Shown here piece after piece: positions 1 to 64,000 of a stretch of 64,000 nucleotides of DNA. This stretch comes from Acinetobacter sp. C32I (GTDB lineage Bacteria > Pseudomonadota > Gammaproteobacteria > Pseudomonadales > Moraxellaceae): NCBI RefSeq assembly GCF_023702715.1, contig NZ_CP098480.1, forward strand, positions 1,116,001-1,180,000, in the 5' to 3' direction. The first letter of the stretch is position 1. The number at the start of each line of letters is the position of its first letter. The position numbers and the translations under genes were made by a program. Below the pieces are notes generated by a model. It saw only the letters and a program-made list of their open reading frames with translations. It ran no database searches and was not told the origin of the DNA.

Positions 1-725
1 GCAAACCAAACAGGAAAGACTGTCACGATTGGATTGATTCTTAGTCGATCCGCTTGTTCAATTTCTGCTAAAAAAGCTGCTTTTTCACCATTAGAAGAAT
101 TATCAAATATAAAAGCTCGATCACTCACCTCAATGGCTTGCATGAGTAAGTCCATGCTACGGTAATAACGATCACGAATTTTGGGTTCTGCTACAGCATG
201 TCCACCTGTACTTACCCGATACTGCACCCGCGCAATATTGATTTCAGGGTCAATCGTTGACACATAGTACAGATAAGTTTTAAACCCTTGCTCCTGAGCC
301 ATTCTCAGAAACTCAACTTTGCTGATATGCGACATAACAGTTTCAAAGGTAAAACTTATTTTTAAGCTTAGAAATTCTAAACGGATAAAGTCGATGATTC
401 TGGCAGCAAGATATGAATCAATATCTTGAATAGCAAAAAGAATAAGGTGCTCACCGAGCAATTCAGGTTCTTGGCTTAATAAATTACAGATTTTTTGATT
501 CAATTTTTTCTTTTTGGTTTTTAAAAAAGCAATCAATTTCAGTGCATCTAGAGACTCATGATAAATCTTTAAGTCCAAGCGATGAGTTTGATTTAAAGTT
601 TTTTCGAGTTCATCTGCATTTAAATATGCCCCAATATGTCGGGGCAATAAATATTCTTTAATCGTACTTTTACCAGAACCGTTTGGACCAGCAAACATGC
701 GAATTCTAGGCGTAGACTGTCGCAT
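1..725 (-). CDS. Zeta-toxin-like P-loop kinase (partial, C-terminus beyond window)
   Basis: Reading the minus strand from the ATG at 723-725 gives at least 241 codons with no stop before the window edge, so the C-terminus is missing. A Walker A loop, GPNGSGKST, lies at residues 13-21. It is followed by NADEL near residue 37 and FETVMSH near residue 126, matching the nucleotide-binding and substrate-side motifs of zeta-toxin/PezT-like kinases. A later RVSTGGHAV segment and a DNSS segment are typical of chromosomal zeta-like ATPases. Zeta toxins phosphorylate UDP-N-acetylglucosamine; whether this protein is toxic is inference. The start lies only 4 bases after the stop of the small upstream gene, so the two are probably co-transcribed and may be translationally coupled. 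Confidence 0.85.
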   Translation of the reverse strand, partial: MRQSTPRIRMFAGPNGSGKSTIKEYLLPRHIGAYLNADELEKTLNQTHRLDLKIYHESLDALKLIAFLKTKKKKLNQKICNLLSQEPELLGEHLILFAIQDIDSYLAARIIDFIRLEFLSLKISFTFETVMSHISKVEFLRMAQEQGFKTYLYYVSTIDPEINIARVQYRVSTGGHAVAEPKIRDRYYRSMDLLMQAIEVSDRAFIFDNSSNGEKAAFLAEIEQADRLRINPIVTVFPVWF

Positions 726-729
726 TAAC

Positions 730-984
730 TTATACAACAGCCTGCTTTTTCTTACGCTTCAATATAGTACGCGATGCTTCAATAGTAGTATAAGCGCCTG
801 AGATATCCTTGATCACTTCAGTCTCACCAGTTGGATGCTGTTTTAACAGTTGACAACCTTTGGCATAGACCACAGTAGAGGATTCACTAGCTTCTTCAAA
901 TGCATTACGGAATGCTTCTACAGCAAGCTTAGGAAGAAGACTTTCCTCTTGCGTACTCATTTTCATGATTGTAAAAGCTGTCAT
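730..984 (-). CDS. Small protein paired with the zeta-like kinase (possible antitoxin partner)
   Basis: An 84-residue protein with a good ribosome site (AGGAG, 8 bases before the ATG). It is acidic and helical at the N-terminus, has a middle segment like those of short proteins accompanying zeta-like ATPases (VVYAKG, then a basic-ended C-terminus, KRKKK), and no membrane segment. It ends 4 bases before the kinase start. The order small gene first, kinase second fits a toxin-antitoxin arrangement, but I do not recognise a named antitoxin family. It could equally be a regulatory or DNA-binding partner. Confidence 0.65.
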   Translation of the reverse strand: MTAFTIMKMSTQEESLLPKLAVEAFRNAFEEASESSTVVYAKGCQLLKQHPTGETEVIKDISGAYTTIEASRTILKRKKKQAVV

Positions 985-1062
985 TAAAGACTCCTCAGCC
1001 TGATTGCGCTTATACCTATACTAGCATAACTGCTAGTTTTGTCTATTTTTGCAGCAGAGAGT

Positions 1063-1539
1063 TTAACGAACCAGATCTTCAATACCGATCAGTTTTGGTA
1101 ATTTATCAATTACTTTATTCAACTCAGCATTTGCCGGAGAAATACATCCTGTGTAATGGCTAAGTTTCGTTACAGTACCATCAGGCTTTTTCCATGAGAA
1201 GTAAGCACTTGGCTGGTCTGTTGCGGTTTCTTCACAACCAGTTGTCTTTACATTTGCACCCGTCGCAGGACGATAGGTTTTTAGCTCTTGCTGTAATTTC
1301 TTATAAACAGAAGGATCAACAGTTAAATCCTGAGTACCTGTTACTTTGGTGTATTGTTTACCATCGAAATGAACAGCACCTTCAGGGGTAATCTCAACAG
1401 AATAGATTGGGCATGCACCAAAACATGGACTAGATGAGTAGCGGATTGTTTCTTGCGCCGTATCCTGAGGTTGTTGAGGTGTTGTTGCACAGCCAACTAA
1501 AGAAAAAGTAAAAAGGCCCGCAATGAATAATTTTTTCAT
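1063..1539 (-). CDS. DUF6438-type lipoprotein
   Basis: A 158-residue protein with a lipoprotein signal: MKK start, hydrophobic core, lipobox LVGC with the acylated Cys at residue 17. The mature part carries a SPCFGACPIYSVEI stretch, the cysteine-containing signature of small DUF6438-like lipoproteins, and two further Cys near residues 102 and 132 that could form disulfides. It would sit on the periplasmic side of a membrane. Function is unknown. It stands alone, with about 150 bases of AT-rich spacer between it and ispD. Confidence 0.8.
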   Translation of the reverse strand: MKKLFIAGLFTFSLVGCATTPQQPQDTAQETIRYSSSPCFGACPIYSVEITPEGAVHFDGKQYTKVTGTQDLTVDPSVYKKLQQELKTYRPATGANVKTTGCEETATDQPSAYFSWKKPDGTVTKLSHYTGCISPANAELNKVIDKLPKLIGIEDLVR

Positions 1540-1696
1540 TTGTTGATCCGTTATAAAGTATGTTATTCAAATTTAACAAATCGTAGAAATTTTGTCATTT
1601 AGATTGATGTAAAAAAAATGGAAAAATCACTTAAATTTACTTAGGCTATTTTGAGTTAAACAAAAAAATAAGCGCTTTTACATAGGCGAATTAGGC

Positions 1697-2395
1697 TTAG
1701 TTTTGAGCCTGAAGAATTAAGCGAGCAAGTTCTAAATCGTCAGCATAAGTAATTTTGATATTATCTGAACGTCCCTGCACCACTTGTACAAGTTCATCCA
1801 TATATTCCAAAGCACTTGCTTCATCCGTGATCACAATATGATTAGCTAAAGCTTGTTCAATCGCATTTTTAAGAACGCCGAGTTGTGCCATTTGTGGTGT
1901 TTGCGCTTGCCACAATAACTCACGACTCACAGTTTTCTCAATCTGATTTTGCCGAGCTACTTGTTTTAGCGTATCACGAACTGGAATAGCCAAAATTGCA
2001 CTTTGATTTGAATGCTGAGCTGATTCGACTAACTTTGTTAGGCAGTTTACAGTTACGCATGGTCGTGCAGCGTCATGGACCAACACCCAATCATCTTCAT
2101 CCGCAATTTCAGATAAATAGATTAAGGCATTTAAAACTGAATGGACACGCTCAGTGCCACCAATGCAAAAATGAAGTTTATCACTATGCTGAAAAGCGAG
2201 GGTTTTTGCGAAATTATCTTGCTCACCAATGGCAAGTACACAACCTGCTAAATCTAAGGAATTCAGTCGATTGACGGTGTGTTCAAGCACAGTTTGATCT
2301 TGAATATACTGATATTGTTTTAATTCAGTTTTTGAAAAACGACTGCCCGAACCTGCTGCTGGTACAACCGCCCATAGCTTAGTCTGGGTTTTCAT
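1697..2395 (-). CDS. ispD: 2-C-methyl-D-erythritol 4-phosphate cytidylyltransferase IspD
   Basis: A 232-residue cytosolic enzyme of the MEP isoprenoid pathway, transferring CMP from CTP to methylerythritol phosphate. The N-terminal AVVPAAGSGSRF is the CTP-binding glycine loop, and VHDAARPCV near residue 105 is the conserved metal and substrate motif. Length matches the family (about 230). Its start overlaps the end of ftsB by 17 bases, so it is the last gene of the pyrG-kdsA-eno-ftsB-ispD block and is probably translationally coupled to ftsB. In many gammaproteobacteria ispF follows; here it does not. Confidence 0.97.
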   Translation of the reverse strand: MKTQTKLWAVVPAAGSGSRFSKTELKQYQYIQDQTVLEHTVNRLNSLDLAGCVLAIGEQDNFAKTLAFQHSDKLHFCIGGTERVHSVLNALIYLSEIADEDDWVLVHDAARPCVTVNCLTKLVESAQHSNQSAILAIPVRDTLKQVARQNQIEKTVSRELLWQAQTPQMAQLGVLKNAIEQALANHIVITDEASALEYMDELVQVVQGRSDNIKITYADDLELARLILQAQN

Positions 2396-2750
2396 TGGTT
2401 GCAGTGTCTTCTTTTGCGTTTGGATCGATATAAATCGGTTTGTAATGGGTACTAATGGTACTCATTTGTACAAACGTCTCATTCGGTTTAATCAAACCTA
2501 AGTCTAAACGTGCATGTTCTTCAATGGCTTCGCTGCCATTTTTTAAATCAAAAACTTCCGCCGCTAAAATACGATTACGTTCTTTTAGCTCAGTATTAAT
2601 TTCTGCTTGTTGCGTAATTTGTTGAGTTAAAGCTTGGTGAGGAAAATAACCACCCTCACCTAGCCAAAATTGATACTGTAGGCTTGCCACCAAAGCGATG
2701 ACAAGCACTAGAATCAATTTACTCGAGGTCGATCGAAACATCTCTATCAT
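2379..2750 (-). CDS. ftsB: Cell division protein FtsB
   Basis: A 123-residue bitopic protein: a short cytoplasmic N-terminus, one membrane helix at about residues 11-29, then a periplasmic coiled coil with the FtsB pattern (ALTQQITQQAEINTELKERN) and the DLGLIKPNETF segment that interacts with FtsL/FtsQ in the divisome. It is somewhat longer than E. coli FtsB (103) owing to a hydrophilic C-terminal tail. Located between eno and ispD, the usual gammaproteobacterial position, and overlaps ispD. Confidence 0.95.
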   Translation of the reverse strand: MIEMFRSTSSKLILVLVIALVASLQYQFWLGEGGYFPHQALTQQITQQAEINTELKERNRILAAEVFDLKNGSEAIEEHARLDLGLIKPNETFVQMSTISTHYKPIYIDPNAKEDTATNENPD

Positions 2751-2786
2751 GAAAAATTCCCTACATCCTTCTTACAAGGAAGATCA

Positions 2787-2819
2787 TCTGCAAATTCTAT
2801 ATGATTATGAATTTGCAGA
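2787..2819 (-). other. Strong hairpin between eno and ftsB
   Basis: Perfect 11-bp inverted repeat, TCTGCAAATTC (2787-2797) and GAATTTGCAGA (2809-2819), with an 11-base loop. There is no U-tract, so it is not a simple intrinsic terminator. Flanking GATCATC and GATGATC segments could extend the stem. It may be an RNA processing or mRNA-stability element lowering ftsB-ispD expression relative to eno; that role is inference. Confidence 0.6.
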
Positions 2820-2876
2820 GTTTCTCTCTTTTGTAAAGAAAGATGATCAGAAGTATTCAACATAGATAAATTGACC

Positions 2877-5069
<2,193 letters not shown>

Positions 5070-5103
5070 TTAAACTTTCCCAGTTTATTTAAACTTTCAT
5101 TAC

Positions 5104-7105
<2,002 letters not shown>

Positions 7106-7573
7106 ATGGCGAATAAAAAACTTTTAATTTGTGCAGCACTTGCGACTGGTCTTTTATTAACTGCTTGTGTGAAAAAAGAAGAACCTAAAAGCGAAGAGCA
7201 GCAAGAGCAGACCGCAACTGAGACTCAAACTCAGCCTGAACCTGAAAAAATCCAAGAGTTCGAGTCTTTAGAAAGTGTCGATAAGCATGAAGCTCCAGCG
7301 CCTGTTGTAGAAACAACGCGTGAAGAAACACCAAATACAACGACCGAAATTCGTCGTGAGACTCGTCCAGCTCAAACAGAAACACCTGCTGCAACTGAAG
7401 CTCCACGCGCGGAAGAGCAAAAACCTGTAAAAGCTGAACAGAAACCAGCAAAGACTGAACAGCCTAAAGCAGAACAACCCGTGAAAGCGGCAAAACCATC
7501 TGCACCAGCTCAAAGTGAAGATGATGCTGTCGCTGCTGCAATCGCTGCTGCAACACCAGCTTTAAATAACTAA
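7106..7573 (+). CDS. Low-complexity Lys/Glu/Pro/Ala-rich lipoprotein
   Basis: A 155-residue protein with a lipoprotein signal (MANKKLLICAALATGLLL, lipobox LTAC, Cys at residue 21). The remainder is almost entirely Glu, Lys, Pro, Ala, Thr and Gln, with recurring PAKTEQ/PKAEQ-like units between residues 80 and 130 and an Ala-rich end. This looks like an extended, disordered periplasmic linker anchored in the membrane, such as a peptidoglycan- or TonB-like spacer, but no domain is recognisable. Monocistronic: own promoter and a strong terminator directly downstream. Confidence 0.85.
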   Translation: MANKKLLICAALATGLLLTACVKKEEPKSEEQQEQTATETQTQPEPEKIQEFESLESVDKHEAPAPVVETTREETPNTTTEIRRETRPAQTETPAATEAPRAEEQKPVKAEQKPAKTEQPKAEQPVKAAKPSAPAQSEDDAVAAAIAAATPALNN

Positions 7574-7590
7574 TTCACTCTTGAGTAATA

Positions 7591-7620
7591 AAAAGCCAGT
7601 TGCTTTCAACTGGCTTTTTT
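7591..7620 (+). terminator. Intrinsic terminator after the Lys/Glu-rich lipoprotein gene
   Basis: Stem AAAAGCCAGTT / AACTGGCTTTT with a 6-base loop and a T-run, 17 bases after the stop codon. The flanking A-run lets it act on the minus strand too, for the convergent hydrolase gene. Confidence 0.9.
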
Positions 7621-7631
7621 GTGTCTATAGA

Positions 7632-8717
7632 TTAGTAATTTTTAAAAAAGTCCGCCATCAAACGGGAGGCCCAAGATTTCACCATCAAACTTTCATAGAA
7701 ACCACAATGGCTTCCCTTTTTGGTCGTTACAACTGCAATATTGTCCATTTGCTGAATGGCATCTTTATAAGGTTCTAAGTTTTTAATTGAACAGACTGGA
7801 TCATCTTCGGCATTGAGAATCATCAATGGAATTTTGACATTTTCGAAGACATAGATTGGATTAATCGCTTGGCAATAGCTCTGATAATCCTGAAATCCTG
7901 CCATTTCAAAATATTCTTTTTCAAACTCTTCCAAGCTTGTGGTCGTTAGCACTTTTTCTACAGATGCAATCTGATTCCATGTATTCTGATAAGGATAAAT
8001 GAAGTATTTAAATAACTTCTTAGTCATCATTTTGCTATAAAAAGGATGCACATTTTTAAAACCAATTTCAGTGTTATAACCAGGACACATTGCAAAAGCA
8101 GCTTTGAATGGCGTATCCACCCCTTGCTCGCCTAAATAGCGGACCAAAAGCCCCGTTCCAGCTGAGGAACCAACTGCATATAAATCGGATTGTGGAAACA
8201 GGTTTTGAATATGCGCAAGTTGTTCTTTCAGATCACTGGTTGAACCAAACAGTGAAATACGAGGCACTGGCATTGGCAATCCTGCATGACCTCGGCGCAA
8301 ACACAGTGCAATTCGCCAACCATTATATTCATGCAAATCTTTGACCAGTTCGCGCATACTTTCAGGTGTCCCTGTAATGGTATGCATAATTACAACGGTT
8401 GGTGTTTCTGCTGGCAAGTCATATCCATACCACGCAACGGCGGTAATCCCGCCATCCTGCATGATCAAACGATCAACACGGTCATATTCAAGTTTAATGG
8501 TTTTCTTACGAATCACATCAAAATACAATAAATGTAGATGTGTATTACTCAGCCAAGGCGTAGGACGATATTTTTGCTTTAACTGCGGTAATTTTTCCAA
8601 AACATCTTTAATTTTCCCTTTCGGGTCATAATACATTTTGGGTTGCTCAGCACCGAGCACTGAATCAAGAAGCTCTGAACCTAGCACTTTGATTTTATCT
8701 AAAGCAGATATACCCAT
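7632..8717 (-). CDS. YheT-family alpha/beta hydrolase
   Basis: A 361-residue alpha/beta-hydrolase-fold protein resembling the YheT/ABHD1-3 group. HTITGTPESMRELV near residue 110 gives the oxyanion region, GSSAG near residue 185 is the nucleophile elbow with Ser, and GSHCGF near the C-terminus carries the catalytic His. I chose the ATG at 8717, preceded by GAGGCGG at 9 bases; a TTG two codons upstream is too close to the Shine-Dalgarno. Substrate unknown; related proteins act on lipids or esters. It lies 19 bases downstream of the SGNH esterase gene and is probably co-transcribed. Confidence 0.88.
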   Translation of the reverse strand: MGISALDKIKVLGSELLDSVLGAEQPKMYYDPKGKIKDVLEKLPQLKQKYRPTPWLSNTHLHLLYFDVIRKKTIKLEYDRVDRLIMQDGGITAVAWYGYDLPAETPTVVIMHTITGTPESMRELVKDLHEYNGWRIALCLRRGHAGLPMPVPRISLFGSTSDLKEQLAHIQNLFPQSDLYAVGSSAGTGLLVRYLGEQGVDTPFKAAFAMCPGYNTEIGFKNVHPFYSKMMTKKLFKYFIYPYQNTWNQIASVEKVLTTTSLEEFEKEYFEMAGFQDYQSYCQAINPIYVFENVKIPLMILNAEDDPVCSIKNLEPYKDAIQQMDNIAVVTTKKGSHCGFYESLMVKSWASRLMADFFKNY

Positions 8718-8736
8718 ATTCAATAACCGCCTCTAT

Positions 8737-9456
8737 CTAAGCATGAGTAAATGTTTGTCGCACCAAAGTTGCGACCTGTTGTCCCCAGATGGCATAGATT
8801 TCTTTGCTTGGATGAAAACCATCGCTTGCCATCGGCAAATCCATTGCTTGAAAAGCTTCAATATCATATTGAATAAATCGAAATTGAGATTGTGGTGCCA
8901 ACCATTGTTGTAATGCCTGATTCATTTGTTCTGCATATTTTCCAAACAGCCAAGCCAAAGGATTAGGCAAAGCCGGAAAATGCTGCATTGGCGGCACACC
9001 CGATACAATAATGAGTTTAGGTTGAAACTGATTCTGTATATAAGTGAATAGCTGTTTTTGTTGTTTAAGCCAAGATTTTGCAGAAGTCAGTTTAGTCACA
9101 TCATTGACACCAATTGAAGTGATAACAATATCATAGCACTGCTGCTCTAATAGTTGTACTGCTTGAAAAACCTGTTGCGTGGTATCGCCTGTTTTAGCAT
9201 GTAGTTTCCATTGCAGCAGATATTCATTCTGCAACTCAGCAATAAGCGCTCCCGACAAAGCCTGTTGTTGGGTTTCAACCCCAACACCCGCCGCTGCTGA
9301 ATCACCTAGAATAAGTAAAGAAAGTGGCTGACCCTGACCCACGATACCGTGGCGATCACCACTTGCTTCCGAAAGACGTGGTGTATTGTTACGAACTTTC
9401 AGACCCTGTATGACTAATACAGGCAGTAATGCAAAAGTTGAAAGCTTTAACCACAT
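8737..9456 (-). CDS. SGNH/GDSL-type esterase
   Basis: A 239-residue protein with a hydrophobic N-terminus (residues 3-19) that may be a signal anchor. SGNH blocks are visible: GDSAAAG near residue 51 (catalytic Ser), a conserved Gly around residue 90, GVND near residue 118 (Asn) and SDGFHPS near residue 212 (catalytic Asp and His). This architecture fits a periplasmic or membrane-tethered lipase/esterase. It sits directly upstream of the YheT-like hydrolase. Confidence 0.9.
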   Translation of the reverse strand: MWLKLSTFALLPVLVIQGLKVRNNTPRLSEASGDRHGIVGQGQPLSLLILGDSAAAGVGVETQQQALSGALIAELQNEYLLQWKLHAKTGDTTQQVFQAVQLLEQQCYDIVITSIGVNDVTKLTSAKSWLKQQKQLFTYIQNQFQPKLIIVSGVPPMQHFPALPNPLAWLFGKYAEQMNQALQQWLAPQSQFRFIQYDIEAFQAMDLPMASDGFHPSKEIYAIWGQQVATLVRQTFTHA

Positions 9457-9495
9457 TTTAATTCTCTTAATATTACTTAGGCTATTTTGCAGACA

Positions 9496-9903
9496 TTAAT
9501 TCGGTTGATACTTGGCAAAACGTGCACCCATTTTTTCTGCCAATGCGGCCAAACCACTCATTGGGCGAATCATCACTTCAAAATCAATGATTTTGCCTTG
9601 TTCATTAAAGCGAACCATATCAATGCCTTTAAGTGATTTTCCGCTGACATTAGCGCTAAATTCCAACACCACATTTTCACCATCTTCAGTGTAAAATTCA
9701 CGATGATAGGTAAAGTTTTCAAACACCTGAATCACATTGGTCAAAATAAAGAAAACCACGTGTTTTCCTTCATAAGGGTTATAAGCAACTGGTGAACGAA
9801 ACACCACATCGTCTGCCAACAAATCATTTAAGTTGGATAGGTCACCTGTTTTAATCATCTGATGCCAGTTTTCTAAAGCTTGTTTTGTTGTTTCCAATGT
9901 CAT
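9496..9903 (-). CDS. NTF2-like (SnoaL-type) protein
   Basis: A 135-residue single-domain protein of the cystatin-like NTF2 fold: an N-terminal helix with WHQMIKTGDLSNLNDLLADDVVFRSP, then alternating beta strands ending in a MIRPMSGL segment. Such proteins are often isomerases or ligand-binding domains; no catalytic set is assignable. A good Shine-Dalgarno (GGGAGAA) precedes the ATG. It lies between fadH and the esterase on the same strand. Confidence 0.85.
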   Translation of the reverse strand: MTLETTKQALENWHQMIKTGDLSNLNDLLADDVVFRSPVAYNPYEGKHVVFFILTNVIQVFENFTYHREFYTEDGENVVLEFSANVSGKSLKGIDMVRFNEQGKIIDFEVMIRPMSGLAALAEKMGARFAKYQPN

Positions 9904-9974
9904 TGTTATTCTCCCTTGAGATTTAATGGATAAGTTGGGAGCACGCCCTCAATAGAAAATGCCCCCTAGCATGT

Positions 9975-12071
<2,097 letters not shown>

Positions 12072-12073
12072 TT

Positions 12074-12089
12074 ATGCAACATATTGCAT
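12074..12089. promoter_or_regulatory. Palindromic operator, padR-proximal copy
   Basis: ATGCAAC-AT-ATTGCAT matches the other operator except at the central dinucleotide and one arm position. It lies 36 bases before the padR start, well placed for autoregulation. Confidence 0.7.
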
Positions 12090-12124
12090 AATTCTGATGA
12101 GTCATTTTTTTATTATGGAACATC

Positions 12125-12685
12125 ATGTCACTCGCCCATGTTTTACTGACCAGCTTATTGGAAAAACCAAGTACAGGTTTTGACTTGGCTCGTCGCTTTG
12201 ACCGTTCAATGGGCTTCTTTTGGAATGCGACTCATCAGCAGATTTATCGTGAACTCAACGGGATGCTGAAAAAAGGATGGATTTCGACATTAGAAGAACA
12301 AACTGCCAACAGCCGTAAAAAAACTTATCAAGTTGAACAACTTGGAAGAATACAACTGGCTTCATGGATTGAACAACAAAGTGAACCCGCGCAATTGCGC
12401 GATGACCTCATGGTCAGGCTAAGAGCAGAAGCTCAACTCGGTGGCAATAATATTTTGCCTGAATTAGAACGCCATTTGTCGTTACATAAGGAAAAATTAA
12501 GCCTTTATCAAGCCATTCATGATAAAGATTTTAAAGATAACCAACCAACCAATCGCGTTTTGTTTATCCATAAGATGATTCTGGAACTTGGTATCATTAA
12601 AGAAAATGAATGGATAAAATGGTTGGAACAAATGATTCCTCAACTGAAAAAGTTTGAAGAAGCCAACAATAGTGGAGAAAAATAA
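12125..12685 (+). CDS. PadR-family transcriptional regulator
   Basis: A 186-residue protein with a PadR winged helix at residues 1-80 (LLTSLLEKPSTGFDLARRFD, then ATHQQIYRELNGMLKKGWI) and a C-terminal alpha-helical dimerisation region. PadR proteins usually repress neighbouring genes and release DNA on binding small, often phenolic, ligands. Its neighbours, divergent fadH and the downstream hydrolase, are the likely targets. Its stop overlaps the hydrolase start (TAATG). Confidence 0.92.
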   Translation: MSLAHVLLTSLLEKPSTGFDLARRFDRSMGFFWNATHQQIYRELNGMLKKGWISTLEEQTANSRKKTYQVEQLGRIQLASWIEQQSEPAQLRDDLMVRLRAEAQLGGNNILPELERHLSLHKEKLSLYQAIHDKDFKDNQPTNRVLFIHKMILELGIIKENEWIKWLEQMIPQLKKFEEANNSGEK

Positions 12686-13605
12686 TGCCGTTCTATAGCA
12701 TGCCCGATCAAGAAAAATTATTTGTGCGACGCGTTGGCGAAGGCGAACCTGTGCTCGTCCTATCCGGACTGGGCATGCAAAGCTGGCAATGGCTCCCTTT
12801 CTTATTTGCCAACCGTAAACAATATGAATTTATCATTCCCGATTGGCGTGGTTTCGGCGGTTCAAAGAATTGTGCAATTCCAGAGCTCGATGCAATCTCA
12901 AGTCATTGGAATGATGTAGATTCACTGATTAAACAATTAAAGCTCGATCAATTCATCCTGATGGGTTATTCCATGGGTGCAACCACAGCTATGCATGGTA
13001 TGAAGCATGGTGGCTTAGCTGAGAAACTCAAAGCCTATCTGCATATTGATCAAACGCCTAAAATTGCAGTTGATGATTCTTGGCAATACGGCTTATTTGG
13101 TCCAAAGCATCCTCAATTTAAAAATCTATTACTTGAGATTCAAACACTATTACTCGATTATAAACATGCTCAGAAACTAGAGGACTTACCCGATGATATC
13201 CGCTATAAGCTGGTCAGCTTGTGGGGTGATTTCATTGAGTTGCAAGGTAGCAATAATTATAGCCCTAAAATCCTGAAACTTGCCCTGCATCGTCCCTTCT
13301 TACAAAAATATCTACTACCGATTCAACGTTTAGATTATTTACTTTGGTATGTCGAAAATTATCTCAACCATGATGAAGACTATCGTGAAGCCATCAGTCA
13401 ACTCAGTTGCCCAACCACTTTCTTTATTGGTCGTGAATCTACGCTTTATCCAGAAACGGGACAAACACTGATTGCAAATAGCTTAAGCAATGCTACAGCG
13501 ATTTATTTTGAACGCTCTGGACATACACCACTGATTACTGAACCTAGAAAATTCAGCCAAGAGATTGGTCACTTTCTTGCAGCTCAATCCATCCAAGCAG
13601 CTTAA
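12685..13605 (+). CDS. Alpha/beta hydrolase in the padR operon
   Basis: A 306-residue alpha/beta-fold hydrolase. LSGLGMQSWQW near residue 28 forms the oxyanion region, GYSMGA near residue 95 carries the nucleophile Ser in a G-x-S-x-G elbow, and GHTPL near residue 283 carries the catalytic His. The start overlaps the padR stop by one base, so the two are translationally coupled. It may hydrolyse an ester or lactone in the pathway controlled by the regulator; substrate unknown. Confidence 0.9.
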   Translation: MPFYSMPDQEKLFVRRVGEGEPVLVLSGLGMQSWQWLPFLFANRKQYEFIIPDWRGFGGSKNCAIPELDAISSHWNDVDSLIKQLKLDQFILMGYSMGATTAMHGMKHGGLAEKLKAYLHIDQTPKIAVDDSWQYGLFGPKHPQFKNLLLEIQTLLLDYKHAQKLEDLPDDIRYKLVSLWGDFIELQGSNNYSPKILKLALHRPFLQKYLLPIQRLDYLLWYVENYLNHDEDYREAISQLSCPTTFFIGRESTLYPETGQTLIANSLSNATAIYFERSGHTPLITEPRKFSQEIGHFLAAQSIQAA

Positions 13606-13618
13606 GTCGACCGCAAAG

Positions 13619-13650
13619 AAAAAGCCAATCAATTGAGATTGGCTTTTTTA
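13619..13650. terminator. Bidirectional terminator between hydrolase and DAHP synthase genes
   Basis: Stem AAAGCCAATC / GATTGGCTTT with a 6-base loop, T-run on the plus strand and A-run on the other side, located between convergent genes. Confidence 0.9.
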
Positions 13651-13658
13651 TGTCTGGT

Positions 13659-14702
13659 TTATTTTTTATGTCGCATTTTTTCAGCAACATCCAATAAGAC
13701 TTGCGCTGTTTTATCCCAACCTAGACAGCCATCCGTAACCGACTGGCCATAGGTCATCTCGCAGGAAATTTTTTGATTGCCATCAACCAGATGACTTTCA
13801 ATCATCACACCACGCACTTTCGATTCAGCACGCTCTGCAATAATTTGCTGTAAAACCTGAGGCTGTAATAATGGATCTTTACCGCTATTACCATGACTAC
13901 AATCAATTACCAGTGCAGGTAATTGTTTATGTTTGAAATGCATGGCTTGAATCGAAGCCAAATCATAGTTGGTACCCTGATTTGAACCACGTAAAATTAA
14001 ATGCGGTAATGGATTACCTTCACTATGTAAAATCGCAGGCAAACCTTGCTGAGTCATCCCCAAGAATTGATGACCATGCAGTGCTGATTGAATCGCATCC
14101 AACGCAATTTGAATCGAACCATCAGTACCGTTTTTAAAGCCAATGCTGTATGGCATATGGCTGGCAATTTCACGATGAATTTGAGACTCGCTGGTACGCG
14201 CACCAATTGCGCCCCAAGCCAATAGGTCATCAAAATAACCTGTCGCCATTGGGCTTAAAATTTCGCTTGCGATTGGCAAACCTTTCTCGATTAGCTGCAA
14301 GTAAAGCTGACGAGATTTTTCTAAACCGAGTTGTAAATCTGATGATCCATCTAAATTTGGATCATATAAGAAACCTTTCCAGCCCACGGTTGTACGTGGT
14401 TTTTCGATATATGCACGCATAACAAGGAAAATCTGATCTTTAACCTGTTCTTGTAATTGTTGTAGGCGATCAGCATATTCAAGTACTGCAATAGGATCAT
14501 GAATCGAGCAAGGACCGGTAATCACCATTAAGCGATGATCATGTTCAGATAAAATATTCTGAATCGTTTGACGATGTTTTGAAATTTGCTGCGCTAAAGT
14601 GGCAGACAAGGGATACTGCGCTTTGAGTTGTGATGGCAAGCTAAGCATTGATTCTTTTGTATGTGTTTGTGGTTGTGTCAAAGCAGTATTTAAAGCATTC
14701 AT
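13659..14702 (-). CDS. aroG: 3-deoxy-7-phosphoheptulonate synthase (DAHP synthase, class I)
   Basis: A 347-residue enzyme condensing phosphoenolpyruvate and erythrose 4-phosphate, the first step of aromatic amino acid synthesis. TGPCSIHDP near residue 63, MRAYIEKPRTTVGWKG near residue 95, GARTSESQIHRE and IDCSHGNSGKDP are signature motifs of the AroF/AroG/AroH family. The start is the ATG at 14702, with AAAGGA eight bases upstream; a TTG two codons earlier is less likely. I cannot tell from sequence which amino acid feedback-inhibits it; the symbol aroG is a family-level choice. A 340-bp leader with two aromatic-rich short ORFs precedes it. Confidence 0.93.
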   Translation of the reverse strand: MNALNTALTQPQTHTKESMLSLPSQLKAQYPLSATLAQQISKHRQTIQNILSEHDHRLMVITGPCSIHDPIAVLEYADRLQQLQEQVKDQIFLVMRAYIEKPRTTVGWKGFLYDPNLDGSSDLQLGLEKSRQLYLQLIEKGLPIASEILSPMATGYFDDLLAWGAIGARTSESQIHREIASHMPYSIGFKNGTDGSIQIALDAIQSALHGHQFLGMTQQGLPAILHSEGNPLPHLILRGSNQGTNYDLASIQAMHFKHKQLPALVIDCSHGNSGKDPLLQPQVLQQIIAERAESKVRGVMIESHLVDGNQKISCEMTYGQSVTDGCLGWDKTAQVLLDVAEKMRHKK

Positions 14703-14715
14703 TTTCAATTCCTTT

Positions 14716-14737
14716 GGACTGGCCTTCTTCGCAGTCC
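14716..14737 (-). promoter_or_regulatory. Hairpin abutting the aroG Shine-Dalgarno
   Basis: On the minus strand GGACTG and CAGTCC form a 6-bp stem with a 10-base loop. The 3' arm is immediately followed by the AAAGGA ribosome site of aroG. The stop codon of the second leader ORF lies about 7 bases upstream of the 5' arm, so a ribosome finishing that ORF would disturb the hairpin. There is no U-tract, which suggests an effect on translation rather than termination; this is inference. Confidence 0.6.
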
Positions 14738-14743
14738 TATCAT

Positions 14744-14836
14744 TTATTTGAGCAAGTGTGATCTAAGCGATGTTGATTTTTTTGCAAAGTAAAACCAAGA
14801 AATCTTGCTAAAATATGAATAATTAAATGTATACAT
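14744..14836 (-). CDS. Second aroG leader peptide, 30 residues, aromatic-rich
   Basis: An ATG at 14836 with a strong Shine-Dalgarno (TAGGAG, 7-base spacing) opens a 30-codon ORF that is too short for standard gene calling. Nine of residues 2-17 are aromatic: Tyr2, Phe4, Tyr6, Tyr8, Phe9, Trp14, Phe15, Tyr16 and Phe17, including the run WFYF; the last 13 residues contain none. This composition is what is expected of a regulatory leader read by ribosomes to sense Phe, Tyr and Trp supply. It ends 41 bases before the aroG start and lies downstream of the terminator at 14871. Confidence 0.8.
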   Translation of the reverse strand: MYTFNYSYFSKISWFYFAKKSTSLRSHLLK

Positions 14837-14870
14837 GGTATTTCTCCTAAAATCCTGATTGTTAAAGCAT

Positions 14871-14900
14871 AAAAAAACCTGATCGGTGTTGCCGATCAGG
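14871..14900 (-). terminator. Intrinsic terminator (attenuator) in the aroG leader
   Basis: On the minus strand a perfect 9-bp stem, CCTGATCGG / CCGATCAGG, with a CAACA loop, is followed by seven T. It lies between the two leader ORFs and upstream of aroG. GGCAAC, spanning the 5' arm end and loop, is complementary to GTTGCC, which occurs twice upstream (just after leader ORF 1 and about 35 bases before the stem). Alternative pairing could therefore prevent terminator formation, the hallmark of attenuation. Confidence 0.88.
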
Positions 14901-14951
14901 TATTAACTGGTTGGGCAACCCTTTTGCTGCCCGAAACGCATCAGGCAACGA

Positions 14952-15005
14952 TCAATATTGCCAAAAGTAAAAGTATGCGTTGGTGTTTACAGTATGCTTT
15001 AACAT
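14952..15005 (-). CDS. First aroG leader peptide (MLKHTVNTNAYFYFWQY)
   Basis: A 17-codon ORF starting with ATG about 30 bases after the predicted transcription start and ending TGA at 14952. Five aromatic codons in a row (YFYFW) plus a final Tyr stand just before the stop, followed by alternative stem-forming sequences and a terminator. The architecture matches the pheL/trpL type of attenuation leader, here sensing all three aromatic amino acids. Its Shine-Dalgarno is weak, which is not unusual for leader ORFs. Short length makes the call depend on context rather than homology. Confidence 0.82.
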   Translation of the reverse strand: MLKHTVNTNAYFYFWQY

Positions 15006-15043
15006 ATTTATTTCAAATATCTAAAAAACGGTGTCTAACTATT

Positions 15044-15072
15044 AAATTACGCACTATTTCAGCATTTGACAA
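15044..15072 (-). promoter_or_regulatory. Promoter of the aroG leader
   Basis: Minus-strand TTGTCA (15067-15072) and TAATTT (15044-15049) separated by exactly 17 bases. The predicted start of transcription is near 15037, giving a short 5' lead-in before the first leader ORF. Confidence 0.7.
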
Positions 15073-15319
15073 GCACTTTTTATGTTTTTTTAATCATCTC
15101 TTCAAAATCTTAAAATTTGACCTTTCATCACTTCCCCCATAGAATAGTGTAAAAATAAACCAATTTGAGATCATGCCAATGAAGTAAGTTCTATTTTCAT
15201 CATCAAAGTTCATTTTTCTTTTTGATGTGCAAAATAGACTTAGCTATCGTTTAGCGCTGCTTTATTCCAAAACTTATCTCGATCTCTCTATTTTGCATAT
15301 CCTGTTTATGAGGTTTCTT

Positions 15320-16894
15320 ATGACTCAACAGGCATGTATTGTTTCCAACTTATCCCTTGAATTCGCACAGCGAATACACTTTGACTCACTTTGCTTTCAG
15401 CTTCCATTACATCAATTCACAGGATTGATTGGATGCAATGGCCAAGGGAAATCGCTATTGATGTCTCTTCTGCATGAACAGATAAAATTCAAGCTACCCT
15501 ATTCAGGCCAAATCTCATGGCAGTGTCCACATCAATATCTGGCTCAGCTTCAACGTGTACAAGCAGATACAATCGCTCAAGCCTTGCATATTGAGGATTT
15601 ATACCAATGCTTCAAACGCATCCAGCACGGTACTGCAGCTTTTGCCGATTATGACCAAGTCGAACATCTGTGGCATTTACCAACAGAATGGCAACAGCTT
15701 TTGCAAAGTGCGGATTTACCGATAGATCTTGATACACCTATTCAATATTTGAGTGAAGGCCAAAAAACCAAACTCGCACTGTGTCGCCTATTTCTACTCA
15801 AAGATCATTATCTATTACTGGATGAACCCAGTAATCACTTAGATACACGAGGACGAGAATGGTTGATTGAGCAAATGTCTCAACATCCTACAGGTGGGCT
15901 CATCATTAGCCACGATCGGCAACTACTGTCTCACGTACAGGGGATTTTTTCCTTAAATCAGCTGGGACTACATTATTATGGTGGCAATTATACGCTTTAT
16001 CTGCAGCAATATCAGCAACAAGTCGAATCACTTATACAAGCAGTGCAGCAAGAAAAACGTGAGTTAAAACAATTAAAGGAGCAGCAACATCATAGTCAGA
16101 TGAAAGCTCAAAAACGCAAAAAAGCGGGGGAAAAGTTAAGAGCCTCAGGATCCCAAGCACCCATCTTATTGGATGCCAAGAAAGAACAATCGGAGCAATC
16201 CCTTTCTCATCTACGCAAACAACAAAGTAAGCAGCTTGCAGATGCAAAAGATGAATTACAACAGAAGCAAATCCAACTGGAACATCTCAAATCACAATCT
16301 TTCGAATTTGCACATATAGCCAGAAAGTCAGGAGAAATCTTACGTTGTCACCAATTACAACTCGCTTATGCAAAGACAAATCCCATTAATCTTGCTATTA
16401 AGGCTGGAGAAAAATTGCGTTTACGTGGTGCAAATGGAACTGGCAAATCAACCTTATTAAAAACCCTTCAAGGTTTGATTCCACCACTTACAGGTGAGGT
16501 TTATTGCAAAGTAACTTCTACTTATCTTGACCAGAGGCTTTCGCTACTTAATGACACTATTTCAGCACTTGAATATTTACAGCATATTGATCCCGAACTT
16601 ACGGAACAACAAGGGCGAACCTTATTAGGCAACCTTCAAATTAGAAGAGATAAAGCACTTATGCCCATCTCCACCCTCAGTGGCGGTGAACGCTTAAAAG
16701 TGGCTTTGCTTGCTTTAAAACAACAGACTGTAGAGTTGTTACTTTTGGATGAACCCGAAAATCATCTCGATATCGAATCTCGTGAATTACTGGCTCAAGC
16801 AATTCATTCTTTTAACGGTGCGGTGATACTGGTGTCGCATGACGAAACTTTTGTTGAAGCATGCCGAATCACCACATCCTATGTCTTGACATAG
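15320..16894 (+). CDS. ABC-F family ATPase
   Basis: A 524-residue protein with two ATP-binding cassettes joined by a highly charged coiled-coil linker (about residues 230-310, rich in Lys, Gln and Glu) and no membrane segment, which defines the ABC-F class of ribosome-associated ATPases. Walker A loops are GCNGQGKS (near residue 43) and GANGTGKS (near 374); signature LSEGQ and LSGGE; Walker B LLLDEPSNHLD and LLLDEPENHLD. I chose the ATG at 15320 with GAGG seven bases upstream. Family roles include ribosome rescue and antibiotic resistance; which applies here is unknown. It ends inside a terminator. Confidence 0.92.
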   Translation: MTQQACIVSNLSLEFAQRIHFDSLCFQLPLHQFTGLIGCNGQGKSLLMSLLHEQIKFKLPYSGQISWQCPHQYLAQLQRVQADTIAQALHIEDLYQCFKRIQHGTAAFADYDQVEHLWHLPTEWQQLLQSADLPIDLDTPIQYLSEGQKTKLALCRLFLLKDHYLLLDEPSNHLDTRGREWLIEQMSQHPTGGLIISHDRQLLSHVQGIFSLNQLGLHYYGGNYTLYLQQYQQQVESLIQAVQQEKRELKQLKEQQHHSQMKAQKRKKAGEKLRASGSQAPILLDAKKEQSEQSLSHLRKQQSKQLADAKDELQQKQIQLEHLKSQSFEFAHIARKSGEILRCHQLQLAYAKTNPINLAIKAGEKLRLRGANGTGKSTLLKTLQGLIPPLTGEVYCKVTSTYLDQRLSLLNDTISALEYLQHIDPELTEQQGRTLLGNLQIRRDKALMPISTLSGGERLKVALLALKQQTVELLLLDEPENHLDIESRELLAQAIHSFNGAVILVSHDETFVEACRITTSYVLT

Positions 16895-16906
16895 TTTTTT
16901 TATTTT
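16879..16906 (+). terminator. Terminator overlapping the ABC-F stop codon
   Basis: CTATGTC / GACATAG with a 2-base loop, immediately followed by TTTTTTTATTTT. The TAG stop codon is the last part of the 3' arm. A second 11-bp inverted repeat (16910-16920 with 16934-16944) follows and may act for the other strand. Confidence 0.75.
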
Positions 16907-16994
16907 CAAATTCAGGCATGGCAAAACCATGTTCATGCCTGAATAAAACAATCATTTAAATCAACACAATTGCATTACAATTCAAAAATTTAAA

Positions 16995-17165
16995 TCAGAA
17001 TTTATAATTAAGGGTCGCCATAAAGTTACGTAGCTCCCCCCAAGTATTGATTGCCGTTCTTTTATAAACGGTATTTCCTACATTATCAACATTGACCGCA
17101 AGACTGAGATCTGGGTTGATCTGATATCTCCCCATTAGGTTCAATAGAACATAGCCTCTTTGTGT
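16995..17165 (-). pseudogene. Relic: C-terminus of a TonB-dependent receptor
   Basis: Translating the minus strand gives about 56 codons ending LRNFMATLNYKF followed by TGA, preceded by LNLMGRYQINPDLSLAVNVD. These are the last beta-strands, with terminal Phe, typical of TonB-dependent siderophore receptors. No start or upstream barrel exists: an in-frame TAG lies at 17166-17168 and nothing similar follows. It is thus the 3' remnant of a deleted receptor gene. The rest of the 16.9-17.25 kb gap shows no gene. Confidence 0.8.
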
Positions 17166-17247
17166 CTATATCATTCGGCCTTTTGTTTAGATAACACAAT
17201 TAAGGATTATGAATTGCTCTCAGCCCTGATAAACACTTGGACAAGGA

Positions 17248-17589
17248 TTATCTGAATGAAATTTGATTTTCTGTATGAAAAACAGGTGCCGTAATTGAAA
17301 AAATCACTCCATCTGGTTTAATCAAGCGCCATTGATCAGAGTCAATTAAATCCAAATGCTCAATTTCATGCTGTTCAATATAAGTCAACCAACAATCACC
17401 AAAATCATCATCCGTTCCAATTTTTTCAACTTCAATCCAAAAAGCAATATAATCCATTAACTTTTGCTTTAGCACTGGATCAATGATTTCCGAACGCTCA
17501 ATAGTCCCAAAAATATTTGGAAAATCAGTTTCATCTAATATGAAATCACCAACTTTAATTGCACCAAAGAAAATCTCGCTTTTTTCCAT
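17248..17589 (-). CDS. Hypothetical acidic protein
   Basis: A 113-residue soluble protein, acidic (DETDF, DDDFGD, EHEIEHLDLIDSD), without signal peptide or membrane helix. I do not recognise the family. Size and acidity resemble small immunity-type proteins, but no toxin gene lies beside it. It sits 22 bases downstream of ynfA on the same strand and could be the distal gene of clpA-ynfA. Confidence 0.7.
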   Translation of the reverse strand: MEKSEIFFGAIKVGDFILDETDFPNIFGTIERSEIIDPVLKQKLMDYIAFWIEVEKIGTDDDFGDCWLTYIEQHEIEHLDLIDSDQWRLIKPDGVIFSITAPVFHTENQISFR

Positions 17590-17611
17590 TCTAATTCAAT
17601 CTATAAATAAC

Positions 17612-17974
17612 TTAACGAACTAAGCCCTGTGGCTGCAAAATGATTAAGCTAGCCCCACACAAAACCACAAGACCACCTAGAATATCCCAACGTGTCAACA
17701 TGGCTTGATCAACATAACGCAGCCACAATAAAGCAGTAAAAATATAGATCCCTCCATAAGCCGCATAAATACGACCTGATGCTGCAGGGTGCAACGTCAG
17801 CAACCAAACAAAAACCGCTAAACTTAAAGCAGCCGGAATCCATAACCAATGTGATTTTCCTTGATTCAAAATAAGATAAGGAAAATAACAACCTAAAATT
17901 TCAGCAATTGCTGTGACGAAAAATAACCCAAATACTTTAAGTACTTGGGTTATTGAGAAAGACAATTCAAACAT
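17612..17974 (-). CDS. ynfA: YnfA-family (UPF0060) inner membrane protein
   Basis: A 120-residue protein with four membrane helices, at about residues 8-28, 40-60, 70-88 and 97-115, and the conserved family segments [33 protein letters not shown] and [15 protein letters not shown]. Related to small multidrug resistance-type transporters; its substrate is unproven. Its start overlaps the clpA stop by one base, so it is translationally coupled to clpA. Confidence 0.93.
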
Positions 17975-20259
17975 TAAGCAGGTTCAGCACTCGGGTTAAT
18001 ATGATCTTCAAACACTTCCAATTTTAGGCCGACGTCTTTGCCATTCTCTGTTTTCACAGAAACTGCAACATTGCCACCGTGCTCAGCAAGCTCACCAAAT
18101 AAAATCATCTCAGCAAGCGGCTTTTTCAAATGTTCTTGAATCAGACGTTGCATCGGACGAGCACCCATGAGGCGGTCATAACCATTAGCAGATAACCAGT
18201 CACGAGCACTTTGATCAACATCGAGAACTACTTGTTTCTCGTCGAGCTGTGCTTGTAACTCAGTTAAGAATTTGTCTACCACTGAATCGATGATTGTCGT
18301 CGGAAGTGCTTTAAATTGAATCACACCATCCAAACGGTTACGGAATTCAGGTGAGAATGCGCGTTTCATTGCATCTTGGTTATCCGCACTGTGATCTTGC
18401 TCAGTGAAACCAATACTTGCACGAACAATACTTTCCGCACCGATATTTGTAGTAAGCACAATAATCACATTTCTAAAATCAGACTTACGACCATTGTTGT
18501 CAGTCAAGGCACCATGATCCATCACTTGCAATAACAAGTTGAATACATCTGGATGCGCTTTTTCAATCTCATCAAGCAAGAGTACACAATGCGGATTTTT
18601 ATGGATCGCATCGGTTAGCAAACCACCTTGATCATAGCCAACATAACCCGGAGGCGCACCAATCAAGCGAGAAACTGCATGACGCTCCATATACTCAGAC
18701 ATATCGAAACGAACCAGCTCTACACCGAGCAATTTCGCCAGTTGTTTAGTGACCTCGGTTTTACCCACACCTGTTGGACCAGCAAATACAAAACTACCCA
18801 CTGGTTTATCTGGTGCTTTTAAGCCTGCGCGAGATAATTTAATCGCTGATGCAAGCGCTGTAATCGCCTCATCCTGACCAAATACCACACGTTTAAGATC
18901 ACGTTCCAGATTCTCAAGTACAGACTTATCATCTTTAGACACAGTTTTTGGTGGAATACGGGCAATCTTGGAAACGATATCTTCGATATTCTCAACTGAA
19001 ATCGTCGTACCATCCACTTCTGCTTTCAAGCGACGTTGCGCACCCGCCTCATCAATCACATCAATCGCTTTATCTGGCAAGAAACGATCATTGATAAATT
19101 TAGCTGACAACTCAACAGCAGCAACCAATGCTTTATCATCATATTCAACATGATGGAAATCTTCGAACTTGTTTTTCAAGCCACGTAAAATCTCAATTGT
19201 TTCATTGATACTTGGCTCATTCACATCAATTTTCTGGAAACGACGAGACAAGGCATGATCTTTCTCGAATACCTGACGATATTCTTGGAAGGTCGTTGAA
19301 CCAATGCAACGTAGACTGCCATTTGCCAAAGCAGGTTTGATTAAATTCGATGCATCCATAGTACTGCCCATACTTGAGCCTGCACCAATGATCATATGAA
19401 TTTCATCAATGAATAAAATCGCATTTGGATTTTTCTTCAATGCATTTAACAGTTGTTTTAAACGCTTTTCAAAGTCACCACGATATTTAGTCCCTGCAAC
19501 CAATGCACCGATGTCTAAGCTATAAACTTCAGCATTCGCAAGTGGTTTCGGTGCTTTGCCATTGACAATTAACCACGCCAATCCCTCTGCAATCGAGGTT
19601 TTACCTACACCTGGATCACCAACAAGTAGCGGGTTATTTTTACGGCGACGGCATAAAATTTGTGCTGCACGCTCAATTTCTTTTTCACGACCAATTAAAG
19701 GATCTGTTTTACCCTTTTGCGCTTCGATATTTAAGTTCAGCGTATATTGTTCAAGTGGCCCAGCATTTGCTGAAGCCGCACTTTCACCTTCAATATCTTC
19801 TACTTCTTCTTCAACCTGAATCTCATCTTTGCGTGTGCCATGAGATAGGTATTGAGTCAAAGTTAAACGGTTAATTTGATGGCGTTTAAGTAAATAAACC
19901 GCGAACGAATCTCGTTCTGAATACATCGCAACTAAAACATCCGCACCTTCAACCGTACGGTCACCACCGCTCGATTGAACATGGAAAATTGCACGTTGCA
20001 AAATTCGATCAAAGCTCTCAGTTGGATGAGGGGCCTGTTCACTATTATCACCAAGTTTTGGGGTATGTTGCTCTACATATTCCTCTAATTCTTTACGCAA
20101 GGTAACGATGTCTGCACCACATGCTTTTAATGCATTTACGGCAGAGTCGTTATCGAGCAAGGCAAGCAACAAATGTTCAACTGTCAGAAACTCATGTCTC
20201 TTTTGACGAGCCATGCTAACAGCCAAACGTAACGATACTTCTAATTGACGACTGAGCAT
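17974..20259 (-). CDS. clpA: ATP-dependent Clp protease ATP-binding subunit ClpA
   Basis: A 761-residue Hsp100 unfoldase that feeds substrates to ClpP. The N-terminal ClpN repeats ([28 protein letters not shown]) bind ClpS. AAA module 1 has GDPGVGKTS near residue 212 and ILFIDEIH; module 2 has GPTGVGKTE near residue 492 and [14 protein letters not shown]. Length equals the E. coli protein (758) within a few residues. clpS lies upstream on the same strand, separated by about 530 bases that contain a ClpS-like relic. Confidence 0.98.
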
Positions 20260-20787
20260 GTAACCCCCTTATATCTTGGGCTCTATCAAAAAAAGAAAAT
20301 CTTTTAATGAAAAAGCGAATTATTGACTTGATCCGCTGAGCTTCTGTAACCGTGATTGGATATACGTCTACAAGTCTCTTTGCTTCATAATCTACTGTTA
20401 GCATTAGTTGACTATCTTGGTCAAGATTCAAAACAAAGTATTGTTGTAAAAATTCAATTACAAAGAGAATAGGACTTATCTAATCGCTCAAAAAGACAGC
20501 GAATTTGTTATTCATTTATGAAACAATATTAAACCTATGAAAAATTGTAATACTGCATGATCTTGCTTAAAGCCTAACAAATCATTCATAAGTTTAATAT
20601 ATTAACACTCAGTATATTGTTTCATGTTTTTAGCACAAAACAAGATATGCATTTATTCATCAAGTCGAAAAGCTTTACTTTGATGCTTTTAGCAACACTT
20701 TCACCATTTCACTCATAACATACGAGTCATACAATGGCGCAAGGGCTTGCGCATGAGGAATGAAGTTCCGCAAGTGCGTTGCTTTTC
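20260..20787. other. Spacer between clpS and clpA
   Basis: About 530 bases. The part nearest clpA holds a ClpS-like relic (listed separately). The part nearest clpS holds repeated short GC-containing palindromes around 20734-20775, for example GCGCAAG-GGCTTGCGC, which may end the clpS transcript. The middle is AT-rich and shows no gene. Confidence 0.55.
20290..20478 (-). pseudogene. ClpS-like relic directly upstream of clpA
   Basis: One minus-strand frame encodes PILFVIEFLQQYFVLNLDQD and then SQLMLTVDYEAKRLVDVYPI. The intact clpS next door has [20 protein letters not shown] and [20 protein letters not shown], so the two align without gaps across the core of the adaptor fold. The relic lacks the N-terminal half, including the NDDYTPM motif that binds N-degrons, begins after an in-frame TAG and runs on into the clpA start. 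It looks like a decayed tandem duplicate of clpS. A short ORF can be drawn through it but has no proper start. Confidence 0.75.
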
Positions 20788-21201
20788 TTAACGCTGCTCA
20801 GGTTCGATCTGGCACAACAAAGGATGACCTTGAGCTCTGGCGTAGTTATTCACCTGATTTGCTTTTGTTTCAGCAATATCTCGTGGATAAATACCCGCAG
20901 TGCCTTTGCCTTCATAATGCACCGTTAACATCACCTGACTGGCCTGATCGAAGTCCAAGCCAAAATAACTTTGTAGAACTTCAATGACAAAATCCATCGG
21001 CGTGTAATCATCGTTCATTAGCACGACCGCATATAAAGGTGGCCGTTTTAACTCTGGAGGGGCTGTTTGTACAACCACCTCACCCTCATGATCCTCTTGC
21101 GAATCACTTAAACGTGGATTCAAGTGCCAATCGACATAACCTGATTGATGAAAAGAGCTTTTCACTTCACTTAAATTCATCTGACGTTTGTATCTTCGCA
21201 T
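20788..21201 (-). CDS. clpS: ClpS, adaptor of the ClpAP protease
   Basis: A 137-residue adaptor that binds the ClpA N-domain and delivers N-degron substrates. The core at residues 54-130 carries [18 protein letters not shown], the N-end residue pocket, and [16 protein letters not shown]. The N-terminal extension of about 50 residues is longer than in E. coli ClpS (106 total). The first ATG (21201) has a weak ribosome site; Met8 is an alternative. Confidence 0.94.
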
Positions 21202-21223
21202 ATTGGGTTCTTAATCTAAAAAA

Positions 21224-21973
21224 TTATTGGGCGTTTGCTTCGGCTTGAGGAATTTCTGACACAAAAGCAGAACCAACATCTACAGGCTTACCACGTTGCC
21301 AGCTAAAACGTTTGATTACAGGCGTACCAGACCCCGTTAGACGAACTTCAATGAATTGAGGTGTAAACCCTTTAGGCATTGTCCAACGCCCCGTTAGGCG
21401 CTCAAAATCATCGAAATTGAAGTTTTTATCTTCTAAAGGCACAACTAAAATTTCAGTATCTTTAATTAAACGCAATTCAACCGAACCAGAAGCACGGCGT
21501 TTATTTGGGCTTACTTGAACAAGATCAATCTGATATTCAAAGGCATTTTCGGGTAAAGATTTAATTGCCATATTTTGAATGGTTAAGCTTACACCACCAC
21601 GCTGTCTCAAAATATCACGATAAATCGCATTCATCCCCTCAAATTGGGTCTTATCCGCATTGGCTTGATTCACTGCTTTGAATAAGTCATCTGCATTACC
21701 CACAGCCATATCACGCTCTTGAACAGCAGCATTCAAACTCTTGCTGACTGAATCCAATGCAGTCTTTTGTTTCTGAACCACATCAACCAATTGTTCAGCA
21801 TCTGCATCATAACCAACCACTGTTAAACCTTGACGGTGGCCGACAGTATAACCAAGCAAAAAACTGCTACCGATAAGAACAGTAGCACCAATAATCAAAG
21901 GTAAATTCGTTTTTAAGAATTTATTTTTTTCAACGGAACTGTCTGGTGAAGTAGTCGGTTCAGCGTTTTCCAT
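21224..21973 (-). CDS. DUF6776-type single-pass membrane protein
   Basis: About 249 residues: a short N-terminus, one membrane helix (LIIGATVLIGSSFLLGYTVG), a coiled coil of roughly 65 residues, then a beta-rich domain ending GSAFVSEIPQAEA. This matches the DUF6776 layout; function unknown, presumably periplasmic. Several Met codons cluster at the start; I prefer the third of the MMM triplet (21973) for its spacing to GAG, but an upstream ATG at 22012 is possible. It lies between argC and clpS on one strand. Confidence 0.8.
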   Translation of the reverse strand: MENAEPTTSPDSSVEKNKFLKTNLPLIIGATVLIGSSFLLGYTVGHRQGLTVVGYDADAEQLVDVVQKQKTALDSVSKSLNAAVQERDMAVGNADDLFKAVNQANADKTQFEGMNAIYRDILRQRGGVSLTIQNMAIKSLPENAFEYQIDLVQVSPNKRRASGSVELRLIKDTEILVVPLEDKNFNFDDFERLTGRWTMPKGFTPQFIEVRLTGSGTPVIKRFSWQRGKPVDVGSAFVSEIPQAEANAQ

Positions 21974-22054
21974 CATCATCTCTATCGTTATGATCTGCAT
22001 CAAAGCACACATTAAAATCGAAATTTAAATGTGTGTGAAGTAAAAAAGCGTTTT

Positions 22055-23104
22055 TTATGGTAATAAACCAATACCTTCCAAGCCTGCGGCCTCATCAAAA
22101 CCAAACATTAAGTTCATATTTTGAATCGCCTGACCTGCAGCGCCTTTCACTAGATTGTCTTGAGCAACCAAGATAATCAGCTTATTCGGTTGTGGGCGAT
22201 AGAGTGCAATTCTGAGCTCATTGGCACCACGAACACTACGTGTTTCTGGGGAACTATTTGCAGGCATAACATCAACAAAACGTTCATTTTTATAGAAATC
22301 TTCGTAAAGTGCTTGCAAGTCAAGTTGCTGACCTTGTTCGCTTAAGTCAACATAAATCGTACTCAGCATGCCACGAATCATTGGCACGAGATGTGGCACA
22401 AAAATAAGCTGATCAAACTGCCCTTTTTGCCCTGAGATATTTTCAAGCGCTTCAACAATCTCGGGATGATGACGATGTCCAGCAACACCATATGCTTTGA
22501 AATTATCAGCGTTTTCACTGTAAATCATACCTAAGCTTGCTTTACGCCCCGCCCCAGATACCCCTGACTTTGCATCCACAATGATACTCTGAGTATTGAT
22601 TAGTTGCGTTGCCGATTTTAGCAATGGCGCCAAACCTAATTGTACTGTTGTTGGATAACAGCCAGGATTACCAATCACTTGTGCTTGCTTGATCTTCTCA
22701 CGATTTAACTCAGTTAAGCCATAAACAGAATCTTTTAATAAGGCTGGACAACTATGTTGCATACCATACCATTTTTCAAACTGAACCAAATCCTGCAGGC
22801 GAAAATCAGCTGCAAGATCAATTACTTTTGTACCAGCAGCAATCAATTTTTCAGCATGTTGCATTGCGACGCCGTGTGGCGTTGCAAAAAATACAACATC
22901 GCATTGTGCTAATTGATCTAAATCCAGATCAGAAAACTCGAGTGTTGTATGTCCACGTAGACTAGGGAACATATCTGCAACACGCTTTCCTGCTTCTGTA
23001 CGAGAAGTGAGAATACGAACCTGAACTTGTGAATGTCTTAATAAAAGACGTAATAGCTCAACCCCAGTGTATCCAGTTCCACCAACAATACCAACAGAAA
23101 TCAC
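22055..23104 (-). CDS. argC: N-acetyl-gamma-glutamyl-phosphate reductase
   Basis: A 349-residue NADPH-dependent enzyme of arginine synthesis, reducing N-acetylglutamyl phosphate to the semialdehyde. [14 protein letters not shown] at the N-terminus is the dinucleotide loop; [10 protein letters not shown] near residue 145 contains the catalytic Cys; HRHHPEI near residue 208 carries the catalytic His. The start is a GTG at 23104, eight bases after GAGG; another GTG three codons earlier directly abuts that Shine-Dalgarno and is rejected. Confidence 0.96.
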
Positions 23105-23379
23105 GTGTAACACCTCAAGCGTTCAATTAGATAAATAGTATGGCAGTTTGCCCCATTTTACACAATCTTCAAGTGTCTAACATTTAAGAAAATAACAGCT
23201 CAATCCATCATTCTTATTCAGTGAAAAAACTATAATTAGATACAAATAAAAGGATTATATTTGAATTGATTCTACCATTGGTCAAGAAATACTATTGAAT
23301 CATTTCACTATTCGAATAGAATAAAAAAATTGCGGTAATAATAAATTTCATGGATGCAAAATTTTTTTGGAGAGCTGGA

Positions 23380-24897
23380 ATGCCTTCTTTGATGTCAAAA
23401 CAAAGATTACATCATCATATTTGCTTAGGACTAACTACACTGCTAGTCAGCTCAGCATTAATTGGTTGTGGAAGTGGTGAAAGTAAAGCGAAAGTGGAAA
23501 CGACTCCTACAGTACAAGAGCCCAAACCAAAGAGTTTTAATATCAAAGCTGCAGTTGAAATGCGAGATGTTGTGCTAAAAATCTTCGACAACTTTGATAA
23601 CACATTAGTTTTGGAACAAAATTTAAGCACAACATCTGACATCAATATCACTTTACCACGTGTTCTAAATAAAGAGCGTTTATACCGTATCGAGATATCA
23701 ACAACTCCAAATTCGTTGGTTTTTGACTTTCAAAGTGGCCAATACCAAAATGTCTCTATGACATTACATAGTCTTGTAGAGGTCAATACCAGTAGCCTTA
23801 CACAAACGATTTATATCAATCCTAGCTCAGAAGCAATCTATCAACGTGCACTAGTTCGCTCTGGAACACTACCAACAGATATTAATATCAATCCTACAAA
23901 AGTGAGTGCATCTCAATTAAATCTCGCGACAGCAGATGTAAACTCAGCATTAGCAAACGCATTTTATCAATTAGATATTCCCAATTTAAATCCGTCTTAT
24001 CTTTTAAATGCTTTCTCTCCACAAGATGCGACTTTAAAATCAAATGTATATGTCAATACGTATCTCAGTTTTGGTTTTATTCAGCAGTGGGCAAATCTTT
24101 ATCCCAACAATACCTTTGTTGAGTTTACCAAGAACTTAGCAGTTGATTTAAAAGACGGCTATCTTGACGCCAAAAAATTACGCGGCGATCAAAGCACGCT
24201 CACTTCATTAGTGATTCCGACACCAGACAATATTGATTCATCTAAAAATAACCTGATATTTATTGCAGAAAATCAAAAGAATGCAAGAGATACCTTTGCT
24301 ACGACTTTAAAACAAGCTGTACTGCAACTGGCGGATAATTATCGTCAGGCTGCTTTAAACCCACAAGGTTACGCCTTACTGCAGCAAAAGTCCTATGCTG
24401 GAAATACGCCGATAAGTAATACAGCCAATGCCTTTCGGGTCATAGGTGCTGGCGACTATCGTCGTGCGGTTGGCTTCACTGATAGCACGGAAACATGTAA
24501 TGGTTCTCTTTATCCCTGCAAACAAGGCATTACTGGAATCAATATTGTTAGTGCGGGATTGCCTTCTGTTGAATATTTAATTGGCAATTACAAAGAGTCA
24601 TCTGGTAACTGTCAGCTGAATGTCCGTGGTGATGGCTGGTTAGAGCTCAGCAAAGATGGGCAAACTTTTAGCTCGAAACTGGACGGTGATAGTACTGATA
24701 ATTTATTACAGGTAGATAAGGTTAATGCTGAATACATATTAAATAGCAGCTCAACAGAACCAAATAACAGCACATTGCAATATAGTTTTATTCAAGTGAA
24801 AGTAAAAGCAAATCAGGTATTAAGTGCAAGCGCTGGTTTGGATAACCGCAAAGCACCAGATCAATTGCAAACAACGCAGTTACAGTGCAATTTCTAA
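23380..24897 (+). CDS. Large lipoprotein of unknown function
   Basis: About 505 residues with a lipoprotein signal: hydrophobic core LGLTTLLVSSALIG and a Cys in the IGCGSG lipobox. The mature protein begins with a low-complexity linker, then a beta-rich segment of roughly 100 residues (NIKAAVEMRDVVLKIFDN), a helical middle and a C-terminal beta-rich part with paired cysteines (ETCNGSLYPCK). I do not recognise the family. The ATG at 23380 has GGAG seven bases upstream; an earlier in-frame ATG at 23350 is less well placed. Monocistronic. Confidence 0.82.
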   Translation: MPSLMSKQRLHHHICLGLTTLLVSSALIGCGSGESKAKVETTPTVQEPKPKSFNIKAAVEMRDVVLKIFDNFDNTLVLEQNLSTTSDINITLPRVLNKERLYRIEISTTPNSLVFDFQSGQYQNVSMTLHSLVEVNTSSLTQTIYINPSSEAIYQRALVRSGTLPTDININPTKVSASQLNLATADVNSALANAFYQLDIPNLNPSYLLNAFSPQDATLKSNVYVNTYLSFGFIQQWANLYPNNTFVEFTKNLAVDLKDGYLDAKKLRGDQSTLTSLVIPTPDNIDSSKNNLIFIAENQKNARDTFATTLKQAVLQLADNYRQAALNPQGYALLQQKSYAGNTPISNTANAFRVIGAGDYRRAVGFTDSTETCNGSLYPCKQGITGINIVSAGLPSVEYLIGNYKESSGNCQLNVRGDGWLELSKDGQTFSSKLDGDSTDNLLQVDKVNAEYILNSSSTEPNNSTLQYSFIQVKVKANQVLSASAGLDNRKAPDQLQTTQLQCNF

Positions 24898-24912
24898 GAT
24901 TTAAGCCACACA

Positions 24913-24946
24913 TGTAAGCAATGGCACAGTGATGTCATTGCTTACA
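24913..24946 (+). terminator. Hairpin after the large lipoprotein gene
   Basis: Perfect 11-bp stem TGTAAGCAATG / CATTGCTTACA with a 12-base loop, 16 bases after the stop codon. It lacks a T-run, so it may protect the 3' end or be a weak or Rho-assisted terminator. Confidence 0.5.
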
Positions 24947-25094
24947 AAATGCGATTTTAGTATGAGAAAATAACCTGAGTATTGCTAAGCAATACAACAG
25001 ACTTTTTTTGTTTTTATAAAATATGTATTTGCCATCCTGATATTCAATAGCCACTGCTATACTCATAGCAAATCTATTTATTACTCCTGTTTTA

Positions 25095-25706
25095 ATGTCT
25101 TTAAAATATCAAATTCCAACTTTACTTGTTTATTCAAGACTACTCTTGGGTTTTCTCATTGTCATTGTGACCCTGCTACAACCTCAGTTCTTCCCGATCT
25201 ATACCGTGGTATTTTTAACGCTGGGACTTATCAGTGATATCTTTGATGGCATCATTGCAAGACATTTAGGTGTATCAAATGAAAAATTGCGTCGCTTAGA
25301 CTCCAATATTGATCAAATCTTCTTTATTTGTGCAATCGTATCAATTTACTTACAACAACCTGATTTTTTTCAACAATACATTTGGCCAATTCTGATTCTG
25401 ATTTTATTTGAAGTGGCGATTTATATGGTTAGCTGGATTAAGTTCCGTAAAGAAGTGGCCACTCATAGTATTGGTGCAAAAATTTGGACCTTATTTCTCT
25501 TTGCCTTATTGGTACAAGTGACACTCACAGGCCAAAGTCAAATTTTATTCTGGATTGTTTTTTGGCTGGGTATTCTGACGCGGACTGAGATCATCTCTAT
25601 TATTTTAGTACTCAAACAATGGCAAAATGATGTACCTAGTCTGAAACAGGCGTTCCGTATTCGCAAAGGCTTGCCGGCCCAGCAAAATCGTTTTTTTAAT
25701 GGCTAG
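25095..25706 (+). CDS. CDP-alcohol phosphatidyltransferase family membrane protein
   Basis: A 203-residue protein with about five membrane helices. The family motif lies near residue 50: SDIFDGIIARHLGVSNEK followed by LRRLDSNID. The canonical pattern is DGxxARx8GxxxDxxxD; all Asp and Arg positions are kept, but the central Gly is Leu. Such enzymes transfer a phosphoryl alcohol from CDP-diacylglycerol or CDP-alcohol in phospholipid synthesis; substrate cannot be told. Convergent with the YgjP-like gene, with a 6-base gap. Confidence 0.85.
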   Translation: MSLKYQIPTLLVYSRLLLGFLIVIVTLLQPQFFPIYTVVFLTLGLISDIFDGIIARHLGVSNEKLRRLDSNIDQIFFICAIVSIYLQQPDFFQQYIWPILILILFEVAIYMVSWIKFRKEVATHSIGAKIWTLFLFALLVQVTLTGQSQILFWIVFWLGILTRTEIISIILVLKQWQNDVPSLKQAFRIRKGLPAQQNRFFNG

Positions 25707-25712
25707 GTGATT

Positions 25713-26405
25713 TTATTTTTTATAATACCAATTGGGCAATTGTGTCTGTTTCAGCTGTTTTCGATGCTCAAGATAATGCGCATCGTGCTTTGCGACCTCA
25801 TTCCAGAATGCTGCACTATGATCAAAATGTTTGGTATGTACCAACTCATGTACACAAACAGATCGTACAATATGCGCAGGCATCAGCACCAATGCCGCAT
25901 TTAACATGATGTCGTGTTTGGAGCTACAACTCCCCCAGCGTGTTTTAGGTTTTCGGATACTACATTGCTGATACGGCAAACTGATGTGTTGACTCACTTG
26001 AGCCAAATATTCAGGTAAAAACTGCTTTGCATAGGCCAAAACTGCTGCTTGCAAAGCGTGTTCAGACTGTTCATCTCTTACCCAGATGATGTACTGATCA
26101 AAATCAAACTTAAAAATATGTCGTTGCCGTTGTTGAACAATTTTAAAAGGCTGTACATGGTGGAATAATATTAAAGATTCGGGAAATGCCGTAGTTTGAT
26201 TAAATTGCTGTTGTTGTTTAGCCCAAGTCTCAATCAACCATGGTTCTGATTGATGCAAAAATTGCTGAATCTGTCTTTTGCTGCAAAACAATGGAACTGT
26301 GAGGCGAATACCTGTTGGCTCAACACGCAAGCGCAAATTTCTTGCTCTTGCATGTCGAACAACTTTAATTTCAGGTAACAGTGTTTCTAATGAAACTAAT
26401 TGCAT
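25713..26405 (-). CDS. YgjP-like (DUF45/M48-type) metallopeptidase
   Basis: A 230-residue protein. VHELVHTKHFDHSAAFW near residue 190 holds the HExxH zinc site followed by a downstream His, as in the YgjP/SprT-like predicted metalloproteases. TRWGSCSSKHDIMLN, the family-wide segment preceding it, is present. The N-terminal half is beta-rich. Its start overlaps the rpiA stop by one base, giving translational coupling. Physiological substrate unknown. Confidence 0.9.
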   Translation of the reverse strand: MQLVSLETLLPEIKVVRHARARNLRLRVEPTGIRLTVPLFCSKRQIQQFLHQSEPWLIETWAKQQQQFNQTTAFPESLILFHHVQPFKIVQQRQRHIFKFDFDQYIIWVRDEQSEHALQAAVLAYAKQFLPEYLAQVSQHISLPYQQCSIRKPKTRWGSCSSKHDIMLNAALVLMPAHIVRSVCVHELVHTKHFDHSAAFWNEVAKHDAHYLEHRKQLKQTQLPNWYYKK

Positions 26406-27076
26406 TATTGTGCTGTACGCTCTTCGATACCACTGTCAGTTGCAACAACCGCAATCGTCGCTGGATTCAATGCAAAAATACCATTGGTCACTACACCTGG
26501 GATATTATTCAGCGTTCTTTCCAATTCAAGTGCATTTAAAATATTAAGATTAAAAACATCTAAAATGACATTACCGTTGTCAGTGACCACACCTTCACGA
26601 TAAACAGGATCACCACCTAAGGCAACAATCTTACGGGCAACTGCAGAACGCGCCATTGGAATCACTTCAACAGGGAGTGGAAAATCACGCCCTAACTGAT
26701 CTACCCATTTTGAATCATCCACGATACATACAAATTTCTTTGCAATAGACGCCACAATTTTTTCACGGGTTAATGCCGCACCACCACCTTTGATCATATG
26801 CATATGGCGGTCAATTTCATCAGCGCCATCGACATAGGCATCTAATCCACCGACCGAGTTCATATCAACCACTTCAATCCCGAGCTTTTGTAAACGCTCT
26901 GCGGTTGCATTTGAACTTGCGACTGCCGCTTCTAATTGCAATTCAGGTAATAAATCAATTAAAAAATTAACGGTACTGCCTGTTCCTACGCCCAAAATGC
27001 CGCCTTTAGGCAAATGTTTCAAAGCTGCTTTCGCTGCAGCTTGTTTCTTTTCATTTTGGCTTGCATATAGACTCAT
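26405..27076 (-). CDS. rpiA: Ribose-5-phosphate isomerase A
   Basis: A 223-residue enzyme of the pentose phosphate pathway interconverting ribose 5-phosphate and ribulose 5-phosphate. [15 protein letters not shown], the phosphate-binding loop, VDGADEID and the catalytic-base segment [16 protein letters not shown] are present. I take the ATG at 27076 rather than a TTG four codons upstream; the resulting length fits the family (219 in E. coli). Divergent from ilvA. Confidence 0.97.
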
Positions 27077-27180
27077 GACTTCACTCAACTATTTTGACAT
27101 TTGCTGCAAGAAAACAGCGCAAATGCACAGGGGTTTGCTACAATGATTGTCTATTTTAAACTGTTATAGGGAAGAAGAAC

Positions 27181-28719
27181 ATGCTGTCTCGTGTGGTACG
27201 ACAAATTTTACAAGCAACGGTTTACGATGTTGCGATTGAAACACCGCTTGAAGCAGCCCCACGAATTAGTCACAAAATTAATAATAACATTCGATTTAAA
27301 CGTGAAGATTTACAACCCGTTTTCTCTTTCAAGCTACGTGGTGCTTATAACCGCATTAGCCAATTGCCCAAAGACCAACTGGAACGTGGTGTAATTTGCG
27401 CATCTGCTGGCAACCATGCTCAAGGTGTTGCACTATCTGGAAAAAAATTAGGCATTCATGCCATTATTGTCATGCCAAGCACCACACCTGATATTAAAGT
27501 ACAGGCCGTAAAAAGCTTAGGTGGTCAAGTCGTGTTACATGGCGATAGTTTCGATGTTGCCAACAAATATGCAAAACAGCGTGCCGAAGATGAAGGCTTG
27601 GTATTTATCCCGCCTTATGACGATGAACTGGTCATTGCAGGTCAAGGAACCATCGCGAACGAATTATTACGCCAGTGGCGTGATGTTGAATACGTCTTTG
27701 TTGCTGTTGGTGGTGGCGGTCTCATTGCAGGTGTTGCAGCCTACTTAGGTGAAGTTGCACCGCACGTTAAAGTGATTGGTGTTGAATACGAAGAATCTGC
27801 CTGCTTAAAAGCAGCACTTGAAACCAATGAACGTGTGATTTTGCCACATGTAGGGCTATTTGCTGACGGTACCGCAGTGGCACAAATTGGTGAGTTACCT
27901 TTCGATATTATCCGCCTACGCAAATCAGATAACTCTGGCCCAATCGTCGACCCTGACATTGTCACCGTCAATACCGATGAAATCTGTGCCGCAATTAAAG
28001 ATACCTTTGATGAAAATCGCAGCATTGTTGAACCATCAGGTGCAATGGCTTTGGCGGGTATCAAGAAATATGTTGCAGAGCACCAACTGACTGGCAAAAA
28101 CATGGTCTCAATTGTTTGTGGTGCTAACATGAACTTTGACCGTTTACGCTATATTGCAGAACGCACTGAGTTGGGTGAACGTCGTGAAGCGATCTATGCG
28201 GTAACAATTCCTGAGCAAAAAGGTGCCTTCCTGCATTTTTGCCGTGCTCTACAAGGTCGCAACATCACTGAATTTAACTACCGTGCCAGTGATAGTAATC
28301 TCGCTCAAGTCTTTGTCGGGATTAGCCTCAAAGGCGGTGAAACTGAACGTCATGAAATTCATGAGATGTTAAAGCAACAATATGAAGTAGATGACCTGTC
28401 TGATGATGAGGTTGCGAAACTGCATATTCGTTATTTGATTGGCGGGCATGCCAATATTGAACATGAGCGTTTATTCCGCGTTGAGTTTCCAGAACGCCCA
28501 GGCGCCCTGTTAACCTTCTTGGAGCGTTTAGGCCCAACCCATAACATCACCTTGTTCCATTATCGTAACCACGGCGCAGCTGAAGGTCGTGTTTTGGTTG
28601 GCCTACAAGCAACTGATGCCAAACAAAACCCTGACGGTCTCGTGGAAACATTGGAAAAAATCACTTATCCATATGCTGAAATTACCGATAATATTGGTTA
28701 CCAACGTTTTCTTAAATAA
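27181..28719 (+). CDS. ilvA: Threonine ammonia-lyase, biosynthetic
   Basis: A 512-residue PLP enzyme converting threonine to 2-oxobutanoate, the entry to isoleucine synthesis. The catalytic Lys is residue 51 (VFSFKLRGAYNR); the phosphate-binding VGGGGL lies near residue 178. Two ACT-like regulatory domains (about residues 325-400 and 420-500) mark the feedback-regulated biosynthetic type rather than the short catabolic TdcB. The ATG follows GGGAAGAAG. An intrinsic terminator follows 15 bases after the stop. Confidence 0.97.
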   Translation: MLSRVVRQILQATVYDVAIETPLEAAPRISHKINNNIRFKREDLQPVFSFKLRGAYNRISQLPKDQLERGVICASAGNHAQGVALSGKKLGIHAIIVMPSTTPDIKVQAVKSLGGQVVLHGDSFDVANKYAKQRAEDEGLVFIPPYDDELVIAGQGTIANELLRQWRDVEYVFVAVGGGGLIAGVAAYLGEVAPHVKVIGVEYEESACLKAALETNERVILPHVGLFADGTAVAQIGELPFDIIRLRKSDNSGPIVDPDIVTVNTDEICAAIKDTFDENRSIVEPSGAMALAGIKKYVAEHQLTGKNMVSIVCGANMNFDRLRYIAERTELGERREAIYAVTIPEQKGAFLHFCRALQGRNITEFNYRASDSNLAQVFVGISLKGGETERHEIHEMLKQQYEVDDLSDDEVAKLHIRYLIGGHANIEHERLFRVEFPERPGALLTFLERLGPTHNITLFHYRNHGAAEGRVLVGLQATDAKQNPDGLVETLEKITYPYAEITDNIGYQRFLK

Positions 28720-28734
28720 CAAAAGCAATCCGAT

Positions 28735-28763
28735 AAAGCCGACATGATGTCGGCTTTATTTTT
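28735..28763 (+). terminator. Terminator of ilvA
   Basis: AAAGCCGAC / GTCGGCTTT stem with a 5-base loop, followed by ATTTTT. Confidence 0.92.
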
Positions 28764-28875
28764 GTTCAATGTTTAAGTCATCTATGTCAGTAACAAACAA
28801 AATCATTACAAATAGAAAAGCATTCCATCTTAAAATGGATAAAAAGACATTTTTATCATTTAGTTAAGGACAGTT

Positions 28876-29526
28876 ATGGCACAGTTTGCAGTCATTGGTT
28901 TGGGGAGTTTTGGGGCAACTGTTGCATTGGAGCTGACCAAACTGAATCATGATGTCATTGGCATTGATACTATCAAACGCAATGTCGAAAGTCTTGCAGA
29001 TCGCATTACCCATGCTGTGATTGCGGATGCTACCGATGAACATGTTTTAGAAGAACTCAATATCCAAAATTGTGATGCTGTCGTGGTTGCCATTGGTGAA
29101 GATATTGAAGCCAGTATTCTCTGTGTTTTAAACCTCAAGAATCTTGGTGTGGAAAAAATCTTGGTTAAAGCCAAGACCAAAGCACATCACACCATTCTCT
29201 CCCATTTAAATGTCAGTAAGATTATCCATCCTGAAGAAGATATGGGGGTTCGCGTTGCCCAAGCTCTCAATTATCCGATGGTAAGCCGTTATATGGCTTT
29301 AGATGATGATCATTACATCGTTAAAGTTCCAGTCAACGACAAACTCAACAATGTAAATTTATCTGGCATATTAAAACAAGAACCGAATATCAAGCTGCTG
29401 CTACTGAAACGAGATCAACAGATTCACTATGAAACAGATGCAAACTTTACCTTGCAAACGGGTGATGTCCTGATTTTAGAAGGTTCACTCAGCCATCTAA
29501 GAAAACTTTCAGGATGTTTCGCATAA
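28876..29526 (+). CDS. ktrA: KtrA-type potassium uptake regulatory subunit
   Basis: A 216-residue cytosolic RCK protein. The N-terminal nucleotide-binding Rossmann fold starts AVIGLGSFGATVALEL with the acidic end of strand 2 at IDTIKRN; the RCK-C domain covers residues 135-216. It gates the partner channel in response to ATP/ADP or similar ligands. The channel gene starts one base after its stop. Good ribosome site (AAGGA). Confidence 0.93.
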   Translation: MAQFAVIGLGSFGATVALELTKLNHDVIGIDTIKRNVESLADRITHAVIADATDEHVLEELNIQNCDAVVVAIGEDIEASILCVLNLKNLGVEKILVKAKTKAHHTILSHLNVSKIIHPEEDMGVRVAQALNYPMVSRYMALDDDHYIVKVPVNDKLNNVNLSGILKQEPNIKLLLLKRDQQIHYETDANFTLQTGDVLILEGSLSHLRKLSGCFA

Positions 29527-29527
29527 T

Positions 29528-30865
29528 ATGGCATTTAAAATAAACCCCCAAAAGACATTTAACCTGAGCCCACCTTCTTTACTCGCGATTGGGTTTCTTA
29601 GTTTTATTATTATTGGCACCATATTACTCAAACTTCCCATCGCAAATAAAGGCAATGTCAGTTGGATGGATGCCTTGTTTACAGCCACCTCGGCTGTGAC
29701 CATTACAGGCTTATCGGTGGTCAATCTGAATGACTCCTTCAATCATTTCGGGCAGTTTATTATTCTTTTGCTGATTCAATCTGGTGGCTTGGGTTTCATG
29801 ACCTTTGCGATCTTGGCCGCCTTAAGTCTTGCGCCGAAACTGGGGCTAAAACAGCAAATGATGGCACAAGACAGTTTGGGTCAAACCAGTCTTTCCAAAG
29901 TCACCTTTGTTGCCAAAGGCGTCGTGTTATATACCCTATTTTTTGAGCTGATTGGGGTCATTATCCTGACAGCCTCTTTTGCGCCCATGTATGGTTTTGC
30001 TCGGGGACTTTATTATGCGGTGTTCTATAGTGTTTCGGCCTTTAACAACGCGGGTTTTTCCTTATTTGATAACAGTCTGATTAACTTTCAAAGTCACTAT
30101 GTGATTTGCCTCACCATCAGTATTTTATATACCTTAGGCGGAATCGGCTTTTTGGTCTTGATAGATGTAAAACAAAATAAACGCTGGAGCAAACTCACCC
30201 CAAACAGCAAACTGATCCTGAGTACCATCGCAATTTTAAACCTTGTCGCTTTTGTACTGATCTGGCTTTTAGAGTCCAACAATCCACTCACCCTGGGCTC
30301 AATGGGCTTAGGTGAACAAGCCATGAATGCATGGTTTCAAGCCACCGTCCCGCGCTCTTCGGGCTTTAATACCATTGACACAGGTTCAATGGAACATAGT
30401 ACGGCGTTATTGACGATGTTACTCATGTTTATTGGTGGTGGTTCTCTCAGTACAGCTGGCGGTATTAAAGTCGGTACATTTGTGATTTTACTGCTCTGCG
30501 TGATTTCCTTTTTACGACGTAATGAAGAAATCCGTATTTTTAACCATTCAGTGTCACAAGAAACCACCTATAAAGCACTCGCTGTAACCGCGATTACAGG
30601 CATGTTGGTTTTTGTCGGATGCTTTATTATTTTCCTACTTGAACCTAAATTAGATGTACTCGACTTAATGTTTGAAGTGGTCTCTGCCGCATGTACTGTA
30701 GGCCTGTCACGAGGTGCGACAGGACAGTTGCATGACGGCAGTTTATTTGTACTTAGCTTGCTGATGTTTACGGGACGATTGGGGCCGTTAACACTGGCCT
30801 ATCTGATTGCAACACCGAAAAAGAGCCGCTTAAAACATGCCAATGCCAATATTCAGATCGGCTAA
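29528..30865 (+). CDS. ktrB: KtrB/TrkH-family potassium transporter
   Basis: A 445-residue integral membrane protein with four repeated membrane-pore-membrane units. Selectivity-filter glycines are visible in TSAVTITGLSVV, SAFNNAGFSLF, SGFNTIDTG and SAACTVGLSRG. Length and the adjacent KtrA-type subunit favour KtrB over TrkH. It imports potassium (often coupled to sodium) across the inner membrane. The stop overlaps the end of the convergent C39-like gene by 4 bases. Confidence 0.94.
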   Translation: MAFKINPQKTFNLSPPSLLAIGFLSFIIIGTILLKLPIANKGNVSWMDALFTATSAVTITGLSVVNLNDSFNHFGQFIILLLIQSGGLGFMTFAILAALSLAPKLGLKQQMMAQDSLGQTSLSKVTFVAKGVVLYTLFFELIGVIILTASFAPMYGFARGLYYAVFYSVSAFNNAGFSLFDNSLINFQSHYVICLTISILYTLGGIGFLVLIDVKQNKRWSKLTPNSKLILSTIAILNLVAFVLIWLLESNNPLTLGSMGLGEQAMNAWFQATVPRSSGFNTIDTGSMEHSTALLTMLLMFIGGGSLSTAGGIKVGTFVILLLCVISFLRRNEEIRIFNHSVSQETTYKALAVTAITGMLVFVGCFIIFLLEPKLDVLDLMFEVVSAACTVGLSRGATGQLHDGSLFVLSLLMFTGRLGPLTLAYLIATPKKSRLKHANANIQIG

Positions 30866-31380
30866 TGCTCTAGTGGTTGCTCAATCACAATCACTTGCTG
30901 ACAGATTCCATCTGCTTGGCGTTGTTGTTCAAATACCGTTTTAGACATCACATCGAAATGATCACAGAAACTAATTTCTTGAGGATCAATGGAGTAAACC
31001 AAGGATTGGTTTCCCATCCCTTGTAATGTGTCATAAAACACAATGACAAACTGACCACGTTCAAACGCCTGCTGGATCGCTGAGTAGCTTAACGCGGCTT
31101 GAATTGGAATTTGCAGGCGTTGTGCTTCCAGATAACTTTGTTGCTCTTTTGCCTCAATATTCGGATCAGGCGCCGTATAAAACGACACTTCAAAACCTAA
31201 TTTTTTCAGTGCCACAGCCAAAGCAATGGTATATGTCCCATCTTCTCGGTTATGGCCTGACAAGCGAATCAAATCAGCAATATCAACATGGGTATGATAT
31301 TGCTTGACGATTAACCAGAGTGCAAAGACACCACCATTTGCTTCAAGCTGCAATAAGGACTCTGGAATATTTAAACTCAT
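30862..31380 (-). CDS. C39-like (papain-fold) peptidase domain protein, probable loss of catalytic Cys
   Basis: A 172-residue protein built like the peptidase C39 fold: N-terminal helix EANGGVFALWLIVKQYH, then DIADLIRLSGHNREDGTY, a middle VSFYT strand, QAFERGQFVIVFYD, and a late SIDPQEISFCDHFDVMS. In active C39 or papain-like domains the first helix starts with CG; here the aligned position is Gly (NGG), so the nucleophile seems missing. It may be a binding-only homologue. It is followed in operon direction by nothing and preceded by pldA at zero spacing. Confidence 0.7.
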   Translation of the reverse strand: MSLNIPESLLQLEANGGVFALWLIVKQYHTHVDIADLIRLSGHNREDGTYTIALAVALKKLGFEVSFYTAPDPNIEAKEQQSYLEAQRLQIPIQAALSYSAIQQAFERGQFVIVFYDTLQGMGNQSLVYSIDPQEISFCDHFDVMSKTVFEQQRQADGICQQVIVIEQPLEH

Positions 31381-32550
31381 TTAATACCAGTTCATTAAAG
31401 ATACGCCCAAACCAACATAGGTCGCTCGGTGGTTATAATCAATCAAACTCTCGCCATAGCCATCAAATACTTGGAAGTGACCACGTAATTTATCTTTAAT
31501 AGGGAAAGCCCAGTCAAACTGAACCGCACCATGTGAGCGATCGCCACCTTTTAATGAATGACGCAACATTAAAGAAAAATCATTATTCCCTTTACGGTAA
31601 AATGCGGTTAAATCACCACGACCGATATAATCCTTAATGTCTGGGTTATTATCATCTTTGGCATCTTCTTCAACACGGTACCAAGGACGCAGCATCAGTG
31701 CGAAGTTGTCTTTTTCAAAACCAAGATTGAAAATCACACGGTTCCAACTACGCGATAATGGATCTGAACGACCATTGGATTGATGGTTCAGGGTCACCCC
31801 AAGCAAACGTGCATTTAGACCTAGAATTTCATAATTGGTTCTAAACATCAAACTTGCTTCAGGCTCATAATTGGTCTCACGGAATGGTCGTGATTCTTCA
31901 GAGTTATACACCTGCCAGCGCGAAGATTGGGTGTAGCCCAACCAGAGATCACCATTATTACCAAAGATATTTTCCCAAGCTTTGGTTTTAAATGAAAGCT
32001 GAAACTTTGCTTCGCTCGAAGTCAACTCTTGCTTATCTTTGACGGTATTTTCAGGATTCGGGCTGCTTGGAAATTCATTTTTATCACTGGTCCAGAATAC
32101 AGGTAACAGATAGACTGGTTGATAGGCACGAATATTCCATACCCCCAATTTACTTTCTTCCGACAATTCCCAACGGCGATCAAGTAACGAGACATTCGGA
32201 TCAAATTTTGGCGCAGCGCCTAATATATGTAAATCACTGACCTTTTGTACCACTTTATCTTTTAAAGACTCAGGTTTAGCTGGTTCATTCTCCTCTACTG
32301 CAGGCATAGCGGCTGCAACCATAGGTGCGGCATCGGTCTGAGCTTGAGTTGGAATAATGGTCGGCGCTTTAAACAGGCGGTCATAACAAGCCAGACGTTC
32401 AGCATTTGCTGCCAAGGCCACACAGGCATCAACGGTTGCAGGACTTGTAGGTGCTGTTGATTCAGCATGTGACAACGATGTCGTTAAAGAACCAAGTATC
32501 GCAAGGATACTCAGCTCCAAATGACTACGTTCAAAAGATTTGAACGCCAT
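31381..32550 (-). CDS. pldA: Outer membrane phospholipase A
   Basis: A 389-residue protein with a signal peptide (cleavage near SHA at about residue 29), a roughly 90-residue N-terminal extension containing two Cys, and a 12-strand beta-barrel domain. HQSNGRSDPLSRSWNR places the catalytic His at residue 256 and Ser at 258, as in OMPLA; the barrel ends in an aromatic residue (MNWY). It hydrolyses acyl ester bonds of phospholipids in the outer leaflet. It lies 23 bases after the M16 protease gene. Confidence 0.94.
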   Translation of the reverse strand: MAFKSFERSHLELSILAILGSLTTSLSHAESTAPTSPATVDACVALAANAERLACYDRLFKAPTIIPTQAQTDAAPMVAAAMPAVEENEPAKPESLKDKVVQKVSDLHILGAAPKFDPNVSLLDRRWELSEESKLGVWNIRAYQPVYLLPVFWTSDKNEFPSSPNPENTVKDKQELTSSEAKFQLSFKTKAWENIFGNNGDLWLGYTQSSRWQVYNSEESRPFRETNYEPEASLMFRTNYEILGLNARLLGVTLNHQSNGRSDPLSRSWNRVIFNLGFEKDNFALMLRPWYRVEEDAKDDNNPDIKDYIGRGDLTAFYRKGNNDFSLMLRHSLKGGDRSHGAVQFDWAFPIKDKLRGHFQVFDGYGESLIDYNHRATYVGLGVSLMNWY

Positions 32551-32573
32551 AGATTTCTCCGATTTTTATTTTA

Positions 32574-35513
32574 TTAATTGACCTGCTGGATATTAAATCC
32601 AAGTTTCTGCAATTCTTCACGTTTCGCAAATGGTGCAACCACCGCTTTCACAGGTTTTTGAGCCAATAGATATTGCTTCGCCACACGCTGTAAATCATCC
32701 AAGTTCACGCTAAGTAAACGCTCACGCAAGATTTTACGGAATTTTGGCGTACGTGCATGCAATAAGGCATAACATGCGGTAATTGCTTCCCCAGCTGGTG
32801 AGCCCGGTTTATCCATACCAGCCACTAACCCTAGAATTGCTTCTTCGAGTTGATGTGGTTGTTGTTCCGTATTGAGTAACCATTGCACGCTGGCTTCAAA
32901 ATCATTAAACGTTTCCGCTAAGCGTGGATCTCGGTAGCTATAGAAACGGAATGAACACGCATTGCCATCATAACTTGCACCACCACCATATGCACCGCCT
33001 TTTTCGCGAATGGCACTATGCAAGAAACCATTACGTAAATAAGCAGCCAATACCATCAATGGCGCTGCATCTGGATGTGCGACATCCACCGCTTGATAAG
33101 CCGAAGCACAGAATTGCACATTGGCCTGAATCAACCATGCTTCATCGTCGTTGCTATTCACTTGATCGACTTGCGTCAAAGTCACAGCTGCTTGATCAAC
33201 CGCAAGCTTGTCCCAAACATTTTGCACTTCTTCCACCAAACGATCTGATTGATGTTCTTCACAGACCAACAAGAATTGTTTTGGCGCTTGCATTAACTTA
33301 CGATGAATCGCTTGTAATTCAGTAATCAGCGCTTGATAAGCGTTATCGTCCTGATCAATTTTGCTTACTAGGTCACTGAGCCAGTTTAATGCGCCTAGCC
33401 CCGTATTGTGATAATCACGGCGAGCCAATGCACTCATTTGACGAGAAGCAGCCTGCATGGCGTAACTATGACCTGAGCCAGATAAACGTGACTGCCAACG
33501 GGTCTTACGTTGCTGTAATAACTCGATAATACGGTCTTTCTCATCAAAACGAAGTTGCTCAAATGCCAATTTTAATAATTGAATTGCATCCAGTTTTTGT
33601 GTCAGTGATTTTGTCGTCAGTGTGAGCCATGCACTGATGCGGTCTTTATCATCTACTTTACTGCGTAAAGACGCGCCCATACCGAGGCCGCCACTGACCG
33701 CGGTTTGGATTTGCTGCAATTCAAGATAATCATACTCACCTGCACCTACTTCGCCCATCAAGATTGAAAGCAAATTAAAGTAAGGTGATTGTACGATCTC
33801 ATCAGGAATCTGAATCAACACTTGCTGATAGTAAATCCCATTGGTGCCCGCATGATAAAGATTCAACGGCGTATCCAGGCCATTACAGATAATTTCACGC
33901 AACTGACCTTGTACAATCTGTAACTCTGCTGGCACATCTTCCAAGCCGACTTTAGGCAATAGCTCTAAATTATCTGGTGTATCTTGGCGCTTTTTCAGTG
34001 CTTCTGTTTTTTCCTGAATTTCAAGCTTTTGCTCGTCAGTTAACTGTGCAGTAATCTCAGCCAAACGTGCTTGTTCAGCTTGCTGCTCTTTCACAGACTT
34101 AGTTGCATCAGGAACTAAGGTCATTTGCACACGATGTGGATTATCTAATAAATGAGTTTGAATCAGATTCGATAACCACATTGGATCTTTGAGTTCTTCT
34201 TTGACCTGCTCGATTGCTGAATCCACATCCCAAACATGGATAGGGTCATTGTGGTGAATCGCACTGCCTAAACCATTCAAGATTAAGCTCAAACCATACG
34301 GTGTGCCATCACCATTGATTTCGCGCTGATGCAATTCAATCTGATGCAGGATCGCATCCACTAGATCTGTATCAACAGGTTGAGATGCAACCGCGTTTAG
34401 TACATCTAAAACACCTGTTTTAAATGTTTCTGCATGTTCGGCATTTGAACCTTGTACACCGCAGTAGAAGGTCATTTCAAAGTTACTGTCATCAACCCCC
34501 ATTAACGGGCCTGTTGATTGTGCATAGCCACAGGTTTCTAAATACTGACGCAAAGGCGAAGCAGAGTTTTCCAATAAAATCCCTTCAACCAAACGCATCC
34601 CCAAACGTAGTTTGATATCGCTGGTTTCAGGTAATAACCATGACATGACATGGTAAGTTTTATCTTTCAGATCTTCACTATCGACTGCATAGCTTTCCGT
34701 TACTTCCACAGGCGCAGTCAAACGCTTTTCTGGCGTTGAATACAGGGTCGTACCTTGTGAGAATTTATGCAATGCTAGTTTCTCAAATTGCTCTTGCAGA
34801 TCATAAGCACTTTCATTACCGAATGTCATAAATACTGCATTACTCGGGTGATAGTGCGTTTTATAGAAATCGACTAATTGCTCATAACTCAAATCAGGAA
34901 TATCTTTCGGATCACCACCAGAATTATAGTGATAGGTTGTTTCCGGGAATAAATGATGCGCAAGCTGATGGTAAAGCTGGTCTGAAGGCGAACTCATTGC
35001 ACCCTTCATTTCATTGAAGACCACCCCTTTATATACAGCTTGATCATTTTCCAGTTCAATACGAATCCCTTCTTGCGCAAAATCTAAAGGATTCAAATTC
35101 GCGGCAAAGGCTGCATCTAAATACACCGACAATAAGTTCTGAAAATCTTTTTTATTCTGCGTTGCAAACGGATAAGCCGTCCAATCTGCCGCAGTAAAAG
35201 CATTCATAAAAGTATTCAAAGAACGACGGATCATCAAGAAAAATGGATCACGTACAGGGAATTTTTCAGAACCGCAAAGTGCCGTATGCTCTAAAATATG
35301 GGCAGTCCCTTTTGAATCCATCGGCTGGGTTCTAAATGCCACCAAGAACACATTTTCGTCATGGGTGGTAGCCAAATGATAGTGAACTGCACCAGTCACT
35401 TTATGCTTATATTCTGAAACTTGAATATCGAGTGCTTCTACATGGTGTTGACGTAATAGCTGAAACGCGGGATGTGTCGTTTGAGTAATGCTTTCAGTAA
35501 CATCTACAGTCAT
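32574..35513 (-). CDS. PreP-like M16 metallopeptidase
   Basis: A 979-residue insulinase-family zinc peptidase. The inverted zinc motif HxxEH is HILEH near residue 73 (AHILEHTALCGSEKFP), and the distal Glu ligand is in the VFNEMKG segment near residue 170. Four M16 domains in one chain and the presence of the SEKFPVRDPF motif make it most like presequence protease (PreP), a peptidasome degrading unstructured peptides. No signal peptide is evident, so it is probably cytosolic. Confidence 0.92.
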   Translation of the reverse strand: MTVDVTESITQTTHPAFQLLRQHHVEALDIQVSEYKHKVTGAVHYHLATTHDENVFLVAFRTQPMDSKGTAHILEHTALCGSEKFPVRDPFFLMIRRSLNTFMNAFTAADWTAYPFATQNKKDFQNLLSVYLDAAFAANLNPLDFAQEGIRIELENDQAVYKGVVFNEMKGAMSSPSDQLYHQLAHHLFPETTYHYNSGGDPKDIPDLSYEQLVDFYKTHYHPSNAVFMTFGNESAYDLQEQFEKLALHKFSQGTTLYSTPEKRLTAPVEVTESYAVDSEDLKDKTYHVMSWLLPETSDIKLRLGMRLVEGILLENSASPLRQYLETCGYAQSTGPLMGVDDSNFEMTFYCGVQGSNAEHAETFKTGVLDVLNAVASQPVDTDLVDAILHQIELHQREINGDGTPYGLSLILNGLGSAIHHNDPIHVWDVDSAIEQVKEELKDPMWLSNLIQTHLLDNPHRVQMTLVPDATKSVKEQQAEQARLAEITAQLTDEQKLEIQEKTEALKKRQDTPDNLELLPKVGLEDVPAELQIVQGQLREIICNGLDTPLNLYHAGTNGIYYQQVLIQIPDEIVQSPYFNLLSILMGEVGAGEYDYLELQQIQTAVSGGLGMGASLRSKVDDKDRISAWLTLTTKSLTQKLDAIQLLKLAFEQLRFDEKDRIIELLQQRKTRWQSRLSGSGHSYAMQAASRQMSALARRDYHNTGLGALNWLSDLVSKIDQDDNAYQALITELQAIHRKLMQAPKQFLLVCEEHQSDRLVEEVQNVWDKLAVDQAAVTLTQVDQVNSNDDEAWLIQANVQFCASAYQAVDVAHPDAAPLMVLAAYLRNGFLHSAIREKGGAYGGGASYDGNACSFRFYSYRDPRLAETFNDFEASVQWLLNTEQQPHQLEEAILGLVAGMDKPGSPAGEAITACYALLHARTPKFRKILRERLLSVNLDDLQRVAKQYLLAQKPVKAVVAPFAKREELQKLGFNIQQVN

Positions 35514-35645
35514 GTGATCTCCAATTTATCTCTATTAAATTCATTACAATTGATTATAGAGAGTCTACCGAAGAATACGTATCGATATCCATGTAAATTA
35601 CTCTATTTTTGTAGAAAAATGCAGCGCCTAAATCAAAACGCCGTT

Positions 35646-36095
35646 TCATAAAATCTTGTAAAAATTACGATATGCCGACACGATAGATTGATATCCCCGA
35701 CTTTGATAGAACTGAGCCGCCTGTGTGGTATCTGTGAATAGCTCAAGTCGCTCAAAATAAGCCTTTGCATATTGTTCAATATGTCCCAATAAATGCGTAC
35801 CAATCTGATTAGCGCGATAGTCTGGATGGATATAGAAACGACGTAAGCGCCCAACTCGCTGCGATTCAGCAAAAGGGTCTTGATTCAGTCCAGCTACGGC
35901 AATCAAACGATCATGCTGATCATACACAACAAAAAGTGCTTCTCCGATCTGATCAAAACAATTGGTACCTGATTGAAATTCTTGTTTTAATCTATTTAAG
36001 AAGCGAAAGCCCTCACGTTCTGAATATTGGATCAAAACATCGATTTGTGCAGGCAATTCTAGGCTTCTTTCAATCCTAAAGTGGTCTGACCTCAT
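35646..36095 (-). CDS. GNAT-family N-acetyltransferase
   Basis: A 149-residue acetyltransferase: core strands with LIAVAGLNQDPF, then RLRRFYIHPDYRANQIGTHLLGHIE, which contains the acetyl-CoA pyrophosphate-binding motif (R-x-x-Q/N-x-G-x-H), and a C-terminal FYQSRGYQSI. Substrate unknown. GGGAAG six bases before the ATG supports the start. Confidence 0.92.
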   Translation of the reverse strand: MRSDHFRIERSLELPAQIDVLIQYSEREGFRFLNRLKQEFQSGTNCFDQIGEALFVVYDQHDRLIAVAGLNQDPFAESQRVGRLRRFYIHPDYRANQIGTHLLGHIEQYAKAYFERLELFTDTTQAAQFYQSRGYQSIVSAYRNFYKIL

Positions 36096-36215
36096 TTTCT
36101 TCCCTTTATTTATTTCACGATGACCCTATGCTTTGCTGAATTTTCTTCAACAAACTACTGTAATCCGTAGCATTCGTGTAAACTTTGCTTTTTGATTTTT
36201 ACTGTGATGACAAAC

Positions 36216-37229
36216 ATGGCAACTGTTGATCTTTTTGCAATTGGTAATGCGCTCATTGACCAAGAATTTAAGGTTTCAAATGAGTTTCTAACGCAACAGG
36301 GATTGCCAAAAGGCACAATGCATTTGGCCGATGGTGAAACACAGGCAAATTTATATCAAAAATTACAAGATACTCAAAGCTACAAGGGCCAAGCGAGTGG
36401 TGGTTCAGCAGCGAATACAACCGTTGCTTTTAGTGCCTTAGGTGGTACTGCATTTTATGGTTGCCGTGTAGGGAATGATGAACTCGGTCGCATTTATCTC
36501 GATGGCTTAAACGAAGCAGGCATCAAAACCACAACACAATCAATCAGTGAAGGCGTTACAGGTACTTGTATGGTTCTGATCAGCCCAGATTCAGAACGTA
36601 CCATGCAAACCTATCTTGGGATTACCGCTGAGTTATCCGACGAGCAAATCGACCTTGAACCGCTTAAAACCGCAAAATGGCTGTATATCGAAGGTTATTT
36701 ATCAACCAGTGATAGCGCTCGTGTTGCAGTTAAACAGGCACGTGAACTGGCTAAAACGCATGGCGTTAAAATTGCATTATCACTGTCTGATCCTGCAATG
36801 GTGCAATATGCACGTCAGGGTTTGGTCGAACTCTTAGATGATGGTGTAGATCTGTTATTCTGTAATGAGCAAGAAGCGCTCATGTTTACCGAAACAGACA
36901 ATCTTGATGCTGCGATTGAAAGCTTAAAATTAAAAAATCAACATATTGTGATCACACAAGGCGCTAAAGGTGCTGTAATTGTTGACCAAGCACATCATTT
37001 CCATGTCAATGGTCGTGCAGTTGAAGCTGTGGATACCAATGGTGCTGGCGATGCATTCTCAGGCGCATTTTTATATGCAATCAATGCAGGTTTAAGCTTG
37101 GAAGCTGCTGCACAACTTGCTATTTTGATCTCAAGTGAGGTGGTTGCTCAATATGGACCACGTTTAAGCGTAGAAAATTACGCTAAACTCTTTGAACAAT
37201 TCCAAAAAGCTCAACAGGAATGTGCATAA
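36216..37229 (+). CDS. PfkB-family sugar kinase (adenosine kinase-like)
   Basis: About 337 residues. GNALIDQEFKV starts the fold; the substrate loop GGSAANTTVAFSALGG and the PfkB signature near the C-terminus, DTNGAGDAFSGAFLYA with the catalytic Asp, are clear. The closest functional label is adenosine kinase, phosphorylating a nucleoside on the 5' hydroxyl; other PfkB substrates are possible. Start candidates lie at 36192 (TTG), 36207 and 36216 (ATG); the last begins at the conserved MATVDLFAIG. Confidence 0.9.
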   Translation: MATVDLFAIGNALIDQEFKVSNEFLTQQGLPKGTMHLADGETQANLYQKLQDTQSYKGQASGGSAANTTVAFSALGGTAFYGCRVGNDELGRIYLDGLNEAGIKTTTQSISEGVTGTCMVLISPDSERTMQTYLGITAELSDEQIDLEPLKTAKWLYIEGYLSTSDSARVAVKQARELAKTHGVKIALSLSDPAMVQYARQGLVELLDDGVDLLFCNEQEALMFTETDNLDAAIESLKLKNQHIVITQGAKGAVIVDQAHHFHVNGRAVEAVDTNGAGDAFSGAFLYAINAGLSLEAAAQLAILISSEVVAQYGPRLSVENYAKLFEQFQKAQQECA

Positions 37230-37230
37230 C

Positions 37231-37551
37231 ATGGAAAAGATTTGCATGACTGAAGAAGTCCCTGAGCGTGAGTCTCGTGCATACGACACCATGAAAGGGA
37301 CCACGATTTTTATTACTCAAAAAGATGGCAGCTTCTATGCCTATCAAAACGTTTGTCCACACTTACAAACTGAACTTGAGTATTTAGAAAATCAGTTCTT
37401 GGATCAAGATAAAGAATATATTCAATGCTCTACTCATGGCGCACTGTTTTCAGTCGAAACGGGTGAATGTATTTCAGGCCCATGTCTAGGTGAATTCCTT
37501 GAGAAAGTAAATTTGGAAGTCCACTCAGATGGTGGTATCTATATTGATTAA
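37231..37551 (+). CDS. Small Rieske [2Fe-2S] protein
   Basis: A 106-residue Rieske ferredoxin-like domain. The cluster ligands are CPH (residues 40-42) and CSTH (residues 66-69), separated by a 23-residue loop. The start lies one base after the kinase stop, suggesting one transcript. Such small proteins resemble NirD or Rieske ferredoxins and could shuttle electrons to an oxygenase; no partner is adjacent. Confidence 0.92.
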   Translation: MEKICMTEEVPERESRAYDTMKGTTIFITQKDGSFYAYQNVCPHLQTELEYLENQFLDQDKEYIQCSTHGALFSVETGECISGPCLGEFLEKVNLEVHSDGGIYID

Positions 37552-37561
37552 GCCATAGATC

Positions 37562-38185
37562 ATGAATTCTGCGATGACTGAGTTTTTCCTCAATTACTAC
37601 CTGATGCCATTTCATATGAGCGTCGTGGCTTTAATTGTGCTCAGCATTGCAGAAACCATCGGGATTGTGATTGGTTTACGTCCAAGTTATTTAGTTAAAA
37701 AGCTAACACCAGAATGGTTACTCAATTCTCCTCTACTGGATGTTAAGTTTTCCAAATACCTGATCTTTGTTTTTTTACTGATTAATTTTAGTTTTGCAGG
37801 CTATTTTTTGGAACTCTCGTTCTTTGCTTTGCAGCACTACTTCATCTCACCTTACTATTTATTTGTTCCAGCACTGATCATCGATATTTTCTTTACCGTA
37901 TTTATGATTCATTGCTTAGACCAAGTGATCAAGCCAAAGGTCATCCATACGCATACCAATTTGGTCGGACGTTTAGCCACCATTTCAACAGGCAATGCGC
38001 GTCCAGGCTTTTCAGCCCAAGCACGTGTCCGTGATGAATTTGGTCAATTGTATTATGTACAAGTCGAACCTGAATACGGCGAACTCGAATTACAATCCCA
38101 AGTATTGTTGATTAGCCAAAAATCCAACTCACACTATCTCGCCAAGAAAATCTCACTGTCGAATAACTTGTTTACACCAGACTAA
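37562..38185 (+). CDS. YqiJ-like OB-fold membrane protein
   Basis: A 207-residue protein with three membrane helices (about residues 17-38, 64-85, 95-118) and a C-terminal soluble OB-like domain (residues 128-205, LVGRLATISTGNARPGFSAQA). This matches the DUF1449/YqiJ group, often associated with flotillin-like YqiK and membrane organisation. No flotillin gene is adjacent. Ten bases after the Rieske gene. Confidence 0.82.
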   Translation: MNSAMTEFFLNYYLMPFHMSVVALIVLSIAETIGIVIGLRPSYLVKKLTPEWLLNSPLLDVKFSKYLIFVFLLINFSFAGYFLELSFFALQHYFISPYYLFVPALIIDIFFTVFMIHCLDQVIKPKVIHTHTNLVGRLATISTGNARPGFSAQARVRDEFGQLYYVQVEPEYGELELQSQVLLISQKSNSHYLAKKISLSNNLFTPD

Positions 38186-38323
38186 ATTTTCATTCAATAA
38201 AGCTCTTTTTTGCATAAACCCTCAGAAAATTACACTTTGTTACAAATATATAGGGCAAAAGTTTTGAATTTAGCTCTTCCCTTCTTGTTGTTTTCATGAT
38301 CTCACTGACACAAAAAATACAAC

Positions 38324-38339
38324 AGTGATACCCATCACA
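38324..38339. promoter_or_regulatory. CRP/Vfr-like site upstream of cyd genes
   Basis: AGTGA-TACCCA-TCACA matches the TGTGA-N6-TCACA consensus with one mismatch. It lies about 400 bases upstream of cydP, so a role would require a long 5' leader or a promoter close to this site. Sequence match only. Confidence 0.45.
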
Positions 38340-38505
38340 TTTTTTAGAATAATCTCTACCTATACACTAGGTTTTATACAGCAGTCATTGTGAGAATTAT
38401 TTAATTATGTAAACAACTTGATAAGTTATTGTAAATATTATTATTTTTATAATCATACTATTTTAGTTGGTTTAATATTTATTTAATTCAGTATAAATCC
38501 AATCT

Positions 38506-38557
38506 TTTTAATCAGATTTAAAAATATAAATACAACCGTTTTAATCAGATTTAAAAA
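38506..38557. repeat. Direct repeat of a 19-base AT-rich element
   Basis: TTTTAATCAGATTTAAAAA occurs at 38506-38524 and 38539-38557. Each copy is nearly palindromic (TTTTAATC...GATTTAAAA), so each could be a protein-binding half pair in the cyd control region. Confidence 0.6.
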
Positions 38558-38738
38558 ATAATCCATATTATTTTAGTTGGTTAAAATAATTATTTTAAAT
38601 ATTTTAATAAAAACAATATATCCATATGATTTAAAACAAATATTTTGTTTTAAATTATTTAAAACTGCTAAAGGTTTATTTTCAATGAATTTTATTTAAT
38701 AATGTTTTACATCTTCTTTAAATATGAGGCTAGGTTCT

Positions 38739-38930
38739 ATGAACACGAGTTCTCAAGATCCAAATCGGCGACTCATCAGAGAAATCACGATTATTCTTAT
38801 TATTAAAGTTGTACTTCTCTTGGTGATTAAACACATCTGGTTTGATGCGCCAACGATTCCAAAAGATTTTAACAATGAAGTTGCCGAGCGTATTGCTGGC
38901 GACATGTCCAAAACTCAGGAGACACGTTGA
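38739..38930 (+). CDS. cydP: CydP-like small subunit of the cytochrome bd operon
   Basis: A 63-residue protein with one membrane helix (about residues 19-37) followed by a short hydrophilic tail. Position and form match the small protein CydP found upstream of cydAB in Acinetobacter, Pseudomonas and relatives. I start at the ATG at 38739, with GAGG nine bases upstream. The stop overlaps the cydA start (ATGA). Confidence 0.85.
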
Positions 38931-40507
38931 TGATTTCTGAAAGCGTGGTCGATCTTTCGCGGTTCCAATTTGCAATGACCGCAATGTATCACTTTCTTTT
39001 CGTCCCTCTAACTTTAGGTCTGGCTTTTATTCTTGCCATCATGGAAACCACCTATGTGATTTCTGGTAAAGAAATTTATAAAGATATGACCAAATTCTGG
39101 GGGAAACTCTTCGGGATTAACTTTGCCTTAGGGGTAACCACTGGTCTGACTATGGAATTCCAGTTCGGTACTAACTGGGCTTATTATTCTCACTATGTAG
39201 GCGATATTTTCGGGGCACCGCTTGCAATTGAAGGCTTGATGGCTTTCTTCCTAGAATCCACCTTTATTGGTTTATTCTTCTTTGGCTGGGATCGCCTCTC
39301 TAAAGTACAGCACTTAGGTGTGACTTGGTTAGTAGCGATTGGCTCAAATATGTCAGCCTTGTGGATTCTCATCGCCAATGGTTGGATGCAAAACCCAGTC
39401 GGTGCTGCATTTAACTACGAAACCATGCGTATGGAACTGGTGGACTTTGGTGCACTGATCTTTAACCCTGTGGCACAAGTAAAATTTGTACATACGGTTT
39501 CTGCAGGTTATGTAACAGGTGCGATCTTTGTACTCGCCATCTCAAGCTATTACTTATTAAAGAAACGTGATTTACCTTTTGCACGCCGCTCATTCGCCAT
39601 CGCTGCAATCTTCGGTTTAGCCTCAACGTTATCTGTCATTCTACTCGGTGATGAGTCTGGTTACGAGTTGGGTGATGTTCAGAAAACCAAACTTGCTGCG
39701 ATCGAAGCAGAATGGCATACCGAGCCTGCACCAGCTGCATTCACCTTATTTGGTCTTCCAAATCAGCAGGAAATGCGTACCGACTATGCAATTAAAATTC
39801 CTTATGTGATGGGGATTATTGCAACACGTTCTACCGATAAAGAAGTAACGGGTTTACGTGACTTGATGAAAGAACATGAAGTACGTATCCGTAATGGTAT
39901 GGTGGCCTATAGCGAGTTAGAAAAACTGCGTGCAGGTGACCGTTCTCCAGAATTGTTGGCTTCATTTGAGAAAAATCAAAAAGACTTAGGCTATGGCCTA
40001 CTCTTGAAAAAATATTCTCCAAATGTGGTTGATGCGACTGAAGAACACATCCAAGCTGCAACCAAAGATACCATTCCAAACGTCGCGGCATTGTTCTTCT
40101 CTTTCCGTGCCATGGTTGCTTCTGGCTTCCTCATGTTGTTGTTATTCCTGTTCGCGACTTGGGCTGTGGCAAAACGTAATGCCGAAGATAAACCTTGGTT
40201 ACTCAAATTTGCTTTGTTTGCTCTCCCTCTCCCATGGATTGCAGCTCAAACAGGTTGGTATGTGGCCGAAGGTGGTCGTCAGCCATGGTCGATTGGTGAA
40301 ATTTTACCGACACACCTCTCTGCATCAAGCGTCAGCGCTGGTGACGTGTGGGGTTCGATTATCGCGCTTGCAGCGTTCTATACAGTACTGCTGATTATTG
40401 AAATGTACTTAATGATCAAATTTGCTCGTTTAGGTCCAAGTTCTTTACATACTGGTAAATATCATTTTGAAAAACTAGAAGCAAAAACTGGGGAGGCTCA
40501 ATCATGA
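38930..40507 (+). CDS. cydA: Cytochrome bd ubiquinol oxidase subunit I
   Basis: A 525-residue membrane protein carrying haems b558, b595 and d, reducing oxygen with ubiquinol at low oxygen tension. Nine helices are expected; the conserved N-terminal His ([15 protein letters not shown]), [14 protein letters not shown] and GRQPW are visible. The start is the ATG overlapping the cydP stop; a TTG one codon earlier is unnecessary. Overlaps cydB by 4 bases. Confidence 0.98.
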
Positions 40508-41649
40508 TCGAATATGAACTCCTAAAAATTATCTGGTGGGTGCTCGTTGGTGTACTACTGATTGGCTTTGCACTTACCGATGGTTTCGATATGGGCTCAA
40601 TGGCACTGATGCCATTTGTCGGTAAAACTGACTCTGAACGCCGTGCAGCAATCAACACCATTGCACCACACTGGGATGGTAACCAAGTCTGGTTTATTAC
40701 CGCAGGTGGTGCACTGTTTGCTGCTTGGCCAATGGTCTATGCGGTTGCTTTCTCTGGCATGTATTGGGCCTTACTACTGGTGCTATTCGCCCTGTTCCTG
40801 CGACCCGTCGGCTTCGACTATCGCTCTAAATTAGAGAATACCCAATGGCGTACCTATTGGGACTGGGGTCTATGTATCGGTGGTGCCGTTCCTGCACTGG
40901 TGTTTGGTGTGGCATTCGGTAACTTGTTCTTAGGCGTACCCTTTAGCTTAGATGACACTTTACGTTCGCAATATACTGGTAGCTTCTTTGCGCTCTTAAA
41001 TCCGTTTGCATTGATTTGCGGTATTGTTAGCCTATCAATGCTATGTGCGCATGGTGGTGCTTGGCTGATGCTACGTACCGATGGCAATTTGCATAACCGT
41101 TCTGCTAAAGCAACACAAATCATGGCAATCGTGTTCCTTGTGTGCTTCTTGGCTGCGGGTGCATGGTTATTGTTTGGCAATATCTCTGGTTATAGCTATG
41201 CAACTGCGGTCAATACCAATGCTGCACTGAATCCGCTTGCGAAAGATGTGGTGACCAACGCCAATCATGGTTGGTTAAACAACTATGCAACGTATCCGAT
41301 CACCATGGCTGCACCTATCGTTGCGATCCTCGGTGCGCTATTGGTCATTGTCAGTGCAGCGAAACATAAAGCGGCTGTGAGTTTTACCGGTACAAGTTTA
41401 ATGATTGTCGGCGCAATTCTTACTGCTGGCTTTGCCCTGTTCCCATTCTTATTACCATCAAGCATTGATCCAACTTCAAGCTTGACCATGTGGGATGCGG
41501 TTTCTAGTCATAAAACCCTTGGTGTAATGACCGTTGCTGCATGTATCTTCGTTCCTCTCATTTTGATCTATACCTCTTGGTCCTATTACAAAATGTGGGG
41601 TGTCATCACCAACAAACATATCGAAGAAAATTCACATAGTTTGTATTAA
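40504..41649 (+). CDS. cydB: Cytochrome bd ubiquinol oxidase subunit II
   Basis: A 381-residue integral membrane protein pairing with CydA. The family start [20 protein letters not shown] and [37 protein letters not shown] region are diagnostic. It scaffolds the oxidase and contributes a quinone site. Overlap with cydA indicates coupled translation. Confidence 0.98.
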
Positions 41650-41663
41650 TCAGGAGATATGAC

Positions 41664-41765
41664 ATGTGGTATTTTGCATGGATTCTAGGTGTCTTGATGG
41701 CATGTTTCGCAGGTGTACTCAGTGCACTTTATATCGAACATCATCAAGATTTAGATGAGGAATAA
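41664..41765 (+). CDS. cydX: CydX, accessory subunit of cytochrome bd
   Basis: A 33-codon ORF, too short for most gene callers: it starts MWYFAWILGVLMACFAGVLS and ends HHQDLDEE. The MWYF-WILG start with one membrane helix is the CydX signature; CydX stabilises the haem sites of the CydAB complex. CAGGAGAT lies 7 bases upstream of the ATG, and it sits 14 bases after cydB. Confidence 0.95.
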   Translation: MWYFAWILGVLMACFAGVLSALYIEHHQDLDEE

Positions 41766-41769
41766 TAGA

Positions 41770-42066
41770 ATGGCTGAAGCAATGACAACACCGAAGAATA
41801 GTAAAGCGCAAGTACTTGCAATGACCATTTCGTTTTTGTTGGCATTGCCGCTTGCTGCTATTTTACTGGTCCATCCATCGCTGATGTTGGATGCCAACGG
41901 ACATTACAATCATAGCTTACTAATGTTGGTGATGATTGGAATTTCTGGTGGTTTCGTACATGGGGTTGGGTTTATACCAAGATTCTGGTTATGGAAATGG
42001 TTATTTAGTCCTTATATCGCATGGCCATTAATGGTGTTGGGATATTTCATTTGGATTGGAAACTAA
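41770..42066 (+). CDS. ybgE: Cyd operon YbgE-family protein
   Basis: A 98-residue protein with three membrane helices and the family segment GGFVHGVGFIPRFWLWKWLFSP. YbgE proteins travel with cydABX; their role is unclear. The ATG at 41770 has GAGG nine bases upstream, inside the end of cydX. A strong terminator follows, closing the operon. Confidence 0.9.
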   Translation: MAEAMTTPKNSKAQVLAMTISFLLALPLAAILLVHPSLMLDANGHYNHSLLMLVMIGISGGFVHGVGFIPRFWLWKWLFSPYIAWPLMVLGYFIWIGN

Positions 42067-42084
42067 TTTCCGAGAAATCTAAAA

Positions 42085-42115
42085 AAAGAGGAAGCAAGAT
42101 TGCTTCCTCTTTTTT
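42085..42115. terminator. Bidirectional terminator between the cyd operon and the receptor gene
   Basis: AAAGAGGAAGC / GCTTCCTCTTT with a 6-base loop, T-run on one side and A-run on the other, between convergent genes. Confidence 0.93.
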
Positions 42116-42127
42116 ATCAACTTGATA

Positions 42128-44401
42128 TTAAAACTTGAAAGATACAGAACCCGTTACATTACGCGGTGCACCAAAGGTTTGATTTGACGTATTCAAACGA
42201 TAGCTTTTATCCGTAATATTATTGAGATTTAAACCTACGGTTAAATCTGGGCTGAGTTCATACTTCGCCATTGCATCAACCAATGTAAAAGCTTTTTGAC
42301 CATTACTATCACGGGCGAAGCCGTCCATATCATAGCTGTTATAAATTTTACTCTGCCATGTCACCCCAGCCCCAACACTCAGCTTGTCTAAATCGCCAGA
42401 AAACTTATAAGTAGCGAAGAGCTTAAACTGATCTTTTGGAATATCGGTATTGATCCGATCGCCTTTTTCTTTGGTCTCTGAATAAGTATATCCGCCATTT
42501 AGATTCAGATTAGGCAGCACTTCTCCTGAAATCGCAGCCTCGAAACCTTTTGTTTTCGCCCCTTTTGCTGAACGGTAATATGTCGTCCCTGCAACGGCAC
42601 CAGGCACTTCTTCGCTAGTTGCGTATTTGCCAGCATCAACAGCAACATTATCCATATTCGATTGGAATAAAGCCAAACTGGTGTTCACACGACCCGCAAA
42701 CAGTTCGCCTTTAACACCTAGCTCATAGCTATCACCTTGTTTAGGATCCAGCAATTTCATTTGATAGTCTTTATTCGCTTGTGGTGAGAAGATACTGGTA
42801 TAGCTAGCATAAACCGCCCAGTCAGGTGTGACATCAAAAACGATCCCTGCATAAGGCGTAAACTGATCATCAATTTTAATTTTTGTTCCACTATTTTTAT
42901 TACCAGACTCGGCATAATAATCAATGCTAGAAACACGCCCACCCAATATAACTTTCAAATAATCGAGAAGATTTAAGCGAGTTGCCAAATAGCCGCCATA
43001 TTGTCTAAATTGCAGCACAGAATTTCCTGCACTTGACGCTGTATATAACCCAGCAGGCTGTGCGGTATAACCATTCCAGCTTTTGATATTAATTACGCCT
43101 GTTTCACCCATTACCCGATTGTAATAAGGATCATTTTGGTCTACATCCTGAAAGTTTGCACCAAGCATTAGCTCATGTTCACGACCAAAAAGCTGATATG
43201 GTCCGGTCACACCTAAATCAACAGAATGTTCAACAGGTTTAGTATGCTGATAACCAGCAGTCACAGTTGATGTATTTTTTTCATAATCAGTGTAATAAAC
43301 AGGTTTACCATCAGCACCAATGACCTGTACACGCTTGCCATCTTGCATCTTATAAACGCCAGATGTATTCGACCCAATCACACCATAAATGCTTTCTGTA
43401 TCGGTGGTCGCAAAATTATAATTTGCATTCAACTTCCAACGATTTTCAAACTCATGCTGCAACTGCGCAAATGCATTTAGACTATCTGTATGGGTATAAG
43501 CCCATCGTGGGGCTGAGTTGTCCTTGCGCCCCATAGGAGAAAGAATATTCTTCGCATCAAAATTTGCGTAAGCGTGGATACTTTGGCCATCACTTTCATT
43601 ACGGCTTAATGATGTACCAATACTTAAAACTGTTTTATCACTTAAATCCGCATCCACTACGCCGTATAAAATGGTTGAGGCAGCGTCACCCCATTTCTGC
43701 CAGCTATCGCCTTGTTGATGTGCTGCGACAACACGACCACGAATACTCTCTGATTCATTCAATGCTTGAGAGGCGTCAATTTCACTACGCCAGGTATTCC
43801 ATGAACCATAGCTCAGCTTGGCAGATGATTGAGCATTTGCTGTTGCATGCTTACGGTTAAAATTAACACTGGCGCTTGGCAAACCACTGCCATTTAGCAA
43901 GCCAGTTGCCCCCTTAACAACAGTAATATTTTCAAAAATAGCGGTATCAATATTACTGAGTGCGGTGTTACTACGACCTTCTATCGCAGGGCTCGACAAC
44001 AATCCATCAATCTGAAAGTTAATAATTTTAGAGCCACGCGAATAATACGAAGTATATTCACCACCCGTTCCCCAAGCAGATGTCGCACCATAACTTTGAC
44101 GATAAATACCAGGAACCTGATCAAGCACCCCAGATACACTTGTCAGATTTTGATCTTTCATTTGTTGTTCAGTGATCACACTCACCGACTGTGGCGTTTC
44201 TTTTAAAGACAGGTCCAATTTGGTTGCCGATTTTGATTTTTTAACGGTATATGCAGAAGCTTCGTGATCCGCTTTAAGATGAATAATTGGTAAAACATCC
44301 GATTTTTTTAAATCTTCCGATTGATCTTCTGCCCACGTCATTGTTGCAGAAGCCCCAAATAGGCTGAACATAATCGCTATATATAAGTTGTGATGCTGCA
44401 T
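42128..44401 (-). CDS. TonB-dependent siderophore receptor
   Basis: A 757-residue outer membrane receptor. The signal peptide ends near TWA/ED; the plug domain holds LKETPQSVSVITEQQMKDQN and the receptor-type DQVPGIYRQSYG; ENITVVKGATGLLNGSGLPSASVN is the conserved plug end of FhuE/FpvA-like ferri-siderophore receptors. The 22-strand barrel ends ...NVTGSVSFKF with terminal Phe. The ATG at 44401 follows GGGGGA; an earlier frame start at 44452 runs into the Fur-box region. A Fur-box-like palindrome lies about 40 bases upstream. The cognate siderophore is unknown. Confidence 0.94.
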   Translation of the reverse strand: MQHHNLYIAIMFSLFGASATMTWAEDQSEDLKKSDVLPIIHLKADHEASAYTVKKSKSATKLDLSLKETPQSVSVITEQQMKDQNLTSVSGVLDQVPGIYRQSYGATSAWGTGGEYTSYYSRGSKIINFQIDGLLSSPAIEGRSNTALSNIDTAIFENITVVKGATGLLNGSGLPSASVNFNRKHATANAQSSAKLSYGSWNTWRSEIDASQALNESESIRGRVVAAHQQGDSWQKWGDAASTILYGVVDADLSDKTVLSIGTSLSRNESDGQSIHAYANFDAKNILSPMGRKDNSAPRWAYTHTDSLNAFAQLQHEFENRWKLNANYNFATTDTESIYGVIGSNTSGVYKMQDGKRVQVIGADGKPVYYTDYEKNTSTVTAGYQHTKPVEHSVDLGVTGPYQLFGREHELMLGANFQDVDQNDPYYNRVMGETGVINIKSWNGYTAQPAGLYTASSAGNSVLQFRQYGGYLATRLNLLDYLKVILGGRVSSIDYYAESGNKNSGTKIKIDDQFTPYAGIVFDVTPDWAVYASYTSIFSPQANKDYQMKLLDPKQGDSYELGVKGELFAGRVNTSLALFQSNMDNVAVDAGKYATSEEVPGAVAGTTYYRSAKGAKTKGFEAAISGEVLPNLNLNGGYTYSETKEKGDRINTDIPKDQFKLFATYKFSGDLDKLSVGAGVTWQSKIYNSYDMDGFARDSNGQKAFTLVDAMAKYELSPDLTVGLNLNNITDKSYRLNTSNQTFGAPRNVTGSVSFKF

Positions 44402-44440
44402 TGCTCCCCCAGAAATGAAATATTTTTTTACATAGTACAC

Positions 44441-44460
44441 AAATGATAACAATTATCAAT
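44441..44460. promoter_or_regulatory. Fur-box-like palindrome, receptor side
   Basis: TGATAA-CAA-TTATCA (within 44444-44458) is a 6-3-6 palindrome matching the inverted core of the Fur consensus, positioned just upstream of the TonB-dependent receptor gene. Confidence 0.65.
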
Positions 44461-44537
44461 AGCATTTGAATCATCATGTTCCGACTAAATCAATTAAGTT
44501 TTTGAATATAAGCTTTAATTTTTATTGAATTTAAATA

Positions 44538-44554
44538 ATAATTATTATCATTAT
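44538..44554. promoter_or_regulatory. Fur-box-like site, PepSY operon side
   Basis: The 17-base stretch matches the central 17 positions of the 19-bp Fur consensus at 15 positions. It lies 19 bases before the first gene of the plus-strand operon, so iron repression of both divergent units is likely. Confidence 0.7.
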
Positions 44555-44572
44555 AGTTAACAGATTATTAAC

Positions 44573-44830
44573 ATGACTTTAAAACTCTTAGGGATCATGG
44601 TTTCACTGCTTGCCTGTATGAGTGTCTATCTCAGCCACACCCATCAAATTTTTCTGAAAAAGCAGTTGTCTCGGCCATTCTTTTACCTCGGACTTGTTGG
44701 CTTATTCATCGGGTTAAGCATTTTGATTTATTGCTTACCTCTTTTGGTTGCTATTTTAATCTGGCTTGCAGTTGCTACGTTCGTTTGGTCATTTGCCCCC
44801 TTCATTATGCTCATGAAAAGGCCAACTTAA
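44573..44830 (+). CDS. Small membrane protein of the PepSY iron operon (DUF3325-like)
   Basis: An 85-residue protein of almost entirely hydrophobic character with three predicted helices (residues 4-22, 36-55, 58-80). Size and location, as the first gene before a second small membrane protein and a PepSY protein and opposite a TonB-dependent receptor, match the DUF3325-type proteins of siderophore loci. The family label is tentative. Its stop is adjacent to the next start. Confidence 0.75.
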   Translation: MTLKLLGIMVSLLACMSVYLSHTHQIFLKKQLSRPFFYLGLVGLFIGLSILIYCLPLLVAILIWLAVATFVWSFAPFIMLMKRPT

Positions 44831-45118
44831 ATGAACATGTTTAAACAAAAACTCCAACCTGATTGGTGGACCAAAACATTTGTCGGTGCTGTTCTCGGTC
44901 TCAGCTTTGCAATGGCGATGGGAGCAATCATTCTTTTACTCAGTAAATCTAATGCTGATTCTTCGATTGCCCCACAATTAGGAATGTGGTCGATTCCATG
45001 GATTTGGCTATGCGTCTTTTTTATTGCCTATTTCATACCTAAAGGCTGGCAAAGCTTAGTGATCTACAGCATTGCCAATGTCCTTGCTTATACCCTGTTA
45101 TTTTGGATAAGAGCTTAA
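44831..45118 (+). CDS. Small membrane protein of the PepSY iron operon (DUF3649-like)
   Basis: A 95-residue protein with three membrane helices (about 17-38, 51-70, 73-92) and a WTKTFVGAVLGLSFAMAMG start like DUF3649 iron-locus proteins. It begins immediately after the preceding stop codon and ends one base before the PepSY gene, so the three form one unit. Function unproven; family call by context and pattern. Confidence 0.72.
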   Translation: MNMFKQKLQPDWWTKTFVGAVLGLSFAMAMGAIILLLSKSNADSSIAPQLGMWSIPWIWLCVFFIAYFIPKGWQSLVIYSIANVLAYTLLFWIRA

Positions 45119-45119
45119 A

Positions 45120-46781
45120 ATGAAAATTCGTGCAGATATTATTAAAACAGGCAAAAACCTGCATACATGGGTTGGCATAAGTGCAGGTATTCTATTATTT
45201 ATCTGTTTTTTTGCTGGTGGGTTAACGATGTTTCAACATCAACTTAGTCAATGGGCAGCTCCTCCTCAGCAAAAATTAGCAAAAATACAAACCAACCAAT
45301 ACAACCAATTAGTCGAGCAAGTTCAAGCTAAGTTCCCCGAAACACAAAAGGCATTCACTTTAAGCTTTAACTGGCCAGAAGGACATAATGCACCCATCCA
45401 ATGGGAGGCAGTACATGAGGGAGCTGAAGATCATCATGGCGTTGATATTGCTCAAACAAGCATGATGGCAACACTCGATAACAATGGACAACTGATTGCC
45501 AAAGAAGAAAATGTATCTAAATTAGGTTGGCTGATTGAACAACTGCATGAAACTGCGGGTATCCCTGGCATGATGGGACACCATACCGCAGGTGTAATGG
45601 TGATGGGCGTTGTGGCTGTTTTATACTTTCTTGCCATAATGTCAGGTTTAATCGTGTTACTCCCCACGCTGATCAGTGATTATTTTGCAGTCCGCAAAGG
45701 TAAAAACAAAAAACGCTTTTGGTTAGATACGCATAATGTCATTGGCATCACCAGCTTGCCTTTTCATATCATCATTAGCGTTAGTGTCGTCGTTTTTGCT
45801 TTTCATGATATTTTTTATGGCGCACTCACTCAACTGGTTTCGAAAGATAAGCCGCTATTTGAACGTCCACCAGCCGTTAAAATTGTTGAGCCGAATCCGC
45901 AACTCGATGTAGAAAAGGTTTTTCTCAACATTCAAAAAGCAGCACCTGATTATCGGATTGATGGTATTCGTTTTAACCAGCTGGATAATCCTGAACGTGC
46001 ATCTGCCTTTGTTGCTTTATATCATCCTGATCGTATGCTTCGTGGTGACACCTTCGACTATATGTCATTTAATCCATATCAAAACACCCCTTACCCAACC
46101 AAAACCCTATCCACTGAAGAAAGCTCAGCCGCTTCACTGATTCGTTCAATGTTTGCCTTACATTTTGGTAATTATGGTGGTGAGCCAATTCGCTGGATCT
46201 ATTTGATCTTTGGCTTAGGTGGGGCTTATCTATTCTATTCAGGCAATATTCTGTGGATTGAAACTCGCTTGCGTAAACAGAAGAACCCAAACCTACCAGC
46301 ACCACAACAGCGTAAAGATGTCATGTTTATTGCCAATCTGACCGTAGGCGCTTGCTTAGGTTGTATGTTAGCGATATTTACCAGTATGTTGATTGGACGC
46401 TGGGCCTATGTCATACCATTGCAATTACAAAGTCATAACCATGTGTTTATATATAGCTACTATTTGGTATTTATTGCTTGTATTGTATACAGTTTTGCCA
46501 TTGGTGCAGCAAAAGCTTTAGCTCAACTGTTCTTCGCAATTGCAGTGGTTTTATTACTAATTCCTGCGACTTCTGTACTTGCCTATGTGTTTCCAATCCA
46601 AGGACTTTGGCATTCAACAGGAACTTTGATTTGGATTGATGTTATCGCACTATTATTTGCTTTGGTATTTATACGCTTTTACCAACAAGCCAGAGATCGT
46701 GCGCAAGCCGCTCCAGTCGGTTCAATTTGGTCTACGCAAAAAGTTGACCAAGCACCATCGCTTACTGAAAACCAAGCTTGA
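45120..46781 (+). CDS. PepSY-associated membrane protein (PiuB-like reductase candidate)
   Basis: A 553-residue protein: first membrane helix (LHTWVGISAGILLFICFFAGGLTM) with its His, a periplasmic PepSY-like region, further helices around residues 155-180, 200-235, 365-385 and three or four near the C-terminus. Conserved His in LHTWVG, HHTAGV, THNVIG and FALHFGNYGG could ligate haem, as proposed for PiuB/FoxB-like ferrisiderophore reductases. Closes the iron operon. Confidence 0.88.
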   Translation: MKIRADIIKTGKNLHTWVGISAGILLFICFFAGGLTMFQHQLSQWAAPPQQKLAKIQTNQYNQLVEQVQAKFPETQKAFTLSFNWPEGHNAPIQWEAVHEGAEDHHGVDIAQTSMMATLDNNGQLIAKEENVSKLGWLIEQLHETAGIPGMMGHHTAGVMVMGVVAVLYFLAIMSGLIVLLPTLISDYFAVRKGKNKKRFWLDTHNVIGITSLPFHIIISVSVVVFAFHDIFYGALTQLVSKDKPLFERPPAVKIVEPNPQLDVEKVFLNIQKAAPDYRIDGIRFNQLDNPERASAFVALYHPDRMLRGDTFDYMSFNPYQNTPYPTKTLSTEESSAASLIRSMFALHFGNYGGEPIRWIYLIFGLGGAYLFYSGNILWIETRLRKQKNPNLPAPQQRKDVMFIANLTVGACLGCMLAIFTSMLIGRWAYVIPLQLQSHNHVFIYSYYLVFIACIVYSFAIGAAKALAQLFFAIAVVLLLIPATSVLAYVFPIQGLWHSTGTLIWIDVIALLFALVFIRFYQQARDRAQAAPVGSIWSTQKVDQAPSLTENQA

Positions 46782-46795
46782 ACCATTGTCTATAG

Positions 46796-46827
46796 AGCCT
46801 TGATTGTTGCAATCAAGGCTCTTTTAT
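46796..46827 (+). terminator. Terminator of the PepSY iron operon
   Basis: AGAGCCTTGATTG / CAATCAAGGCTCT, a 13-bp perfect stem with a 3-base loop, followed by TTTAT. Confidence 0.93.
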
Positions 46828-46839
46828 ACACTCAAGATC

Positions 46840-47335
46840 TTCTTCATTTCAATCAGTTGAATAAGTACAAGTGACTGCCCTACATCAACCCCAATTGGGT
46901 AATCACTTTTCCGTCCATTTGCTTGGTAAGCTCGACGCTGATAGTAAGCCAACAGCTCAGAGTACGCACATCTAGAACATGCATGACTCAATCACCAATC
47001 TTCAGATTCAACAATTCACGCCCATAGCCCTGATTTTATAGTTTTGGATCAACAGCAAAAAACTATCTCTATACAATCAGCATTCAAACTTAATCCAATG
47101 CAGGCAACAATCTGATCATTACCTAGCTCCCCACCAAGAATTCGAAATTTGGTTGTTGTAATGCTTGTTCTAATTGAACTTTACCAATACGATCGCCTTG
47201 CACATACGCTTTTTCAGTTGTCCAACTACGTTCTGATTGTTCTCTATAAGCGATATTAATCAGCTTAAGTAATTGTTCCAAACCATCCAGCTTCACTTTT
47301 CTAATATTCAAACTCGTTTTTATTTTATTCCACAC
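46840..47335 (-). pseudogene. Decayed GNAT-family acetyltransferase gene
   Basis: On the minus strand the first 70 codons from 47335 read as a GNAT N-terminus (LEQLLKLINIAYREQSERSW, then WTTEKAYVQGDRIGK) and end at a stop near 47123. Beyond it, frames continue with ACIGLSLNADCIEIV and, after further breaks, LLAYYQRRAYQANGRKSDYP, the usual C-terminal motif of the fold. Several stops and shifts separate them, so the whole is one dead gene of about 165 codons. The 70-codon ORF should not be read as an independent gene. Confidence 0.8.
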
Positions 47336-47339
47336 AAAA

Positions 47340-47365
47340 GAAAGCCGATGATAACATCGGCTTTC
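47340..47365 (-). terminator. Terminator of the DUF2057 gene
   Basis: GAAAGCCGATG / CATCGGCTTTC with a 4-base loop; on the minus strand the stem is followed by TTTT, just downstream of the DUF2057 stop. Confidence 0.88.
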
Positions 47366-47380
47366 ATATCACGTTTTAGA

Positions 47381-48061
47381 TTAGTTCGTTTGACCAGCCA
47401 ACCAAGCCATAAATTTTTGGCGCTCAGCTTTAGAGGCTTTCTGCCACAATTCTGCCAATTGTTGATCCGTAGTTTTTGCTGCACCCACAGTTGCAGCTGT
47501 TGTCACCGCTACTGGCGCAGCAGCCACTGCTTGTGCTGTTGTCCCTGCATAGACGGGTGCAGGTTGATTTACAGCGTTCTTATTTTTTTGTGTTAAATCC
47601 AAAGTACGACTTAATAGATTACTACCTGTAAACCAAGGCTGTGCTTCATTATTTGCACCTGTTTGCTGTACTACCAATTTTTTATTTTGATCATATAGCG
47701 CAACCGTTGGTTGATCCGCATATTTTTTTGCAGATTCAAAATCTTTAGGGGCATTTACCAGACCCAAAGTATAAGATTGGTTGTCTTGCAAATCAGGAGC
47801 CTGAATCGTAACCACACCTGATTTGATAATGTCATGTTCACCATTCAAGTGTTCAAAATATTCACGATAACGTACATTGACAGTCAAGTTACCTGGGTCA
47901 ACTTGATAGTTATTCTTCTTTGATGGAATTAATCCAGTATTTACTTCTTGACCATTTACAGCAAGAATCACGATTTCTTCAGGTGCAGTGATTGTGACTG
48001 CTGAAAAAACTGAACTACTTAATAATAAACCGAAAGCAGCAACACCAACTCTTAAAGACAT
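47381..48061 (-). CDS. DUF2057 family periplasmic protein
   Basis: A 226-residue exported protein: signal peptide ending SVFSA (about residue 21), then a beta-rich DUF2057 region (VTITAPEEIVILAVNGQEV, KNNYQVDPGNLTVNVRYREYF) and a C-terminal Ala/Val-rich linker followed by a helical end, AELWQKASKAERQKFMAWL. Homologues such as YccT of enterobacteria are of unclear function. Monocistronic with its own terminator. Confidence 0.88.
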   Translation of the reverse strand: MSLRVGVAAFGLLLSSSVFSAVTITAPEEIVILAVNGQEVNTGLIPSKKNNYQVDPGNLTVNVRYREYFEHLNGEHDIIKSGVVTIQAPDLQDNQSYTLGLVNAPKDFESAKKYADQPTVALYDQNKKLVVQQTGANNEAQPWFTGSNLLSRTLDLTQKNKNAVNQPAPVYAGTTAQAVAAAPVAVTTAATVGAAKTTDQQLAELWQKASKAERQKFMAWLAGQTN

Positions 48062-48360
48062 TAGACTCTTCTCGATATAAACAATTTATGAAATCGTAAG
48101 CACTATGCTCCGCGATTATGACCATTTTATGACAAAAACCAAAACTGTCTATTGCAACAATTCGGCTTATTTAAGATATATACAGCATATATATGGCAAA
48201 AGAAAATGCCTTTATCTAACATTTTGTTTTATAAAACAAATATATCATTGTGAATTATCTTGCTGCAAAACTCTGAAAAAACTCAATTTTACTATACTCT
48301 TATTATTGAGTTTACTGACAATTTAGGGAAGCAAATAGTTTTAGTGAAATGGTGAATCTT

Positions 48361-48945
48361 ATGTGCGCAAACTGCGGACTTGTCTCAAAAGACCGTGTCC
48401 ATTTGATGGATTTATTTGAGCCTACATTTGACTATAAAGCTAATATCTTTCCGAACTATGCAGGACCTATCCTATTTTTCAAAACATGGAACAATAGAGT
48501 GGCGATTGGCTAGATTTGGTTTAGTAGCCCCATGGGTCGATGATGTAAAAAAGTTCGAAACACATACAATGCACGAACAGAGACAGTTGCAAGTAAACCA
48601 AGTTTCAGGAACGCCTAGCAGAAAAATCAATTTTATCTAATCCCAGTTGAGACTATCTTTGAACCTAAATATATAGACATTAAACCCCATTGGAATGAAA
48701 TATATCGAGAAGATCAAATTCCCTTCACTGTAGCAGGTATTTATGAGTATGTTGTGGTAAACGGCGAAGAAATTAGATCAATGTCTATGCTAAACCCTTT
48801 TATGAAGCAATTTCATGCTCCTAACGATGAAAAACGAACAATCATCGTGATTCCAAGAGAACGTAGAAATGAATGGCTTACTTGTTCTCATAAGCAAACA
48901 CCACATTTTTTCCTTGAGATGGCTGTTGAGAAATTTACTGCAGCA
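48361..48945 (+). pseudogene. Decayed SOS-associated peptidase (YedK/HMCES) gene
   Basis: The frame starts MCAN, with the Cys2 that in HMCES/YedK forms covalent links to abasic sites, and continues DYKANIFPNYAGPILF. Around 48485 the similarity jumps to the next frame (GTIEWRLARFGLVAPW) and returns near 48560 (TYNARTETVASKPSFRNA). A TAG at 48616 replaces what is normally Trp. Then follow FTVAGIYEYVVVNGEEIRSM and FMKQFHAPNDEKR, missing about eight residues in between, and HFFLEMAVEKFTAAPKS. A paired frameshift, a nonsense codon and a small deletion show the gene is dead. The rest of the 48.06-49.03 kb gap shows nothing else. Confidence 0.9.
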
Positions 48946-49029
48946 CCGAAATCTAATATGCATAAATTTCGACCAAACACCCATCAATGCGTGTTTAGTC
49001 TTAAAACTAATGTTTTTTATCAGCTAACT

Positions 49030-49653
49030 TCAACTTTGAATTGCAAGGTTGGACTCAATTGCCAGTACCTTTTTTACAGATTCTAGTTGCTGAATATTCG
49101 CTTTATACCTTTTGATTTCTGGCCATTTATCTAAACTCATAGAAAAATAATCACACCAATGCAACATGACAAATAAGTACATATCTGCAATTGAGAAGGA
49201 GTCATTCAATAAGAAATCTTTATTTGTTAGCAACTTGTTCAAGTATGTAAAACTTCTCGACATTTTTTCTAATGAGATCTCTTTCCATCGCTCAATTGGT
49301 TCAGGATAAAAGAATGCCGAAAAATTCTTATGAAGGTCCATACTTATGAAAGATAAAAGGCTCATCATTTCATATCGCTGTAATTCATTTTTTTTTGGTA
49401 TTAAGTTTTTATCAGGCACCTGATCAGCCAAATACGTTAGTATTGTAGTTACTTCAGTTAGTACTACGCCACTATCATTATCAAGTGCTAAGGCTGGGAC
49501 AAAACCTTTTGGATTTACTGTTAAAAAATCTAAACCACTAATCGCCTTCTTTGTTTGTAGATCCACAACATCAATATCAAATTCCAATCCTGACTCTTCT
49601 AAAGCAATATGTGGTGCCATTGAGCAAGCATGTGGATGTATATATAGAATCAT
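49030..49653 (-). CDS. Glutathione S-transferase family protein
   Basis: A 207-residue protein with an N-terminal thioredoxin-like domain (MILYIHPHACSMAPHIALEE; the Ser/Cys of ACS is the likely glutathione-activating position; NPKGFVPAL carries the cis-Pro, TEVTTIL the gamma-glutamyl contact) and an all-helical C-terminal domain with SIADMYLFVMLHW. I use the ATG at 49653 with AAGGAAA eight bases upstream. It lies downstream of doxX and azoR on the same strand, suggesting a joint role in electrophile or quinone detoxification. Confidence 0.92.
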   Translation of the reverse strand: MILYIHPHACSMAPHIALEESGLEFDIDVVDLQTKKAISGLDFLTVNPKGFVPALALDNDSGVVLTEVTTILTYLADQVPDKNLIPKKNELQRYEMMSLLSFISMDLHKNFSAFFYPEPIERWKEISLEKMSRSFTYLNKLLTNKDFLLNDSFSIADMYLFVMLHWCDYFSMSLDKWPEIKRYKANIQQLESVKKVLAIESNLAIQS

Positions 49654-49728
49654 TTCTGATTTCCTTGTACATATTTTCATTAAGGAATAACTACTAATTT
49701 GTTGATTTAAAGCTTTTACTTACGATAC

Positions 49729-50151
49729 TTACTGCTTATTTCGATCAATACTTAATCCACCAGCCCCGAAAACTACCAATGCAAGTAGTCCACCAGCCAT
49801 CGAAATATTCTTCATGAACATTATTTGGCTATTCATATCTGAACCAGTATGAAAAAGTATTGCTGTAACTACAGTAAATCCGAATAGAAGAAATGCCGCG
49901 ATACGGGTTTGAAACCCTAGTAAGACCATTAGCCCACAACCTAATTCGACCAGAATTGCTAAGGGTAATAAATTTAGTGAAATTCCTTGAGACTGCATAT
50001 ATATTGCATTATTGGAATATTGGAATAATTTTCCTGTTCCAGATAAGACAAAAATTACTGAAATCATTGCACGCATTAAAACGGATAACACTGCAAAAAC
50101 TTTAGGTTTATGGACTAGATTGTTAAAAAAAGGATCAAATCTTGTGCTCAT
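49729..50151 (-). CDS. DoxX-family membrane protein
   Basis: A 140-residue protein with four membrane helices and DoxX signatures: ISVIFVLSGTGKLFQYSN at the first helix, LLPLAILVELGCGLMVLLGF in the middle, and a C-terminal GGLLALVVFGAGGLSIDR. DoxX proteins are quinone- or thiol-linked redox partners in the inner membrane. It starts 16 bases after azoR. Confidence 0.92.
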   Translation of the reverse strand: MSTRFDPFFNNLVHKPKVFAVLSVLMRAMISVIFVLSGTGKLFQYSNNAIYMQSQGISLNLLPLAILVELGCGLMVLLGFQTRIAAFLLFGFTVVTAILFHTGSDMNSQIMFMKNISMAGGLLALVVFGAGGLSIDRNKQ

Positions 50152-50167
50152 TTTATACCATCCTCAA

Positions 50168-50734
50168 TTAGCCCACATGTGCCAAAGTTTCGCGTACTTG
50201 GTTAATAGTTTCTTCAATTGACTCTGTTCGAGAATGAAATGCCATCCCTTCAGCTCTTACAATATGAACTTCATTTACTCCTAAAAATGTAAAAATATCT
50301 CTGAGATAAGCCTCTTGATGATCCATTGGAAAGCTATCACCATAGGCGCTACCTCTAGCACTTACAATAATTACCTTCTTACCTTTTACTAATCCCACAG
50401 GACCATTTTCTGTATATCGAAATGTACGCCCTGCTATTAGAATTCGATCTATCCATGCTTTTAAAGTTGTTGGAATACTCAAGTTATACATGGGAGCGCC
50501 TAATACAAAAACATCAGTATTTTCAAATTGTTTTAGAATAAACTCATCGTTTTGTGCTTCTTGACTAGTTAAGTCAAAGTGCTTTTTGAAGTGTGGCAAA
50601 GGATCATCATGTAAATCCCTATACGTTACATCTAGTGGACCATGATTTTTCAATGTTTCAACAACAGCTTTACCAACCTCTCTTGTCGCTGAATATTCGC
50701 CAAGAGCGCTGGAATCTAAATGCAACAGTTTCAT
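50168..50734 (-). CDS. azoR: FMN-dependent NADH-azoreductase / quinone reductase
   Basis: A 188-residue flavodoxin-fold enzyme, reducing quinones and azo compounds with NADH. LHLDSSALGEYSATREV holds the FMN phosphate contacts, APMYNLSIPTTLKAWIDRI is the AzoR signature and VSARGSAYGD the FMN isoalloxazine loop. It is the first gene of the azoR-doxX-GST unit and faces a LysR gene across a spacer with a perfect palindrome. Confidence 0.94.
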   Translation of the reverse strand: MKLLHLDSSALGEYSATREVGKAVVETLKNHGPLDVTYRDLHDDPLPHFKKHFDLTSQEAQNDEFILKQFENTDVFVLGAPMYNLSIPTTLKAWIDRILIAGRTFRYTENGPVGLVKGKKVIIVSARGSAYGDSFPMDHQEAYLRDIFTFLGVNEVHIVRAEGMAFHSRTESIEETINQVRETLAHVG

Positions 50735-50818
50735 TTGCTTCTACACCTGTAAGGTCTAAGTTAGTTCACAGAGTGTATTCGTTTTATTTTTGAAGCTTAA
50801 GACACAAAATTAAGATCA

Positions 50819-50841
50819 TATGTTGCAAAAATTGCAACATA
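50819..50841. promoter_or_regulatory. Perfect palindromic operator between azoR and lysR
   Basis: TATGTTGCAA-AAA-TTGCAACATA is a 10-3-10 palindrome containing the T-N11-A core expected for LysR-type regulators, centred in the divergent spacer. Confidence 0.75.
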
Positions 50842-50894
50842 AAAACATGTAATATTGCAATGAGCTCAATTAAACATTAAATGGTAATAATTTT

Positions 50895-51806
50895 ATGAAA
50901 GACTTAAATGACTTATATATTTTTGCCTTAATCGTTGAACATGGCGGCTTCAGTAAGGTTGAACAAAAAACTGGTATTCATAAGTCAAAACTAAGCCGAA
51001 GACTTGCTACTTTGGAAAAAAATTTAAATGTAAAGTTGTTACAACGAGATGCGAGACAAATAAAATTAACCGCTATCGGTGAGCAGGTTTATCAGTATGT
51101 GCAGTCTATGTTGCTAGAAGCACAAACTGTTTATGACATAATTGAGCAGCTGCGGGATGAACCTGTAGGTTCTATATGTGTAAGTGTCCCAATTGAAGTG
51201 GCTGAAAGACAATTACCGCTTATTCTGCCTGAATTTATTGATAAATATCCAAAGGTAGATATAAAGTTTATCGTTACAAACAAACGAGTTGATATTCTAA
51301 AAGAATCAGTTGATATCGCAGTTAGAGTTCGACAGAATTTAGATACTGATCACAACTTAGTCATGCGACATCTTGGCTATACTGAATCTGTTTTAGTTGC
51401 GAGTCCTGAGTACTTAAATCAACATGGCTCCCCAAAGCATCCTAATGATTTAGGACAATTCAAGCTTTTAAGTAATGTTGAAAATGAAAATCAAGCATGG
51501 ACATTTTCCAATGCAGAAGAAAACTTAACTATTGCTGTAGATCCATTCATCAAAGCTGCCAGTTTAACTCTTTTAACTTCGCTTGCACTTCAAGGTAAAG
51601 GCATAGCATTGATACCACTATTAAGGTGCAAAGAATTGATTCTTACTAAAGAACTAGTTGTAGTCTTGCCAGAATGGCAATTACCAAGAGGTAATTTTCA
51701 TATAATTTTCCCATCAAGAAGTGGATCCTTACCTGCATCCAGAGTTTTTCTTGATTTTCTAATTGAGAAAATTCCCCCTTTACTTAATGATATGCAACAA
51801 ATCTAG
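50895..51806 (+). CDS. LysR-type transcriptional regulator
   Basis: A 303-residue regulator: N-terminal winged helix (DLYIFALIVEHGGFSKVEQK with KSKLSRRLATLEKNLNVKLL) and a two-lobed periplasmic-binding-like effector domain. By location it should control azoR-doxX-GST and itself through the palindrome 54 bases upstream. Effector unknown; quinones or electrophiles are the guess from the targets. A hairpin with T-run follows the gene. Confidence 0.94.
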   Translation: MKDLNDLYIFALIVEHGGFSKVEQKTGIHKSKLSRRLATLEKNLNVKLLQRDARQIKLTAIGEQVYQYVQSMLLEAQTVYDIIEQLRDEPVGSICVSVPIEVAERQLPLILPEFIDKYPKVDIKFIVTNKRVDILKESVDIAVRVRQNLDTDHNLVMRHLGYTESVLVASPEYLNQHGSPKHPNDLGQFKLLSNVENENQAWTFSNAEENLTIAVDPFIKAASLTLLTSLALQGKGIALIPLLRCKELILTKELVVVLPEWQLPRGNFHIIFPSRSGSLPASRVFLDFLIEKIPPLLNDMQQI

Positions 51807-51862
51807 CATCCAATTAAAAAATACTAAACGCATAAATTCCGACCAAAAACACCCTGACTAGC

Positions 51863-51887
51863 GACAAGTTATGACTTGTCTTTATTT
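51863..51887 (+). terminator. Terminator of the lysR gene
   Basis: GACAAGT-TATG-ACTTGTC followed by TTTATTT, 57 bases after the stop codon. Confidence 0.75.
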
Positions 51888-51945
51888 ATCCACAGAGTTT
51901 TAAATTTGAAAACATTATAGGCTATAGAATATTATTTTGAATATG

Positions 51946-52075
51946 TTACAAATTCAAGTGATAGCTATGAGCTATTCGGGCCAAATCATCGTAATCAACA
52001 GGCTTATCTAATTCTTAAACATTAATAAAGAATAAGAAAGCTCATCAACGCACTTTTGTTTTAGGATTAAAAATA
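51946..52075 (-). pseudogene. Unidentified coding relic
   Basis: One minus-strand frame reads KTKVR, two stop codons, AFLFFINV, a stop, then ELDKPVDYDDLARIAHSYHL and a final TAA at 51946-51948. The composition of the last 22 codons is protein-like, and the early tandem TGA codons could come from Trp codons. I cannot name the family. Confidence 0.35.
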
Positions 52076-52144
52076 TTAATATTTTCATATTCATAGCAGA
52101 TTTTTTATGTTTATAAATTCGATTATTTCTTAAAAACATTGCAA

Positions 52145-53113
52145 CTAATAAGTAAAATATCGGCGATATTCATTTGGATAATTCCCATAATATTCAAAGA
52201 AACGTCTACGCAAAGTCGTTTCAGACTTAAATCCACAACGCTCAGCAATACGTTTTATTGGAAGATCTGTATCAACTAACAACCGAGTGACCGCTTCTAG
52301 ACGTATTTGCTGTACAGCTTTTGCCGGAGTAATTCCAGTATCTTTATAAAAATGACGTAAAAAGCTTCGTTCACTCATACAACAAAATGTTGCTAAGGCA
52401 TTTACTGATAAATCAGCTGTTAAATTATCTGCTATCCAAGCATACAATTTAGAGAAACGTTCGGTTTCATGCTGAAAAAATAATGTAGTGCTGAACTGTG
52501 CTTGTCCTCCAGGTCTTTTGAGGAATACCACTAAATTACGCGCCACTTCAAGAGCCAATTTATGTCCAAGATCATCACCAATCAATGCTAAAGCCAAATC
52601 TATACCAGCTGTAACTCCTGCAGATGTCCAAACTGGGCCATCTTGAACAAAAATAGAATTATTTTCAAAAGTGACCATTGGAAATTTTTGGGCAAAGTCG
52701 CTACTTGTACTCCAATGTGTTACAGCACGCCGCCCATTCAATATTCCACAAGCAGCAAGAAGAAAAGCTCCATTGCAAACTGCGGCTATTCTTCTTGAAT
52801 TTTCAGCACGAACTTTTAACCATTCCATTAAAAGCTCATCATTTACTGCTGAGTACACACCTGTACCACCCACTACAATGAATGTATCAGATAATTCTTT
52901 CTTATCAGGTAACTGCTCAACCATCAGCGGCAATGCTGCAGATGTCTTTACAATTCCCGCTTTTGAAGCTACCACATGTAAATTGTACGGCTTAGGATCA
53001 CCTTTCTTCTCCATCAAATCATTAACTGTACTAAAGACCTGCAAAGGCCCGCTTAGATCGAGCAAATTAACATCTGGAAAAATAATGAAGTGAATATTAC
53101 GTTGTAACATCAT
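52145..53113 (-). CDS. GlxA-family transcriptional regulator (DJ-1/PfpI plus AraC)
   Basis: A 322-residue protein with an N-terminal class I glutaminase-like (DJ-1/PfpI) domain: FPDVNLLDLSGPLQVFS and AAVCNGAFLLAACGIL, the latter with the nucleophile-elbow Cys. The C-terminal AraC domain (about residues 225-320) has two helix-turn-helix units, SVNALATFCCMSERSFLRHF and IKRIAERCGFKSETTLRRRF. Such regulators respond to small nitrogenous or amide-type ligands. Divergent from the NTF2-like gene, a possible target. Confidence 0.93.
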   Translation of the reverse strand: MMLQRNIHFIIFPDVNLLDLSGPLQVFSTVNDLMEKKGDPKPYNLHVVASKAGIVKTSAALPLMVEQLPDKKELSDTFIVVGGTGVYSAVNDELLMEWLKVRAENSRRIAAVCNGAFLLAACGILNGRRAVTHWSTSSDFAQKFPMVTFENNSIFVQDGPVWTSAGVTAGIDLALALIGDDLGHKLALEVARNLVVFLKRPGGQAQFSTTLFFQHETERFSKLYAWIADNLTADLSVNALATFCCMSERSFLRHFYKDTGITPAKAVQQIRLEAVTRLLVDTDLPIKRIAERCGFKSETTLRRRFFEYYGNYPNEYRRYFTY

Positions 53114-53366
53114 CTGGCCTACCTTGGCGGTAAATGAGCCTTTTTTGGCTGAACTGACATTATTAAAACCTATAAATTAAACACATATATTAGACACCAA
53201 CTTATGCTTTTTCCAATGAACTTCCAAAGTAGTGTTGATATGTAAACTTATAAACTCAATCGGCTTTATTTAACTCGTATTTATTGAATTAACATACGTT
53301 GGAATCACGCGTGTGATGATTTATTGCCAATAAATATGCAAAGCTCGCATGCTAGGTATCAATTTA

Positions 53367-53756
53367 ATGAAAAACAATCACTTGTCAAAAACTGCTCATG
53401 AACATACTTTAAAGTTCATAGAAGCTTTTAATTCAGGAGATCCAAATTTAGTAATTTCAATGTACGAAGTCGATGCAATTATGTCAAATAAACCAGGACA
53501 TTTTGTGAAGGGTTCGGAACTTTTTGAATTAATTACTAACTTCCTAAAACTGGGTCTGCCTATGCAAGGAAAGGTAAAGCAAATATATGCCACTGATGAT
53601 ACTGCTCTACTTATAGTTGACTGGTCAATCAAAGGGAAAAACTCTAATAATGAAGATATTAATCTTAGTGGAACAGGTACAGATGTAATTCGTAAAGGCG
53701 TAGATGGTTACTGGCGATTTACTATTGATAATCCATGGGGTACATCAGACGAGTAG
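53367..53756 (+). CDS. NTF2-like (SgcJ/EcaC-type) protein
   Basis: About 129 residues with the YybH/SgcJ pattern: LKFIEAFNSGDPNLVISMYE, DAIMSNKPGHFVKG, then beta strands ending GYWRFTIDNPWG. NTF2-like proteins of this group are small ligand-binding or isomerase-type proteins. Start at the ATG at 53367 with AGGT nine bases upstream; an ATG at 53349 is the alternative. Divergent from the GlxA-type regulator. Confidence 0.8.
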   Translation: MKNNHLSKTAHEHTLKFIEAFNSGDPNLVISMYEVDAIMSNKPGHFVKGSELFELITNFLKLGLPMQGKVKQIYATDDTALLIVDWSIKGKNSNNEDINLSGTGTDVIRKGVDGYWRFTIDNPWGTSDE

Positions 53757-53822
53757 TCTGGGAGCATTGGGCATCACATATTGTAGATACTATGAGTTTT
53801 AACAACTCATGGCGTTCTTCCG

Positions 53823-53868
53823 GCTGCACAAAACCCATAGAGTTCTATCTAAATGAATTTTGTGCAGC
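53823..53868. repeat. 11-bp perfect inverted repeat before the recombinase-like gene
   Basis: GCTGCACAAAA (53823-53833) and TTTTGTGCAGC (53858-53868) separated by 24 bases. Located about 100 bases before the recombinase-like start. It could be a binding site for that protein, the hairpin of a transcript end, or a trace of a mobile element. Confidence 0.6.
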
Positions 53869-53970
53869 TACCTAGGTAAGGCTGATAAAGTAAATGTATT
53901 GCAAGCAAGTAAAAATGTAGAGTCTCAGCAATACTTTATTTTAAAATCTATAAACTATAGAGTTTTTGAA

Positions 53971-54543
53971 ATGCGTACATACGGTTACATTAGAGTTGAT
54001 TTAGATAGTAACATCGAAAAATCAAAATATATTTCTTCACTTAAAGATTTTGGTTTTAATTTACAAAAAAACAGATTAGTTATTGAAAAGGTTTTAGCTA
54101 AAAAATCTATTTGTTATCGGAACTCTTTTTTAAATTTAATCGAATATGCTTTAGAACAAGAAGATACTTTGATAGTGCAAAGTTTAGATTGCTTAGGGAG
54201 TAGTTTTGAAGAAATACACAACACTATTAACAAGATTGATAAAAAAAGAATTAAATTAATTTGTCTAGAGTACTCAAGAAATGAAATCACAGGAGAGTTA
54301 AAAATCCTCTTCCTCCACTTCTTAAATATGTGCAAAAAATTTGAAAATAAAACTAAAACTCCCAACATTAAAAACATAGAAACTGATAGAAAAGTTGGAC
54401 GTCCAGAAATTTTAACCAATGAACAGAAAATTATAGTCCTTGAAATGTATAAACGTGGATTTAGCGTATATAGTTTAGCTAAATATTTTTCAGTTACTCG
54501 TACTGTTATACAAAGAATTTTGGATAAATCTAAGAATATTTAA
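53971..54543 (+). CDS. Serine-recombinase-like protein with altered catalytic residues
   Basis: A 190-residue protein with a resolvase-like N-terminal domain (MRTYGYIRVDLDSNIEKSK; later VQSLDCLGSSFEEIHNTINK) and a C-terminal resolvase-type helix-turn-helix beginning GRPEILTNEQKIIVLEMYKR and continuing SVYSLAKYFSVTRTVIQRIL. In active serine recombinases the YxRVS start supplies the catalytic Ser, and LDRLGRS carries two essential Arg; here these read YIRVD and LDCLGSS. It is therefore probably unable to recombine and may act as a DNA-binding protein. I start at the ATG at 53971; a longer frame from 53860 has no homologous content. Very AT-rich coding sequence. Confidence 0.75.
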   Translation: MRTYGYIRVDLDSNIEKSKYISSLKDFGFNLQKNRLVIEKVLAKKSICYRNSFLNLIEYALEQEDTLIVQSLDCLGSSFEEIHNTINKIDKKRIKLICLEYSRNEITGELKILFLHFLNMCKKFENKTKTPNIKNIETDRKVGRPEILTNEQKIIVLEMYKRGFSVYSLAKYFSVTRTVIQRILDKSKNI

Positions 54544-54941
54544 TATTATAAATTCAGTAAATACTAAAGAGATAAAAAAAGCTTTTCAATTGTTATGGAA
54601 AAAACTGTGCGTGGGCTATATAACTAGGTAAAAGACACAATATACAGGCGCTAGTGATCAATGAAACCGCTGAGCGCCTGTAGTGATAAATTACTTTTTT
54701 AAGAAAAGATCTCTTTCTGCAGCACGGCGGCGAACTAACCACATAGTGCTTTATTGTTAAACAGTTAAGTGCTGCCATGAATGAAATTGAAGAATTTTTA
54801 TAGATGAACATAGAGTTATTTGGGATCTAGCGAAGATATACTATCTATGCTTCTTAATTAAAAAAAATGCGCTCATACTATATAAAGATGTATATAACAC
54901 CACCCAATAAATTGACTTTAAATTAAGAACCTTCTTATCAA
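54544..54941. other. Gene-poor spacer with a long hairpin
   Basis: About 400 bases without a supported gene. A 10-bp inverted repeat, TACAGGCGCT (54643-54652) and AGCGCCTGTA (54673-54682), with a 20-base loop stands out for its GC content in AT-rich DNA. A 72-codon minus-strand frame crosses this region but has no ribosome site and poor protein character. Confidence 0.5.
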
Positions 54942-55211
54942 TCAAGCTAACCAATATCTCCCCCAAGCTACTCCATTCATATATGGCACTACAAAATGCA
55001 TATATGGAGGAATATAAATAACAAATATATATATAAAACTTAGTATATAAAAAAATACATTAGCATTAGCCCTACCACTAACAATAAAAAATAAAATGAA
55101 AAAAAACAGCATAATCTGGAGAAACAATGGATCAAAATTCAAAGAAGCTATAGCAGGAAAAGCAACTACAAACCATGAGAAAAAAGTTAAAAAAGAATTA
55201 AAAACTTTCAT
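54942..55211 (-). CDS. Hypothetical small membrane protein
   Basis: An 89-residue, very hydrophobic protein with three membrane helices (about 6-24, 29-46, 52-75) and a short C-terminal MNGVAWGRYWLA. AGGAG five bases before the ATG at 55211 supports expression; a GTG two codons upstream is less likely. No family recognised. Isolated between gene-poor spacers. Confidence 0.65.
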   Translation of the reverse strand: MKVFNSFLTFFSWFVVAFPAIASLNFDPLFLQIMLFFFILFFIVSGRANANVFFYILSFIYIFVIYIPPYMHFVVPYMNGVAWGRYWLA

Positions 55212-55803
55212 TAACACTCCTATTTAAAATGATACCTCCCACACCTCAGGCCTGTGAACTTAGACATCTTAAATAATGCTATTTTCAATAAATACATTTT
55301 ACCCAACGAGTGTCTAAAACTGAAGTAATATTTCATTCTTAGTGGTGTAATAAAATGCCAATTCTTAAAAACTGGCATTTTATTGTTTATATATTTTTCA
55401 ACAACTTAAATTATCGACTGTTCTCCAAATCTCAGCTGCAGATCTTGTGTCCAAAAAATATTTGACTGATTAGAGCAAAACCTCCCCAAGGCAGTACTAA
55501 ACCATTGTTTCATTGCATTTAAAAATTATCTTTAAAGCCCTTAACCTCTTTGGCCACATCTAAGATCGTTGCGTCCTCACGGGCATTAATATAAAAGTAA
55601 AAAAACCGCTTAAACAAGCAGTTCCTATTGGGATTGACGAAGAATCCTTCCCACCATCTGAGTTTTTAATTGCTTGGAATGTGACATTCGCAGCACATAT
55701 ATTACAGAAGGTTCACCACCTAAAATTTTATATTTAAAAAAGCCCCACCATAGTTAGGGTTCAAGTAAAACGCATCAAAGTGATGCTCATAATCGATTTC
55801 TGC
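55212..55803. other. Gene-poor region with coding scraps
   Basis: About 590 bases. A terminator-like stem lies at 55352-55382. A stop-to-stop plus-strand frame at 55561-55736 reads like protein (AVPIGIDEESFPPSEFLIAW) but has no start codon; on the minus strand NGLVLPWGGFALISQIFFG near 55450-55530 also looks like a remnant. No intact gene; probably debris of lost genes. Confidence 0.45.
55352..55382. terminator. Terminator-like stem in the gene-poor region
   Basis: AAAATGCCA / TGGCATTTT with a 12-base loop and T-rich flank; no intact gene is directly upstream, so it may have ended a gene now lost. Confidence 0.55.
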
Positions 55804-56190
55804 TCAGTAATTATAGCAAACATCTAATTTTCCATTGATCTGTTTACTACAAAACCATGATCCACTTTTATAAGTCTTAATCACTTGCTTTGTTTTTGCA
55901 TCACGATAATATTCTTGAGCTTTTAACATTGAATCTGAATTAAGCCCTAACGAAAAAGATCGTTCTTCTACATCAGGATTCATCGTAGATTCTTCAATTA
56001 GATACTCCTTTTTCCCTATTTTTAATGCGGTATACATACCACCTGCACCACCACCTGATGAAATAATGCAAGAAGTTGTAATATTTTTTCCACGCACTTC
56101 AAAGCATTTCCCTTTTTTGTCAGGATTCTCATGTGCAGAAATAGAAGCTGACGTAGTTAGTAAAATTAATAAGCCTAATATTTTTTTCAT
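55804..56190 (-). CDS. Hypothetical secreted protein with Cys pairs
   Basis: A 128-residue protein with a signal peptide (MKKILGLLILLTTSASISA, cleavage near residue 19). The mature part is basic, has Cys near residues 29, 41, 113 and 124 that could form two disulfides, and a Gly-rich turn (SSGGGAGGMY). No family recognised. Its only near neighbour is a divergent SDR gene. Confidence 0.75.
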   Translation of the reverse strand: MKKILGLLILLTTSASISAHENPDKKGKCFEVRGKNITTSCIISSGGGAGGMYTALKIGKKEYLIEESTMNPDVEERSFSLGLNSDSMLKAQEYYRDAKTKQVIKTYKSGSWFCSKQINGKLDVCYNY

Positions 56191-56305
56191 AAAATATGCC
56201 TTTTTTTAATAATGCATTCGTTATAAATAAGTGTATAGAATATATACTAAATCGCATATATTTTCGATCAGATAACGAACAATTAATTTAATAGGAAGCA
56301 ATTTT

Positions 56306-57061
56306 TTGCATCAATCTTTAAAAAACGTCTTACCTGTTGCACTTGTTACTGGCTCTACATCTGGAATTGGTGCCGCGATAGCCCGCAGATTATCTAAGAA
56401 TGGTTATGCTTTAGTTATTCATTCACACAACTCGGTTGAAACTGGACTGGCCTTAGCTGCTGAATTAGGAAATGCAATTTACATTCAGGCAGATTTATCA
56501 AATGATAAGGAGAGGATAAAACTTATCCATGAAACTGTATCTTGGAAAGGCCAATTAGATGTGCTGATCAACAATGCTGGTATCAATCGCATTATTCCGC
56601 ATGATGATTTAATACCTGCATCACCAGACATCTGGCATGAATTACATGAAGTCAATGTCATAGCGCCATTTAGACTCATAGCTGAAGCAGAAGTTGCTTT
56701 GAGAAAATCAGCTCAAAATGGTCGAGCTGCTTGTATCATTAATATCAGCTCACACGCCGGTCTCCGCCCCAAGGGAGCATCTATACCCTATGCAACATCT
56801 AAAGCCGCACTAAACCATATGACTCGCTTGCTTGCATTATCTCTTGCGCCTGATATACGAGTAAATGCAATTGCTCCAGGTTTAGTAGATACGCCTTTGA
56901 CAAAAAATTGGACTTCTGCTCATGAACTTTGGAATAAGCGCTCACCTATGCGTAAAGCAGCAAAACCCAATGATATTGCTCATTTAGTGGCAATGTTGGT
57001 GACTTCAGACTACCTGGCAGGGGAAATTCTAATTGCCGATGGTGGGTTAAACCTTACTTAA
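56306..57061 (+). CDS. Short-chain dehydrogenase/reductase
   Basis: A 251-residue classical SDR using NAD(P). TGSTSGIGAAIA at residues 15-26 is the cofactor loop, NNAG lies near residue 92, NISSHAG carries the catalytic Ser, and PYATSK the Tyr and Lys of the YxxxK motif. The gene starts with TTG at 56306 preceded by AGGAAG; no ATG fits. Substrate unknown; the C-terminal LAGEILIADGGLNLT is FabG-like. Confidence 0.92.
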   Translation: MHQSLKNVLPVALVTGSTSGIGAAIARRLSKNGYALVIHSHNSVETGLALAAELGNAIYIQADLSNDKERIKLIHETVSWKGQLDVLINNAGINRIIPHDDLIPASPDIWHELHEVNVIAPFRLIAEAEVALRKSAQNGRAACIINISSHAGLRPKGASIPYATSKAALNHMTRLLALSLAPDIRVNAIAPGLVDTPLTKNWTSAHELWNKRSPMRKAAKPNDIAHLVAMLVTSDYLAGEILIADGGLNLT

Positions 57062-57072
57062 GTTCCTGACAA

Positions 57073-57100
57073 CAAAAAAGCCCATCTTTCGATGAGCTTT
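57073..57100 (+). terminator. Terminator after the SDR gene
   Basis: AAAGCCCATC / GATGAGCTTT with a 4-base loop and one mismatch, between convergent genes. Confidence 0.7.
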
Positions 57101-57114
57101 AACCCTTAACTCGC

Positions 57115-57579
57115 TTACTCCCCGATTGGGATTGAAAATCTAAGTTGATTAGTCCCATGTGCTGAAGGTAACGGGTTTTGCTTCACAATTTTCTGTTGAT
57201 AGTCTTTTTCGGAAATTAAACCTTTGTTTTTCGCCTTTAAAATTGAGTTGAACTGTTGCTCATGTCCTTGAGCATTCAATGCATCGAAATGTCTATGTTC
57301 TAGATAATATTGAGACCTATCATGAGGACTCATATTGGATGTGTGCTGTTGTGTTTCATGCGCCTGCGCTAAATCGTAATTGCGTTGATTGATACGATCT
57401 TGTTCTTGCTGCTTCATTGATTCAAAAAAATCAAATTGTTCACTACTATTATCGAACTCTTTATGAGGCTGTTCATTATTTAGAATTAAAAGTGATTTAT
57501 CTTTATTGAAGATATCATCTGCACTATACACCGAACCGCAAATTACCGTACTTATAAGAAGAATTACTATTTTTTTCAC
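57115..57579 (-). CDS. Hypothetical exported Gln/His-rich protein
   Basis: A 154-residue protein with a signal peptide (VKKIVILLISTVICGSVYS). The mature region is hydrophilic, with many Gln, His, Asn and Asp and a SEKDYQQKIVKQNPL segment resembling SHOCT-like short helical motifs (about residues 120-137). Start is GTG at 57579 or TTG at 57582. No family recognised with confidence. Confidence 0.7.
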   Translation of the reverse strand: MKKIVILLISTVICGSVYSADDIFNKDKSLLILNNEQPHKEFDNSSEQFDFFESMKQQEQDRINQRNYDLAQAHETQQHTSNMSPHDRSQYYLEHRHFDALNAQGHEQQFNSILKAKNKGLISEKDYQQKIVKQNPLPSAHGTNQLRFSIPIGE

Positions 57580-57772
57580 CAAAAATACTCAACACGAAAT
57601 AAATAAAGACAAGTGTATATTTTAATATTTATTCTAAAATATTTCAAATAAACATTAAAAACAAAAGCTTATGATTAAACAGATAAATCATAACGCGCAA
57701 TCTCAACGTTGATGCTGCTATAATTTTGGTTATTTTTTTCTTTAAAAGTAAAGTAAATATCCCAAACAAAGA

Positions 57773-57795
57773 AAACCTCCCGAGGGAGGTTTTTA
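57773..57795. terminator. Terminator near the 66-residue hypothetical gene
   Basis: AAACCTCCC / GGGAGGTTT with a 2-base loop and T- and A-rich flanks, just downstream of the minus-strand gene ending at 57809. Confidence 0.85.
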
Positions 57796-57808
57796 TCTCT
57801 TGCTTCAA

Positions 57809-58009
57809 TTAAAGATCAGTTCCTATAAACACACTCGAAATAAAGAACTCTGCATCTTCATCATCAGTGGAATCAAACTCTACCTCAAGGTGAATGACTT
57901 CAGCACCGGTCTTGTCTTTGAATTCTGCAAATTTCATCTCAAGGAAGTCTGAAATCTCATGTTCTAATGTTGCTCGTTCTTGGCGATATTGTTCTATTGC
58001 TTCTTTCAT
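57809..58009 (-). CDS. Hypothetical small acidic protein
   Basis: A 66-residue protein: an N-terminal amphipathic helix (EAIEQYRQERATLEHEISDF) followed by a strand-rich acidic end (EVEFDSTDDEDAEFFIS). AGGAA precedes the ATG and a terminator follows, so it is likely a real monocistronic gene. Family unknown. Confidence 0.7.
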   Translation of the reverse strand: MKEAIEQYRQERATLEHEISDFLEMKFAEFKDKTGAEVIHLEVEFDSTDDEDAEFFISSVFIGTDL

Positions 58010-58336
58010 GATGAGTTCCTATTAATCCGAGCCACAATAAAAGCAAACTATTATGAAAATAACAAGACAACAAAAAAGTCCACCTTTTGATGAGCCTTAA
58101 TTTCTACGATCTACTTAAACTTTGACCACGATAGTATATAAATAGCGTTTACCCTATGTAGGGTCTAGTTGGTTTGAAGAAGATTCTATCCTAATAGACT
58201 CACACCTTTATCCGTTACCTCATTTTCTATAGATTGAAAATTCATAGATCTTTTCATATGTTCATTACAAATATTATTCTGGCACGTCTTTATTGAATCG
58301 ATTTTAACTTTGGTGAATATTGCAATTTACATAAAA
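58010..58336. other. Spacer without recognised gene
   Basis: About 330 AT-rich bases. Only short palindromes are seen, for example ACCCTA-TG-TAGGGT at 58151-58164. No coding or RNA-gene signal. Confidence 0.55.
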
Positions 58337-58360
58337 AAAGAGCACTCAAAAGTGCTCTTT
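58337..58360 (-). terminator. Terminator of the nitroreductase gene
   Basis: AAAGAGCACT / AGTGCTCTTT with a 4-base loop; on the minus strand followed by a T-run. Confidence 0.9.
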
Positions 58361-58379
58361 CATTGATGCTGCTTTTAAC

Positions 58380-58976
58380 TTAGTTAAAAGTCTTGAAACG
58401 TGCAGAATCATCCATATATGTTTTCTCACCTGCCGCTGCTTCAATTGAACCGAATACAAGCTGAGCACGTAGTTTCCAGTTTGCAGGAATATCAAAAGTT
58501 TCCGCAACTTCTGCATCAACAATTGGGTTGTAGTGCTGTAATGATGCGCCTACACCAATTTCTGACAAAGCAGTCCATGTTGCGAACTGAGCAATTGCAC
58601 TTGAATGCTCTGACCATACTGGGAAGTTATCAGCATATAATGCAAATTGTTCTTGTAAACCTTTTACAACATCTTGATCTTCATAGAATAACGCGGTACC
58701 AAAACCAGCTGAAAAGCTATCAATTTTCGCACTTGTATTTGCAAACGCTTCTGCTGGAACCATTTTACGTAAAGTCTCACGTACGATTTCCCAAAATTTA
58801 ACATGCGATTCACCGTACAAAGTCACAACACGTGAAGTTTGTGAGTTAAATGATGACGGGCTTTGTTTTACCGCTTCACGGATGGTTTCTTCAACTTTAG
58901 TTTGGTCAACGCTAAGGTTTTTACCAATTGCATAAATGGTACGGCGTGATTTAATGCTATTTAAGAAGTTGCTCAT
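58380..58976 (-). CDS. Nitroreductase family protein
   Basis: A 198-residue FMN-dependent oxidoreductase. SIKSRRTIYAIGKN provides the FMN phosphate-binding Arg pair, QSPSSFNSQTSRVV the flavin contact, and GVGASLQHYNPIVD the later FMN loop. The oxygen-insensitive nitroreductase fold reduces quinones and nitro compounds. It resembles the fatty-acid-repressed HBN1-type branch in length. Monocistronic. Confidence 0.92.
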   Translation of the reverse strand: MSNFLNSIKSRRTIYAIGKNLSVDQTKVEETIREAVKQSPSSFNSQTSRVVTLYGESHVKFWEIVRETLRKMVPAEAFANTSAKIDSFSAGFGTALFYEDQDVVKGLQEQFALYADNFPVWSEHSSAIAQFATWTALSEIGVGASLQHYNPIVDAEVAETFDIPANWKLRAQLVFGSIEAAAGEKTYMDDSARFKTFN

Positions 58977-59110
58977 GTTGTTATTCCTACCTTTGTGCCC
59001 TTTGGGCGTTATCTTGGATTGAATGTAGTGTATAACGACGTATTTTTTAGGAATAGTCTAAAAAACATGACAGATCGTTTTATTTTTGAAACAGTTGAAG
59101 CGACCTCTAA

Positions 59111-59602
59111 CTAATCTGCTTCAGAATCTGCCTCACTTGCTTCCTCAGCATCAACAACAGGAATCACCCAGTCTTTTGAAATCATTTTATATCTTTTCTG
59201 TGCAGATTGATCGAGTTGCTTTAGTAAATAAGACATTCTTAAATGATGCTGTGCGTCCAAATCCCCTTGCTCAGCTGCCTTAAAATACCAATAATAAGCT
59301 TGCTTTATATCCTTTTCGATGCCTTTCCCGTTGTCATACATCACTGCCAAGTTATATTGAGCGGATGCTTCTCCTTGATTGGCAGCTTTCTGAAACCATT
59401 CAAAAGCTTTCGCATCGTTTTGCTCAACCCCATCGCCGTCTGCATACATCGCACCCAAATTATATTGTGCTTCAACATCACCTTGTTCGGCAGCTTCAGT
59501 GAGTGCTTTTATTCCGACAGCCTCTGTATATGCAAATACCGTTGTTGTTGTAAAAGAACAGATTAAAATGGTAGCGGCTAAAGGTTTTAATAAAAATTTC
59601 AT
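59111..59602 (-). CDS. Exported Sel1-repeat protein
   Basis: A 163-residue protein with a signal peptide (about residues 1-24) and three Sel1-like repeats: AEQGDVEAQYNLGAMYADGD, ANQGEASAQYNLAVMYDNGK and AEQGDLDAQHHLRMSYLL. Sel1 repeats form alpha-solenoids for protein binding in the periplasm. The end is acidic. Partner unknown. Confidence 0.9.
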   Translation of the reverse strand: MKFLLKPLAATILICSFTTTTVFAYTEAVGIKALTEAAEQGDVEAQYNLGAMYADGDGVEQNDAKAFEWFQKAANQGEASAQYNLAVMYDNGKGIEKDIKQAYYWYFKAAEQGDLDAQHHLRMSYLLKQLDQSAQKRYKMISKDWVIPVVDAEEASEADSEAD

Positions 59603-59654
59603 CTCAATTACTTTTTTAAATTATTAGTTTTTTGAAAATAACTTTGTAAAAAAA

Positions 59655-59680
59655 TAAAAGCCGAAAAATCGGCTTTTATT
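59655..59680 (-). terminator. Terminator of ftsY
   Basis: ATAAAAGCCGA / TCGGCTTTTAT with a 4-base loop, 12 bases after the ftsY stop. Confidence 0.9.
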
Positions 59681-59691
59681 TATCTTAAAAA

Positions 59692-60810
59692 CTACTTATC
59701 GGTTTCAAATAATGCAGCAACGAATGATTTTGCAGAGAAAGGACGCAAATCATCAATTTTTTCACCTACGCCGATATAACGGATCGGCACATGGGTACGA
59801 CTTGCAATATTAAATAACACGCCGCCTTTTGCCGTACCATCCAGTTTGGTAATGGTAATCCCTGTCAAGCCAACGGCTTCGTCAAACAGTTGAACCTGAT
59901 TAATCGCATTTTGCCCTGTGCCAGCATCAACAATTAACATAATTTCATGCGGCGCAGTTGCATCAATCTTCTGCATCACACGCTTTACTTTTTTCAACTC
60001 TTCCATCAAGTTGGCTTTGTTCTGCAAACGCCCCGCAGTATCCGCGATCAACACATCAATACCTTTGGCACGCGCGCTTTCAAAAGCATCAAAAATAACC
60101 GAAGCACTGTCTGCTCCATGACCTTGCGCAACCACAGGGATGTCATTACGCTCACCCCAAATTTGCAGTTGCTCAGTGGCTGCCGCACGGAAGGTATCGC
60201 CCGCCGCTAACATGACTTTCTTGCCTTCACCTTGTAAACGCTTAGCCAACTTACCAATGGTTGTGGTTTTACCCACTCCATTTACACCAACCATCAAAAT
60301 CACATACGGTGATTTATTGGGATCAATATGTAAGGGTTTAACACGTGGTGCAAGTAAAGCCACCAATTCTTCTTGCAGTGCTTTATACAATGCGTGTGAA
60401 TAGATCAAATCACCACGTGCTGTTCGTTCAGTCAAGTTTGCAATGATGGTTTTAGTCGCATCCACACCAATGTCTGCAATTAATAATTGTTCTTCAACTT
60501 CTTCCAGCAATTCATCATCAATCTCTTTACCACCGATTAAGATATTGACCATGCCATCGGTAAAACTACGACGGGTTTTAGTCAAACCATCTTTCATACG
60601 ACCAAAGAAACCCGTTGATTTGGTTTCTTCTTCAACGACCGATGTAGGCTGCTCAACAACTGGTGCTGCTACAGGTGTTTCAACTGGTTGCTGTACAGCT
60701 GGCTCAATAATGGGAACATCGACAGCAGGTAAACTCGGTAATGTGACATCGTCATCGCCGATATCAGCATTTATCAAGAATTTATTTTGCATATTCGATT
60801 GCTGTTGCAT
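59692..60810 (-). CDS. ftsY: Signal recognition particle receptor FtsY
   Basis: A 372-residue SRP GTPase receptor at the inner membrane. The acidic, Pro/Val-rich N-terminal A region (about residues 1-70) precedes the NG domain: GVNGVGKTTTIGKLA (G1), DTFRAAA, DTAGR (G3) and TKLDGTAKGG (G4-G5). Start ATG at 60810 with AAGGAA. It docks ribosome-SRP complexes at the translocon. ftsE/ftsX are not next to it here. Confidence 0.97.
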   Translation of the reverse strand: MQQQSNMQNKFLINADIGDDDVTLPSLPAVDVPIIEPAVQQPVETPVAAPVVEQPTSVVEEETKSTGFFGRMKDGLTKTRRSFTDGMVNILIGGKEIDDELLEEVEEQLLIADIGVDATKTIIANLTERTARGDLIYSHALYKALQEELVALLAPRVKPLHIDPNKSPYVILMVGVNGVGKTTTIGKLAKRLQGEGKKVMLAAGDTFRAAATEQLQIWGERNDIPVVAQGHGADSASVIFDAFESARAKGIDVLIADTAGRLQNKANLMEELKKVKRVMQKIDATAPHEIMLIVDAGTGQNAINQVQLFDEAVGLTGITITKLDGTAKGGVLFNIASRTHVPIRYIGVGEKIDDLRPFSAKSFVAALFETDK

Positions 60811-60928
60811 GTCGATTCCTTGAGATTAAAGCAGCTTTAAAAAAGACGGTCAGTCTAGCATAAATTGATTTCGTTTTCCCGACCGTGACAAACCATTCAT
60901 TTATCAATAGAAATGAGTCGCTTAAAAC

Positions 60929-61258
60929 TCATTCATCTTCTTTTGCCATTGCTGGATATTGTTTAATCCGATTCGACTCAAATTGATAGGCATTTAACAG
61001 CTTGAGGTAATCCACACGGCGAATTGAAGCATGTGTTAACACCTCTTCAGCCAGATGCTGTGTTCTTGGATGACTGGCTTGCTGTGCATATTGAACTATT
61101 TTCTGATATTGCAATGTATTGATTGGACGTTGTAATGCGTTATACGCGAGTATAAAAATAGACAAAATAATAATACCGACCAAAACATTATAAAATTGGT
61201 CTAACTTGAATCCTAATTTGGATTGCATCACTTTATGCTTAGAAATTATAGACAACAT
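60929..61258 (-). CDS. Hypothetical single-pass membrane protein with SD-sequestering leader
   Basis: A 109-residue protein with one membrane helix (about residues 27-45) and a C-terminal helical, polar region (YQKIVQYAQQASHPRTQHLA). No family recognised. The ribosome site GAGGTAG lies in the 3' arm of a 7-bp hairpin 3 bases before the ATG, suggesting control of translation. Confidence 0.75.
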   Translation of the reverse strand: MLSIISKHKVMQSKLGFKLDQFYNVLVGIIILSIFILAYNALQRPINTLQYQKIVQYAQQASHPRTQHLAEEVLTHASIRRVDYLKLLNAYQFESNRIKQYPAMAKEDE

Positions 61259-61261
61259 AAC

Positions 61262-61281
61262 CTACCTCGAGTTAGAGGTAG
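61262..61281 (-). promoter_or_regulatory. Hairpin holding the Shine-Dalgarno of the downstream gene
   Basis: On the minus strand CTACCTC-TAACTC-GAGGTAG forms a perfect 7-6-7 stem-loop whose 3' arm contains the ribosome-binding GAGG, followed by GTT-ATG. Confidence 0.65.
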
Positions 61282-61368
61282 TGTATGTCTCTGATTCACT
61301 TAGAACAAGTACAACGTTCAATAAGTCACAATTCCACAACTTATTGAACGTATATAACTTTGCTTAGA

Positions 61369-61728
61369 TTAACTAATAAGTGAACGAACAAAAGCGAAAT
61401 ATAGAATAAATGCAATGATGACCAAGGTAATAAAAATGGCAAACATCCCTACGCCACTTTCAGCATCAGCAGGATGCAAATCATCATCATCTGCAATATT
61501 TTTTAACTCTCCATCATAGATCCGATAGAACTGATCTTTTTGCTCTGGACTTAAATGGCTGGCAAAGTCATACACACGTTTACGCTGTGCCAAGCAGTAA
61601 TCACCTAAGTGAATTTCTTGATGGAAAATGGCTTCATCAAGCAATTGACGATGATGATGAGCTAAAGCAATAATTTGACTCTCTAATGGTGGAACATCCA
61701 CAGTTACGCCATCAATGACATTTGACAT
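61369..61728 (-). CDS. Hypothetical tail-anchored membrane protein
   Basis: A 119-residue protein, soluble for the first 90 residues (helical; YCLAQRKRVYDFASHLSPEQ, then DQFYRIYDGELKNI) with one C-terminal membrane helix (VGMFAIFITLVIIAFILYFAF). Start at 61728 (AAGGAGAATAAC before ATG), not the upstream frame. Family unknown. Its stop lies 110 bases upstream of the preceding small membrane gene. Confidence 0.75.
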   Translation of the reverse strand: MSNVIDGVTVDVPPLESQIIALAHHHRQLLDEAIFHQEIHLGDYCLAQRKRVYDFASHLSPEQKDQFYRIYDGELKNIADDDDLHPADAESGVGMFAIFITLVIIAFILYFAFVRSLIS

Positions 61729-61954
61729 GTTATTCTCCTTTTCTATTATTCTCACTTTGATTTTACTTAAAATTATTTGTGGTTAATGTTTAATCGTGTA
61801 AGCTTTTATTTAAGCAAAGATACTTAATATATTTGACATTTCCATCAATTTGTCATATTACTTTAATAATTCAGAGTTAAAGTAGCTTAAATTCAAAGTA
61901 GAGTATCTTTGAATAGAATTTGCGGTAATCATAATTAAAATAAGGAGTTATTAT

Positions 61955-62188
61955 ATGATTCAACAATTTACACACCATGAACTAGAGCATGTATATGCAA
62001 ATGCGGTGAATACAATTCAATCGCAAAAAAACTTCCAAGATGCAGTGAAAGAACTTGAAGAAGTAGCGAAAGCAGGTCACGGCAAAGCGGCATTATTTTT
62101 AGCAGAATTGTATTATCAAGGCTTCCGAGTAGAACGTGATTCCTTGAAAGCCCAATATTGGCAGAAAATGGCAACCTTACAAGCATAA
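61955..62188 (+). CDS. Short Sel1-like repeat protein
   Basis: A 77-residue cytosolic protein with one and a half Sel1-type repeats (AVKELEEVAKAGHGKAALFL, then ELYYQGFRVERDSLKAQYWQ). TAAGGAG before the ATG is strong. No signal peptide. A terminator follows at once. Confidence 0.82.
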   Translation: MIQQFTHHELEHVYANAVNTIQSQKNFQDAVKELEEVAKAGHGKAALFLAELYYQGFRVERDSLKAQYWQKMATLQA

Positions 62189-62189
62189 A

Positions 62190-62216
62190 GAAACGTCACC
62201 TAGGTGGCGTTTTTTA
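62190..62216 (+). terminator. Terminator after the short Sel1-like gene
   Basis: AACGTCACC / GGTGGCGTT with one mismatch and a T-run. Confidence 0.85.
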
Positions 62217-62415
62217 ATACCTGCATAAAACGTATTAACACCATCCTTTCACATTTCTTACTTGCACTACGTCAAAGCTTAATCGCATTGTCTTGCTCAG
62301 GTGGCGTTCCAAGTCGCAACAATATTTGCTTACGATTTAGATCAATTGTTTAAACATAACTGCCATCTATATTTCTTATAATAAAACATAAGTTTAAGAA
62401 TATTAGTTTAATAAC

Positions 62416-62793
62416 ATGTACCGTTTTAACCATTTCCAGCCAGTCTCACGTGAGTTGATGTTTAAAATTTCAATTCTAAAAACAATGATGTATTGTGGTG
62501 TTCTTTGGGGGCTATACCATCAAGGTTGGGCAATCAAATCGGATCAAGATGGTCACGTATTCCCCTTTTGGCTGAATGGTGTTCAAGCCCATCGCTATGC
62601 AAAAGCACACTGGAAAAACTACACACCACGTAAAATTACGCCAAAAGATTTCCATGAGTCATTGCTTCCGACCTTAACCCGTTTACAGGTTGAACCTGCG
62701 CTGTTTAACTCTTCACACCGCAAATTTAAACTTTCAACCCAGCAAATGCAGCATTTCTTCTTTATGCCACATCAATCAGCAGTGACGGTTTAA
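62416..62793 (+). CDS. DUF2750-like protein
   Basis: A 125-residue soluble protein. The pattern VLWGLYHQGWAIKSDQDGHV followed by FPFWLNGVQAHRYAKAHW and PRKITPKDFHESLLPTL matches the DUF2750 layout. Function unknown. Start at 62416 or at Met15; the N-terminus is uncertain. Confidence 0.75.
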   Translation: MYRFNHFQPVSRELMFKISILKTMMYCGVLWGLYHQGWAIKSDQDGHVFPFWLNGVQAHRYAKAHWKNYTPRKITPKDFHESLLPTLTRLQVEPALFNSSHRKFKLSTQQMQHFFFMPHQSAVTV

Positions 62794-62931
62794 TCATTCT
62801 GCCGATGACAATGCTGACTTTTTAGACACTCATGAGAAAAAGTTATCATTGAAAAGAAATTAGGGCTTTGCAATTAAAAAAAATACCGTTAAGTTAAATG
62901 AAAATGACAATACAACACAGGTGGATAAACA

Positions 62932-63363
62932 ATGACAATCGTTGCTCAAGTCATCAAGAATAAAGCAGTACAATCAATTTTCACCATTTCACCGAATGCG
63001 ACTGTACTTGAAGCAATTAAAATTATGGCAGAAAAAGGTGTTGGTGCTTTAGTCGTTGCCGAAAATGAGAAAGTCGTTGGAATTTTCTCTGAACGTGACT
63101 ACACCCGTAAGATTGCCTTGATGGAACGTTCTTCAAACAACACCCCTGTTGCTGACATTATGACGGCCAAGGTCATTTCTGTAGGTTTAAACCATACGGT
63201 AGAGGAATGCCTGAACCTGATGACTGATCGTCACTTACGTCACTTGCCTGTACTCGATCAAGAGAAGCTTGTCGGTTTTATCTCCATTGGCGATTTGGTT
63301 AAAGCCGCAATGGACGATCAACGGATTCTGATTGAACAGCTGCAACAATATATCTCTGGTTAA
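62932..63363 (+). CDS. CBS-domain pair protein
   Basis: A 143-residue protein of two CBS domains (about residues 10-65 and 75-135): SIFTISPNATVLEAIKIMAE with GIFSERDYTRKIAL, and IMTAKVISVGLNHTVEECLN with VGFISIGDLVKAAMDD. Such stand-alone pairs bind adenine nucleotides and sense energy state. Terminator follows 16 bases after the stop. Confidence 0.93.
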   Translation: MTIVAQVIKNKAVQSIFTISPNATVLEAIKIMAEKGVGALVVAENEKVVGIFSERDYTRKIALMERSSNNTPVADIMTAKVISVGLNHTVEECLNLMTDRHLRHLPVLDQEKLVGFISIGDLVKAAMDDQRILIEQLQQYISG

Positions 63364-63379
63364 AGATTTAATCAGACAT

Positions 63380-63408
63380 AAAAAAGGGCAAGTTGATTGC
63401 CCTTTTTT
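63380..63408. terminator. Bidirectional terminator between the CBS gene and argD
   Basis: AAAAAAGGGCA / TGCCCTTTTTT with a 7-base loop, between convergent genes. Confidence 0.92.
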
Positions 63409-63424
63409 AATAGATATTGTTTCG

Positions 63425-64000
63425 TTAAGCTTTAAGGAAATTTTGAATAGCAGGCACAAGACGTTTTAACAATTCATCTGCTTGTGCTTGTGTCATATTC
63501 AACGGTGGCAATAAACGGACGACTGAACCCGCAGTAACATTGACAATCAATTGATATTCATCACGTGCGATCGCAACCAGTTCAGCGCAGTCTTTTGGTA
63601 ATTGAATACCGATCATCATCCCAAAACCACGTACTTGCACGTTATAATCGGCCAGTTGAGCGCTTAATTGATCAACAATATAAGCACCAACTACGGCTGC
63701 ATTTTCAACAGCCTTCTCTTTTTCAAGGGTGTCCAATACCGTATAAACCACACGTGAACCCAATACCGTTCCGCCATAAGTTGAACCATGGCTACCTGCA
63801 CCCAGCAAACCTACTGCTTTGCCTTGAGTCATCACCGCACCAATAGGGAAACCATTCCCCAGACCTTTGGCTGTGGTCATTACATCAGGAACAATATTGG
63901 TATGTTGATAGGCAAAGTATTTACCTGTACGGCCATTCCCAGTCTGAATTTCATCCAACATCATCAACCAGTTATGTTGATTACATAAAGCGCGAACATC
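63425..64000 (-). CDS. argD: Acetylornithine/succinyldiaminopimelate aminotransferase family (partial, N-terminus beyond window)
   Basis: The C-terminal 191 codons of a class III PLP aminotransferase. LDEIQTGNGRTGKYFAY contains the PLP-contacting Asp, TAKGLGNGFPIG the Schiff-base Lys, and GSHGSTYGG the phosphate loop; the end NMTQAQADELLKRL is ArgD-like. The frame is open to the window edge. ArgD acts in arginine and lysine synthesis; a catabolic homologue (AstC/AruC) is possible without the full sequence. Confidence 0.88.
   Translation of the reverse strand, partial: DVRALCNQHNWLMMLDEIQTGNGRTGKYFAYQHTNIVPDVMTTAKGLGNGFPIGAVMTQGKAVGLLGAGSHGSTYGGTVLGSRVVYTVLDTLEKEKAVENAAVVGAYIVDQLSAQLADYNVQVRGFGMMIGIQLPKDCAELVAIARDEYQLIVNVTAGSVVRLLPPLNMTQAQADELLKRLVPAIQNFLKA

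Follow-up and report, generated by a model that had tools for sequence, protein, structure and literature searches.

Two serial aromatic leader reading frames flank an intrinsic terminator ahead of a DAHP synthase gene of Acinetobacter

Control of aromatic operons by leader-peptide attenuation is long established, with trpL and pheL of Escherichia coli as its familiar examples. Tandem attenuators precede the mgtCBR genes of Salmonella, where mgtM and mgtP sense ATP and proline and where no intrinsic terminator is recognised in the available part of the account (PMC3641672). The yxjB leader of Bacillus subtilis, as described in the accessible part of its report, combines transcription termination with repression of translation and relies on antibiotic-dependent stalling in a leader peptide (PMC6851288). 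Closer in gene content is uORFC-13-1, a motif ahead of aroF in Acholeplasma, for which a leader ORF containing Phe codon(s), together with a terminator, is predicted in the excerpted source (PMC8632094). In translational attenuation of the ermC type, stalling in a leader ORF frees a downstream Shine–Dalgarno sequence, as set out in the portion of the source at hand (PMC10219788).

Here, we analyzed a 64,000-nt stretch of the Acinetobacter sp. C32I genome (the window), in which a DAHP synthase gene, aroG, is preceded on the minus strand by a promoter, a first leader ORF (ORF1), an intrinsic terminator, and a second leader ORF (ORF2; Table 1). An earlier note made from the sequence alone had claimed these elements in this order, and a direct re-reading of the sequence bears it out. 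The ORF1 stage shares with trpL and pheL an intrinsic terminator, RNA segments that can pair in alternative ways, and a leader ORF whose aromatic codons are regulatory, but the Acinetobacter leader has five pairing segments rather than four, its gene encodes DAHP synthase, and a second aromatic leader ORF stands between terminator and gene. Like mgtCBR, it carries two short ORFs in series; unlike mgtCBR, with its two signals and, in the available part of that account, no intrinsic terminator (PMC3641672), both ORFs are aromatic and they flank such a terminator. Two different signals are not apparent here by codon content, the one measure applied, as codons for Phe, Tyr, and Trp occur in each of the two window ORFs. 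Termination and translation control would be joined in one leader as in yxjB, which for Acinetobacter is a proposal; the stalling in yxjB is antibiotic-dependent, unlike what is proposed here, and no second leader ORF is named in the accessible part of that report (PMC6851288). The uORFC-13-1 motif likewise places a leader ORF and a terminator ahead of a DAHP synthase gene, but with one ORF described and in unrelated bacteria, as far as the excerpted source goes (PMC8632094). In the role proposed for it, ORF2 would free a Shine–Dalgarno sequence by stalling, as in ermC-type leaders, although the sequestration in Acinetobacter is a prediction and the signal would be amino acid supply rather than an antibiotic.

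In the open-licence literature searched, we recognised no account of a pair of aromatic leader ORFs on either side of a single terminator; the ORF1 attenuator may have been predicted before. In the main text of an A. baumannii RNA interactome study, the terms aroG, aroF, DAHP, and leader peptide do not occur (PMC11472050).

Table 1. Features of the aroG leader and gene in the window (positions of the 64,000-nt stretch).
Feature	Position	Strand	Sequence or note	Basis
Promoter	15044..15072	minus	TTGTCA-N17-TAATTT	direct reading; pattern conserved in 77-leader alignment
ORF1, first leader peptide	14952..15005	minus	MLKHTVNTNAYFYFWQY, stop TGA	reading; 94/94 loci; pN/pS
Segment a	14943..14948	minus	TTGCCT; 3 nt past the ORF1 stop	
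Segment b	14928..14932	minus	GGGCA; pairs with a or c	
Segment c	14913..14920	minus	GGTTGCCC; pairs with b or d	
Segment d	14888..14894	minus	CGGCAAC; within the loop and 5' arm of the terminator; proposed to form the antiterminator with c	
Intrinsic terminator	14871..14900	minus	9-bp stem and T7	direct reading; terminator scan; covariation
ORF2, second leader peptide	14744..14836	minus	MYTFNYSYFSKISWFYFAKKSTSLRSHLLK, 30 codons	reading; conservation; own Shine–Dalgarno
ORF2 aromatic core	14786..14815	minus	YFSKISWFYF, codons 8–17	pN/pS 0.27, 31 leaders
ORF2 tail and stop	14744..14764	minus	AGATCACACTTGCTCAAATAA; able to pair with core sequence TATTTTAGC	RNA-constrained
Pre-SD hairpin	14716..14737	minus	GGACTG...CAGTCC, between ORF2 stop and aroG Shine–Dalgarno	covariation, 30 leaders
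aroG Shine–Dalgarno	14709..14715	minus	AAAGGAA	direct reading
aroG	13659..14702	minus	class I DAHP synthase (aroFGH family)	Pfam PF00793, TIGR00034 above cut-off

The name aroG is a label kept from the earlier note. The AroG-specific model scored below its cut-off while TIGR00034 scored above, and Tyr-sensitive is the name of the PDB chain nearest to the enzyme. Direct reading places the start at an ATG at 14702 on the minus strand. The closest of 55 Acinetobacter loci encode an enzyme 98–99% identical to that of the window, and a search of 149 Moraxellaceae genomes returned the window-type enzyme in 39 of the 41 that belong to Acinetobacter. Among the matches listed, those in other genera reach ~46–51% identity, similar to a second copy in Acinetobacter.

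Using sequence patterns that require Trp beside aromatic residues for ORF1 and six aromatic residues for ORF2, we recovered ORF1 in 94/94 Acinetobacter loci of the window-type enzyme and ORF2 in 91, one of which (L070) is frameshifted. A contig scan gave 55 Acinetobacter loci and further loci were fetched by place, some genomes being included twice by two routes; 75 distinct leaders carry both ORFs. The ORF2 pattern missed the A. apis loci L052 and L105, in which a 27-codon ORF with aromatic residues in its first half was noted by eye, and L110, in which a 55-codon aromatic ORF crosses the aroG start. The two-ORF arrangement is also carried by A. baylyi (L039). When the ORF1 attenuator was cast as a covariance model, 114 of the 119 genomes of Acinetobacter matched it at E ≤1e-13, and the five others comprise three of 65 to 91% completeness together with G101 and G119, which also lack the window-type enzyme. 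With this model, 20 extra loci were recruited, all with ORF1 and an aromatic ORF2; given that they were chosen by the attenuator, they test ORF2 only, and 12 of them carry together 10 ORF2 peptides new to the first set. L070 recurs among these loci (as L169), and in one, L156, ORF2 overlaps aroG.

A scan of the order (145 genomes including that of the window, with stricter filters applied) gave weak matches of ~30–34 bits in 4 of the 144 other genomes, versus 83–116 bits in the genus, and an element of the wider order was rejected on this ground. A shared feature of DAHP synthases was rejected too, no such ORF pair being found upstream of 21 paralogous genes (22 loci), as was membership of a known RNA family (Rfam gave three sub-threshold matches, none in the leader) or of a known protein family (three ORF2 peptides matched nothing in Pfam or NCBIfam). 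Judged by sequence, the arrangement is genuine and conserved, and these searches place it in Acinetobacter alone.

The promoter hexamers, TTGTCA (15072–15067) and TAATTT (15049–15044), are separated by a 17-nt spacer and fall in a CTTGTcAA...GcGTA.tTT pattern conserved across an alignment of 77 leaders. The promoter named in the earlier note is present in the sequence, but it is absent from the list of a consensus promoter scan, its second hexamer matching poorly. The terminator stem, CCTGATCGG/CCGATCAGG, is a perfect 9 bp at 14900–14878 with T7 at 14877–14871. Within 14400–15400, one terminator-like site was found against 0.7 expected in shuffles, and the same scan found no second terminator between ORF2 and aroG. 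The complementarity claimed earlier between GGCAAC of the terminator and two upstream GTTGCC copies was likewise read directly, the copies lying at 14949–14944 and 14919–14914.

ORF1 has the form of an attenuator leader, being a short ORF with a run of end-product (aromatic) codons followed, ahead of aroG, by an intrinsic terminator conserved with compensatory changes. Its genus core is NAYYYFWQF(R/K) and its pN/pS is 0.38 (31 leaders); no clear Shine–Dalgarno sequence precedes it in the window sequence. Downstream, segment a immediately follows the ORF1 stop in 58/75 leaders, and four alternative pairings are possible (a:b, b:c, c:d, and d:e, the last forming the terminator). Covariation of these was analyzed in 40 hand-picked leaders. 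The a:b stem has 92.5% of its cells paired and 13 double-change cells; for d:e the figures are 99.7% and 12. Compared with 500 shuffles, each stem scores higher in cells paired, double-change cells, and covariation score, with no excess in the number of pairs or pair types, and in this control kinship among the sequences can give an excess without structure. In the same leaders, b:c is 98.3% paired with no covariation evidence, and c:d is 89.9% paired with no covariation beyond shuffles.

Transcripts up to segment d were folded with a ribosome mask in the 75 of 77 leaders that parsed (all but L056 and L107). With the ribosome at Trp, predicted pairing averaged 0.77 for c:d and 0.08 for b:c, and with the ribosome at the ORF1 stop 0.29 and 0.61. 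The c:d value was larger at Trp than at the stop in 73/75 leaders, with a gain above 0.3 in 50; in the window leader, it was 0.75 versus 0.00. The alternative folds proposed in the earlier note occur, and in these predictions 56/75 leaders shift with ribosome position as an attenuator would (gain >0.1); those of the A. calcoaceticus–baumannii group do not. In 19/75 leaders the change was ≤0.1; among them are all 13 parsed leaders of that group, with c:d of ~0.85 irrespective of ribosome position, and L052, with c:d of 0 at every position. The equilibrium folding model, as a prediction, fails to explain the A. calcoaceticus–baumannii group. Elsewhere, the predicted sign is the one needed for starvation to give read-through, as it may do in cells. 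The observed structure and conservation make ORF1 very likely a ribosome-mediated transcription attenuator, one that would respond to amino acid supply.

ORF2 is preceded by TTAGGAGAAA, with a Shine–Dalgarno sequence AGGAG at 14848–14844 (minus strand), and carries nine aromatic residues in codons 2–17; Trp is missing from it in 7/75 leaders. The distance from aromatic core to tail, which takes five lengths, is a multiple of three in 66/66 measurable leaders (of 75), and the spacers flanking ORF2 on both sides take all residues modulo three. With 31 leaders compared, the core has a pN/pS of 0.27, the part before it 0.71, and the linker 0.66. In the final seven codons, a pN/pS of 1.19 goes with the lowest synonymous divergence (pS 0.25), which argues that the tail is held as RNA. 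Rare codons are kept there, CTC in 46/59 and AGA in 48/59 distinct ORF2 sequences (usage in the gene 0.04 and 0.06), and 41/47 have AGC as third codon of the core motif (usage 0.14), a codon that pairs with GCT of the tail. Pairing of core and tail beats synonymous recodings (mean z −0.81, SE 0.16, 34/42 leaders, hand-picked and not phylogenetically independent); this helix showed no covariation beyond shuffles in 30 leaders, and the tail end CTnArATAA is missing in 9/75 leaders, mostly the most divergent. The constraint on the tail as RNA does not figure in the earlier note.

From its sequence, ORF2 is a selected ORF of the translated type, and it is very likely a functional leader ORF. Its conserved regulatory codons are under selection, as in translational attenuators, and two serial leader ORFs, both selected, are what a tandem attenuator presents. 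Neither ORF appears as a chance feature, as both recur throughout the genus with conserved aromatic cores. Within one short ORF, the first half would thus be selected as codons or peptide and the last codons as RNA. TnaC is a nascent-peptide arrest system, and an arrest of this kind was dropped for ORF2 given that the tail is not kept as a peptide. Pairing of the terminator 3' arm with GATCGG after ORF2 was dropped as well, no joint change being seen by eye among 34 of the 77 leaders.

Between the ORF2 stop and the aroG Shine–Dalgarno lies the pre-SD hairpin, another element that the earlier note does not describe. It is 98.8% paired with five double-change cells in an alignment of 30 leaders hand-picked from 38 reference leaders, which was also used for the core:tail, core:start-site, and third helices. 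Because the eight most divergent leaders were excluded (L053, L054, L056, L103, L104, L107, L108, and L109, three of them hairpin-free), these covariation results cover the remaining lineages. By a lax rule applied as such, with no control, the hairpin occurs in 74/77 leaders, 72 with arms of the same kind and L052 and L110 with other arms, for which a wider stretch was searched. It begins 6 nt past the ORF2 stop in 46/56 distinct spacers. With L070 left out of the measurement, the spacer from ORF2 stop to aroG measures 29–45 nt in full, or 19.1 ± 1.9 nt after subtraction of the hairpin (56/59 distinct spacers), and in the hairpin-free leaders L103, L104, and L108 the stop lies only 8–17 nt from aroG (8, 16, and 17 nt among the three). 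The earlier note had looked to Acinetobacter and other Moraxellaceae for conserved aromatic codons and covarying stems; within Acinetobacter, the aromatic codons of both ORFs are conserved and a:b, d:e, and the pre-SD hairpin covary, but as the arrangement was not found outside the genus, the Moraxellaceae-wide test is without support beyond it.

Access to the aroG start, predicted in 34 hand-picked leaders, was 0.46 with a ribosome on the aromatic codons, 0.36 with one on the tail, and 0.39 unoccupied, and it was higher on the aromatic codons than on the tail in 29/34 leaders and 15/16 groups. Synonymous recoding of ORF2 gave the same mean access in 37 hand-picked leaders (z ~0 for the free and stalled states and −0.35 ± 0.20 at the stop), which indicates that the codon choice of ORF2 is not tuned for start access. 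Complementarity between the aroG start and the ORF2 core was ordinary in 40 hand-picked leaders (median percentile 0.58 against 177 other start sites), with a percentile ≤0.06 in seven of them; in the A. calcoaceticus–baumannii group and some others, the aromatic codons show strong complementarity to the start region. Neither the core:start-site helix nor the third helix showed covariation beyond shuffles (30 leaders), and an unguided tree-based covariation scan returned no pair passing its filters. A helix scan ranked the terminator first, with many G-U-rich helices beneath.

We propose a two-stage leader, to which we assign a probability of about 0.46, in which the supply of aromatic aminoacyl-tRNA would control DAHP synthase through ORF1 and then through ORF2. 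In the transcription stage, a ribosome finishing ORF1 would cover segment a at the stop codon; b would then pair with c, leaving d free for e, and the terminator would form. A ribosome held on the Tyr, Phe, or Trp codons would instead allow a:b to form and c to capture d, with read-through as the outcome. On read-through transcripts, ORF2 would control translation of aroG. A ribosome reaching its tail and stop would disrupt both the pairing internal to ORF2 and the pre-SD hairpin, upon which the aroG Shine–Dalgarno region would pair with the freed stretch of aromatic codons; a ribosome stalled on these codons would block that pairing and leave the Shine–Dalgarno open. At both stages, a shortage of Phe, Tyr, or Trp would raise DAHP synthase. 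The parts of this proposal differ in strength. ORF2 probably acts on aroG translation as a sensor, which would respond to Phe, Tyr, and Trp, and a translation-level switch has, in the folding predictions, plausibly the right sign. The specific switch among ORF2 core, tail, and start site is a doubtful prediction, and its structure is not established given that recoded sequences perform equally, the complementarity is not genus-wide, and the start-site pairing does not covary.

The nearest competing account, which we consider rather unlikely, retains ORF1 as the attenuator and couples ORF2 translationally to aroG, finishing ribosomes opening the aroG start or re-initiating there and the aromatic run serving as a brake. 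Synthesis of the enzyme would then follow a band-pass, requiring read-through of the terminator together with aromatic charging that has not dropped too far. The short distance from ORF2 stop to aroG throughout, down to that of the hairpin-free leaders, agrees with coupling, and L110 and L156, in which ORF2 overlaps the aroG start and the aroG Shine–Dalgarno is weak by eye, fit it better than they fit the switch. However, a biosynthetic gene would be regulated in the wrong direction, save where a band-pass is of use, aroG has a good Shine–Dalgarno of its own in most lineages, and coupling offers no obvious reason for aromatic codons kept at the selection seen in the core.

Action of ORF2 on transcription elongation or mRNA survival, through access of Rho or RNase, rather than on aroG initiation is a quite improbable reading. 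The lack of a second terminator between ORF2 and aroG in the scan suits it, as do the tandem leader ORFs of Salmonella mgtCBR, for which, in the available part of that account, no intrinsic terminator is recognised and Rho is raised as a possibility (PMC3641672). The gap from ORF2 to aroG is only ~40 nt, however, with tail and pre-SD hairpin located at the aroG start. That ORF2 encodes a small functional peptide and not a regulator is very unlikely: the selection on its core, at the peptide or codon level, speaks for it, but the core is the aromatic run, the tail is free as peptide and constrained as RNA, the three ORF2 peptides searched match no family, and a search of the own genome found no ORF2 copy elsewhere, the single match adjoining aroG. 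The frameshift in L070 is what a decayed, functionless copy would look like, with ORF1 as the only regulator, but the genus-wide conservation of ORF2 with in-frame length changes makes this scarcely credible.

Under the two-stage reading, the same class of amino acids would be read twice in series, at transcription and then at translation, which we regard as an even proposition; the two readings would reinforce each other or, if ORF2 is coupled, form a band-pass in which DAHP synthase is made only at intermediate aromatic starvation. Given that A. baylyi, a species used in the laboratory, carries the arrangement, the sign and level of each stage are directly measurable. If the proposal is true, attenuation by amino acids can be built in layers, a terminator lying between two leader peptides that answer to one signal class, and such layered attenuation would stand at the entry of the shikimate pathway in the whole genus, including the A. 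calcoaceticus–baumannii group.

Folding of the leaders from the Acinetobacter calcoaceticus-baumannii group (L024-L032, L034, L085, L088, and L090) predicted that the antiterminator of the first aromatic leader peptide (ORF1) is formed at every ribosome position, a behavior from which most other lineages differ. Enzyme and covariance model searches of two Acinetobacter genomes (G101 and G119) found neither an aroG-type DAHP synthase nor the ORF1 attenuator, and the only DAHP synthase in these genomes is the paralog. Three further Acinetobacter genomes (G186, G185, and G159) each gave a weak second match to the attenuator model (33-35 bits), which are possibly chance terminators. The product of the gene neighboring the leader region divergently looks by eye like an ABC-F ATPase.

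Neighboring feature of the leader region, in window coordinates
Feature	Position (nt)	Strand	Basis
Two-domain ABC protein gene, divergent neighbor	15227-16894	+	by eye

The reading frame of the second leader peptide (ORF2) crosses the aroG start codon at two loci (L110 and L156), whose enzymes are divergent relatives (~56-58% identity) and whose aroG Shine-Dalgarno sequences, judged by eye, are only weak. One Acinetobacter genome (L070, apparently the same locus as L169) carries a frameshift in ORF2, with the covarying hairpin downstream of the ORF2 stop codon and the RNA of the ORF2 tail intact.
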